Of a DNA stretch of 38,199 nt, positions 1 to 38,199 are shown in pieces. The notes below the pieces were generated by a model. The model saw nothing but the letters and a program-made list of their open reading frames with translations. It made no database searches and was not told the origin of the DNA. Made by a program: the position numbers and the translations under genes. This DNA comes from a virus: the IMG/VR virus record IMGVR_UViG_3300044799_000173, positions 1 through 38,199 of that record. One strand, written 5' to 3'. The number at the start of each line of letters is the position of its first letter. Position 1 is the first letter of the stretch.

Positions 1-19
1 GTTTGCATCATTGCAAGTA

Positions 20-47
20 ATTATATAACTATCTAATAGTTTGTCAA
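20..47 (-). promoter_or_regulatory. Consensus leftward early promoter
   Basis: On the minus strand there is a perfect sigma-70 pair: -35 TTGACA (47 to 42) and -10 TATAAT (25 to 20) with a 16-nt spacer. It fires toward position 1, with ATG codons at 11 and 8 only a few bases past the expected start point. Nothing in the window lies downstream unless the two ends join. In that case it would drive the long leftward operon, starting with the helix-turn-helix gene cut by the right edge. Inferred to be the lytic early promoter, divergent from the repressor gene at 164. Confidence 0.75.
27..41. promoter_or_regulatory. Operator palindrome inside the early promoter spacer
   Basis: AACTAT and ATAGTT form a perfect inverted repeat around a 3-nt centre and fill almost the whole spacer between the -35 and -10 boxes of the leftward promoter. 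This is a typical position for a repressor that blocks polymerase. The HTH protein encoded at 164-466, whose gene is divergent from this promoter, is the obvious candidate ligand. That pairing is inference. Confidence 0.6.
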
Positions 48-101
48 GTATCTTATTATCGGATAATATGCAATGCTTTCGGCTTTTTTACATAAAATTG
101 A

Positions 102-129
102 TTTACTATTGATAAATAAGATGTAAAAT
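102..129 (+). promoter_or_regulatory. Probable repressor promoter
   Basis: TTTACT (102-107) and TAAAAT (124-129) are 16 nt apart and lie 35 bp before the repressor start. The -10 box matches consensus at five of six positions and the -35 box at four of six. It is much weaker than the divergent leftward promoter, as expected for a maintenance promoter. The surrounding A+T-rich DNA makes chance matches fairly likely. Confidence 0.4.
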
Positions 130-158
130 CGCCCTATAAGAACGACTGTTCTAGGGCG
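130..158 (+). promoter_or_regulatory. Stem-loop in the repressor leader
   Basis: CGCCCTA (130-136) pairs with TAGGGCG (152-158). Inside it GAAC (140-143) pairs with GTTC (148-151) around a GACT loop, leaving a 3-nt bulge on the 5' side. The 3' arm runs into the purine-rich GGGCGGG just before the ATG at 164, so the hairpin could hide the ribosome binding site. It could also act as DNA, as an operator for the repressor. Confidence 0.45.
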
Positions 159-163
159 GGAAC

Positions 164-466
164 ATGGATATCTTTATGACACAGAAGATCAGCTCCTCCT
201 TAGCTGAATATCTTGACCGCGAATATCGAAAGAGATCCGCAGAGGACAGAAATTTCAGCTTAAGGCATTGGGCATCCGAAATAGATATTGATGAATCGCT
301 TCTCAATAGAATGATTAATGGGCGCAACAACGGCCCAAAGCAGATTAGTATTGAGGTATTAAATAAGCTATTGGATTATTTTGGGCCGGAAATGCTTACT
401 ATTTTGGGCATCAACTTACCTAATAAACCAAGAAGTCCAATGTATGGAAAAACAAAAATACTTTGA
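164..466 (+). CDS. XRE-family HTH protein, probable lysogeny repressor
   Basis: A 100-residue protein whose centre (about residues 31-75) reads as a Cro/CI-type helix-turn-helix: a first helix with SLRHWASEI, a second with DESLLNRMING, then an amphipathic helix ending in LDYFG. There is no peptidase or dimerisation extension, so this is a minimal repressor rather than a LexA-like CI. A second ATG at 176 could be the true start, and the upstream ribosome site is poor. It is divergent from the consensus early promoter at 20-47 and precedes the integrase, the normal place for the lysogeny repressor. The gene lies in A+T-rich DNA unlike the rest of the window. Confidence 0.7.
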   Translation: MDIFMTQKISSSLAEYLDREYRKRSAEDRNFSLRHWASEIDIDESLLNRMINGRNNGPKQISIEVLNKLLDYFGPEMLTILGINLPNKPRSPMYGKTKIL

Positions 467-477
467 GGAGATAAATC

Positions 478-630
478 ATGGATACCTGGGGATTTGCAAT
501 CGCAGGAATTTCAATCGTTCTATATTTTGCCGCGGGTAAGAAACCAATCTTTCTATTAACGGCTGGTATCGGGATAGGTATAGTTATAGGAGCAATTTGG
601 TCATATTATATAGTGATGACAATAATATAA
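478..630 (+). CDS. Small two-segment membrane peptide
   Basis: A 50-residue ORF with a good ribosome site (TTGAGGAG, 8 nt before ATG), starting 11 nt after the repressor stop. It is almost wholly hydrophobic: a first segment around residues 4-19 and a second glycine/isoleucine-rich segment around 24-48, split by GKKP. It looks like a tiny inner-membrane hairpin protein. Its position between repressor and integrase suggests expression from the prophage, for example in superinfection exclusion. That role is a guess from context only; I do not recognise a family. Confidence 0.6.
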   Translation: MDTWGFAIAGISIVLYFAAGKKPIFLLTAGIGIGIVIGAIWSYYIVMTII

Positions 631-651
631 ATTTAATTAATTGATTATTCT

Positions 652-2310
652 ATGCCCGACCCCATCCTCTCGCGCCTGATCGGTCAGCCCTGCCCCCTGG
701 CCCCCGGCAGCCGGATCCTCACCTACGCGCGCGACTCGGGCGGCGAGGACCAGGAGCGCTCGGTCGACGAGCAGATCCGCCTCTACGACGCCTACGCTGA
801 TCACTTCGGCCTGGTGATCATCCGCCACTTTCACGATCGCGCGCGTCCGGGCTCGAGCCTGGTGGGCCGCGAGGGGCTGGAGCATCTGCTCGAGGAGGCG
901 CGGCGTGATCCGCGGCCGGCGGAGGGCATTCTCTTCTGGGCGCTCGACCGGCTCTCCCGCAACCAACTCGAAGCGCAATACCTGAAATCGGATCTTCGCC
1001 TGCGGGGTTACACACTCATCTTCCTCTCCAACGATATACCAGACGCCGGCGACATGACCCCTATCTTCGAAGCGTTCTACGAGTGGAAGGCGGCCGAGGA
1101 TCTGAAGACAATCAGCCGAAACGCCAGGCGAGGCCTAGCGGATCTGGTGACGACCAGGAAGCCGGACGGATCTTACGAGGGGTTCATGCCCGGGATTCCT
1201 CCGCGGGGTTTCAAGGGCGAGCCGGTGCAGATCGGCGTGAAGCGATCGGGCAAACCGCGGGTGGTGCAGCGCTGGATCCCAGACCCGTCGACTTGGGCCC
1301 GCTGCCGGCAGGCCTGGGAGCTGCGCGCATCCGGCGCCACGGTCCCGGAGATCGAAAAGAAACTCTACCTCTTCGCTTTCTGCAGCTGCTACTCCACCTT
1401 CTTCCGCAATGCGATCTACAAAGGCGAACTACACTATGGCATGATGGTGCTCCCGGCTTTCGTCCCGCCGATGGTGGACGAGGAAACTTGGAACGCCGTG
1501 CAGAAAATGAATCACCAGCGGAAGAAACGGTACGGGTGGGATCCGCGCCGCGCGGGATCCGCCCACCTGCTCTCGGGTCTGATCTTCTGCAAAGTATGCG
1601 GCTCTCCGATGAAGGCCCACGTCGACCGGCGCCGCGGCGGAAATCGCCGGACGTACGTATGCATCGCGCGCGAGCGAGCGCGCACCTGCCGCGCGAAGGC
1701 CGTGCCGGCGGATCTCATCGAAGGCGCCGTGGTGGACCGGCTGTGCGAGACGGTCCTCACGCGAGATAACCTGCGGCGCATGGCGGATCTGCTCCACCGA
1801 TCGCAGGAAAAGGAATCGCTGGAGGCGCGCCAGGCCGGCGAGGGGATCCGGAACCGGTTGCGCGAGCTCGATCAGGCAATCGCCAACCTGGTCCGATCGG
1901 CGGAGCAGGCGCCGCTCTCGTCCGCCCTGGCCAGGACGCTCGAGGAACGCGAGCAGGAACGCGATCGGCTGCAGGAGGAAAAGGCCTCGCTCGAAAATCT
2001 CCAGTCCTTCCACCGGGCGCCGCGTTACACGGACGCGGAGTTGGCGGATCTCGGGGCGCGGATGCGCGCGGGCCTGCGCGCCGGCGGGCCGGAGGCGCGC
2101 CGCGTACTGGCCGGATTCGTCCTGCGGATCGACGCCGAACGCCGCGGCGCGAAGCTCACCTACACGTTTCCTCTGGATAAAAAAACCGCCGGTCAAGGCG
2201 GTTCTTCGAAAATACACCCTTCAGGTAGTGCCCCCGAGGCGGTGTCACCCATAGGGTGTTTGGAGGTCTCCTGGCGGATCACCTTCCCCCGGCGAGATTC
2301 GAGGCGATAG
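652..2310 (+). CDS. int: Large serine recombinase (phage integrase)
   Basis: A 552-residue site-specific recombinase that would insert and excise the phage genome. The N-terminal resolvase domain carries Y25-A-R27-D-S29, with Ser29 the likely nucleophile, and the D99-R-L-S-R103 active-site motif. A recombinase domain follows, then a zinc ribbon near residues 312-350 (CKVCG, later C and C) and a coiled-coil around 380-450. The last conserved strand ends near 510. The final 45 or so residues look unconserved and are encoded by DNA that also holds a minus-strand terminator and a possible attachment site. The gene starts abruptly at the border from A+T-rich to G+C-rich DNA and has no visible Shine-Dalgarno. 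Translation may depend on coupling to the membrane peptide ending 21 nt upstream. Confidence 0.93.
   Translation: MPDPILSRLIGQPCPLAPGSRILTYARDSGGEDQERSVDEQIRLYDAYADHFGLVIIRHFHDRARPGSSLVGREGLEHLLEEARRDPRPAEGILFWALDRLSRNQLEAQYLKSDLRLRGYTLIFLSNDIPDAGDMTPIFEAFYEWKAAEDLKTISRNARRGLADLVTTRKPDGSYEGFMPGIPPRGFKGEPVQIGVKRSGKPRVVQRWIPDPSTWARCRQAWELRASGATVPEIEKKLYLFAFCSCYSTFFRNAIYKGELHYGMMVLPAFVPPMVDEETWNAVQKMNHQRKKRYGWDPRRAGSAHLLSGLIFCKVCGSPMKAHVDRRRGGNRRTYVCIARERARTCRAKAVPADLIEGAVVDRLCETVLTRDNLRRMADLLHRSQEKESLEARQAGEGIRNRLRELDQAIANLVRSAEQAPLSSALARTLEEREQERDRLQEEKASLENLQSFHRAPRYTDAELADLGARMRAGLRAGGPEARRVLAGFVLRIDAERRGAKLTYTFPLDKKTAGQGGSSKIHPSGSAPEAVSPIGCLEVSWRITFPRRDSRR
2179..2203 (-). terminator. Rho-independent terminator of the leftward operon
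   Basis: On the minus strand AACCGCC pairs with GGCGGTT around a 6-nt loop (2203 to 2184) and is followed at once by a run of seven T (2185 to 2179). It lies about 75 bp past the stop of the last minus-strand gene, so it ends the long late operon. It sits inside the 3' coding end of the convergent integrase gene. Confidence 0.85.
2214..2259. other. Possible phage attachment site (attP) candidate
   Basis: A 46-bp stretch bounded by the inverted repeat ACACCCT (2214-2220) and AGGGTGT (2253-2259). It contains a second palindrome CACCC-ATA-GGGTG (2246-2258) and GGTGTCACC (2241-2249). Serine integrases use short quasi-palindromic attP sites next to their gene, and there is no free intergenic space at either end of this gene. 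The reading frame through it looks like non-functional tail sequence. No second copy or host junction is visible, so this is a proposal only. Confidence 0.3.
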
Positions 2311-2584
2311 AAAGTGCGTTCTGGACGAGCCACACTAGCAGCCCTATGGTTGCTACCCCCAACGAGCCCAGGATAGCATATACCAGGTTGACCCTTCCGT
2401 CCTGGGCCTTCAGCTTGGCACTCTGAACCTCCACCTTCGTCACAAGCCCGTTATCGTGGTTCGGCCCGTAGAGAGTTAACCCGTAGTCGTTCAGGCACGA
2501 GGCGATAGCGGCGTGCAGTGCGATGTGAACGTCCAACTTCGTAGATAGTGCATCGATCTTTGACTCAACCTTTGTCTTTGTCAA
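2279..2584 (-). CDS. Coiled-coil/one-TM protein, holin-like
   Basis: The last gene of the operon. I chose the TTG at 2584 (about 101 residues) because GGAGG lies 6 nt upstream; it overlaps the preceding gene by 20 bp. The N-terminal half is charged and helical (TKTKVESKIDALSTKL). The C-terminal half has one strong membrane span (VYAILGSLGVATIGLLVWLV), then a short polar tail. This soluble helix plus C-terminal anchor resembles XhlA-type holin accessory proteins, but no specific family motif is certain. A virion-tail membrane protein is an alternative. Confidence 0.5.
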   Translation of the reverse strand: MTKTKVESKIDALSTKLDVHIALHAAIASCLNDYGLTLYGPNHDNGLVTKVEVQSAKLKAQDGRVNLVYAILGSLGVATIGLLVWLVQNALSIASNLAGGR

Positions 2585-2816
2585 TGGTAACCTCCGGGGT
2601 GGGCACCTTCGCCGCCCGGGCATTCGCTTCCTGCAATTTGAAGTTGTCCCGGCAAAGTTCCAATGCCTGGTAGATTAATGGGTATGGTACCGGGCTCAAG
2701 TTGATCAAACCCCATCTCACTTGGCCCGTCGCGGGGTCGGCCAGAATGGTCAGAGTGAACGGCGCTAGCGGGACTTTCCGGGTCTTTTCGTTCTTGATGG
2801 CGTGACTTCGCTTCAT
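2565..2816 (-). CDS. Hypothetical small phage protein
   Basis: An 83-residue protein with a GGAG ribosome site before ATG 2816, nine bases after the stop of the DNRLRE-like gene. The first ten residues are basic (KRSHAIKNEKTRK). The middle is a beta-rich segment (FTLTILADPATGQVRWGLINL) followed by a helix. I see no membrane segment or catalytic motif. Its place among tail accessory genes suggests a late function, but I do not recognise it. Confidence 0.6.
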   Translation of the reverse strand: MKRSHAIKNEKTRKVPLAPFTLTILADPATGQVRWGLINLSPVPYPLIYQALELCRDNFKLQEANARAAKVPTPEVTIDKDKG

Positions 2817-2825
2817 GCTGATCTC

Positions 2826-3443
2826 CTATATGACCGTTATCTTCTGCTTGAACCCGGCGGCGTGGTGGATTACCGTGATATATGGTCTATTGGCGGCGGT
2901 AGCATTATCAGAAGAGGAATATTGGTACTGGTTTTCCGTCTGACCGGGGGTCATCAATAAACAGAAACCGTTATTGGTCCAAGCAAGTGATGTGATTGCC
3001 TGAACTAAAGTTGCATTAAGTGGGATGTTTTTAAAACCATTGGCCTCATTATTTGCCAAGTCAAGATGGCCTATTTCGGTTGATTCCCGATCATTGGCCC
3101 CATCGCATCCGCCGGTCTGCCAATTGCTTCCAGTCTTCCAGATGACCCATGTCATTTGGTTTTCTACCCACGCCACTTTTACTCGATAGACATAGAGGAT
3201 CGGTGCGTTAGTACAGTAGTCGGTAACTTGATTGAGACTCAAGGTTGCCGAGTCGATAATGTTTGTGGCGGGGATTGAGCCATCAGAAAGCTGTGTGAAT
3301 TTTATGAGTGTCCGGTGAATCTGACCGCTATGGTGGCCAATGAAGAGCGGGTCATAAGTTTCATAGTTGGTAGTCGGGCTAGCATCATTAAATAATGCAT
3401 CCTTCCCCACGGTTGCATCGGGTTGAAAAACAGTGGTGGTCAT
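2826..3443 (-). CDS. DNRLRE-like beta-sandwich tail accessory protein
   Basis: A 205-residue protein that opens with VFQPDATVGKDALFND and PTTNY, followed by RTLIKF and IIDSATLSL. This is the usual layout of DNRLRE/CBM96-like domains, beta-sandwiches found in bacterial surface and phage adhesion proteins. The rest (WKTGSNWQTGGCDG, NIPLNATLVQAI, NGFCLLM) fits the same fold to the end, so it is a single-domain protein. ATGA overlap with the gene upstream. Probably a fibre-tip or carbohydrate-contact protein. The DNA is richer in A+T than the head genes. Confidence 0.7.
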   Translation of the reverse strand: MTTTVFQPDATVGKDALFNDASPTTNYETYDPLFIGHHSGQIHRTLIKFTQLSDGSIPATNIIDSATLSLNQVTDYCTNAPILYVYRVKVAWVENQMTWVIWKTGSNWQTGGCDGANDRESTEIGHLDLANNEANGFKNIPLNATLVQAITSLAWTNNGFCLLMTPGQTENQYQYSSSDNATAANRPYITVIHHAAGFKQKITVI

Positions 3444-4198
3444 GGCAGCGCAAATCCTAAAGTCACAATTAGGCCTTTGGCTTTCGTTGTGCTGGCTCCG
3501 GTAACGTCAAACCGAATCAGATCATTGGTCGCCACGTCGTCGTGGGCTGTGTCAATTGTCCCTGGCGTGGCGCTGGTATCTGTGCCAGTCTCTCCGGTCT
3601 CGATTGCCATAGCCGTTGAAAGCATATTAACACTATCTGTAAAGTTGTAAACTTGAATAGTTGTTGAGTTAGTAGTCCCCGCCGTAATAACGAAGGCGTG
3701 TATTTCGACCAAATTCATTCCATTGAAATCAGAGGCGATGTGATGCCATCCTACTCCGTTGGCGACAGCTACATCAGTTGTGTAGTCGTAGCAAGTTTCT
3801 TCTACATACCGTCTATAAAGTGTCGTTGCCGGATTGACCGATGCATTAAGAATATTAGCAAGTGACGTTGCCACCCCGGCAGCCAAGGTGCATTTTCCGA
3901 TGATCTTGGTTGTGCCGTTGTCGTTGTATCGAATATAAACGACATGGGAGATAACATCCGCATTGTAATATTCCCCGTCTACGACAACGCGCTGTGTAGA
4001 TGCGGCTGGAACGCCAACTATGTCCACCGCCGTCACCCCATTGGAAAGAATTGGAGTGTGGCCTGAGTTGGCCTTGGACCCGTCTACGGTCAAGTCTACC
4101 CAGTTGGTAGAAAATTGACACTCATTGGTATTCGTGGCCTCCCCGAGATAGGCTTGAAGTTTTCTTGTTACAGTGTCTAGTGTAATTTGATTGCTCAT
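3440..4198 (-). CDS. Putative virion/tail-fibre accessory protein
   Basis: 252 residues from ATG 4198, which has GGGAG nine bases upstream and begins one base after the fibre gene stop. Two beta-rich halves are visible: an N-terminal part with TVTRKLQAYLGEA and repeated VDIVGVPAAS/VVVDGEYYNADVISH strands, and a C-terminal part with NLVEIHAFVITAGTTNSTTIQVYNF and a run of small polar residues. It has no signal peptide or catalytic motif. Threonine/serine-rich beta proteins at this position are usually structural. The specific role is unknown. Confidence 0.6.
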   Translation of the reverse strand: MSNQITLDTVTRKLQAYLGEATNTNECQFSTNWVDLTVDGSKANSGHTPILSNGVTAVDIVGVPAASTQRVVVDGEYYNADVISHVVYIRYNDNGTTKIIGKCTLAAGVATSLANILNASVNPATTLYRRYVEETCYDYTTDVAVANGVGWHHIASDFNGMNLVEIHAFVITAGTTNSTTIQVYNFTDSVNMLSTAMAIETGETGTDTSATPGTIDTAHDDVATNDLIRFDVTGASTTKAKGLIVTLGFALP

Positions 4199-4199
4199 T

Positions 4200-5441
4200 T
4201 TATACTCCCATGATAGATCTAGCTGGGCATCCACCGCCGCCCGCTCCGCCCCCGTGCGCCGCGAAGTAGGCTACTAGCACATGCTCCGTTATCAGGGCCG
4301 TGTCGCTGTCACCGGCGCAGGTGACGTCGGTGGAGAATTCGTTGATGATGGGGCCGGCGCCCATGAGTTCTATGCCGGAGTTGGCCCATTCTGAAGTTAC
4401 AGGTGACGTAAGAATTGAGAAAATGTATGAATTATCTTTAGTAGATTTTAATCTCCATTTAGCAGAATGAATACCACCCGAAAAAGCAGCCGATGTTCCA
4501 ATATAAGTTTCTATATATCCTTCCCAACCACTCATAGCTCCGCCACATAATAACATTCCGCCACAATCTTCATTTGATGCAACTACATAAAGACCGTGAC
4601 TCTTTGATCCTCCCGCAAGTCTTTGGAGATATGGGAAAGTGTTATTTTTTAAAAATAATGTTCCAATTCCTCCACTAAAGTCTAATATAAGATTTCCACT
4701 GGCGTCCTGTGTCATAGATGAAGGATCACCACCAACGGGACCATCAAAAATCAATCCAGCACTATTATTTGCAACATGAAACCCAGTTGTATTGAGATAC
4801 GCATTTCCTCCCCCCGCATATATCACCCCATCTATCCCGACGTACGCCTCGGCGGTGGTGCCGCTGCGAAACTTCAACTGTCCGGTCGCGGCATCGTAGA
4901 AAATGTTGGCATAACCGGCGGAGTTGCTGCCAATCATCTGTGAACCGGCGGCGATTGCTTCCCCATTGTAGATCTGCGCGTTGGTGAAGACAGAGAAGGT
5001 CGTGGTGTCGGGGCTGGCAAGGTCGGATCCGGCAAAGATGTCCCCGTCGGGCTGTAGCCAGAGCGTCAGCGGCGCCCCGTTGTAAAACTTTTCTCCCGTC
5101 GAATCAAGGGTGATGCTTCCGTTTCCTGCATAAAACTTTCCTGTCACATAATCAAGACCAATTTCCAGAACATCATTGTTCACCCCGGCCAGCCCCCAGG
5201 TTCCCCCGGCATAGGAGAAGCCTGGAGATCCCATGCGCACCCCGGAGAAACCCGATCCCGGTTCTAACCCGTTCCCGGTTCGGAACTCCCCGGACATCTG
5301 GAGGCCCATGTCATTCGTGATATTCTCCAACGTCACGACGCGCAGGGTTCCCGAGCGCAGTTTTTTGAAGTCGGTCTCCAATCGACCCACCCGGCTGAGG
5401 ATGTTCCCTTCAAAAAGCAGTTTATCGAGATCGCCGCCCAT
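4200..5441 (-). CDS. Tail fibre / receptor-binding protein
   Basis: 413 residues from ATG 5441, which overlaps the Tal stop as TGATG. A short helical N-terminus (DLDKLLFEGNILSRVGRLETDFKKL) would attach to the tail. It is followed by a long glycine/aspartate/serine-rich beta region with repeated turns (GDIFAGSDLASPD, GGNAYLNTTGFHV) typical of trimeric fibres. It ends in a glycine-rich tail (GGGAGGGG). The stretch about 4390-4810 is clearly richer in A+T than both flanks, suggesting the distal domain was exchanged by recombination. This is the best candidate for the host-range determinant. Confidence 0.7.
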   Translation of the reverse strand: MGGDLDKLLFEGNILSRVGRLETDFKKLRSGTLRVVTLENITNDMGLQMSGEFRTGNGLEPGSGFSGVRMGSPGFSYAGGTWGLAGVNNDVLEIGLDYVTGKFYAGNGSITLDSTGEKFYNGAPLTLWLQPDGDIFAGSDLASPDTTTFSVFTNAQIYNGEAIAAGSQMIGSNSAGYANIFYDAATGQLKFRSGTTAEAYVGIDGVIYAGGGNAYLNTTGFHVANNSAGLIFDGPVGGDPSSMTQDASGNLILDFSGGIGTLFLKNNTFPYLQRLAGGSKSHGLYVVASNEDCGGMLLCGGAMSGWEGYIETYIGTSAAFSGGIHSAKWRLKSTKDNSYIFSILTSPVTSEWANSGIELMGAGPIINEFSTDVTCAGDSDTALITEHVLVAYFAAHGGGAGGGGCPARSIMGV

Positions 5442-6454
5442 CAGACGTCCTCCTCGGCGACAATCCCGCACTTGTGCTCTTCGTCGTCATAATCCCTTCC
5501 GATGATGCGAACAAAGGCCGATGTTCCGATCTTTCCATTATGCCAACCCACGTTATCCATCTCCACCTTGAGGACATTTCCCAGGCGGATATAGGTAAAA
5601 AGATTATCCTTATCGAGCACGGATAAGTTGAATGTACGGCGGGGGTTTATAGACTTCGCCAAAGCCGATTGCGCGGCGGTGGAAAGTTGGTCGGTCGTTA
5701 TCCCGTCCACCTCCAACCCGGGACTTTGCCGCACGCCATAAATGGATTGACTATCGCGATCCTGGGTGAAGTACAGGGGGCGATCCGACCAGGTGTCGCC
5801 CTTGCCATAGGCCAGGTAATCGTTATAGATTTTCCCTTGTTCAATCAAGGCCGGGCTGTTGACCTCGACGTTCTTTCCGGGAATGAGGATCACGTTCGGA
5901 TCGCTTATCTTGACTCCCCGCCTCTTGAACCAATCCGCCTTGAAGGCGAGAAGGTTCCTGGAGATGACCGGGTAGATATGCCAGTCATGGCCGGAGTCCT
6001 TGGCAAGCTGTTGGATTTGAGAGTAGATGTCCGTCACGTTCACCAGTTGTGCCAGAGTGTCGCCGCCATAATAAATGGAGTTCCCTCGGATGAGGGTCGG
6101 ATATTTGCTGTTGGCAATTTGGATCAGTGAATTGAAGATAACGCCCGAGGAACCGCCGATTGTCTGCTCCGCGTCCCCCCGGCGAAATTGCAGCATGTAT
6201 TCCGCGGAATAGGCTTTGATGGTGACCATCCCATCATTCCCCCACTCGCGCGGTTCGTCGATCACCCCTCCCCAATCCCCGAGGGTGGGATGCTGGACGA
6301 CAACATAACTTCCGAACTCAAAGGCTGAGGAGAAGTCCTTGATCGGCATTTTCCATTCACAGGAACCATAATCATTCAGCACCCATGACCGGGAGAAGGA
6401 ATACGGCAGGTCACGGACGAAGAAACCATTGAGGTCAAACAGCAAGGCGGTCAC
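5441..6454 (-). CDS. Tail-associated (Tal/baseplate hub) protein
   Basis: 337 residues. The N-terminus (FVRDLPYSFSRSWVLNDYGSCEWKMPIKD) and the core with YVVVQHPTLGDWGGVIDEP, VTIKAYSAEYML and a late LGNVLKVEMDNVGW segment have the alternating beta layout of gp27-like/Siphovirus ReqiPepy6 Gp37-like hub proteins. ATGA overlap with Dit upstream and TGATG overlap with the fibre gene downstream. It would form the trimeric cap of the tail tube below Dit. It lacks a lytic C-terminal domain, so it is a short Tal. The lytic enzymes of this phage are encoded elsewhere. Confidence 0.75.
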   Translation of the reverse strand: MTALLFDLNGFFVRDLPYSFSRSWVLNDYGSCEWKMPIKDFSSAFEFGSYVVVQHPTLGDWGGVIDEPREWGNDGMVTIKAYSAEYMLQFRRGDAEQTIGGSSGVIFNSLIQIANSKYPTLIRGNSIYYGGDTLAQLVNVTDIYSQIQQLAKDSGHDWHIYPVISRNLLAFKADWFKRRGVKISDPNVILIPGKNVEVNSPALIEQGKIYNDYLAYGKGDTWSDRPLYFTQDRDSQSIYGVRQSPGLEVDGITTDQLSTAAQSALAKSINPRRTFNLSVLDKDNLFTYIRLGNVLKVEMDNVGWHNGKIGTSAFVRIIGRDYDDEEHKCGIVAEEDV

Positions 6455-8373
6455 AAATTCCGCTCCTCGAAGTCGATTTCAATATCCACCGTGTCCGTCC
6501 CGGCGTCGGTGAATTTCAGCACATTGGGTCCGGGCGCCAGGGGAAGCCAGTCTCGGCGGATCGTATTCAGTTCCCGGCCCACCATCGCGGGGACATTTCC
6601 GGTTAGGTAGATGATCCTCTGCTTCGTATCCACGATGATAGAGGAGGATGCGAGCTGCATGGAGGAGTAGATGGCCATTGATTCGCCGGTGGTTGTGTTT
6701 TCGATGATGCAATCCAGTGCGTAGTTGGCCGCCTCGCCCACAAAGAGAACGGTCGGCGGGTTGGCGATGTCCACGGTCACATTGTCCACTTCCCAGGCAA
6801 TCCATAGCCCGGTTCCATAGGGCACGCCAACTTCAGAATAAAAACGAATTTTGGTGGTATTCGCCGGCGGAGTTTCGGTTGGCTTCGACCAAGTGTGCCA
6901 GTTTGAATCAAGGGTCAGACCGAGCAGCCACTGTGTAACCCATTGAGCATTGGGAGCAGAGGTCAAGGTTTGAAGTCGGAAGAGAGTGACATCTGCACCA
7001 ATTCCTGCACCATCTCCATCGGAGGAGATGAGTGAAATTCCGCAGGGGTTATAGAGGCTCCATTCAAGCCAAGTCGAATCGCCCTTGACGGAGGTTGTGC
7101 TGGGCGCCAGATGGACGCCCATGCCCATTGCCGTCCGCGGGTCTGTCCCAACTATTTTATGTGTGCCGTCATAGAAATACCCGTTCCCCCAAATGTTCCG
7201 AAGGCAGGCCCGTTGCCACGATCCCGGGCGGAGCCCGGCGAAATCTCCGAATTCGGTGTAGATCCACTGCGCGTTGGTGGAGGCAAGGGAGAAGGCGGGT
7301 TTGTGTGTGTCATCCGGGATGGGAGCGCCGATCGTGGAATAGCCGTAGTTGATCAGGACGTCGTACTGCACCCAGTTGATCGCGTCCACTCCGGCGGTAT
7401 GGGCGTCAATGGTCGTGTCCCGCAACTCGCGTGCAGTAACCACCACGCAGCGGTTCGCAGCATCCTTGCCATCATAAGAGAATGCCTCGGTGCCGACTAG
7501 GAGGATCCCCGCGCTTGGCAGACGCGCAAGGGCAAGGTCGTTCGCGGTGGTGGCGGCGAAATAGATCCGCGAGACGGCGCCTGACCCCGCGATGTCGACT
7601 CCCAGCGTTAGTGCAATCCGCGGCGCGAGATTGAGCGCAATCCAAACTTTAATGGCGGTATAAGGGGGAGCAAAAGCATCGAACCAGCGGGTGACCTCCA
7701 ATCCGTTGACATAAACCCGCAGGTCATCCCCGCTACTTTTCATATAGCCATTGCTTATGAGAGTGTGAACATCCCACCCGCCGGTCAGTTCAATGCCATA
7801 GTTCGGCAGCTCGTAGTCGGTTTGGTTGAGGACTGCGCACCACCGGCGAAAAGTAAAGCCGGAACCTTTCGCGGTCAACGGAGTGATCGTGAACACCGGA
7901 AGCGCGTCGTAATTGCCGTCCACCACGATGGGGGCGTTGGTGTCCGGGCTGGTCACGACGTGCCATATCTCATGCCGCGGCGTGAAGGACTTCCAAATCG
8001 GATCGCAAACCTTCAATATTACCTTCCCGTGGTTGAACTGGAACTGCGGGAAGTCCTGCACCGTAGCGTAGACGTACCACAGGTTTCCATCGTCGTTGTT
8101 GATGACCACGAGCTGGTGCTCATCGGGATCGGAGGTGTCGAACCATCCCATCCAATCCGCAATATTCCCCGCCCGTATTTCAAACTGGATGGGGAGCGTG
8201 CGGCCCGCCAGTGTCTTGCCTGCGTAGATCGGCCAGTTGTCGGCTGCCTTCGCAGACTGGGGACTGGCCGATCCCATCGGCGGCGCATCGAGCGGGATAT
8301 TGGAATGGAAGTTAATCCCGTCGTTTATCTGGTGCCCGTTCCACTCGTAGAGGGAGATCGTCGTGATGTCCAT
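6451..8373 (-). CDS. Distal tail protein (Dit) with extra domain
   Basis: 640 residues, directly after the tape measure and overlapping it as TAATG. The first 150 or so residues (YEWNGHQINDG, LAGRTLPIQFEIRAGNIADWMGWFD, QDFPQFQFNHGKVILKVCDPIWKS) match the N-terminal belt domain of siphophage Dit. A typical Dit is roughly half this size. The rest contains beta-sandwich stretches with aromatic residues (TWSKPTETPPANTTKIRFY, GLWIAWEVDNVTVD) that resemble carbohydrate-binding modules inserted in evolved Dits. The final segment (PLAPGPNVLKFTDAGTDTVD) is the usual Dit C-terminal strand pair. It likely adds a host-surface sugar contact at the baseplate. Confidence 0.78.
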   Translation of the reverse strand: MDITTISLYEWNGHQINDGINFHSNIPLDAPPMGSASPQSAKAADNWPIYAGKTLAGRTLPIQFEIRAGNIADWMGWFDTSDPDEHQLVVINNDDGNLWYVYATVQDFPQFQFNHGKVILKVCDPIWKSFTPRHEIWHVVTSPDTNAPIVVDGNYDALPVFTITPLTAKGSGFTFRRWCAVLNQTDYELPNYGIELTGGWDVHTLISNGYMKSSGDDLRVYVNGLEVTRWFDAFAPPYTAIKVWIALNLAPRIALTLGVDIAGSGAVSRIYFAATTANDLALARLPSAGILLVGTEAFSYDGKDAANRCVVVTARELRDTTIDAHTAGVDAINWVQYDVLINYGYSTIGAPIPDDTHKPAFSLASTNAQWIYTEFGDFAGLRPGSWQRACLRNIWGNGYFYDGTHKIVGTDPRTAMGMGVHLAPSTTSVKGDSTWLEWSLYNPCGISLISSDGDGAGIGADVTLFRLQTLTSAPNAQWVTQWLLGLTLDSNWHTWSKPTETPPANTTKIRFYSEVGVPYGTGLWIAWEVDNVTVDIANPPTVLFVGEAANYALDCIIENTTTGESMAIYSSMQLASSSIIVDTKQRIIYLTGNVPAMVGRELNTIRRDWLPLAPGPNVLKFTDAGTDTVDIEIDFEERNL

Positions 8374-10238
8374 TATCGGAGTTGCCTCAAAAGTTCAGCC
8401 TTGTCCTCCCGCCGGTTCTCGGGGAAAACGATTGTTCCATAATTGTTCAGGATCATTCCCTCGCCACCGGAAGACTCACCCTTCTGCCGGACATTGAATT
8501 CCTCATTGGAATTCACGAGGACCGGGTAAGTATCGGTCGGATGTCCAGAGGGAACATCCACCCAGCCCGGGGTGCCGGCTTGATATGTCTTCCCACCACC
8601 CGCCAACCATGCCCACCATTCCGCATCCCCCTGTGGTCCGGGAGGATAATCACTTCTCCTGTGCTTTTCTTCTTCACCCGTGCCTCCCCCCAGGGGATTT
8701 GGATTTGTCGGAGGTCCGCTGGGTGGTTCCTCGCCATAGGTCAGGTAATAGGTCATCCAATAGGTCTTATACTCAGCGCTCCATTCCTTCGGCAGCTTAT
8801 CCAATGCTGCTTTCCGGGCGATGATGGCTGTTGCCTCATCGTATTCAGCCTGCGTAAGAAGGCCGAGTTTGAGTTCGTAGTCCAGGATCCGCTGCTGATC
8901 AGCCTCATCGAATGTTCCATCCAATGTGAGGCCATACTGCAGAAGATCGACTTGCATTTGCAGCATCGCCTTGTGGTGGGCGTCTTCCAGATCCTTGATG
9001 GCCTTCTGGTCGTCCTTGATCTTCTGGGAGTTTTTCCCCCAGCCGGCGGCGGTGTCATCCGAAAGTTGTTGGTAGGCATCAGCCAGGTCCTTCGTGTATT
9101 GCGTGTTGTCCTTGACGACGCCCTCGGCGTCGGCCAAGTCCCCGGCATAGTCGATTATCGCCTGGTCGGCATCGACCAAGGCTGCCTTGAACGCATTGAT
9201 TTTGGGAAGCCCGTATTGATCATAGGCGACACCAAAATTTTCAACTTCTTTTGTTGCGAAGGACATTATCTGAGCATATCTGTATTGCGCCTCTGTCATT
9301 TTCTCTATTTCTTTTGTTCCCGTTCTTCCCATGAGCTCCCATTCGGTCTCGCTCATTGCCCGAGCCGCCTTATTGGCGCGGTCTATCTCAGCCGAATATT
9401 CTTTATAGGATTTCGAGCTCTTCAGGACACCATCGGCGTGCCCCTTCAGCGCCGCGTCCATCTTGTCCCCCATAGTCAGGAACAGATCGATGGACTCCAG
9501 CCAGGTCTTCCAGATCGGGAGGGTTTTCTGCCCGATTTCCTCTTCCATCGTCTTGATCTCGGCGTTCACCAGCCGGAGTTTCCCGGCGGCGGTATCCATG
9601 CTCGCTTGTATCTGTCCGCCGAAACGCTTCTCGAGCATGCCGAGCGTGTCGTCGAGCGCCTTTGTGCTATCTCCGGCTTTCACCTCATCGGCGATCTGCT
9701 CCTTCAGGGCGATAGAGAAGCCCCAGGTGCGCGGAATGACGCCGGTCTCGAGTACCCGCGCGATGGACTCTGCGTTGTCGGCGAGATCGCCGCCCATCGC
9801 GACGCTCATCTCCATCGCGTCCTTGACCAGCCGGTCCATGTCGCCGGTCTTTATATTCTCGAACTTCGCGATCGCGTTATAGGCCCTGAGGATGTCATCG
9901 TGATTGATGCCCGAGATGGCCTGGAGTTGCATCGCCTCTTCTTCCAGGCCGGCCGCCGCCTCCTCCCCTCCCCTACCCAGGTTTTTCATGGTCACGGTGA
10001 GGCGCGCCATCAGGGCCTCGTCTTCGGCGGCCTCCTGGGTGCATTCCTTCAGAATATCGACCGTCCCGGCAATCGCGCCGGTGATCGTGACAAACTGCAT
10101 GACGCTGGAAAGGCCGAGCTCGGAGAAGAAGGACTTCATGCTGCTGGAAGCCGCCTTGGTTGAACTAGCCAACTCGTCGAGCTTGCTCTTGAAGTCGGAG
10201 TTGTCGAGGATCGCCTTGGCGTTCAGGGGAATGGTCAC
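8373..10238 (-). CDS. Tail tape measure protein
   Basis: 621 residues, starting with GTG in a GTGA overlap with the gpT reading frame. The N-terminal half is alpha-helical and alanine/glutamate-rich. A hydrophobic stretch (VMQFVTITGAIAGTVDIL) lies near residue 50, followed by long heptad-like helices and a second helical block around 340-470 with many D/A/K residues. The position directly after the G/GT chaperones and before Dit fixes the assignment. It is short for a tape measure, implying a siphophage tail under about 100 nm by the usual length rule. A proline/glycine-rich region near residue 515 splits off the C-terminal part. Confidence 0.85.
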   Translation of the reverse strand: MTIPLNAKAILDNSDFKSKLDELASSTKAASSSMKSFFSELGLSSVMQFVTITGAIAGTVDILKECTQEAAEDEALMARLTVTMKNLGRGGEEAAAGLEEEAMQLQAISGINHDDILRAYNAIAKFENIKTGDMDRLVKDAMEMSVAMGGDLADNAESIARVLETGVIPRTWGFSIALKEQIADEVKAGDSTKALDDTLGMLEKRFGGQIQASMDTAAGKLRLVNAEIKTMEEEIGQKTLPIWKTWLESIDLFLTMGDKMDAALKGHADGVLKSSKSYKEYSAEIDRANKAARAMSETEWELMGRTGTKEIEKMTEAQYRYAQIMSFATKEVENFGVAYDQYGLPKINAFKAALVDADQAIIDYAGDLADAEGVVKDNTQYTKDLADAYQQLSDDTAAGWGKNSQKIKDDQKAIKDLEDAHHKAMLQMQVDLLQYGLTLDGTFDEADQQRILDYELKLGLLTQAEYDEATAIIARKAALDKLPKEWSAEYKTYWMTYYLTYGEEPPSGPPTNPNPLGGGTGEEEKHRRSDYPPGPQGDAEWWAWLAGGGKTYQAGTPGWVDVPSGHPTDTYPVLVNSNEEFNVRQKGESSGGEGMILNNYGTIVFPENRREDKAELLRQLR

Positions 10239-10465
10239 TGCTTTTTCTTCCTCACGAGTTGCGGAAAGGCCTCCTTCAGCGCGGCGAAGACATCAACCGG
10301 CTGCCGGTTTGTCGGCGCGGTTCGTTGCTGCCCGCCGGGCCTGCGGATTTCCAGCCATGCCTGCCATGTCGTGATGTCCTCGGAATTGATCTCCGAGAGC
10401 ATCCGCCGGACGTCCACCCTCCCCATCTTCCAGGCTAGGTCGTACGCGAAGAGGAGGGTCGGGAG
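10235..10465 (-). CDS. Tail assembly chaperone GT extension (-1 frame)
   Basis: This frame is open from the slippery site at 10471-10465 and would add 76 residues to the gpG chaperone by -1 frameshifting. The extension reads LPTLLFAYDLAWKMGRVDVR, then MLSEINSEDITTWQAWLEI. That is the usual T-domain signature (small helix, glycine-R/V-D, then W-x-A-W helix) of lambda-like gpGT proteins. The resulting 211-residue fusion recruits tail tube subunits onto the tape measure. An internal ATG at 10426 exists but has no need to be used. Confidence 0.82.
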   Translation of the reverse strand, partial: LPTLLFAYDLAWKMGRVDVRRMLSEINSEDITTWQAWLEIRRPGGQQRTAPTNRQPVDVFAALKEAFPQLVRKKKQ

Positions 10466-10869
10466 TTTTTTAGTTCTTGGATCCTTTCCGCCAGCGCGTT
10501 CCTGCCCATCCCGCTGAGGTGGAGGGATACGTTGAAGATCCGCGTGATCGCGGCGCCATCCCTTTCGGACAGGGTCGGGTAGTCCTCACGCTTGAAGAGG
10601 CGCTCCCCTTTCTCGTCACAGCAGGTCATGATGGCGAGTTTCACCCGGACACCCTCGATGGCGGGCATGCCGTCGGGCCCGAGGATCCAGTGGTCATACT
10701 CCACGCGCTCGGCTGCAGTCATGTTCCGGACGTAGAGATGCCCGCCCCATTCGGGCACCTCTACTTTTTCAACCTTGCGGTCCGAGAGCTTGAGCAGCTC
10801 CTCGCGGGTGATAGGAATCGTCTTGTTTTGATCTTTCTTCTCCCCGCCGGCCAGCTTGCCGCCGCTCAC
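10435..10869 (-). CDS. Tail assembly chaperone (gpG-like)
   Basis: 144 residues, ATGA overlap with the tail tube gene. The polar N-terminus (GGEKKDQNKTIPITREELLKL) leads to a domain with WGGHLYVRNMTAAERVEYDHW and a later helix (GAAITRIFNVSLHLSGMGRNALAERIQEL). This is the common layout of siphophage tail assembly chaperones, which regulate ribosomal yield of G and GT. Its zero frame ends with a non-conserved tail (SRPSSSRTT) just past the slippery heptamer, as expected for the short product. Confidence 0.82.
   Translation of the reverse strand: MSGGKLAGGEKKDQNKTIPITREELLKLSDRKVEKVEVPEWGGHLYVRNMTAAERVEYDHWILGPDGMPAIEGVRVKLAIMTCCDEKGERLFKREDYPTLSERDGAAITRIFNVSLHLSGMGRNALAERIQELKNSRPSSSRTT
10465..10471 (-). 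promoter_or_regulatory. Programmed -1 frameshift site A AAA AAC
   Basis: On the minus strand the gpG frame reads CTA AAA AAC, giving the canonical slippery heptamer A AAA AAC in the correct phase (codon boundary at 10470). After a one-base slip back the next codons are CTC CCG ACC and the gpT frame stays open to 10235. The zero frame terminates about 30 nt later. Confidence 0.85.
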
Positions 10870-11312
10870 GGGGTGCCGCCACTACCGCTACCAACCGCGA
10901 TGCCCGTCGGGACGCCCGTCGGTGTGATCTTGGCTGTGCAGGTATAGGCGTTCTCCTGCGGCGTGGACCGGGTGAGTTGCTCAATGAGGACCATTAGGCC
11001 GATGGTCTCAAGCCCGGCCGCATCCTCCCATTCTGTCTGCACCGAATGGCGGCTCGCGAAGGCTGTCGAAAGAGCCGCGTGCGAACTCTCTCCCGGATCC
11101 CACGTCAGCTTCACGTCGAAGGATTGGACCTCGCGCTTGCCGGTGTCGATCTTCTCGGCGAATCCGTACGGGGCGTCATGCCCGGTCATATCGGCGATGA
11201 ACTTCTTGAGCGACAGGTTGCCGATGTCCTGTGCGTAGATCACGTCCGTCATCACGCCGCTGATCATGATGCGGAATTTCGTGCCGAACCCGCCTTGCCT
11301 TTGATCAGTCAT
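10866..11312 (-). CDS. Major tail (tube) protein
   Basis: 148 residues, placed between the tail terminator and the G/GT chaperones, where siphophages encode the tube subunit. The sequence is beta-rich (FGTKFRIMISGVMTDVIYAQDIG, REVQSFDVKLTWDPGE, NAYTCTAKITPTGV) with a single short helix near the centre. A threonine/glycine-rich C-terminal tail (GVPTGIAVGSGSGGTP) is common for tube proteins that end without an extra Ig domain. Ribosome site AGGTGAAAG before ATG 11312. Confidence 0.8.
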   Translation of the reverse strand: MTDQRQGGFGTKFRIMISGVMTDVIYAQDIGNLSLKKFIADMTGHDAPYGFAEKIDTGKREVQSFDVKLTWDPGESSHAALSTAFASRHSVQTEWEDAAGLETIGLMVLIEQLTRSTPQENAYTCTAKITPTGVPTGIAVGSGSGGTP

Positions 11313-11321
11313 GCTTTCACC

Positions 11322-11735
11322 TCATTCCTTATAGAAAATCCGGATGTCTATCTGCCGGCAATAGAGAAGCGCGTCCGGACTCTTATAATCGCGCTCATCC
11401 GCCACCCAGCAGTCCTTCACGTCCGTCGCATTCACCCCGGTTCCCCAGATGCAGGGGCCAACCTTGCCTTTCATGAAGGCCCTGACCGCTTTCGCAAGGG
11501 CGACGGCGCCCGCAAACGACCCACTCCAGCAACCCACCTGATACCTTGCCAGTGGGAAGCCACTCGGTTGATTGTGTTCCTTCACCTTGCGCGGCGAGTC
11601 GATCCGCTGGTATGTGTTCGCCGGCATCTGCGCCCCCTGATCGAGGTCCACCGCATAGATTCGGGATCCAACGAGATGCGATATCCCTCCGTTGTTCCCA
11701 AACTCATAACGGAACGCAGCATCAATGTCGCTCAT
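11322..11735 (-). CDS. Tail terminator / DUF3168-like protein
   Basis: 137 residues. The opening (AAFRYEFGNNGGISHLVGSRIYAV), then QMPANTYQRIDSPR, then a helix FAGAVALAKAVRAFMKGK, matches the DUF3168/gpU-like tail terminator layout, in which a hexameric ring caps the tail and joins it to the head. ATGA overlap with the gp10-like gene upstream and 9 nt before the tube gene. The C-terminal strand (LLYCRQIDIRIFYKE) is the usual closing strand. Confidence 0.75.
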   Translation of the reverse strand: MSDIDAAFRYEFGNNGGISHLVGSRIYAVDLDQGAQMPANTYQRIDSPRKVKEHNQPSGFPLARYQVGCWSGSFAGAVALAKAVRAFMKGKVGPCIWGTGVNATDVKDCWVADERDYKSPDALLYCRQIDIRIFYKE

Positions 11736-12199
11736 GCCCCAGCCCTCCGAAGTTCCTCTTCAAGGGCGGCCTCACCGACCGCCTGGAGATCTGCTTCGTC
11801 ATCCACCGCCGGCCGCAGGTACGGCTGCGCTGGGTGCATCACGGAAGGCACTTTGTGCCATTCACCATCCTCAGTTCGAAATGTAAGGTATGGCCCGTTC
11901 GTGGCAAGGATGATCCCGCCGAATTCGCGGATCATTCCATAGATGGAAAATACCATCACATCACATTCCGCGTAGTCATCGGTGAATACCGGCTCCTGCG
12001 TCTGAATGCTCGGGATGAGATCGTGCGGCGGCGTATGGATGAAGGTCTGCTCGGCGTTGGCCTTTGCCTTCCCCTCGATCCGGAAGGCGATCGCGTGCGC
12101 CGTCCGGCCCAGGGCTTCGCCCCGGACGGCACCGCCGACTTTTTCAAGTGCAGCATGGAAAGCCGGCAGATCAAACTCGAAGCGGATTCCATCGCTCAT
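11732..12199 (-). CDS. HK97 gp10-like tail completion protein
   Basis: 155 residues, ATGA overlaps on both sides. The N-terminal helix (FDLPAFHAALEKVGGAVRGEALGR) leads into a segment with FRIEGKAKANAEQ. Later come YGMIREFGGIILATNGPYL and HPAQPYLRPAVDDEADL. The Y-x-x-x-x-E-F-G and Q-P-(Y/F)-L-R-P-A motifs are characteristic of the HK97 gp10 family (minor tail/head-tail connector). Role: joining of head and tail. Good match in length and order. Confidence 0.85.
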   Translation of the reverse strand: MSDGIRFEFDLPAFHAALEKVGGAVRGEALGRTAHAIAFRIEGKAKANAEQTFIHTPPHDLIPSIQTQEPVFTDDYAECDVMVFSIYGMIREFGGIILATNGPYLTFRTEDGEWHKVPSVMHPAQPYLRPAVDDEADLQAVGEAALEEELRRAGA

Positions 12200-12600
12200 G
12201 GCTCAATCCTCTTCAGCAACAGCCGCGTCGCCGAAGGGCCCTCCTGCTCGACCCCGACGACCATATACTCCACTACCGCACAGGGTTCCTGAAATCTCTC
12301 GACGATCCGAATCCAACCGCGGTTATCGGTAGGAATTCCATGTGGAAGACGAACGCCGGCGTCCCACACCAGGGGCGTCTTGTCCGCCCCGAAGTTCTTC
12401 GAGCCCGGTTTCAGATCGAAAGAACATTGGATGTCTGCCGACCAGTCACCGGATCCCGGCGCCTCCGGAAGGTGGCCGTAATCGTCCTGATCGCCCGATC
12501 CCATCGGCCGGAAGCAAATCTGGCAGACGTCCATCATCAGACTTTCCGCCGTATTCCGCATGTCTCCGATCTCTCCAGGCGTGAAGAACAGGTTGCTCAT
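12196..12600 (-). CDS. Head closure / head-tail adaptor protein
   Basis: 134 residues, ATGA overlaps with both neighbours. It is beta-rich, with MMDVCQICFRPMGSGDQDDYGH near the start and VVEYMVVGVEQEGPSATRLLLKRIE at the end. That ending (a strand, then VGVExxGP, then a strand) is common in stopper/closure proteins of the SPP1 gp16 / HK97 gp7 type. Position between the connector genes supports this more than the sequence does. Confidence 0.65.
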   Translation of the reverse strand: MSNLFFTPGEIGDMRNTAESLMMDVCQICFRPMGSGDQDDYGHLPEAPGSGDWSADIQCSFDLKPGSKNFGADKTPLVWDAGVRLPHGIPTDNRGWIRIVERFQEPCAVVEYMVVGVEQEGPSATRLLLKRIEP

Positions 12601-12890
12601 CCACCCCTCCGGCGTCGAGCCGAGGTGCGGATCCCGGCATCAATGTCGCCGGTCGCGGCCTCAAATAGGATGACATGAATGTCGTGCGCCTTCATCCAGG
12701 CGCGGGCCTGCTCTGCCGTGAACTTGTCCTTCGGAAAACGGTAAGTCTGGGCGGTTGTGCCGCCAGATGGATTGGACTTCAGCGGCCCGCCATAGATCAT
12801 GATCCCGTTCGGCAGGGTCGTCAGGACGACGATGCGATCAAAGTCACCGGGCTCGCGAACTCGCGCGGCGTGGAAATTTTGAAAGGGCAT
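12597..12890 (-). CDS. Hypothetical protein in connector module
   Basis: 97 residues from ATG 12890, which has GGAGAGGAG upstream and starts one base after the connector stop. It contains FDRIVVLTTLPNGIMIYGGP and a helix with FTAEQARAWMKAHDI. The end is basic (TSARRRRGG). Small proteins of this kind are often found between head-tail connectors. I do not recognise the family, and the start is well supported by the ribosome site. Confidence 0.6.
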   Translation of the reverse strand: MPFQNFHAARVREPGDFDRIVVLTTLPNGIMIYGGPLKSNPSGGTTAQTYRFPKDKFTAEQARAWMKAHDIHVILFEAATGDIDAGIRTSARRRRGG

Positions 12891-12891
12891 C

Positions 12892-13353
12892 TCAGATCTC
12901 CTCTCCGCTTTCCCATTCCTCGAAGGCCTCCTCGGCCTGGTCGGATGCGGATGGCCGTTCCTTGCGCGGCTGGGCACTATCTGAATCGGCCTGGGAACGC
13001 TGGATGGAGGCCTGTTCCTTGCAGGCCTGGTAGACCTCGTTGCGATTATAGGAGGCACCATCAGCCGCGAAGGTGAATTTCGATGCGGCATTCGCCGCCT
13101 TCTCATCCCAGATGTCGGCTGCGGCCAGGTGCAGATCATAAGTCGGCGTCCAATCGGGGTTCATCATGTCACCCGATCCGGATCCGAGTGGGTATCCCTC
13201 CTCCCACTCGTCGAGGTAGGGATCCTGGTGATCGATGTCCGCGATCGGGTAGCGCTCGATGATCTCTGTGATCTCGGCATCGGTGTGCAACGAAGACCCG
13301 ATCTCTCCGGACCATCTCCGTACTTGAAGGATCATTGCAGCATCAGCACCCAT
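12892..13353 (-). CDS. Head-tail connector (gp6-like)
   Basis: 153 residues, overlapping the methyltransferase gene by 11 bp, with GGGAG upstream. The first half is helical with DAEITEIIERYPIADIDHQDP, DLHLAAADIWDEKAANAASKFTF and ASYNRNEVYQACKEQA. This is the typical helical bundle of the SPP1 gp15/HK97 gp6 adaptor ring that binds the portal. The C-terminal 40 residues are acidic and probably disordered. It marks the return to structural genes after the sugar/methyl cassette. Confidence 0.7.
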   Translation of the reverse strand: MGADAAMILQVRRWSGEIGSSLHTDAEITEIIERYPIADIDHQDPYLDEWEEGYPLGSGSGDMMNPDWTPTYDLHLAAADIWDEKAANAASKFTFAADGASYNRNEVYQACKEQASIQRSQADSDSAQPRKERPSASDQAEEAFEEWESGEEI

Positions 13354-13927
13354 TTGGATCTCCCTTCCTCTGGCATAGGACCGCGACTGTATCGACCACC
13401 TGGTCCACGACCCAATGTTGATTCACGAATCGGAAATCATCCGCCGCCTTGCGGACCGACGCCCATTTTCTGTTCCCATAGTCATGCAGTGCAATGACCT
13501 TGGAAAGTGAATGGAAATTGGTCAGGTCCGCAAACACGGATTCGTATGAATGGCCGCCGTCGATCCAAAGCAGTTCAATCTCGCGGTCCCAAAGCGGGCC
13601 GATCCTGTGGCTGTCATCCTCAATGATCTCAACGTTCCGGATCCCCAGTTTCCGCATATTCGCCTCGACCTGCGGCTTGCTTGGTTTTGGAAGGTCGGAC
13701 GGTTTCCAAGAGAATCTGTCGATCGTCAATACCGCTGCCTTCGGGTTGGAGAGGGCGAGAAGGGCGGTAATCCCGCCATAGAGCGATCCGATCTCCAGGA
13801 TCGTTCCGCCGGCCGGGACCTTCTTCGCCAGATTCTTCAGAAGCCTTCGCTCCCCGGGCCTGGTGAAGGTCGGTATGCCGTGGAAATAATCCACCTTGTG
13901 TTCCATCGCCTCCATCACTTCTTCCAT
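13343..13927 (-). CDS. SAM-dependent class I methyltransferase
   Basis: About 194 residues from ATG 13927 (AAGGGG eight bases upstream); ATG 13915 is the alternative, giving 190. The Rossmann motif I is clear in AGGTILEIGSLYGGITALLAL, followed by an acidic residue after strand 2 (VLTIDRFSW). A WIDGGHSYESVFADL segment is typical of the Methyltransf_24 family, often found in sugar O-methylation clusters. It overlaps the GT-A glycosyltransferase gene, so the two are probably translated together. The inferred task is methylation of a transferred sugar, or of a host glycan. The substrate is unknown. Confidence 0.82.
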   Translation of the reverse strand: MEEVMEAMEHKVDYFHGIPTFTRPGERRLLKNLAKKVPAGGTILEIGSLYGGITALLALSNPKAAVLTIDRFSWKPSDLPKPSKPQVEANMRKLGIRNVEIIEDDSHRIGPLWDREIELLWIDGGHSYESVFADLTNFHSLSKVIALHDYGNRKWASVRKAADDFRFVNQHWVVDQVVDTVAVLCQRKGDPNGC

Positions 13928-14616
13928 GCGATCCCCTTCCCATAGTTGTGGAAGATGACGGTCCCAGACTTCGGATGGTTCGTGTTCCAAATAATCCTAT
14001 CCAACATATTCACCCGCAAGCCTTTGGTAATCTTCGCCGCCCTCATGAGAGCAAGTTGTTCGTTCCAGACTGGCCAGCGCATCCATTCCTCATGCCATAG
14101 GCGGAAGAGTTTGGATATCGCCTCGTTCCTGCGCCAGAAGATGACGCCGGAGTTCCAATAGAGATCCTTTCCTCCTCCCCACTCGGCGATCGTTTCGTCG
14201 AGCTCCTCCTGTCGTTTTGCAAATCCCCGTGTGCTCCGGTACCATTCCACCGGATGGACATGAGCCGCGATCGCAATGTCGAATTCTTTCATGGCGTCGA
14301 AGCCAGGCGTAAGATCTCCACGGATATCCGTGTCCGCATCGAGGTAGAGAGTGAGATCAAACGGCGAGAGATGGAAGAGATGAGGTTTGACTATTCCCGA
14401 TCGGAAGCTGGGCGGCTTATTCCTCTTGATTTTGAAGGCCGGCACATCCGCCGGCCAATGGATCCGCCTGACGCCATATTTGAACATGGGAGTATCACCG
14501 ACCACGACGGCATTGAGATTCGGATTTGTCTTCCGCAAGGAAGCCAGCGACTGCGCACAGGCCTCTTGAGCCTCCTTTCCGAAAACCGAATAGACCACAC
14601 CGCGGGTTTCAGTCAT
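13915..14616 (-). CDS. GT-A type glycosyltransferase
   Basis: 233 residues from ATG 14616, overlapping the preceding glycosyltransferase gene by 8 bp. An N-terminal nucleotide-binding layout (GVVYSVFGKEAQEACAQSL) leads to PPSFRSGIVKPHLF and the metal-binding Y91-L-D-A-D95-T-D97 motif. A later DLYWNSGVIFWRRNEA and a closing GTVIFHNYGKG complete a GT8-like active site. It would move a sugar from a nucleotide donor to an unknown acceptor. It is flanked by a GT-B enzyme and a methyltransferase in the middle of the virion operon, which is unusual. Confidence 0.82.
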   Translation of the reverse strand: MTETRGVVYSVFGKEAQEACAQSLASLRKTNPNLNAVVVGDTPMFKYGVRRIHWPADVPAFKIKRNKPPSFRSGIVKPHLFHLSPFDLTLYLDADTDIRGDLTPGFDAMKEFDIAIAAHVHPVEWYRSTRGFAKRQEELDETIAEWGGGKDLYWNSGVIFWRRNEAISKLFRLWHEEWMRWPVWNEQLALMRAAKITKGLRVNMLDRIIWNTNHPKSGTVIFHNYGKGIAWKK

Positions 14617-15607
14617 TGCAGAGACTCCGGATTGCGGCCGCGGCTGCCCCCGCGGCATGGCCGCGCATCGGAAAGACGTCCCGGGAGGCGGATTCCCTCT
14701 TGACCCTTTGCTCCATTGGATCCAGAAGGGCGGCGTCAACCGCCGCGCAAAGACTTTCCGGATGATTGCAGTTCACCCCCACATCTGAATGCTCCCAGAA
14801 TCTAAGACCGATTTTCCTATTCCGCCGGTAGGTTGGAAGGTTTAGGACCACAACCGGACGACCAGTCGATGCGAATTCATAAAGGGTAGAAGAGCAATCA
14901 TTGATATATAGATCGGCCCGCTCGAGCACCTCCTCAAAGTCCTGGACCGGTTCAATACCGAGGCGGATATATTCTCCCTCCACCCGTTTCCAGATCCGCG
15001 GATGGCCATGCCCAATGAGCCTGTGCCTTTTTGCCAGTTCCGGGAGCGCCTTGGCATACCAGCCAAATCCGCCGCGCGTTTCCGGAACCACAAGGCAATC
15101 CCAGTGAAACGAGATTGCGATCACCGGATCGGATTCCATCGGCTTCGGGGGCCGGTTGTGCCAACGGTCCATTTTCGGACATCCTATGATGGCCTGTCGA
15201 GTCTTTGGGAACGTTCTCTGGTTAGCCCGCTGGGCATATTTGTTGGGATTACAGAAGAGGGAAACCGCCTTCCGGCCGTGAGGGCTGCCGGCATAGCTGG
15301 AATGCAGTCCGCCGAAGGTGAAACCGGCGCCATGCTCGAAGAAGGCAATCGGGCGGTTGCCCTGCAGGCGGGTAAAGAGGCGGAGAAGACCGGATGAGTT
15401 GAAACAAAGGACGCTCCGTCCCTCGAACTTCCCATTCCAAGCCGTCGCGTCAACACCGCGCTTCTTCGCATGATCCAGCAACCGACCAGGCACGAAGAAG
15501 GAACCACGTTCCTCCAGGCCCAGCACGGCCCAGATCGGCGCGAAGTGGTCGATGAAGTGAGGCTCCTGGGCATAAAAGTCCAGGAGCCTTCTCTCGATTG
15601 TGCCCAT
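14609..15607 (-). CDS. GT-B / CDP-glycerol transferase-like enzyme
   Basis: 332 residues directly after the major capsid gene. The N-terminal part contains RPIAFFEHGAGFTFGG. The C-terminal part has PELAKRHRLIGHGHPRIW, DFEEVLERADLYINDCSS and TLYEFASTGRPVVVLNLP. The D-C-S-S-T-x-Y-E-F-A-x-x-G-R-P-V-V segment is the donor-site signature of CDP-glycerol glycerophosphotransferases and related GT-B enzymes. No strong Shine-Dalgarno is seen before ATG 15607. It likely transfers a glycerophosphate or sugar; the acceptor is unknown. It heads the three-gene glycan cassette. Confidence 0.78.
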   Translation of the reverse strand: MGTIERRLLDFYAQEPHFIDHFAPIWAVLGLEERGSFFVPGRLLDHAKKRGVDATAWNGKFEGRSVLCFNSSGLLRLFTRLQGNRPIAFFEHGAGFTFGGLHSSYAGSPHGRKAVSLFCNPNKYAQRANQRTFPKTRQAIIGCPKMDRWHNRPPKPMESDPVIAISFHWDCLVVPETRGGFGWYAKALPELAKRHRLIGHGHPRIWKRVEGEYIRLGIEPVQDFEEVLERADLYINDCSSTLYEFASTGRPVVVLNLPTYRRNRKIGLRFWEHSDVGVNCNHPESLCAAVDAALLDPMEQRVKRESASRDVFPMRGHAAGAAAAAIRSLCND

Positions 15608-15628
15608 AGCCGCAGCTTAGGGAGGTCC

Positions 15629-16633
15629 TTAGCTGCCGGAACCTGCCGGGGTCAGGATCGCGAACGGATACCGCTCGGTCGCATCCGACTCCAGACGGTT
15701 GACCGGGTTCGGGAGTTGCCATCCGAACCGGAAGGTAACCCGCAGTGCGATCATGTCCTCCTGCGCCAGGTTGTGGATGATGGCATAGTTCTCATCCGTG
15801 ATCACGGCCTGATCCAAAACCTTGTAGGTCACGTCCTTGCGAACAGACCATACGGCTTGCTGCCAGTCACCCGCGATCAGGTACGCCTGGGTTGGATCCC
15901 ATCCGCCATTCCGGCTGAAGGTGAAGGTTGCACCGTCGAGCGTGTAACCCATCTTCCGGGTCGGATCCGGGATGAAGATCGGCTGGCCGGTCGCGCTGTC
16001 CCGCAGACCGCGCAGGCGGGCCCGCATGTTGATCTCGGCTGCGACGCCATTGACCTCGTAGCCGTCCTCCTCGACCTTGTTCCAGACGCCGTTCAGGGCG
16101 AGCAGGTCGTCGTACAGGTCTCCCACCGATGCCAGCGGGATTAGGTGGTCGGCCGGCGCGCCGGGAATGATGCCATTCGGCCATGCGGCCGGTACATCCA
16201 CACCCGGTGTCCCGAAGAGTGTGGCGAGATCAACGAGTTGACCGATTCCCTCGACGATGGACGGCTTGCACTCGGTCCAGATCGGATAATCCTCATCGTC
16301 CACCGCATCCTCCGGAACCGGGATGATTGCGGCGATCGTGGCGGGGGTGATGTACTTGCTTGCCCACGCCAGCTTGGTCGTCTTTTTGATAGCCGAGAAG
16401 GTTGTGTCCGTTCCGCCCTTCTCGCCGACAAAGGCGACACTCGCCATCGCATCCAAGATGCGCAGTCGTTCGGCCCGTTTGGTCATATCCTTGAGCCTGC
16501 GCGCAAGGGTCATGAACACGGACTTTTCCGGGACGGCGGCGAAAATCTCGTTGAAGATCTCCTCCGACATCAAGGCTTCTTTGTCCGCTGGTTCGATATA
16601 GTGCGAATAATCTCCGCTTCCGCTTCCCATCAT
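15629..16633 (-). CDS. Major capsid protein (HK97 fold)
   Basis: 334 residues with a strong AAGGAG site before ATG 16633. After an N-terminal arm come an N-terminal helix and P-domain elements (NEIFAAVPEKSVFMTLARRL), then VDLATLFGTPG and LYDDLLALNGVW. Near the end, GDWQQAVWSVRKDVTYKVLDQAVI and IALRVTFRFGWQLPNPVNRL are the usual HK97-type capsid C-terminal layout. The order scaffold, capsid, (cassette), connector supports the call. There is no N-terminal protease-cleaved delta domain; a separate scaffold is present instead. Confidence 0.85.
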   Translation of the reverse strand: MMGSGSGDYSHYIEPADKEALMSEEIFNEIFAAVPEKSVFMTLARRLKDMTKRAERLRILDAMASVAFVGEKGGTDTTFSAIKKTTKLAWASKYITPATIAAIIPVPEDAVDDEDYPIWTECKPSIVEGIGQLVDLATLFGTPGVDVPAAWPNGIIPGAPADHLIPLASVGDLYDDLLALNGVWNKVEEDGYEVNGVAAEINMRARLRGLRDSATGQPIFIPDPTRKMGYTLDGATFTFSRNGGWDPTQAYLIAGDWQQAVWSVRKDVTYKVLDQAVITDENYAIIHNLAQEDMIALRVTFRFGWQLPNPVNRLESDATERYPFAILTPAGSGS

Positions 16634-16648
16634 GAATCTCCTTCCGAT

Positions 16649-17281
16649 TTATCCGCCGCGCGCTTCCTTCATTTTCTCGCGCATGGCGTCATTGATGTTC
16701 CATTTTTTCGGCGCTTCCTCCCCCGTTCCGTCGCCGCCGTGCGTACGCACGGTCCGCTTGCCGAAGAGCTCGGGCGCTTCCTCCCGGATTGACTTCCAGT
16801 CGGGCACACCATTCGAGCGAAACAGACCCTTGCCCTGTGCCACCAGCCAGGCGGCCGCCGGGTTCAGGCATTCGATCTCCGGCTTCATGGCGTCCTCGAG
16901 AAACTCGATCCTCGCCTGGGACGCCTTGTTTTCTTCCGCGAGCTTGTCCATCTCCTGCTTGGCTTTCTCCGGATCAGAGCCAAGAAGCTTGGTGATCTCC
17001 GCCAAGCGCTTCTGGTGGTTCTTCGCCGATTCCCTCTCAGTCTTCAAAGCGCCCTTCAACCCGGAGGTATGCGCCTCGTACATCTTCTGGATTTCTTCTG
17101 GTTGTTTAGCAATCCAATCTTCAAAAACTGGAGGAAGAGATGCTTTTCTTTTTTCCTCCTCTTGCGCCTCAAAATCTTTTTGCGCATGAATTGCTTCCAA
17201 AAGATTTCCTGTGGTTCTTACTGTCTTTTCGTCTTCGAGCATCTCGCCCTGTTGCGTTCCTTGCTGGTTTATCTTAGGCAT
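16649..17281 (-). CDS. Head scaffolding protein
   Basis: 210 residues from ATG 17281 (AGGAG eight bases upstream); an in-frame ATG at 17305 would add eight residues. The protein is highly charged and almost wholly alpha-helical with heptad-like stretches (KTERESAKNHQKRLAEITKLL, EKAKQEMDKLAEENKASQARIEF). It lacks cysteines in the helical core and lies directly upstream of the capsid gene. This is the profile of a siphophage scaffold that is removed from the procapsid. It is the first gene after the second promoter/terminator cassette. Confidence 0.8.
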   Translation of the reverse strand: MPKINQQGTQQGEMLEDEKTVRTTGNLLEAIHAQKDFEAQEEEKRKASLPPVFEDWIAKQPEEIQKMYEAHTSGLKGALKTERESAKNHQKRLAEITKLLGSDPEKAKQEMDKLAEENKASQARIEFLEDAMKPEIECLNPAAAWLVAQGKGLFRSNGVPDWKSIREEAPELFGKRTVRTHGGDGTGEEAPKKWNINDAMREKMKEARGG

Positions 17282-17316
17282 CTCGCCATCTCCTGGTTGC
17301 GGCATCTCGCCGCAGG

Positions 17317-17351
17317 AATAAAAAAGCGCCCGATCCATTTGGACCGAGCGC
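17317..17351 (-). terminator. Leader terminator before the scaffold gene
   Basis: On the minus strand an 11-bp stem (GCGCTCGGTCC with GGATCGGGCGC, two G-T wobbles) closes an AAAT loop and is followed by TTTTTTATT. It lies about 80 nt downstream of the extended -10 promoter at 17406-17411 and just before the scaffold ribosome site. It would cut both read-through transcription from upstream and new transcripts from that promoter unless polymerase is modified. Confidence 0.85.
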
Positions 17352-17402
17352 AATATGCGGTGAGTCTTTATTTCTGGCCGAGCCCCGAGGGGGTGGGCTG
17401 AT

Positions 17403-17419
17403 AATAGTATATCACTATT
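17403..17419 (-). promoter_or_regulatory. Extended -10 promoter with operator, copy B
   Basis: Minus-strand AATAGTGATATACTATT contains TGA-TATACT, an extended -10 element, with no good -35. The same 17 bases form an inverted repeat AATAGT/ACTATT. Expected transcript start is near 17399, giving a leader of roughly 80 nt to the terminator. The 33-codon ORF's stop codon lies within the motif. The exact copy at 23420-23436 supports function. Confidence 0.7.
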
Positions 17420-17516
17420 CCCGAGAAAGGGAATATTCCTTTTCAATCCAGTCCACGATCATCAACAGGGCTCGTCTGAGAATGATAAAAAATTCGCGGG
17501 CCTTCTTCTCATTCAT
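17415..17516 (-). CDS. 33-residue protein, paralogue of the one at 23432
   Basis: A 33-codon ORF starting in an ATGA overlap with the metallophosphoesterase stop and ending TAG inside the promoter motif. Sequence features: AREFF, then RRALLMIVDWIEK, then YSLSR. The paralogue at 23432 has REF, RRALLLIVVYIEK and YSLSR at the same positions and the same length. Conservation at protein level with diverged third bases indicates real translation. It has one amphipathic/hydrophobic helix and a basic start. The function is unknown; the constant link to a promoter/terminator unit suggests a regulatory or membrane-peptide role. Confidence 0.75.
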   Translation of the reverse strand: MNEKKAREFFIILRRALLMIVDWIEKEYSLSRE

Positions 17517-18529
17517 CGCACCAGATCTCCCTGGACGATGCGCTCGTTCCTGATGGTGAAGTCGTTGCCGTTAACCTCCAGGCCCATAAATCCGTGGTTC
17601 CACTTGTTGATGCGCGCGTATTCCGGCCACAGGCAGCACGTGCACCCGACCGACCACGCAGTGTCGAGCCGGCGGGAAAAGCTCATCTCCGCATGTTGCG
17701 AAGTCCGGTGCCAGTGGCCCTCCACAATGCACTCGACCGCCTTGAGGTATGCACCCCGCGCCGGGTTCACCGCGTTGCTTACCTGCATCAGCTCGTGCCC
17801 GTGGATGATGTTCAGTTTCCCTACAGTCAGAGGCACATCGTGATTGAACATCGTGATGCCGCGATCCTCGAGCTTCAGGTAGTCATTCCAGATGAACGTC
17901 TCCAGCCCGAACAGCTCGGGGGCCTTTCGCTTGAACATGCGGGTGAGCCAATACTCATGATTGCCGTGCCTCCAGAAGATCTTCGCATTAGGGAAAGCCC
18001 TCCTCAAGGCGTCAAAGAATTTGCCGAGGATCTCCAGCTCATCAAGAAATTTCGCCTTGGTGGGGTCGCGGTCGAACCACGAAAGCTGGTAGCAGTCGAT
18101 GATGTCGCCGCCGAGCAGCACGAAGTCAGTGTGGCCATTGTCAAGAGCCCACCGGATGCAAACCTCCAGCGCCTTCCTGTCGTGGTACGGTATATGCGAG
18201 TCGAAGATGCCCAGCCCCTTCCCCGCTTGAACAGGCAACCTCACGGGTCGCCAGTGGTCCATCAGACTATTCGGCAGTCCGAACGGGTTTGTTCTAAGCA
18301 TTTCGCCCTTCTCCTTATCCCTGAACATATCTTTTGTAGTGGCATATTTTCGATTGAAGTTCCCCATCGTTCCGGCATAATAACGGAGGCAATTCCGGGC
18401 GTTCTCTTCATCATCAAAAGCCAGAGGATTATCTCTAAAAAGAATTTTGGCAAGTTGGCGGTGCGACGCATCCGGGAATTTTTGCAATATCTCCCTGGCA
18501 AGATCTCCCTTGATGGATCTATGAATCAT
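17513..18529 (-). CDS. Calcineurin-like metallophosphoesterase
   Basis: 338 residues from ATG 18529; a GTG at 18535 is possible. The metal-binding motifs are complete: D110-S-H112, G-G-D142 with D145, G-N190-H191-E192, then IIHGHE and EGHWHR. The first 90 or so residues form a separate helical domain (SHRQLAKILF, EENARNCLRYYAG) resembling an HTH often attached to phage phosphoesterases. It would hydrolyse a phosphoester or nucleic acid; the substrate is unknown. Its location between the MuF-type gene and the scaffold is odd for an enzyme. It may process DNA ends or be packaged. Confidence 0.85.
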   Translation of the reverse strand: MIHRSIKGDLAREILQKFPDASHRQLAKILFRDNPLAFDDEENARNCLRYYAGTMGNFNRKYATTKDMFRDKEKGEMLRTNPFGLPNSLMDHWRPVRLPVQAGKGLGIFDSHIPYHDRKALEVCIRWALDNGHTDFVLLGGDIIDCYQLSWFDRDPTKAKFLDELEILGKFFDALRRAFPNAKIFWRHGNHEYWLTRMFKRKAPELFGLETFIWNDYLKLEDRGITMFNHDVPLTVGKLNIIHGHELMQVSNAVNPARGAYLKAVECIVEGHWHRTSQHAEMSFSRRLDTAWSVGCTCCLWPEYARINKWNHGFMGLEVNGNDFTIRNERIVQGDLVR

Positions 18530-18734
18530 TATCACCTTTTATCTCATTTGGCCCATCCAATATCTGCTCCTGATGGAATGCCTTCTTCCTGCTTTCGGCG
18601 ATTCTCGCATCCACGATCCGTTGGACGGCGATATAAAGATCATCCGCCCGGCAATGCCATATATCAAAGGCATCGCCGACCAGGCGCATGACTTCCTCGC
18701 GGGTATGGCTGAAGTTCGAGTCGTTATGATTCAT
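18519..18734 (-). CDS. Hypothetical protein in head module
   Basis: 71 residues from ATG 18734. An AGGAGG motif lies 14 bases upstream, farther than ideal, right after the MuF stop. The protein is charged and helical with HTREEVMRLVGDAFDIWHCRADDLYIAVQRIVDARI. It overlaps the metallophosphoesterase start. There is no membrane segment or metal motif. Compact helical proteins here are sometimes head decoration or assembly factors; I do not recognise it. Confidence 0.55.
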   Translation of the reverse strand: MNHNDSNFSHTREEVMRLVGDAFDIWHCRADDLYIAVQRIVDARIAESRKKAFHQEQILDGPNEIKGDNDS

Positions 18735-18751
18735 AATGATTCGTATTCCTC

Positions 18752-19735
18752 CTATTCCAGTTCTCCGACCGGCACCAGCGCCGGGGAATTTCCCCATACC
18801 TCATCTTGTTTCATTTCGACCATGTCCCTCGTATCCATTCCGCCTTGCCATAGCTCAAAACGTTCATCGCCCATTAGCTCGCGCTGTTTATCCTCGGATT
18901 GCTCCATGAGCCAATCATGACCACTCTGTAAATCGAGGGGTTCTACTCCGCGGAGGCCCGGGATCGTGAAGCAATAGCCGTTTGGGTGATCCTCAAGATC
19001 CTCCTCTAGCGCCAGGTGTGTCCCGTCAAGTTCAAGACATGCGAAGCAGGCGGTCGCCTTATCCGCGCAGCGGATGTAATCCTCAACCACGCCGCTCTCG
19101 CGGTATTGCTCGGCCGAGGATGTACGGAAGGCGCGCATGCCCTCTGTCCGGGCGATCCGAGTGATGCGCACGAGGCCGACGCCCATCCGGTTCGACATCT
19201 CCCGAGCCACTGCTCGGGGCGTCATGCCCCTGGCGGTGCCCTCGAGAAGCGCCTTCACGATCCCATCAAGCGAATATGGATATGCCTCGGAGAGCAGCCG
19301 GTAGAGCGGTGTCCCGTCGCCGAGCATGCCCGAGTAGGCCTCTAGCGCGGCGATCGGTAGCCGGTGGAAGTAGATCCCACCGCCGACGGCGCGAATCATG
19401 TCCCCAGAGTATGAGAGGCCAAGCCTCGCGAGGGTCTCCTGGCCGGCGGCGATGTTCCGCGGCGTATCTCCCCTGGCGAAGCGCAGGATCTGCTCGCGCA
19501 GGTCACCCCGGAGGGTGCGATACCGTTCCATGCGCCACAGGAGTTGCTCGGTGATCACTGCGCCGGTCTGGCGTGCCTCATAGAGCTGCTGCGCGAGTGC
19601 CTCCATCTCACCGGACAGGTTCCGTTCGATCCCGGTCCAAAGCCGGGCCAGGCGCGCAAGTTCCGTCGCGTCATGGCTGGCAATAGCCCTGCGATACCTC
19701 GAAAGGAGGTGGAGAACCTCAGCTTTTCGATCCAT
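18752..19735 (-). CDS. SPP1 gp7/MuF-type head morphogenesis protein
   Basis: 327 residues from ATG 19735. A TTG at 19753 that overlaps the portal stop is an alternative. A long helical N-terminal part is followed by the diagnostic minor head region: RITRIARTEGMRAFRTSSAEQYRESGV, then CADKATACFACLELDGTHLALEE and HPNGYCF. These are the conserved features of the MuF/gp7 domain, which sits in the virion near the portal and is ejected with DNA in some phages. There is no toxin extension at the C-terminus. Confidence 0.88.
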   Translation of the reverse strand: MDRKAEVLHLLSRYRRAIASHDATELARLARLWTGIERNLSGEMEALAQQLYEARQTGAVITEQLLWRMERYRTLRGDLREQILRFARGDTPRNIAAGQETLARLGLSYSGDMIRAVGGGIYFHRLPIAALEAYSGMLGDGTPLYRLLSEAYPYSLDGIVKALLEGTARGMTPRAVAREMSNRMGVGLVRITRIARTEGMRAFRTSSAEQYRESGVVEDYIRCADKATACFACLELDGTHLALEEDLEDHPNGYCFTIPGLRGVEPLDLQSGHDWLMEQSEDKQRELMGDERFELWQGGMDTRDMVEMKQDEVWGNSPALVPVGELE

Positions 19736-19749
19736 GTCTCGCCTATGCC

Positions 19750-21111
19750 TCAAGTCGCGGATTGTGCCGTAGACGGATTATTCCGGGCCTCCTCAAGAGC
19801 GGCCTTCGCGTCGGCCGTGAGTTGATCACTGCCCGATTGCATGTCCTTCTCAACCTTCTTTATCTCGTCCTCGCCGTGGCCGGCAATGCGCAGGGCGGAC
19901 AGAGGCGGAAGATTCGATTGGGTGTAAGCAAGGACCTCTTGCGCCCGCGCGAGTGGTTGGACAGTCACGGATGGCTTCCAGCTTATCTGGATCTTCTCCG
20001 GCGGGATGTTTATCTTCATCTCGCGGGCCACGAATGCACCAAGTTCCTGCCAGGTCGTACCAATGCTTTCGCGGTAGGTCTCCGCCTTCGCTACGAGAGG
20101 TGCCTCCATTGCGATCAGTGCATCCCCGCTCACACCGGCACCGGCAGAGAAGAAGTAGTGGCGCGGCGTCCGGCTGATGACCGCCATTGAGTTGGCGAAT
20201 CGGTCAAGCGGCGCGATGAAGTTCTTAAGATCCGACCCGCCGAATTCTTTCACATCGGCGGCCTGTATCCCTTGCGGAGACGGCCGCAGCCGCGTCCGCA
20301 TCCCAGGAGCTCGCTTGAGATTCGAGATATTCTGCTGGGTGATATAAATCCGCTCCTTGAAGGTATCGAACTCGGAACTCGCCATCAGATCGGCGACAAG
20401 TTTGTTCACCGCGTCCTGTAGACTGAGAATGTCCTTGGTGAGATCGCACACGATCCGCCGGCGGTGAATCCTGAAATGAAAGATCGGAACTTCCTTGAAA
20501 TCATTCGAACCCGATTCCCTCGGCAAGGGTTCAAATTCCCTTGAGTCCTTCGGGTACTTTCCCTCTTTGCGTGCGACAAAGGCGGAGATCCGGTCCGGAT
20601 AGTAGAGATCGATCCGGAAGCGCCCATCCTCCCCCTTCCAGACCTTTGCGCCGGCGCGTTTCCTCTTCGGGTTGGCGGCCTCATAGAAGACATGGCACAT
20701 GCGTGGATCATTGTAGAAAAGTCCGAGATCCTGATCCCTCTCGGCGATGATAAAACCCTCGCCGCAGACCACCGTCGCCTCATGAACATCTGCGGCATCG
20801 ATCTGAATCTGAAGTTTGGCCCATTGGTTGCGGAGTTCGAGTTGCGCAGCCTCATTATCCTCGACGGTCCACCCTTGGATGCCGATCCGCTCGAGCACTG
20901 CGTTCACAATCACCGCGCACCAGTTCTCGGCGAAGTAGACATCGAATTTCTCGAAGGCCTTCCGCAGGCGCTCCGTGCTGTATTTGATCTGATGGTTGCC
21001 ATCGTAATAGTTGTAACGCGAGGTGAAAGTTTTATCCTTCTCCCGGAACACCGCGAGTGCGTGGTTCAGGTCACGCATCTCCTCTGCCGATTGCTCAGGT
21101 TGTTTTGCCAT
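19750..21111 (-). CDS. Portal protein (SPP1 gp6-like)
   Basis: 453 residues from ATG 21111, which has GGGAGG seven bases upstream and begins a base past the terminase stop. It contains YYDGNHQIKYSTERLRKAFEKFDVYFAENWCAVIVNAVLERI, an early helical segment typical of gp6-type portals. SLQDAVNKLVADLMASSEFDTFKERIYIT follows in the wing/stem region, then FFSAGAGVSGDALIAMEAPLVAKA near the crown. It forms the dodecameric DNA channel. The order TerS, TerL, portal, MuF is the SPP1 arrangement. Confidence 0.9.
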   Translation of the reverse strand: MAKQPEQSAEEMRDLNHALAVFREKDKTFTSRYNYYDGNHQIKYSTERLRKAFEKFDVYFAENWCAVIVNAVLERIGIQGWTVEDNEAAQLELRNQWAKLQIQIDAADVHEATVVCGEGFIIAERDQDLGLFYNDPRMCHVFYEAANPKRKRAGAKVWKGEDGRFRIDLYYPDRISAFVARKEGKYPKDSREFEPLPRESGSNDFKEVPIFHFRIHRRRIVCDLTKDILSLQDAVNKLVADLMASSEFDTFKERIYITQQNISNLKRAPGMRTRLRPSPQGIQAADVKEFGGSDLKNFIAPLDRFANSMAVISRTPRHYFFSAGAGVSGDALIAMEAPLVAKAETYRESIGTTWQELGAFVAREMKINIPPEKIQISWKPSVTVQPLARAQEVLAYTQSNLPPLSALRIAGHGEDEIKKVEKDMQSGSDQLTADAKAALEEARNNPSTAQSAT

Positions 21112-21112
21112 C

Positions 21113-22645
21113 TCATTCCTCCCATTGCTCCGGTTCGCCGGCGGTCCCTCCGCCGAGCTCATCCAGCATCAGATAGGTTACGGCATGGACTAAAGCATCC
21201 AATCTATTCGGGCTCTTATGCCGGCCATCGGGCTTCCAAGTGCATTGTTCCGTCTCGAGGAGCGGGAAGAAGCCGACATGGTGGATCTTACCGTGGACAT
21301 AGAGTAATTGGACAGGTTCCGCACGCGCATATTTGCTGTGGGTTGCCGGAAGAAGATGGACCTGGGGCGCCCCTTTGATCGTCTTAATCGTCGTGCGAAT
21401 CATCAGGCCGCCCTGGTTGCTTTCCGCGGCCAGAATGCCGCTTCCAGCATTCCAGTAGCCGGCGACAAGGGCGCCAGCCCATATATCCGGCTCGCCAGCG
21501 ATGCTGTCGTCCCGCGTGACGAAGGCATGCCTCTCCGGCTTGCCGCCCTTCGCAACCTTGCAGTCACATATCGCAGTACCCACAGAAATGATCCCGCATT
21601 CCGTTATCGCGCCGGCCGGCGGATCCGCGAAGGTCACCGACCGCCCGAACTTCGGGTGCGTCGTCCGGCGGCCGGATTCGATAAGGGCGCGGTTCCAGAG
21701 GGCGCCTTTCGCCTCGGTCGTCTCCTGCTGCGCCTCTTCGAGGAACGCAATCGGCCCCCAGGTATTCATTGCCCATTCACAAGCTTCGATATCCTGTCCT
21801 TCCCAAGTCGGATTGCCTTCAAGGATCTTGACCTTCCCGTCGCGGATCTCCCATTTCAATCCATCGATTGCCTTGAATGGACCACTGACTACGCGCCCGA
21901 ACAGGAAATCCGCCGTTCCATCGGCGAGTTTCTCCGCAATGCTTCCCTTGTGAACGAGGTTCTGAACGAAAATCACTGCGCAATTTTCGGCGCCGAGGGG
22001 GAGGACGGTTTTCGTCAGGAGATTTTTCTTCTTTTCGGTAGTCGCGGGAGTGTCGAGTAGATCATCAAGGTCGTCGATAATGATGAGATCCGGGCGGGTT
22101 TCCTCAATACGGATCCCGCGGGATGCCGCATCCAGACCCAAGGCATCAATCGTATAGCCCATCGCGGCACTGAGGCGGTTCCTGCGCCATCCTTCGCTCG
22201 AGCCATACTTATTGACAGCGCGCTCGACATTGGCGGAGAGCATTGCCTTGCCTATGCTATCGATATGTTTGTCGGCCTGGTCCTGGGTACCGGAGAGATA
22301 GACGCAATACCTTCGCTTTCCCCGTAATCCGAGCGCTATTGCGATATGCTCGGTCGAGACGGATTTCCCGCCTCCTCGCGGCCAGACCGCAATAAAGGGT
22401 GCAGGCGCGGAATTACGTTCGATTCGCCAGGCCCAATCCCATAACTCCTCTTGCCGGCGAGCGAATCCCTTCGAGAAGTAGGAAGGGAAAAGTCCTGCAG
22501 TCCACCGGCGCCATCCGACGGCGAGATAATTTTCCCAGAATTTATTGGGGATCGGTTTTCCCGCCGGCGACGGGATCCCCAGCGCCTCCGGTGTGAGCAC
22601 GAAGTGCCGCAACCGTTTCAGGGGGAATGACGTTTGAGAGTTCAT
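21113..22645 (-). CDS. terL: Terminase large subunit
   Basis: About 510 residues from ATG 22645; the start is uncertain because it overlaps terS by about 100 bp and no strong ribosome site is seen. The ATPase has Walker A W88-P-R-G-G-G-K-S95 and Walker B DLIIIDDLDD, followed by a coupling segment. The RNase H-like nuclease has FADPPAGA, ending with SPNRLDALVHAVTYLML, the usual final acidic motif. It drives DNA into proheads and cuts it. Confidence 0.92.
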   Translation of the reverse strand: MNSQTSFPLKRLRHFVLTPEALGIPSPAGKPIPNKFWENYLAVGWRRWTAGLFPSYFSKGFARRQEELWDWAWRIERNSAPAPFIAVWPRGGGKSVSTEHIAIALGLRGKRRYCVYLSGTQDQADKHIDSIGKAMLSANVERAVNKYGSSEGWRRNRLSAAMGYTIDALGLDAASRGIRIEETRPDLIIIDDLDDLLDTPATTEKKKNLLTKTVLPLGAENCAVIFVQNLVHKGSIAEKLADGTADFLFGRVVSGPFKAIDGLKWEIRDGKVKILEGNPTWEGQDIEACEWAMNTWGPIAFLEEAQQETTEAKGALWNRALIESGRRTTHPKFGRSVTFADPPAGAITECGIISVGTAICDCKVAKGGKPERHAFVTRDDSIAGEPDIWAGALVAGYWNAGSGILAAESNQGGLMIRTTIKTIKGAPQVHLLPATHSKYARAEPVQLLYVHGKIHHVGFFPLLETEQCTWKPDGRHKSPNRLDALVHAVTYLMLDELGGGTAGEPEQWEE

Positions 22646-23033
22646 GTAGACCATCCAGCACACCCTGCCAGCCTTTCGGTTTGATATTCTTGTTGTCGAG
22701 TGCTTGGAGAATCTTGAAGGCGGCCTTCCGCAGGGCGGTGAAATACAGCGTGACTACCTCGCGCCCCTGGGTCTCGAGCATCTCGATATCCCAGGCGATC
22801 GCGCGGTTTATCCAGGACCACTTGCTGGACTCGACGCCCCAGGTATGGGATGCGCGTTTCGCCGTAGGCGTCCGCTTCCGTTTGCTGCGCGGAGATTCCT
22901 TTGAGAGAAAATATGCGGCATCGATCGACCGGCCCGGCCCAAGGTTGCGGTAAGCCAAAAAGTGGGAGTAGGCTTCTTCTGGTTCGCCTTCCTGCCGATC
23001 CCACGGTTTGCGTTCTTTTGTCTCGTCGCTCAT
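22542..23033 (-). CDS. terS: Terminase small subunit (probable)
   Basis: 163 residues, immediately before terL. It has a charged N-terminus and a central region with helices (SWINRAIAWDIEMLETQG, EVVTLYFTALRKAAFKILQAL). This looks like a phage DNA-recognition protein with a basic linker (PRSKRKRTPTAKRASHTW). The assignment is mainly positional. Its ribosome site (GCGGAAATGAATC) overlaps a 16-bp palindrome at 23038-23053, so translation may be controlled by RNA structure or a bound protein. Confidence 0.75.
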   Translation of the reverse strand: MSDETKERKPWDRQEGEPEEAYSHFLAYRNLGPGRSIDAAYFLSKESPRSKRKRTPTAKRASHTWGVESSKWSWINRAIAWDIEMLETQGREVVTLYFTALRKAAFKILQALDNKNIKPKGWQGVLDGLHELSNVIPPETVAALRAHTGGAGDPVAGGKTDPQ

Positions 23034-23037
23034 GATT

Positions 23038-23053
23038 CATTTCCGCGGAAATG
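23038..23053. promoter_or_regulatory. 16-bp perfect palindrome before terS
   Basis: CATTTCCGCGGAAATG is self-complementary and covers the presumed ribosome site of the terS gene, ending five bases before its ATG. As DNA it could be a protein-binding site, perhaps a packaging signal near the terminase genes. As RNA a no-loop palindrome is a poor hairpin, so dimer or protein binding is more plausible. Confidence 0.5.
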
Positions 23054-23111
23054 CCCATACACTCCGACATGACATATCGTTCATGGCTGGTATTGTGATA
23101 TGCAGATACGG

Positions 23112-23321
23112 CTAGATGACCGACCGCTCGATGGTCGTGTCGGAAGCGAACCAAATCCTCAGGATGATATTTGTCAGACCGGAGGCAAACAGGATGACAT
23201 CTACTGCGGTGATGGTTCCCTTGGCGGCCAAGTCAGCCAAGGTCAAGAGGACGGCGGATACAGTTTGAAAAATCCCCACCCAGATTGCCTTACTTGCGTA
23301 CCACTTCTTTGTGTTATCCAT
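23112..23321 (-). CDS. Holin-like two-TM protein
   Basis: 69 residues with a perfect AAGGAGG site before ATG 23321. After a short KKWYASKAIW start there are two hydrophobic segments (VGIFQTVSAVLLTLADLAA and AVDVILFASGLTNIILRIWFA) joined by KGT. The ASK-x-IW-V opening and ILR-x-W after the second span are common in small phage holins. It follows directly after the first leader terminator, so it is the first gene of the late block. Pairing with the endolysins 4-5 kb upstream is inferred. Confidence 0.7.
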   Translation of the reverse strand: MDNTKKWYASKAIWVGIFQTVSAVLLTLADLAAKGTITAVDVILFASGLTNIILRIWFASDTTIERSVI

Positions 23322-23336
23322 ATGCCTCCTTAAGGC

Positions 23337-23370
23337 AAAATAAAAACGCCCGAGTCATATAGACCGGGCG
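23337..23370 (-). terminator. Leader terminator before the holin gene
   Basis: On the minus strand CGCCCGGTC pairs with GACTCGGGCG (one bulged T) around a TATAT loop, followed by TTTTTATTTT. It lies about 80 nt past the extended -10 promoter and 12-20 nt before the holin ribosome site. It is the structural counterpart of the terminator at 17317-17351. Confidence 0.85.
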
Positions 23371-23419
23371 ATATGCGGCGGGTCTTTCTTTTTGCCGGGC
23401 TCCGAAGAGGCGGGCTGAA

Positions 23420-23436
23420 AATAGTATATCACTATT
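23420..23436 (-). promoter_or_regulatory. Extended -10 promoter with operator, copy A
   Basis: Identical 17-bp AATAGTGATATACTATT motif: extended -10 TGA-TATACT (-10 hexamer at 23428 to 23423) inside an AATAGT/ACTATT palindrome. A weak TTCACT sits at -35 spacing (16 nt). Expected to start a leader of about 80 nt that ends at the terminator 23337-23370 unless antiterminated. Confidence 0.7.
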
Positions 23437-23533
23437 TCCGGGACAGTGAATATTTCTTTTCAATATAGACCACAATTAACAGGAGTGCCCGCCTGACAAC
23501 CAATAGAAACTCACGGAACTCCGATTCAGTCAT
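23432..23533 (-). CDS. 33-residue protein, paralogue of the one at 17415
   Basis: ATG 23533 overlaps the upstream stop; an ATG at 23545 would add four residues, but the shorter form aligns end to end with the paralogue. Shared pattern: REF near the start, RRALL-x-IV, IEK, and a YSLSR ending, in both exactly 33 residues. The middle (FLLVVRRALLLIVVYI) is strongly hydrophobic, with a pair of arginines in it. Same context as copy B: ORF, then promoter, then terminator, then late genes. No recognised family. Confidence 0.72.
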   Translation of the reverse strand: MTESEFREFLLVVRRALLLIVVYIEKKYSLSRK

Positions 23534-23681
23534 CAGTGCTTTCATGTTGGCGTTCGATTTTCTCGATCTTCCGCCGGCCGGCGAGGATGCGCTTTCGGCG
23601 GCACTTCCGGCATTCCGCGCCGACGGCGGGATCCACCTGGCGGCCGCACTTTCCTGTGCAGGGCTTACGAAAGCCGATCAT
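23526..23681 (-). CDS. Small zinc-ribbon-like protein
   Basis: 51 residues from ATG 23681, in an ATGA overlap with the previous gene. CTGKC and, 13 residues later, CRKC form a likely four-cysteine zinc site. The rest is very basic (RRKRILAGRRKIEK). It resembles tiny phage nucleic-acid-binding proteins. A longer start at 23741 exists inside the previous gene but lacks support. Confidence 0.6.
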   Translation of the reverse strand: MIGFRKPCTGKCGRQVDPAVGAECRKCRRKRILAGRRKIEKIERQHESTDD

Positions 23682-24397
23682 GGTTTCTCCTTCCCGATCA
23701 GCTTGTAATATTCGGCGAGGGCGGCACTTGTGCGTAGACATAATAGACAGTTACACGTACTTCCCTTGCGCATGGTTTCCTCGCGGTAATATTGGTCCAG
23801 AAATCTCGCCATCTGATCCGCGACGGCGGCGATATGTTTATATTCGCATCCGCAGCACGCGCCGAAATCCTCGTCGTGTTTCAGTTTCGCTTCGGCGGCG
23901 GCTATGGCATTTTGTAGATTCCTGGCTGTAATCACGTTATCCGGCAAGCTAAAATATTCTTTTGCCGCCTTCGCCATCTGCCTCACCACCTCCAGCGCCC
24001 GTTGGGTGCTATCCGCGTCCTTCCCTTCCGGAGAGGCGGCTTCACACACATGCAACGCCTCCGGGCTGGTATATCCTCCACACTTGGGGCAGGGGTGGAT
24101 GCGGTCAAATGGTATTTCCGGAGAGACGGTTCCGCCACTCAACACCTCGTCCACAAAGTCCTGGGCGTCGCCTACTCGCCAACCTGGCTTCCCCTCCCGC
24201 GCCGATTGCATGGCGGCAAGGACAAATCGTCCATGAGAACACGCGTCACCATGTTTCTCGCCCCACTTCTTCGCCGCATCTCTTTCCCGGAGGCGAGCGA
24301 GGAGTTCCTCTATTTCAATATCATACCCTGCGTCGTTAGGATGCAGCGGAAGCTTCAATATCAATTCTTCGGCGCTCATTTCCTCTACTGGTTTCAT
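23678..24397 (-). CDS. Hypothetical cysteine-containing phage protein
   Basis: 239 residues, ATGA overlaps with both neighbours. The N-terminal 45 residues are acidic and helical (EELILKLPL, DIEIEELLARLRERD). The middle has HPCPKCGGY, which with a later HVC may bind zinc. A helical stretch (ALEVVRQMAKAAKEYFSL, NLQNAIAAAEAKL) precedes CCGC and a final CNCLLC. Several small modules appear strung together, as in phage nucleic-acid accessory proteins. I do not recognise the family. Confidence 0.6.
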   Translation of the reverse strand: MKPVEEMSAEELILKLPLHPNDAGYDIEIEELLARLRERDAAKKWGEKHGDACSHGRFVLAAMQSAREGKPGWRVGDAQDFVDEVLSGGTVSPEIPFDRIHPCPKCGGYTSPEALHVCEAASPEGKDADSTQRALEVVRQMAKAAKEYFSLPDNVITARNLQNAIAAAEAKLKHDEDFGACCGCEYKHIAAVADQMARFLDQYYREETMRKGSTCNCLLCLRTSAALAEYYKLIGKEKP

Positions 24398-24912
24398 TCT
24401 TCCTCCTTCGTCTCAGGAAGCGGGGGAAAATCAGGCAACGATTGCCAATGCGTAATATCAAATACGCTGCACCACTCCGGTTTGGTTGGGCCAAAATAAT
24501 AAGATACTACCTGCCGTATGCCATCATCGTTTACCATAATTGCCAGATACTCTCCGGCTTCATCCGGCTTCTCCTCCGGCCACTTGCGCCAGCCCCCGGT
24601 CTTCATTTCCGCTTCGGCGGCGGAGAGGGACTCTACGACACCTACCATATATGCAACATCCGGATGGTGCCTCATAATCGGCCCCTTCACCGCCTCAATC
24701 AAGTCCTTCATTACTTTGCTCATTTTCCCACCTTTCCATGCCTCAAAACCTTTCAAGCGGCGCAGATTCTCTTTGTACGCCGCGTCCCGTTCCTCCTCCA
24801 GTGAGACACTATCCCTACCATGAAAGCCAAACAGAACATTGGCATGATAGGCCGCGAAGGTATCGGCGTCCATTTCCTGTATATTCTTCGGGTCAGGGGT
24901 GGTGGGGATCAT
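24394..24912 (-). CDS. DUF551-like phage protein
   Basis: 172 residues from ATG 24912 in an ATGA overlap. The C-terminal 65 residues (WRKWPEEKPDEAGEYL, then VVSYYFGPTKPEW, then ITHWQSLPDFPPLPE) show the W-x(4)-P-x-G-x-Y-L and H-W-x-x-L-P-x-x-P pattern of the DUF551 family. Those small beta domains are common in phage accessory regions, with unknown function. The N-terminal part is helical and is also repeated as general style in neighbouring small genes. Confidence 0.7.
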   Translation of the reverse strand: MIPTTPDPKNIQEMDADTFAAYHANVLFGFHGRDSVSLEEERDAAYKENLRRLKGFEAWKGGKMSKVMKDLIEAVKGPIMRHHPDVAYMVGVVESLSAAEAEMKTGGWRKWPEEKPDEAGEYLAIMVNDDGIRQVVSYYFGPTKPEWCSVFDITHWQSLPDFPPLPETKEEE

Positions 24913-25205
24913 GTGGCGCTCTCCCTCATAACGACCTCCCATTCGGCATCCGTGAATTCCGATATTGGTTTATGGAGCGTTTCGTATCCAACTTTAGCGG
25001 CCTTTTTGTATTCCTCTTTCAGCATGCAGATTGGAACATCCACAACGTCACCGTCATCATTGCGCATGTCATATTCCGTGTGGCAACGATTACAGCGACA
25101 ACGGGCATGGACCATCCCCCAAGTCAATCCGCCATCCCATCCGCATGTCTGGCATTTCCAGTCATCAATGATAGGCCAATTCATTATCCCTTCCCAGTAG
25201 TTCAT
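24909..25205 (-). CDS. Small zinc-ribbon protein
   Basis: 98 residues with AAGGGAAAC before ATG 25205. CQTCGW and CRCNRCHTEY give a probable four-cysteine zinc ribbon in the first half; the second half is helical and acidic (EYKKAAKVGYETL, EFTDAEWEVVMRES). It is part of the run of overlapping small genes after the LuxR-type gene. Function unknown. Confidence 0.6.
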   Translation of the reverse strand: MNYWEGIMNWPIIDDWKCQTCGWDGGLTWGMVHARCRCNRCHTEYDMRNDDGDVVDVPICMLKEEYKKAAKVGYETLHKPISEFTDAEWEVVMRESAT

Positions 25206-25289
25206 GTTTCCCTTCCTTCCTTATTCTTTAGACGTTGCGCTATCCTTTGATCCTAAGACGGACGCCCCTGTCTGGAATACTAAAGCACA

Positions 25290-25532
25290 TTATCCTGCCT
25301 CCGATTTGTGCGGATTCCATACAATCTTAAATCTATCGCACGGGCAAGATACATACCGCCCGCATTCATCCATTAGTATTAAGTCTCCATATTCATCAAT
25401 AGCAAAGCCGTCCATATCCATCGACATTAATTCTTTGGCCCACTTCTCTTTGCGTGCAATTGTTCTTTCGTCCGCAATCTTTCCGGTTTGCTTGTCTATA
25501 ACCTTAAACATTTTAGGGTAATTAACTGCCAT
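25290..25532 (-). CDS. Hypothetical small phage protein
   Basis: 80 residues from ATG 25532, chosen because GGAGG lies just upstream; a GTG at 25577 would extend it. FKVIDKQTGKIADERTIARKEKWAKELM is followed by a beta-like MDGFAIDEYGDLILMDECGRYVSCP. The second part (a G-D-L-I-L-x-D-E-C/x-G-x-Y pattern) occurs in many small phage proteins. No catalytic motif is seen. An 84-nt gap separates it from the next gene. Confidence 0.6.
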   Translation of the reverse strand: MAVNYPKMFKVIDKQTGKIADERTIARKEKWAKELMSMDMDGFAIDEYGDLILMDECGRYVSCPCDRFKIVWNPHKSEAG

Positions 25533-25557
25533 TCTTTCGCCTCCATTCTGTGATGCG

Positions 25558-25623
25558 CTAATAGTCGCGCATTTCACTATCCTCTCTTTCTGTAAAAGGT
25601 GCGGTGAGCGCGGGCCGCTCCAT
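25558..25623 (-). CDS. Possible 21-residue ORF
   Basis: ATG 25623 has AGAGG seven bases upstream and opens a 21-residue frame (MERPALTAPF, then TEREDSEMRDY) that ends just before the next gene's ribosome site. The only support is the ribosome site and spacing. Confidence 0.28.
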   Translation of the reverse strand: MERPALTAPFTEREDSEMRDY

Positions 25624-25624
25624 C

Positions 25625-25690
25625 TTACCTCTTTGACCTTGTGTGTCGGCTACCTAATGTCTTGTCGTCTTCCGCGTTCACTGCTTTCAC
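25625..25690 (-). CDS. Possible 21-residue GTG-start ORF
   Basis: A GTG-initiated frame (MKAVNAEDDKTLGS, then RHTRSKR) ending one base before the ATG of the tiny ORF at 25623. There is no clear ribosome site. It fills a gap otherwise free of genes between the LuxR-type gene and the gene at 25532. Confidence 0.22.
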   Translation of the reverse strand: MKAVNAEDDKTLGSRHTRSKR

Positions 25691-25737
25691 GGCAATGCTT
25701 ACTTGTTTGTTGCATTGTCGCTATGTAGACGGCTGGG

Positions 25738-25938
25738 TTATGAAGCCCGCCGTCCGCCATGACCTGCGCCTTTTCGGAGGGGCCACTGATCGCCGATCTT
25801 CCGTTTGATATGTTGACAATGCGTCCGGATGGTTTCGCGGGATACCACCATCATGGCGGCGATCTCGTTGTTCGTATATCCGAGATTTACGGCGATGAGG
25901 ATAGGCCCTTCGGTTTTGGTCAATTCGCTATTGCTCAT
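25738..25938 (-). CDS. LuxR/GerE-type HTH protein
   Basis: 66 residues, ATGA overlap with the RecU-like gene. It is little more than a GerE DNA-binding domain: ILIAVNLGYTNNEIAAMM, then VSRETIRTHCQHIKRKIG, which matches the L-G-x-x-N-x-E-I-A and S-x-x-T-V-x-x-H-x-x-x-I-x-x-K-L/I pattern. A basic C-terminal tail follows. There is no receiver or sensor domain. A stand-alone LuxR-type protein just before the late block is a good candidate for a late-gene regulator. Confidence 0.8.
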   Translation of the reverse strand: MSNSELTKTEGPILIAVNLGYTNNEIAAMMVVSRETIRTHCQHIKRKIGDQWPLRKGAGHGGRRAS

Positions 25939-26696
25939 TTTTTATCCCCCTTTCGCGGGGTATAGGTGTGTTCGCCGCGAACGATCTGCGCTATTCGCGC
26001 CTGGCTCAGACGAAAAGTTTCCTGGAGCTCCTTACATGAATGTGTTTTCGAGAGCTGGCGGATGCGCTCGTTACGTACGCTCGTGGACGCCGGCCGGCCG
26101 ACGGGCTTCTTCTCGATCGGCGCCTTTCCCAACCAGAATGATTCCAGCGCCTCGAGCCAGGGATAGGTTCCACCAACGGTGGCGGGAACACATAAGACGG
26201 GAGTTGTGCCGACCCGGTGTTTGAAGCGGTTGTCGATGTGTCTCTCCAGTCGCCAGTCTGCAATCGGAACATCGGCGAAAAGAATACCAGGCCTTCCATC
26301 GTCGGCCAATGGAATCTCGGGAGCAACACGAAGCAGATAAATCGCCGCAGCGGACCGGCATTCAATCATAAAAAATGCAACTGACTGCATCTGAGATTGA
26401 GATAATAACATCTGATATTGGTGCTCGCTTTCCTTCGGAAGACGCCAACCAACGCTATCGCCAAGACTCTTGCAATCGAAGCATATCGACCGGCCGCCAC
26501 GAAGTGTGCCGCTGAAATCCGGCCGGGATTTCTCTGGATCCGGAATGAAAAGTCCTCCGCTTACAAATCGGCCGGCTGTTTTGTTGTGGAAGATTGACGC
26601 ACGTCCCTCTTTTTGATAGAGGACATTTGTCCATGCGATAAGTTCCTCAAATGTCCGGCCCTCTTGTTGTGGCAAAAAACCGCCGCCAGGTGTCAT
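25935..26696 (-). CDS. RecU-like Holliday junction resolvase with HTH tail
   Basis: 253 residues from ATG 26696 (GGAG six bases upstream). An earlier in-frame start would only translate repeat DNA. The nuclease part shows GRTFEELIAWTNVLYQKEGRA, HNKTAGRFV, then PDFSGTLRGGRSICFDCKSLG and ESEHQYQMLLSQSQM with FFMIE. The E, D, and D-x-K residues fit the RecU/PD-(D/E)XK layout. After a linker (KKPVGRPASTSVRNERIRQL) the last 50 residues form a helix-turn-helix (SCKELQETFRLSQARIAQIVRG). It would resolve recombination or replication intermediates. The HTH suggests site preference or self-regulation. Confidence 0.78.
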   Translation of the reverse strand: MTPGGGFLPQQEGRTFEELIAWTNVLYQKEGRASIFHNKTAGRFVSGGLFIPDPEKSRPDFSGTLRGGRSICFDCKSLGDSVGWRLPKESEHQYQMLLSQSQMQSVAFFMIECRSAAAIYLLRVAPEIPLADDGRPGILFADVPIADWRLERHIDNRFKHRVGTTPVLCVPATVGGTYPWLEALESFWLGKAPIEKKPVGRPASTSVRNERIRQLSKTHSCKELQETFRLSQARIAQIVRGEHTYTPRKGDKK

Positions 26697-26705
26697 AATT
26701 TCTCC

Positions 26706-26785
26706 ATGCCATGCCAAACCAAGCCAAACCATGCCTCGCCATGCCTCGCCTCGCCCGGCCCAACCTCGCCTAGACTCGCCGGACC
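26706..26785 (-). repeat. GGNNN pentanucleotide array upstream of the recU-like gene
   Basis: Read in steps of five, 15 of 16 units on the plus strand end in CC (ATGCC, TCGCC, AAACC and variants). On the transcribed strand this is GG every five bases, mostly GGCGA, GGCAT and GGTTT. Four further units in a shifted phase lie at 26805-26824. The array ends directly at the GGAG ribosome site of the resolvase gene. It could form two-layer G-quadruplexes or bind a ring protein. Confidence 0.85.
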
Positions 26786-26841
26786 ATAAGGAACAATGGC
26801 GGAAAATCCAAACCAAACCTTGCCCAGCTATTCCGAGGTTT

Positions 26842-27168
26842 TCATTTTGCCTCCTTGGGGTAAATCACTTTATAAAAATTTACCCTGAATTGTCTATCAA
26901 TGTTTCCTAGTCTTAGAGAGAAATCAAAAGCTAAATATTCCGATGGCAGACGACCAATAAGAGGGCAACCATACTCGCAATGAGTTTGAATAATATCGGC
27001 ACAAAGTCCATCCCCTTCAAATGTATTTACATCTGTACCCCAACAAATTACATTTGCATATTCATTAACTGATCCGCTATCTATATAGTTGGTGCGCTTA
27101 TCTGCTACCCCATACAGAAATACCCCCAATACAATCCCGATCAATGCTGCAATCAATCGCTTTTTCAT
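26842..27168 (-). CDS. Exported or membrane-anchored small protein
   Basis: 108 residues from ATG 27168 (AAGGAGG seven bases upstream, ATGA overlap with the gene before). It starts with a signal-anchor-like KKRLIAALIGIVLGVFLYGVA. The rest is polar with four cysteines (VICWGTD, GLCADII, THCEYGCPL) that could form disulfides outside the cell. The gene is A+T-rich, unlike the lysozyme gene upstream. Location near the lysis genes suggests a spanin-like or envelope role, but there is no clear spanin motif. Confidence 0.6.
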   Translation of the reverse strand: MKKRLIAALIGIVLGVFLYGVADKRTNYIDSGSVNEYANVICWGTDVNTFEGDGLCADIIQTHCEYGCPLIGRLPSEYLAFDFSLRLGNIDRQFRVNFYKVIYPKEAK

Positions 27169-27335
27169 TTGGCCTCCTTGTATATTTTTGTTCGCCTGCA
27201 ATTTTTGCAGGTTACATGTTTGGGAATGATAGTAGCATCCAAAGCGGAAGAAGCGGAATATAAATTTATTCCACAAGCAGATTTATCCAATTGCTTGGTC
27301 TCCCAAATCGTTAAGTGTATCGGTCGTTTCTTCAC
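27165..27335 (-). CDS. Hidden GTG-start zinc-finger-like protein
   Basis: A 56-residue frame with a GTG start, AGGTGG a few bases upstream, and an ATGA overlap with the next gene. The sequence MKKRPIHLTIWETKQLDKSA, then CGINLYSASSALDATIIPKH, then TCKNCRRT contains a lone C and a C-x-x-C. It reads like a genuine small phage protein rather than a chance frame. It is A+T-rich like its downstream neighbour. A pentanucleotide array ends 25 bp upstream of its start. Function unknown. Confidence 0.65.
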   Translation of the reverse strand: MKKRPIHLTIWETKQLDKSACGINLYSASSALDATIIPKHVTCKNCRRTKIYKEAK

Positions 27336-27359
27336 CGTACCACCTTTCTTGTGTTGCCC

Positions 27360-27409
27360 ACGCCTAGCCGCGCCGTGCCAGTCCCCGCCGCGCCGGGCCG
27401 CACCGCGCC
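27360..27409 (-). repeat. GGNNN pentanucleotide array upstream of the 56-residue gene
   Basis: Ten consecutive five-base units on the plus strand all end in CC (ACGCC, TAGCC, GCGCC, GTGCC, AGTCC, CCGCC, GCGCC, GGGCC, GCACC, GCGCC). On the transcribed strand this is GG at strict five-base spacing, about 25 nt before the GTG start. The sequence differs from the array at 26706-26785 but has the same period and placement. Confidence 0.85.
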
Positions 27410-27437
27410 CTGGGCTTGCGAGTCGCGGGGGGTCATT

Positions 27438-28202
27438 TCAAGATCCCCGGTACCGGCATTCGTCGAAGAGCCTGCCCTCCGCCTTCCGGCGCGCTTCGAG
27501 CGAATGCAATGGGGTTCCGCCGTTGATGTAAACATAGCCCAGCAATTCGTAGGAAACATCCACGAGATTATCGAGGCGGAGCGAGACGATCACCGAGGAC
27601 ATCCGCCAGGTCCAGGGGCCGACGTTGTAGACGAAACTGGCGATCGCGTCATATTGGCATTGATTCAAATTCACCCCGTCGAGGTCGTCCTGTAGAATAT
27701 CTTCGACATTCGAAATATCGTGGTCGAAATAATCCAGCGCCTTAGCCATCGAGATCTGCCCGAAGCCGGCGCACGGCCCGTCGTTGAGCAGGTGGCCGTA
27801 TCCGACCGTGCACCGGCCGCCGGCATCTTCGTAGGGTGAGATCATCAATCCCTCGAGCGCCATGATGAACAGCTTCCCTTCTTTGCTCACCTTGTCGGCC
27901 GGGGGAGGGCCGGTCGGAGTTGGAGACGGATCCGAGGTCGCCTCCTGGATCAGTGTGGGCGTAACGGTCAAGATCGGCAGATAGGGCACGGTGGCCGCAG
28001 GCCGGTAGGTGAAATAAAAAGTTCCTCCGACCGCAGCCAAGATGATCAGGGCCAGCAGCGCGGTGTAGGCGATCACCCACCGCGCCGGATTTCGCTTCGT
28101 CCTTTTCATGTATGGCTGCGATGGCATGGAAAACCGGATCGGCTTCGCCACTACGATCTCGCGCCCCGTACGTTTTGATTTTTCTTTTTTCTTGGTTGTC
28201 AT
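27438..28202 (-). CDS. Membrane-anchored GH24 lysozyme (endolysin)
   Basis: 254 residues from ATG 28202 (GGAGG six bases upstream, ATGA overlap). A basic cytoplasmic tail of about 40 residues is followed by one membrane span at 42-66 (RWVIAYTALLALIILAAVGG), then a proline/threonine linker (PSPTPTGPPPADK). The lysozyme domain has E117, D126 and T132 in exactly the T4 lysozyme spacing (E-x8-D-x5-T) and GYGHLL. It cuts peptidoglycan glycan strands. The N-terminal anchor suggests a SAR-like or tethered endolysin, although the span is long and hydrophobic. Confidence 0.88.
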   Translation of the reverse strand: MTTKKKEKSKRTGREIVVAKPIRFSMPSQPYMKRTKRNPARWVIAYTALLALIILAAVGGTFYFTYRPAATVPYLPILTVTPTLIQEATSDPSPTPTGPPPADKVSKEGKLFIMALEGLMISPYEDAGGRCTVGYGHLLNDGPCAGFGQISMAKALDYFDHDISNVEDILQDDLDGVNLNQCQYDAIASFVYNVGPWTWRMSSVIVSLRLDNLVDVSYELLGYVYINGGTPLHSLEARRKAEGRLFDECRYRGS

Positions 28203-29359
28203 TTTTTTCCTCCAATTAACGACCACGGAAATTGAATCCCAGGATCCCAGGCTGCGTTGTAATCCGAGTGCCCTCGGACGGACACGATGCTGGGGAAGGC
28301 CGTCTTCAGGGCCGGGATGATCTGGTTCAATACATCGATCTGCGATGATGTATATAACTGGCGCCAGTTACCACCCATGAAGATCAATTCCTTCTTTGCT
28401 ATTTTCTGTTCCCAGACTTTTCCTCTGAAACGGAAGAACCATCCCAAAACTTCCTGCCACGGTGGAAACAGTCCTATGTTTTCCAACTCAATCCCGATGG
28501 TGTGAGTATTGTGGCCGTAACAATGCCAAGCGGGATTAAGTAGATTCACTGCTTGCCATACATTTCCGTCGCGCAAAATTAGGATATGTGCCGAGACGCC
28601 ACTAGGTAAACCCGGCGGATCCCAACCATCCAGAATTCCCGGCCCATTGGTTCCCTTTCCGCCCAGACATCCGGTCCCATGTAGAACGATGCCATCCGTC
28701 TTGGGACGCCTGAAATGGTCGTAATTTTTGACCGGGCGCAAACTAGTCTGCGGCCCGGCGAGAACTCCATTCGTTATGCTGAAAGGACCGACTGGTTGCG
28801 GTATTGGAACCGGAACTGGTGCTGGAATATTCACGGGAGTCTCCTTCCATCCGTACTTTTTGAGTTCGTCGATCGCTTCGAGGCGGAGCACGTAATAGAT
28901 CAGATCGGTGTAATTGAATCCATTGTGTTTTTTGATCCAGTCGGATGTGTAGCCCGGCGGACAGTAGTGCGGCCCGATCCAATTCAGGAAATCGCGTCCG
29001 TTGGAAAGATGCTGGTCTACTCCCGCGTAATAGGGCAGGCGATGGACGAAGGCCCAATAGCCGGCAATCTCTTCGCGAAGGCTGAAGAATTCGCAGTAGT
29101 CAAACAGGCCATCCCCGCCGTTGTAGGGGAATTTGCCGATGGGGAAACTGACCTTGATGTCGGCGCGCCATTTCAGGCCGTGGAAGTTGTAGCCGCCGGA
29201 CGCCAACCGCGTCGTCCCGCGGCCGCTCTCCAGGATAGCCTGGCCGAGGACGGTCGGCTTGAGTTCTTCCGGCATCGCGATAAACGAGCCGTCGGGATAG
29301 ACAAAAATCGGTTTGCTTTCCGCCATCGTCTTGCAGTAGAGATTCCAAAGAGCGGTCAT
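28199..29359 (-). CDS. Bifunctional endolysin: glucosaminidase-like plus amidase
   Basis: 386 residues, ATGA overlaps on both sides. The N-terminal domain (about 1-165) shows GQAILESGRGTTRLASGGYNFHGLKWR and VHRLPYYAGVDQHL, the pattern of phage glucosaminidases/lytic cell-wall hydrolases with a catalytic E in LES. A proline linker (PAPVPVPIPQPVGP) leads to an Amidase_2 domain: GIVLHGTG, SAHILILRDGNVWQAV, HCYGHNTHTIGIELEN, and VRGHSDYN followed by WDPG. The histidines and the final acidic residue would hold zinc. It lies immediately before the GH24 lysozyme, so two wall enzymes are made together. Confidence 0.88.
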   Translation of the reverse strand: MTALWNLYCKTMAESKPIFVYPDGSFIAMPEELKPTVLGQAILESGRGTTRLASGGYNFHGLKWRADIKVSFPIGKFPYNGGDGLFDYCEFFSLREEIAGYWAFVHRLPYYAGVDQHLSNGRDFLNWIGPHYCPPGYTSDWIKKHNGFNYTDLIYYVLRLEAIDELKKYGWKETPVNIPAPVPVPIPQPVGPFSITNGVLAGPQTSLRPVKNYDHFRRPKTDGIVLHGTGCLGGKGTNGPGILDGWDPPGLPSGVSAHILILRDGNVWQAVNLLNPAWHCYGHNTHTIGIELENIGLFPPWQEVLGWFFRFRGKVWEQKIAKKELIFMGGNWRQLYTSSQIDVLNQIIPALKTAFPSIVSVRGHSDYNAAWDPGIQFPWSLIGGKK

Positions 29360-29631
29360 GTATCCTCCAGTTTCTTGATCTCCTCAAACTTCCCGCAGGC
29401 CGGCCATGACTTCCGCCAGTCGGATGCGGGCCCACCAGTATCTTTTGTCAGATTGCATTTGAAATAATTATTGGCGTATTCTTTGGTAACGAGATGAATA
29501 CATTCCCGGCATTGCTTACCGGGAGTGGATCCATATAGTGAGTGCATCGTCCGAATACGCGGGGGAAGCGCGGCTCGATTGCTTTTTGCAATTTCTATTT
29601 TTTCAAGGAAGTCATCCTGTAGAAGCGGCAT
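29356..29631 (-). CDS. Small cysteine-rich phage protein
   Basis: 91 residues from ATG 29631, in a TGATG overlap. CRECIH, YFKCNLTK and PACGKFEEI, with TGGPASDWRKSWPAC between, form a four-cysteine pattern that recurs in short phage zinc proteins. The N-terminus is helical. It overlaps the endolysin start. Function unknown, possibly nucleic acid or protein binding. Confidence 0.65.
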   Translation of the reverse strand: MPLLQDDFLEKIEIAKSNRAALPPRIRTMHSLYGSTPGKQCRECIHLVTKEYANNYFKCNLTKDTGGPASDWRKSWPACGKFEEIKKLEDT

Positions 29632-29999
29632 CAAAGCACCAGCTCGAGCTGCTTCGGGCCCCAGGTCATCTCGCAGGCCTTCCGCAGGATGGCCTCGGTC
29701 TCCAGCAGATCGGTTGCGCGGGAATGGATCTCCCGGTCCAGGTATTCCTCCAGCTCATCCTGATCGGCAGCGCGATAGTAGCCTCCGCCAAACCCGCCCG
29801 TCGAACAGATGGGTAGGCCTTGCTTCCGCAGCTCGTGGATGGCCTCGCGGATCTCCCGCTCATCGATCGTCGGATGGTCTATCTGCATCAGGCCGATCAG
29901 GCGGTCGCGGCTGATGGCGTGCCGACGGCCGGTGACGTTGGTGCCGGCGAAGATCACGCCCAGGGATTTCACAAGATCCTCGTTCCGATTTTCTCTCAT
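29631..29999 (-). CDS. Winged-helix-like regulator
   Basis: 122 residues. ISRDRLIGLMQIDHPTIDER, EIREAIHELRKQGLPICST and GGYYRAADQDELEEYL read as a winged helix: helix-turn-helix followed by a beta wing with GGYY. The C-terminal 40 residues are one helix. It is a plausible DNA-binding protein made just before the lysis genes. A 13-bp hairpin at 30019-30058 lies directly upstream of its ribosome site (AAAGGAAA), so expression may be structured at RNA level. Confidence 0.72.
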   Translation of the reverse strand: MRENRNEDLVKSLGVIFAGTNVTGRRHAISRDRLIGLMQIDHPTIDEREIREAIHELRKQGLPICSTGGFGGGYYRAADQDELEEYLDREIHSRATDLLETEAILRKACEMTWGPKQLELVL

Positions 30000-30018
30000 C
30001 AGATTTCCTTTCCTCTCC

Positions 30019-30058
30019 GGGACCAGACCGGCAACCCTTCAGAAACCGATCTGGTCCC
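30019..30058 (-). promoter_or_regulatory. Long hairpin before the winged-helix gene
   Basis: GGGACCAGA pairs with TCTGGTCCC, continued by a U-G wobble and CGG/CCG on the minus strand, a 13-bp stem with a 14-nt loop. It ends about 20 nt before the ATG at 29999. It is not followed by a T run, so it is not an intrinsic terminator. Likely an operator or an mRNA element protecting the downstream gene. Confidence 0.6.
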
Positions 30059-30130
30059 TACCCAAGGAGGAGAAGATCCACCGCCGGCGCCGTCAGTTCG
30101 CAGGGACACGCGCGCCGCAGCGGATGCGAA

Positions 30131-30969
30131 TTAGAAAAATCTATTCGACCTTTCCCCTGGCTTGATCCAGATCACTTCCGTGCGCTTCAATGAGCCGCCG
30201 CGCCCATTACCGCCGGCGGTACTACGCCTGGTGAATTTTTTCCAATCCGGATAAAGCTCCTGGTACATTTCGCAAAGATATCCGGAGAGGATCACCATGC
30301 CGCAAACCGAGTGAAGCAATTCCGCCAGCCGACGATGGTCTTCGTCGCTCATATCGCATTCGTACCGGGCATTCCCGTGATCCATATTGCGTGTTCCGAC
30401 CGGATAGGGCGGGTCTACGTAGAATAGAGTCTTGGGGCTGTCGTGGTCCCGTATTGTTGCTTCCGCCGATTGGTGCTCTATAATCACCCCCCCATTCGCT
30501 CGGTGAACGATGCAATATGCTGCGGATAAATTTTCCATTCGTTCGCGTATCGTTTGCCATAAGACGTGCTTCTTCGGAAACCGGAACTGCTGTTCTTCTG
30601 GAGGCCAGCGGATCCGAAACTCGCAATGCTTCGGAAGATCGTCCGCCTGGCCAGTTCCACGGGATCCGCGATCGTGGACCGGATCGAGGAATGGCTTGCG
30701 TCGAATTCTTCCCTGGCGAATGGGGTCAGGCTGATCAGGCGTGTGAGCTCCGCCGCTTGGCCCGGATCCCGCAGGACCCGGAAGACATTCACCACGTCGC
30801 CGAAGAGATCGTTGTAAATTTCCACGCGCGATCGCGGCTTGAGCAGGAGGACGCTGGCCGCCCCGCCAAACGGTTCGACGTAGATCTCGTGCGCAGGAAA
30901 GTGCGCGATGATCCACGGAGCCAGGCGAAATTTCCCGCCATACATTCGCAGGGCCGGACGCCGGATCAT
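30131..30969 (-). CDS. Dam-type DNA adenine methyltransferase, frame broken at G7
   Basis: The first frame runs from ATG 30969 (ATGA overlap) to a stop at 30484; the rest continues in another frame to 30131. Together they make a complete 279-residue D12-class N6-adenine methyltransferase. MYGGKFRLAPWI and YVEPFGGAASVLL (motif I) are in the first part, and D186-P-P-Y189 with a conserved C-terminal end is in the second. The break lies in seven Gs. A -1 slip there, or one more G, restores the frame. It may be a phase-variable or programmed frameshift, or a sequence error. It would methylate an adenine, possibly to protect phage DNA. Confidence 0.82.
30487..30493 (-). promoter_or_regulatory. G7 slippery tract in the methyltransferase gene
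   Basis: On the minus strand the frame reads ATG GGG GGG TGA, so the heptamer G GGG GGG is in phase for a -1 slip. After the slip the reading goes GTG ATT ATA and continues to the DPPY domain. An eighth G would have the same effect, as in homopolymer phase variation. Confidence 0.65.
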
Positions 30970-31847
30970 TTTTTGCCTGCTCCCTTGATCTTCTTCCCTT
31001 CTCGATCGCACTCGTAGAGCACTTTGCATTTCTTCGCCTTGATCTTGTCGGGGTATTCGGGCCGCGCGTGGACGACGATGTCTTTCGGATCCACTAGGCA
31101 GGCGACATAGCGGTCATCCTTGCCGTCTCGGAAGGCATCGCAGCCGGCCGGGTCGATGCAGAAATGCAGTCCGCCGCCGCACTCCGGTTTCGGATCCCAG
31201 TCCGGCTCTTCGACGAGGGAGCCGACCAGGTAGTGGATGCCGTTCTTGGTTTCGAATTCATGGCCGGTCCGTTTGTAGAGGATCGTTTTTCGTCCATCCA
31301 TTTTCGCACCGACCGCCTTTAGCCATTCCCGTGGTTCGGTGGTCTGGGAGAGAAGCGCAATTCTTTGTTTCGCCTTTCCGCCGGTTGCCTTGCAGCCCTT
31401 ATCCCGCAGGATGGCCGCGACAAATAAACTGTGCAGCACCGCGCTCGAGTTATCCCACAGCACCGCGCGCGAGTTCCCCCACAGCACCGCGCGCGAGTTC
31501 CCCCACAGCACCGCGCTCGAGTTCCCCCGCAGCACCGCGCTCGAGTTCCCCCGCAGCACCGCGCTCGAGTTATCCTGCAGCTCGGCGCTCGAGTTCCCCC
31601 ACAGCACCGCGCTCGAGTTATCCCACAGCTCCGCGCTCGAGTTCCCCCACAGCACCGCGCGCGAGTTCCCCCGCAGCACCGCGCTCGAGTTCCCACACAG
31701 CACCGCGCTCGAGTTATCCTGCAGCTCCGCGCGCGAGTTGTTTTTCAAAACCACGTGAACGTGTTTCTTGAATTCGTGCATTTTTCCGTCGTCGATTATT
31801 TCCGCCTCAACGACTCCATGCTCAGGGCAAAATATATTCTCGGTCAT
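30966..31847 (-). CDS. Octapeptide-repeat protein with DUF7666-like domain
   Basis: 293 residues with AAGGAG before ATG 31847. Residues 37-140 are 13 octapeptide repeats of the type NSSAVLWG with alternation of S/R, V/E, and W/R/C/Q followed by G or D. The pattern of small polar and hydrophobic positions suggests a stacked beta-solenoid. The C-terminal part (TILYKRTGHEFETKNGIHYLVG, CGGGLHFCIDP, DDRYVACLV) resembles DUF7666, a domain of unknown function found behind such repeats. The first residues (FCPEHGVVEAEI) may bind metal. No enzyme motif is visible. Confidence 0.7.
   Translation of the reverse strand: MTENIFCPEHGVVEAEIIDDGKMHEFKKHVHVVLKNNSRAELQDNSSAVLCGNSSAVLRGNSRAVLWGNSSAELWDNSSAVLWGNSSAELQDNSSAVLRGNSSAVLRGNSSAVLWGNSRAVLWGNSRAVLWDNSSAVLHSLFVAAILRDKGCKATGGKAKQRIALLSQTTEPREWLKAVGAKMDGRKTILYKRTGHEFETKNGIHYLVGSLVEEPDWDPKPECGGGLHFCIDPAGCDAFRDGKDDRYVACLVDPKDIVVHARPEYPDKIKAKKCKVLYECDREGKKIKGAGKK
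31430..31741 (-). repeat. 24-bp tandem repeat, 13 units
   Basis: Thirteen in-frame 24-bp units without length change. The core GCGC-(T/G)-CGAGTT is shared; variation is confined to a few codon positions: the S/R, V/E, and W/R/C/Q codons and the G/D codon. Units at 31452-31500 are identical. It encodes the octapeptide repeats of the DUF7666-like protein. Unit number could change by slippage or recombination. Confidence 0.92.
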
Positions 31848-31871
31848 GATTTTCTCCTTGGGTTCACACCC

Positions 31872-32207
31872 TCAAATGTCCGTGTATTTTTCCTGATCTT
31901 CTTCTCGCTCCGGCGCCTGTTGAAAATTCCCACTGGCCGCGCCATCCCCGAACCGGTTGCAGACTGGGCATGGCGCCATGATCAGCCGCCCGAGGATGCT
32001 CCAGGTCTTGTCGCCCCTCACGAAAAACATTTGCACATGCGCGTTCGGGCAGAGATACCAGCCCAGCATTTTTCCCGGCGGATCCATGCCGCAGTTGGCG
32101 CAGACAAGATCCGTTTTCCCGGGATCAATCGGCCCCAGCGCAATCACGTGGCCGATCTCCGCGTTCTCGAGATCCCTTACAACCCAGCTGGCGGGGTATT
32201 GCGTCAT
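31872..32207 (-). CDS. Zinc-ribbon protein
   Basis: 111 residues, ATGA overlap with the gene before. CANCGM and, after a beta stretch (MLGWYLCPNAHVQMFFVRGDKTW), APCPVCNRFG give five cysteines with two C-x-x-C pairs, a typical zinc-binding pattern. The tail is charged. It lies among the replication genes and may bind nucleic acid; no further function can be read. Confidence 0.62.
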   Translation of the reverse strand: MTQYPASWVVRDLENAEIGHVIALGPIDPGKTDLVCANCGMDPPGKMLGWYLCPNAHVQMFFVRGDKTWSILGRLIMAPCPVCNRFGDGAASGNFQQAPEREEDQEKYTDI

Positions 32208-32404
32208 GGCGATGCGAGCTCCTGCACCTCAGCCCGTTCCCCGCCCACCCTCGTTGCGCGAGCCGCGCGCGCCTGGTCGACAACCTCGGATGGAATCATG
32301 TCGCCCGGATGTAGTGGCCCCGGCAGTGAGCGAATAAATTCAGCGAGCGGACCGCGCAGGGTATCAGGTGGGGTTTCAAATTCAGTGCTCGATAAATTCG
32401 GCAT
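32204..32404 (-). CDS. Hypothetical small protein
   Basis: 66 residues, beginning 23 bp inside the end of the replication gene with a GGGGA site close before ATG 32404. FETPPDTLRGPLAEFIRSLPGPLHPGDMIPSEVV has no motif I recognise. The ATGA overlap with the zinc-ribbon gene supports it being real. Possibly a helper of the replication protein. Confidence 0.5.
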   Translation of the reverse strand: MPNLSSTEFETPPDTLRGPLAEFIRSLPGPLHPGDMIPSEVVDQARAARATRVGGERAEVQELASP

Positions 32405-33119
32405 ACTTCCCCTTCACGTATTTATGCCTATCGGATTGGTTTTGAGAGCCAGCCCCTGACGGGCTGGCGTGTTTTTGTTCTTTCTCTTTCTCTTTCTCTT
32501 CTTCTCTCTTCTCTTCTCTTCTCTTCTTGGGCGATACAGGGGTGTTTCGAAACGCCGATGGCGTTTCAGGTGGCGTTTCAGGGTTGTTTCTTAACCAATC
32601 CAATTTATGATGCAGGGATTGATGATGGTGTTTACATAACCATCGAACTTCCAGTGGTTTTGAATAATCATCATGATGAGCCTCTGTGTTGGCGCGTCCG
32701 CATTCTTCACAAGGTTGGCGGACCAATCGCCCAAGGCGAATCGCCGTGGCCGCCATAGATCGCGCATGATCTTTCGCGCGGTTCTCTGGATTGGATCGAT
32801 AGCGCCGCACTCGCTCCCGTACATTCGCCGCCCGATCGGATGGTTTTCCTTGTCGCTTGGCGAAGTTGGTAATCATCCACACCGAATGTATTGCCGTGAC
32901 CATCCCCGCCCGCTGTAACACCCCGAGCAGTCGCCGCGTGGCGGATAAGGGTTTGCGCACGACGCACGAAATATCTTCCGCCGATCCAAGCGCTCCATCT
33001 TTTTCCAGCGAACCAGCCATGAGCAAGCAATTGATCCAGAAGCGGTGTTGCTCATCGTCGAGCAAAACTACTTTGTGGTCATGCAACATCTCGGTCCACA
33101 ACTTGATCCAGCTGCTCAA
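32382..33119 (-). CDS. Replisome-organizer-like replication protein with HNH-like module
   Basis: 245 residues from TTG 33119, chosen because GAGGAG lies six bases upstream and TTGA overlaps the previous stop; an ATG at 33173 is less likely. The N-terminal winged-helix-like domain (SWIKLWTEMLHDHKV, DEQHRFWINCLLMAG, GSAEDISCVVRKP, LLGVLQRAGMVT) resembles phage replisome organizers. A zinc module follows: CEECGRANTEAHHDDYSKPLEVRWLCKHHHQSLHH. The tail is a long K/E/R run coded by a polypurine tract, then GSQNQSDRHKYVKG. It likely starts phage replication by binding an origin; the site is not identified. Confidence 0.7.
   Translation of the reverse strand: MSSWIKLWTEMLHDHKVVLLDDEQHRFWINCLLMAGSLEKDGALGSAEDISCVVRKPLSATRRLLGVLQRAGMVTAIHSVWMITNFAKRQGKPSDRAANVRERVRRYRSNPENRAKDHARSMAATAIRLGRLVRQPCEECGRANTEAHHDDYSKPLEVRWLCKHHHQSLHHKLDWLRNNPETPPETPSAFRNTPVSPKKRREEKREEEKEKEKEQKHASPSGAGSQNQSDRHKYVKGKYAEFIEH
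32448..32468 (+). terminator. Possible plus-strand terminator inside the replication gene
   Basis: GCCAGCCC and GGGCTGGC form a perfect 8-bp stem around a 5-nt loop, followed on the plus strand by GTGTTTTTGTT. In that direction it has the form of an intrinsic terminator, although the gene is on the other strand. It could stop antisense transcripts, or simply be a hairpin in the mRNA. Confidence 0.5.
32478..32528 (-). repeat. Polypurine microsatellite
   Basis: About 50 bases of pure purines on the transcribed strand, made of AGAAA and GAGAA steps (on the plus strand TTCTCT and CTTTCT units). It codes for the KKRREEKREEEKEKEKEQK-like tail of the replication protein. Mirror-repeat purine tracts can form triplex DNA and are prone to slippage. 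Confidence 0.8.
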
Positions 33120-33376
33120 GGTGTTCTCCTCTGCATCACAAATTTTCGAAGCAGGCGATATTTCTTTTTCCACGGCGTGCGCCGCTTGACCACAGGATGG
33201 ATTCCCAGCTTCTCGGCCATCTGCCGGGAGGCTCTCTGCTTACCGCGGGCGATGGCATTCGCCCAACCCCGGTTGATCCCCGTTTCCAGGTACACACCCC
33301 TCCAGGATTTCGTCCGGTCATGAATCTCCCAGAGCTTCTCCCGGACCCGCCTCTGCATAGTTGATGCTCTGGACAC
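33116..33376 (-). CDS. Small HTH-like protein
   Basis: 86 residues from GTG 33376, chosen because AAGGAGG is eight bases upstream; longer starts at 33430 or 33457 are less supported. A basic N-terminus (STMQRRVREKLWEIH) precedes WRGVYLETGINRGWANAIARGKQRASRQM, which reads as helix-turn-helix, and a lysine/arginine tail (RRTPWKKKYRLLRKF). The 18-bp palindrome at 33397-33414 lies directly upstream of its ribosome site and could be its own operator. TTGA overlap with the replication gene. Confidence 0.62.
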   Translation of the reverse strand: MSRASTMQRRVREKLWEIHDRTKSWRGVYLETGINRGWANAIARGKQRASRQMAEKLGIHPVVKRRTPWKKKYRLLRKFVMQRRTP

Positions 33377-33396
33377 CCTGCGTGCCTCCTTGGTGG

Positions 33397-33414
33397 CGTT
33401 AGTACGTACTAACG
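33397..33414. promoter_or_regulatory. 18-bp perfect palindrome, putative operator
   Basis: CGTTAGTACGTACTAACG is completely self-complementary and sits just upstream of the AAGGAGG of the small HTH gene. No equal palindrome was seen elsewhere in the window. Dimeric binding by the neighbouring HTH protein, or by ParB, is possible. There is no clear promoter around it. Confidence 0.6.
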
Positions 33415-33472
33415 GACTACCATTCACCATTCTTCCCCCGCCCACAAAACAGCCCAAGGACTGTGGTCCGGG

Positions 33473-33832
33473 TCATCGAGACCAGACTCGCGCCTTCGCT
33501 ACGTCTGCGGCAGCGGCGGCCTCAAACCGGAAGTGGTTCACGCACTTCTCGCAGTATTCAATCCTGCCCGAGTTTCCACCGTATGGTCGGATCGGAATGA
33601 AACAATGGTTACAGAGCGTTGGGGCTGGGTCCATAATCTTCAAGGCCTCCAGCCCGGTAGCGAAGAGCCTGTTCTTGCAGACATACTTATCGCCCACGCT
33701 CCGGCAAGCGACCTCGTTGTGCAATTTATATTGGACTTCACCGGCGCTCCCGGTTCTGCGCACGGATGTTTCGGAATGATCTACAAGATTTTCGGAGTTC
33801 AACCACATGGGTTGATGCGCTTGTTTAAACAC
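33473..33832 (-). CDS. Zinc-ribbon protein after ParB
   Basis: 119 residues from GTG 33832, with AAGGAG six bases upstream and starting one base after the ParB stop. An ATG at 33871 inside parB is less likely. The C-terminal half has CNHCFIPIRPYGGNSGRIEYCEKC: two C-x-x-C pairs 17 residues apart, a treble-clef or ribbon zinc site common in phage proteins. The N-terminal half is polar with no membrane segment. Co-expression with ParB is certain from spacing. Confidence 0.65.
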   Translation of the reverse strand: MFKQAHQPMWLNSENLVDHSETSVRRTGSAGEVQYKLHNEVACRSVGDKYVCKNRLFATGLEALKIMDPAPTLCNHCFIPIRPYGGNSGRIEYCEKCVNHFRFEAAAAADVAKARVWSR

Positions 33833-33833
33833 G

Positions 33834-34709
33834 TTAATCTCCTTTAGCTTCTTTGATAACTTCACGGACATACTTTAGCAAATCGACCAGCATATCTTCG
33901 AGTGCTTCGTATCTCTTCAGGTTTCCCCTCTCTCCCTTGACCCTCATCAACTTCAGCCAGGAGCGAATACCCTTAATCCAGATTGGGATGTACTCCCAAG
34001 TGGATGTCTCCGGCTTCTTCGCCTTCGCGTCGCGTTTGGCCTCGGTCGGCCCCTGGAGGCCCAACTCCTCATAGGGGACGCGCAACACAGCCTTCACGCC
34101 CTTGTTCCCGGCGTAGGACTGCTGCCGCTTGACTTCGGTTACAAGCGCCTCGGTCTGGCGGCTGGTAAGCTCTTCGGTTGCTACCTTCTTGGCTACAGCC
34201 CCTTGGACGGCGGGGGGAAGAGTGCGCAAATACCGGGCCTTCCAGGCTGCATCCGGAACGTTTGTTTTGCGCGAAACGAACTCTGCTATGATTGGTTTAG
34301 AATTAATCAAGGCGATTCTCTCGCTGATATAGGGCTCACTTTTGCCAACCGCCTCACCAATTTTGGTGTTCGTCCACCCCGTCAATTCCTTAATGGCCTT
34401 GAAGGCTTCCCCTTCTTCCATGTCGGAGAGATCCTCGCGTTGGACGTTCTCGATCACCGACTGGAGCAGCGCTTCGGTATCGTCCAGCCCTTCGACGGTG
34501 GCCTCGATCTCTTTCAGCCCCGCCTTCTTTGCGGCTATGGCCCGCCGATGGCCATACACGAGCTCATACTTGCCGTCGACTCTGCGCACCTTGACCGGGA
34601 CGATTACGCCGTGCTCCTTGATGCTGGCGACCATATCATCCAGGCCGTTAACTTCCCGGCGCAGCACGTTCTTTGCGTTCGTGATATCGCCTAACTGAAT
34701 CTTTGTCAT
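33834..34709 (-). CDS. ParB-like DNA-binding protein
   Basis: 291 residues with AAGGAGG before ATG 34709. The N-terminal ParB/Srx domain is clear: NGLDDMVASIKEHGVIVPVKV, YELVYGHRRAIAAKKAGL, then IENVQREDLSDMEEGEAF. KELTGWTNTKIGEAVGKSEPYISERIALI is the HTH that would read a parS-like palindrome. The C-terminal third is charged and helical, different from chromosomal ParB dimer domains. No ParA is present, so segregation is doubtful; such phage proteins may act in transcription or DNA binding. Several palindromes nearby are possible sites. Confidence 0.88.
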   Translation of the reverse strand: MTKIQLGDITNAKNVLRREVNGLDDMVASIKEHGVIVPVKVRRVDGKYELVYGHRRAIAAKKAGLKEIEATVEGLDDTEALLQSVIENVQREDLSDMEEGEAFKAIKELTGWTNTKIGEAVGKSEPYISERIALINSKPIIAEFVSRKTNVPDAAWKARYLRTLPPAVQGAVAKKVATEELTSRQTEALVTEVKRQQSYAGNKGVKAVLRVPYEELGLQGPTEAKRDAKAKKPETSTWEYIPIWIKGIRSWLKLMRVKGERGNLKRYEALEDMLVDLLKYVREVIKEAKGD

Positions 34710-34740
34710 GTCATCCTCCTTGATGAATGTTTTGGGTGAT

Positions 34741-34780
34741 CTGGAGTGCAGTCGAAAGCATGGACACTACTGCACTCCAG
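34741..34780 (-). promoter_or_regulatory. 12-bp perfect hairpin before parB
   Basis: CTGGAGTGCAGT (34741-34752) and ACTGCACTCCAG (34769-34780) are perfect inverted repeats around 16 nt. They lie about 30 bp before the parB ATG. No T run follows on either strand. It is a candidate ParB site or translational control hairpin. A weak 37-codon frame (34819 to 34706) runs through it and ends in an ATGA overlap with parB, but has no ribosome site. Confidence 0.6.
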
Positions 34781-34787
34781 ACCAGGT

Positions 34788-34849
34788 TGTGGGAGGTCGG
34801 TGGCCGCTTCGCGTGTCATTGCCTGATGGAAGTCCGCGTGCCTCCCACA
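34788..34849 (-). other. Stem-loop with 9-bp closing stem
   Basis: TGTGGGAGG (34788-34796) pairs perfectly with CCTCCCACA (34841-34849), enclosing 44 nt. It stands between the tRNA-like fold and the parB hairpin. Together the three leave little unstructured sequence in the whole 210-nt gap. Confidence 0.5.
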
Positions 34850-34850
34850 G

Positions 34851-34913
34851 AGCAGCCGCCGGGGATCGAGCCCGGTCGCGCCCCCATCCCCGAAGGGATC
34901 GGCGCCGGCTGCT
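34851..34913 (-). ncRNA. tRNA-like three-way-junction RNA element
   Basis: On the minus strand an 8-bp outer stem (AGCAGCCG/CGGCTGCT) closes two arms. One arm has a GCGCC/GGCGC stem carrying ATCCC-TTCG-GGGAT, a very stable tetraloop hairpin. The other is a 5-bp CCGGG/CCCGG stem with a 7-nt CTCGATC loop that abuts the outer stem without a spacer. This arm has the size, position and most loop bases of a tRNA T-arm. There is no anticodon or D arm, so it is not a tRNA gene. It starts seven bases after the ATPase stop. Confidence 0.5.
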
Positions 34914-34919
34914 GTGTTG

Positions 34920-35867
34920 CTATTCACCCTTCGCGCGCAACTCCAGGAGCTCGAATGAGCGCGCGAGATCCTGTTCGCATTCCGCGACAATGGCCTTGCC
35001 ATCATCCAAGGTCATGCCCAGCTCGAGGACCCGCGTGTAGAACTTGGTCCAGCCCGCTTTGCCTGTCCGCGGAACTGGTGCAACTGTCGGTAAGGGCATG
35101 GCTGCAAGTGACGGAGAAGCCTCCTGCGGCGCCTGGTTGATCGCCGCGCCATCGGGTATCTCGACCGCAGCACCATCCGTCAGCCAGGTGCGCAGCGTGT
35201 CCGCAATCTCTTTGCCCGGCATCGGGATCACCTTGCCGTCGAGCGCGGAACAGCGCGTCTTCGAGATCACCAATTGGTGATCGATGCTGAGATCACCCAC
35301 GACATCGAACTCGTATTCCATGCCGTCGCGTTGGACCGGTTGCATCCCGATCTTGGTGATCCTTGTCTTCCCCTGATCGTCCTTCTCCTGGATGTATTCG
35401 GTCTTCGCGCGCATCGTGCAGATTACATGGCAGGGTGATTGCAGAATGGCTTCGACCAGATCGTTATGGAGGGGAGTCACGTCGCGCCAGGCGGTCCATT
35501 TGTTGCCGCTCTTGGATCGCGCAGCGGCATTGTCGACCAGCTCCAGGGCGCCGCCCTTCCCAGCCCAGGCATGAGAGAGGCTGTCGATGATCAGGAGCTG
35601 GTAGCCGGCTTCCTCAGCCATGTGGATGGCTTCCACATAGGTGCGCGGGTTGAAGTCTCTGAGTTCCAGCGTGTCAAACTCGAACTCATCCGCATACTTG
35701 CTGGCGGATCCGTGCTCTGTGTCAATCAGCGCGGTGCGCCCGCCCAGGTGCTTCGCGATCCGGAGAGCCGTGTAGGTTTTGCCGGATCCGCCCGGTCCGA
35801 TCAGACTCAGGCGCAGGCGGGATTGCTTCTTGCTGGCTTTCTGAAATTGCATTGGATTGCTACTCAT
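34920..35867 (-). CDS. Sak4-like RecA-fold ATPase (annealing/recombination)
   Basis: 315 residues with AAGGAGG before ATG 35867. Walker A G24-P-G-G-S-G-K-T31 and Walker B YQLLIIDSLSH are clear. KKQSRLRLSLIGPGG, ALIDTEHGSASKYAD and NKWTAWRDVTPLHNDLVEAIL with VICTMRAKTEY are the common pattern of phage AAA_24/Sak4 proteins, which help strand annealing with SSB. A proline/alanine linker near residue 250 precedes a short helical C-terminal domain (AGWTKFYTRVLELGMT). No SSB gene was recognised in the window; the 92-residue gene upstream might take that place. Confidence 0.8.
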   Translation of the reverse strand: MSSNPMQFQKASKKQSRLRLSLIGPGGSGKTYTALRIAKHLGGRTALIDTEHGSASKYADEFEFDTLELRDFNPRTYVEAIHMAEEAGYQLLIIDSLSHAWAGKGGALELVDNAAARSKSGNKWTAWRDVTPLHNDLVEAILQSPCHVICTMRAKTEYIQEKDDQGKTRITKIGMQPVQRDGMEYEFDVVGDLSIDHQLVISKTRCSALDGKVIPMPGKEIADTLRTWLTDGAAVEIPDGAAINQAPQEASPSLAAMPLPTVAPVPRTGKAGWTKFYTRVLELGMTLDDGKAIVAECEQDLARSFELLELRAKGE

Positions 35868-35941
35868 GTTTCCTCCTTGTGGAGCCTGTGCGCTCCATCC
35901 CGACCACCCCCGGAGAGATGGCCGGGCGGGAGAGTCAGGTT

Positions 35942-36220
35942 CTAAAAGTCTTCCGGGCTCTTGTCGAGACGTTTCTCGAAATCCGCGTCGCTAGCGGATG
36001 AAGCCTTCTGGGGCGCGGCCTGGCCGAAGTTAGCTTTCAACTTGGCCTCGGCATCCTTCAGGAGCGCGATGGCCTCGTCCACGGTCTTGGCGCCCGAGAC
36101 GGCAGCTTCCCAGTGGTAGCCCTTGCTGTTGCGCTCCACCTTGACGGTCACGCGGGCAGCATCGTTGTCGTAGTGGTGGTAAATGTGCTGTTCGGGTTGC
36201 TGGATTGGAAGTATGGTCAT
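35942..36220 (-). CDS. Small recombination-module protein
   Basis: 92 residues from ATG 36220 with GAGGAGG six bases upstream. YHHYDNDAARVTVKVERNSKGYHWEAAV is beta-rich and KTVDEAIALLKDAEAKLKANFG is helical. The C-terminal tail ends acidic (KRLDKSPEDF). It resembles small partner proteins located before phage Sak4/ERF genes. The acidic tail is loosely reminiscent of SSB tips, but there is no OB-fold signature, so the role is inferred from position only. Confidence 0.55.
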   Translation of the reverse strand: MTILPIQQPEQHIYHHYDNDAARVTVKVERNSKGYHWEAAVSGAKTVDEAIALLKDAEAKLKANFGQAAPQKASSASDADFEKRLDKSPEDF

Positions 36221-36228
36221 GTTCCTCC

Positions 36229-36453
36229 TCAATTGACGTGGTGTGCTAGTTCGAACCCGAGTATTTTCACGGACTGGCGCACCGCCTTGGCGATGGCTAG
36301 GCGCTCGCCGAAGGTGAAGATGTCCTGCGGATCGGGAACGCGCCACTTGCCTTCCGGACCCCAGGCTTCCAGGACGGCCGTGAAGGGCTTGCCGTTGCAG
36401 AGGCCGGCGGCTTCTTTGTCGCTGCAGGCCTGGACGTTCACCATGATGGTCAT
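36229..36453 (-). CDS. Hypothetical small protein
   Basis: 74 residues, ATGA overlap with the gene before. VQACSDKEAAGLCNGKPFTAVLEAWGPEGKWRVPDPQDIFTFGERLAIAKAV reads like a compact alpha/beta protein. I do not recognise it. It belongs to the run of four small early genes before the ATPase. Confidence 0.58.
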   Translation of the reverse strand: MTIMVNVQACSDKEAAGLCNGKPFTAVLEAWGPEGKWRVPDPQDIFTFGERLAIAKAVRQSVKILGFELAHHVN

Positions 36454-36692
36454 CGGATGTTTACTCCAGGCGTGGCAATTCTCATGTAGCCGAATTTGAA
36501 ATATAGGTTGCGGTCATACAGTTCGATCTTCAATTGGTGCAGATCCGCATGGGAGTACACCCTCCCGTCGTCCGCGACGGCCGCCCATTCGCCCCAGTTT
36601 GGCAAAAAGTGCGGACCGTCAGATTGCACAGATTTGCAGAAGGAAAGGAATTCGTCCGGCGCGCGGATCTGATCAAGAGTTAGGTTGGTCAT
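36450..36692 (-). CDS. Hypothetical small protein
   Basis: 80 residues with GAGGTGA before ATG 36692, three bases after the previous stop. LTLDQIRAPDEFLSFCKSVQ, then WGEWAAVADDGRVYSHADLHQLKI. It looks like a helix plus a beta sheet, without motif. ATGA overlap with the next gene. Confidence 0.58.
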   Translation of the reverse strand: MTNLTLDQIRAPDEFLSFCKSVQSDGPHFLPNWGEWAAVADDGRVYSHADLHQLKIELYDRNLYFKFGYMRIATPGVNIR

Positions 36693-36695
36693 GGT

Positions 36696-36989
36696 TCACC
36701 TCACCGGTTTGTAGCACCTTCGGAAATCGGGGATCCACTTGCTATGGGCGCCGCCCACCGGCCACCGGTAGGTCACCTTGTAACGGCGCACCATGAGAAC
36801 CAAAGCCGTGTGGGCTTCTTGACGGTCGATGGTTTCCCAAGTTTGGCCAGGAACTACCTTTGGCCCGATGAAGGTGCGTAAGAGCGTCCACCAAACACCA
36901 AGCCAATGAATTTCCCAAAACTCGCCGGGGTGAAAATCGAATGTCATAGTTTGATCCTCAATTGCGAGGGTCTTTCGGTTAATATTCAT
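36696..36989 (-). CDS. Hypothetical tryptophan-rich protein
   Basis: 97 residues from ATG 36989, whose ATGA overlap with the endonuclease stop decides the start (a longer frame to 37019 is not needed). FHPGEFWEIHWLGVWWTLLRTFIGP is aromatic, followed by a helix EAHTALVLMVRRYKVTY and a basic end. No motif is recognised. It follows a homing-type endonuclease in the same transcript. Confidence 0.58.
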   Translation of the reverse strand: MNINRKTLAIEDQTMTFDFHPGEFWEIHWLGVWWTLLRTFIGPKVVPGQTWETIDRQEAHTALVLMVRRYKVTYRWPVGGAHSKWIPDFRRCYKPVR

Positions 36990-37603
36990 CGTGCCTTCTC
37001 TGCTCTGCGAAGGGCCCAAAAGGCCCTCGATCTGTCACCGGTCTTCCTCCGCTCCTCCGAGTTCTCATAGCGCTTCTTCATCACTGCAGACATTTTTGCC
37101 CGTACCTCCGGACGGTTCATTGTGATTTTCATTGATGTGGATCTTTTTGCCCGCACCTCCGGGCGACTCTGTGCGCCCTTCTGCACCGCGGACAGCCTGG
37201 CCCGCACCTCCGGGCAGTTCTGTGTGACCTTCTTCGTTGCGGACTGCCTGGCCCGTACCTCCGGGCGGTTTTGCGCTGCGGATTCCCTGGCTCTCCTCTC
37301 CTTCGGGTGGTGGGGCTCACTCCCCCCTGAGGCGCTCTGGTTCAGGTTGTAGGCCGGGCGGTGGTGGTCGAGGTACCACTGCTCATACTGAACGCACTTG
37401 TGCCTGGGGCAGGGGATGAGGAGTGTGAAGCTGAAGTGCTCTTCACCGTAATTCTTGAAGGCCGCTTGCAGGTTACGGTTGTGGTGTGTACTTGCGCACA
37501 GGTCGTCAAGGTGACCCCGCATGCGCCTTTCAACATCGTAGGCACGGCCAATGTATTCGTTGCCGTTGACGTCACATACGATGTGGTAAATTCCACTTGT
37601 CAT
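36986..37603 (-). CDS. GIY-YIG endonuclease with NUMOD3 repeats
   Basis: 205 residues with AGGAGGTGA upstream of ATG 37603. The nuclease domain is complete at the N-terminus: G4-I-Y6, Y17-I-G19, then R20 and YDVERRMRGHLDDL, and a late E in YEQWYLDHHRPAYNLN. From about residue 105 there are five copies of a PEVRA-(R/K)-x-S motif spaced 18 or so residues apart. These are NUMOD3-type DNA-binding modules seen in homing endonucleases. It nicks or cuts DNA. It is free-standing: no intron or intein splits a neighbouring gene. It may spread itself between phages. Confidence 0.88.
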   Translation of the reverse strand: MTSGIYHIVCDVNGNEYIGRAYDVERRMRGHLDDLCASTHHNRNLQAAFKNYGEEHFSFTLLIPCPRHKCVQYEQWYLDHHRPAYNLNQSASGGSEPHHPKERRARESAAQNRPEVRARQSATKKVTQNCPEVRARLSAVQKGAQSRPEVRAKRSTSMKITMNRPEVRAKMSAVMKKRYENSEERRKTGDRSRAFWALRRAEKAR

Positions 37604-37615
37604 GCCCTCACCTCC

Positions 37616-37825
37616 TCACGTCGGCCGGGTGGGAGCGCCGACGGCCTCCAGGTGGCGGAGGGCCGCCTGGTTATGAACCATTGCGCGGAGTACGAGGAGA
37701 CGGTAGTTTTCCGGGAATTGCCCGTCGAGGACGGGTTGCAAATCTCGAAGCGAAGCGGCGAGCTCCTCGGCGGCTCTGTCCCTTGCTTCTTTGGCCTCGT
37801 TTGGCCACGGTCTTGGGGTTGTCAT
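37616..37825 (-). CDS. Hypothetical small helical protein
   Basis: 69 residues with AAGGAG seven bases before ATG 37825, ending 13 bp before the endonuclease. NEAKEARDRAAEELAASLRDLQPVLD and a following helix make it almost completely alpha-helical and acidic/alanine-rich. The ribosome site makes this the more likely of the two overlapping frames here. Confidence 0.6.
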   Translation of the reverse strand: MTTPRPWPNEAKEARDRAAEELAASLRDLQPVLDGQFPENYRLLVLRAMVHNQAALRHLEAVGAPTRPT

Positions 37826-38006
37826 GGTTTTTCTCCTTGGGTTGATCCTGGAGCGCTCCGCTTCGGCTCCTGATAGCCGGCGGGCGGTCCGGGTGTGCTA
37901 CTGTTTCAAGGAACTCGGCGAGCTGCGGTTCCACCGATCGGAGCGCTTCCGCGAGGGAGGCGTTTCGGTGGGAACCCGCCTGCTCGACCGGGAAGGATGA
38001 GATCAT
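37671..38006 (-). CDS. Doubtful early ORF, possibly real only in its first part
   Basis: 111 codons starting in an ATGA overlap with the HTH gene. The first 60 residues (NASLAEALRSVEPQLAEFLETVA) look like a normal helical protein. The rest is arginine/serine-rich and overlaps the better-supported gene at 37616-37825 in another frame, typical of a shadow. Either it is a short real gene with a meaningless extension or the true product is lost by a frameshift. Confidence 0.35.
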   Translation of the reverse strand: MISSFPVEQAGSHRNASLAEALRSVEPQLAEFLETVAHPDRPPAIRSRSGALQDQPKEKNHDNPKTVAKRGQRSKGQSRRGARRFASRFATRPRRAIPGKLPSPRTPRNGS

Positions 38007-38199
38007 GAAGAGATTCGATCTTTCAGCATTTCTTTTGCGAGATCTCGTATATGACTTGGGGTAACTGGATCAAAAATCCAATTACGGATGCGAACCTCGG
38101 GAATTGTTTCTCCTTGCAGCCATTGATAAATTCTTGCTGGCGAGACACCCATATCTCGGCTAATGTGAATGACGCTTACATGGCTGTTTTTTAGGTATT
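38003..38199 (-). CDS. HTH protein, start cut by the window edge (Cro-like)
   Basis: 65 codons of a frame that ends TGA at 38003 and runs off the right edge. SVIHISRDMGVSPARIYQWLQGE is a helix-turn-helix; VRIRNWIFDPVT and SHIRDLAKEMLKD follow. The DNA is A+T-rich like positions 1-650. If the window is joined end to start, the consensus promoter at 20-47 and ATG codons at 11/8 lie just upstream, but one base must be lost for the frames to meet. It would then be the first early gene, opposite the repressor. Confidence 0.6.
   Translation of the reverse strand, partial: YLKNSHVSVIHISRDMGVSPARIYQWLQGETIPEVRIRNWIFDPVTPSHIRDLAKEMLKDRISS

Follow-up and report, generated by a model that had tools for sequence, protein, structure and literature searches.

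In the genome of an uncultured, GC-rich phage (IMG/VR record IMGVR_UViG_3300044799_000173, whose 38,199 bases were analyzed in full and are referred to here as the window), a 210-nt gap at 34710–34919 separates a Sak4-like gene from a parB-like gene within a replication/recombination module. Just behind the Sak4 stop codon, the gap can fold into a three-way junction that recalls part of a tRNA. This raises the question of what the gap encodes, and whether the junction is a tRNA-like signal in a phage message or one of the many hairpins of a strongly folding genome.

The folded gap between Sak4 and parB

In a PHROG search, the Sak4-like protein matched phrog_1366 (E 8.6e-88) and the Sak4-like phrog_124 (E 6.7e-14), and its relatives in viral contigs are 38–67% identical. 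Searches for close relatives of the phage via Sak4, ParB and terminase gave best identities of only 67%, 40% and 46%, respectively, and megablast of the window against the phage collection returned no match. IMG/VR contained no near-identical gap element, only two chance coding matches; DNA similarity to mycobacteriophages and actinobacterial plasmids falls in the parB gene, outside the gap. No near relative of the window phage was found in the collections searched, so that any covariation evidence comes from outside its own family. No intrinsic terminator (a GC-rich hairpin followed by a U run) was detected on the minus strand between 33000 and 36500, nor a promoter nearby on that strand, and the gap is therefore most simply regarded as part of a Sak4–parB transcript. 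The sequence-only reading had described the surrounding DNA as otherwise gap-free; this was wrong, as a crude gene list holds about eight further gaps of more than 80 nt elsewhere in the window.

Folding of the gap gave a minimum free energy z-score of -4.67 on the minus strand, with none of 200 shuffles as low, and of -2.68 on the plus strand. In a scan of 191 windows of equal size (226 nt), the gap (z -4.0) was the second-lowest of all, and many other strongly folded stretches occur across the phage genome. Read 5' to 3' on the minus strand, the Sak4 stop codon is followed by a short spacer, the three-way junction, a closed stem-loop, a hairpin and a mostly open leader that carries the parB Shine-Dalgarno sequence and start codon (Table 1). 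The three elements described in the sequence-only reading are thus present, in the sense of the flanking genes, although its statement that almost no base is left single-stranded went too far: stem-loop 2 encloses 44 nt with little structure, hairpin 3 ends in a loop of 16 nt, and about 27 nt ahead of the parB start are mostly open. Among the individual parts of the gap, hairpin 3, which directly precedes the parB leader, has the strongest folding signal; it comprises 15 Watson-Crick pairs and one G-U pair rather than the 12 bp first proposed. Stem-loop 2 and hairpin 3 show no tRNA-like features.

Table 1. Features of the Sak4–parB locus in the window.
Feature	Position	Strand	Details
Sak4-like recombinase/AAA ATPase gene	34920..35867	minus	stop codon 34922-34920, upstream of the junction
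Three-way junction, candidate minimal tRNA-like element	34851..34913	minus	6 nt past Sak4 stop; basis: fold, shuffles, L008 match
Acceptor-like stem, 5' strand AGCAGCCG	34906..34913	minus	pairs with 34858-34851; 8 bp, all Watson-Crick
Third arm, UUCG tetraloop cap	34876..34905	minus	D and anticodon arms absent; basis: fold
T-arm-like hairpin CCGGG-CTCGATC-CCCGG	34859..34875	minus	5-bp/7-nt, flush with acceptor-like stem; C at position 54
Acceptor-like stem, 3' strand CGGCTGCT	34851..34858	minus	followed by CTGTG; CCA not encoded
Stem-loop 2, 9-bp GC-rich stem TGTGGGAGG/CCTCCCACA closing 44 nt	34788..34849	minus	z -2.5
Hairpin 3, 16-bp stem TGGTCTGGAGTGCAGT/ACTGCACTCCAGATCA, 16-nt loop	34737..34784	minus	z -5.5, 0/200 shuffles
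parB Shine-Dalgarno AGGAGG	34715..34720	minus	5 nt ahead of ATG; basis: sequence
parB-like gene, downstream of the gap	33834..34709	minus	PHROG phrog_3264, E 4.6e-31

An open reading frame of 99 aa (34706–35005) runs through the whole gap, and its TGA overlaps the parB ATG in an ATGA arrangement. However, its codon-position GC is flat (0.67/0.59/0.61, against 0.61/0.44/0.74 in Sak4), and it has neither a Pfam match nor a tblastn match among the related loci searched. The flat profile marks the gap as non-coding, and together with the absent matches it led us to reject a small overlapping gene, to which we attach next to no probability. The gap is thus a real, non-coding, strongly folded region on the genes' own strand.

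Its inverted repeats might instead act as DNA, for example as a replication origin, a parS-like partition site or a parB operator. The location next to parB in a replication/recombination module is compatible with such a role, and the arms of stem-loop 2 and hairpin 3 can be read as DNA half-sites. Nevertheless, the rest of the window contains no more copies of these arms than expected by chance, the gap region contains no iterons, and both the better folding of the minus-strand RNA and the G-U pair in hairpin 3 point to RNA, which makes a DNA-level element decidedly unlikely. The proposed riboregulation of parB was not borne out: a small predicted hairpin presents the Shine-Dalgarno sequence in its loop, and no alternative fold emerged. 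Riboswitch-like masking of the Shine-Dalgarno sequence by the CCTCC of stem 2 was considered and rejected, as stem 2 is far stronger.

Several other repeats were recorded in the window. A 146-nt sequence occurs twice (17372–17517 and 23389–23534, 73% identical) and consists of the end of a small gene (RRALL.IV..IEK.YSLSR), the promoter-like TAGTGATATACTATT and a GC hairpin. Twelve tandem copies of a 24-bp repeat lie within a coding region at 31384–31791, and four 42-bp repeats spaced at 51 bp (37076–37270) are found inside a GIY-YIG endonuclease gene (36986–37603, minus strand).

The three-way junction and its counterpart in a second phage

The outer stem of the junction, AGCAGCCG/CGGCTGCT, is flush with the T-arm-like hairpin and reproduces exactly the acceptor/T-arm arrangement of a tRNA, an acceptor stem stacked on a 5-bp/7-nt T-arm. 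A strict descriptor (seven Watson-Crick acceptor pairs, a 5-bp stem closed by G-C, and the loop [TC]TC[AG]AN[CT]) found this arrangement once in the real window, and never in 400 whole-window shuffles or 20,000 gap shuffles. The likeness to a T-arm noted from the sequence holds for these dimensions and for the position on the outer stem; it fails at T-loop position 54, where the junction has C and 436 of 444 scored phage tRNAs in the collected loci have T (C in one). Accordingly, the loop CUCGAUC does not follow the UUCRANY motif with its U54-A58 reverse Hoogsteen pair, and a scan for the C54 T-arm gave 13 stretches, none of them a tRNA-like element elsewhere. The junction might be extended by 3 bp (ACA/UGU), but the bases involved overlap the 5' side of stem 2, so that the extension and stem 2 are mutually exclusive. 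ARAGORN called no tRNA in the gap, which also matches no known Rfam family, and the Rfam tRNA covariance model (RF00005) did not match the junction. An anticodon arm (5 bp, 7-nt loop, U33) is absent, and the only further arm is the UUCG-capped one. The element is thus not a tRNA, as had been stated from the sequence.

A covariance model built from the window junction alone was searched against two sets of loci, of 549 kb and 341 kb (890 kb in total). In both searches, the best non-self match was the same element, L008 3932–3988 (26.6 bits; E 0.0038 and 0.0024; the contig is labelled L230 in the second search). It begins 5 nt past the Sak4 stop codon of its phage and is composed of an acceptor-like stem, one tetraloop arm and a T-arm, with nothing else; the T-loop, TTCGATT, is canonical, and a terminator-like hairpin lies directly 3' of the element. 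In a flush alignment, the two phages preserve all 13 pairs of the acceptor stem and T-arm, two of them changed on one side and five on both, with a slight ambiguity in the L008 pairing register (8 bp flush, or 7 bp with a bulged C). The search proposed in the sequence-only reading, run for the junction, therefore returned one positive, and the compensatory changes that it sought are present, in this single relative.

The window junction can thus be assigned to an L008-type element, a junction directly behind the Sak4 stop, on the basis of two phages; L008 was the one positional homolog among well over 100 Sak4 loci. In Chloroflexota and Myxococcota, phylum-level searches for related prophages yielded Sak4 loci that lack the element behind Sak4. 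Several apparently ordinary tRNAs appeared among the weaker covariance matches, as expected of a tRNA-like element. As a distantly related phage carries a comparable element at the corresponding site, the junction is probably a real tRNA-like signal.

The main competing view is that the gap contains ordinary structured hairpins that set the ends or stability of the Sak4–parB mRNA, for instance by protection from RNase III or RNase E, and that the T-arm likeness is coincidental. Much of the folding significance comes from hairpin 3 and stem-loop 2, the junction folded alone reaches a z-score of only -2.5, and the frequency of strong folds in this GC-rich phage, the C at position 54 and the failure of the Rfam tRNA model all agree with this view. 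Coincidence, however, does not readily account for an exact acceptor/T-arm geometry and loop sequence never seen in shuffles, or for a top covariance match with an unmistakable T-loop directly behind the Sak4 gene of L008. We regard plain hairpins as a serious but less probable explanation, and consider it fairly probable that the junction is tRNA-like in identity. That identity is moderately supported, while its mechanism is something we infer.

Acceptor/T-arm elements in other phage contigs

Viral contigs and genomes supplied the Sak4 relatives. The first 58 loci (405 kb) contained 14 perfect acceptor and T-arm elements, compared with 0.1 in shuffles; five were ordinary tRNAs according to ARAGORN, and the non-canonical remainder consisted of L013 and L009 (matching tRNA models, with large inserts), the mascRNA-like L047, and L008. 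A scan for the L008 T-arm found 68 stretches, comprising 41 ordinary tRNAs, about 12 tmRNA-like 3' ends and an unusual remainder. Across 209 non-redundant loci, a set partly chosen by T-arm patterns, 56 acceptor/T-arm elements were not called by ARAGORN, compared with 1–5 chance matches of any kind per shuffle; the 56 include D-armless or odd tRNAs and attP fragments. No anticodon-like arm is present in the elements of L135 (at 1861), L194, L132, L157, L124, L047 and L008. These counts suggest that anticodon-less elements are not rare in environmental phages, and that phage 3' UTRs would consequently deserve a dedicated covariance model. Standard tools miss such elements because they lack an anticodon, and no account of such anticodon-less phage elements was found in the open-access papers searched.

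Among the collected contigs, L278–L281 (some 2.3 kb upstream of Sak4) and L234–L239 hold 3' fragments of tRNA-Arg(ACG) and tRNA-Met(CAT) whose 5' sides diverge, as is typical for attP sites. Given such fragments, the window junction might likewise derive from a decayed tRNA gene or from an attP tRNA fragment. An attP fragment, though, holds the 3' part alone, whereas both acceptor strands are present and fully paired in the junction. No remnant of D or anticodon arms is visible, and no integrase occurs among the window proteins scanned; this origin is highly improbable.

Other unusual tRNA-like arrangements were observed in the same collection. In L258:283–325 (+) and L284:1881–1988 (+), an acceptor/T-arm minihelix lies directly 3' of an apparent SSB gene end (Asp-Ile-Pro-Phe-stop), and the two minihelices differ by a compensatory change. 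L032:4018–4165 (+) and L163:385–534 (-) have an RNA-like stretch in common, in which three GTTCGA T-arm hairpins per contig are separated by conserved blocks; in L032, where the gene order is that of the window, this stretch fills the Sak4–ParB gap. The 436-kb phage contig L135 contains, at 3108–3722 (+), four tRNA-like genes in which a conserved insert (CGGCATCGCACCTCGC-hairpin-AAGCGGTTCCTACAAGC; about 50 nt) separates the anticodon arm from the T-arm. The insert has no Rfam match, and a group I intron is located nearby (1948–2178). In the gap behind Sak4 in L009 (4424–4588, +), a tRNA-like gene that passes the Rfam tRNA cut-off carries a 102-nt insert with a second complete T-arm nested in it. 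In the tRNA-like genes L003:911–1035 and L013:5012–5111 (+), the D arm is of the Leu/Ser type and the acceptor stem and T-arm are intact, but the anticodon region has undergone a large replacement.

Possible role and comparison with known RNAs

Considering its geometry and position, we hypothesize, with a probability of roughly 45%, that the junction represents a minimal tRNA-like element without an anticodon, located in the Sak4 3' UTR, and serves as a tRNA-like processing signal in the Sak4–parB transcript. RNase P measures the stack of acceptor stem and T-arm. The gap would then be an untranslated, cis-encoded RNA of this transcript; host RNase P would cut on the 5' side of the junction and thereby define where the Sak4 mRNA ends, on the 3' side of the junction RNase Z or exonucleases would act, and hairpin 3 might shield the 5' terminus thus created on the parB message or form an RNase III site. 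Sak4 and parB would thereby be uncoupled post-transcriptionally. We infer the enzyme steps, any CCA addition and any effect on expression. A processing signal appears the most likely role because the junction sits behind a stop codon and has no transcription signals of its own, and because RNase P is known to cut tRNA-like phage RNAs, namely the C4 and M3 RNAs, as well as intergenic RNAs (PMC11143913, PMC5320573).

Alternatively, the gap could release a trans-acting small RNA, either an RNase P-matured antisense RNA of the C4 type or a tRNA decoy against a defence nuclease. The three-stem C4 RNA of phages is matured by RNase P (PMC5320573, PMC11143913), and anticodon-less elements occur in the tRNA arrays of very large phages, as in L135. 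Cas12a3 is reported to cleave tRNA tails in antiphage defence (PMC12851939), which makes decoys thinkable. Against this, no Rfam family, C4 included, matched the gap, the loops show no obvious target and are short and stable, and the site directly past a stop codon fits a role in cis. A processed small RNA, as envisaged in the sequence-only reading, is possible; since no promoter or terminator was found on the minus strand, it would need to be excised from the Sak4–parB transcript. On balance, we consider a trans-acting RNA unlikely.

The separation of mRNAs by embedded tRNAs, known as tRNA punctuation, is familiar from organelles. If the junction is a processing signal, it could be one case of an unnamed class of phage elements, composed of an acceptor stem, a T-arm and one further arm without an anticodon, that lie in early-gene 3' UTRs and punctuate polycistronic messages for cutting by host tRNA-processing enzymes. 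The existence of such a class is doubtful at present; if real, it would mean that phages split their operon messages via host RNase P and RNase Z.

The term tRNA mimic, applied to the gap in the sequence-only reading, holds in a limited sense only, for which the acceptor/T-arm geometry, the covariance match in L008 and the wider anticodon-less set argue. Like a tRNA (RF00005), the junction has an acceptor-like stem of 7/8 bp that directly abuts a 5-bp/7-nt T-arm, and its loop TCGATC corresponds to positions 55–60; unlike a tRNA, it lacks a D arm, an anticodon arm and an encoded CCA, and has C at position 54. The tRNA-like domain of tmRNA (RF00023) likewise combines an acceptor stem and a T-arm without an anticodon arm, whereas the junction has no tag-coding region, pseudoknots, long P2 helix or CCA; the family model did not match the gap, and the L008 T-arm scored a sub-threshold 16.4 bits against it. 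The eukaryotic nuclear mascRNA/menRNA (RF01684), a tRNA-like element without a functional anticodon that lies behind the MALAT1 transcript and is cut by RNase P, is comparable by its working mode only. Its model gave weak scores for L008 (21.4 bits) and L047 (30.7 bits), both under the 42.5 cut-off, and no match to the window record up to E 10. The C4-type antisense RNA of P1/P7 is also a phage RNA with three stems, and its Rfam model did not match the gap. The seven phage elements without an anticodon-like arm (L008, L135 1861, L132, L157, L194, L124 and L047) all differ from the junction in having T at position 54, and most do not adjoin Sak4; they share with it an acceptor-like stem, one or two extra arms and a flush T-arm.
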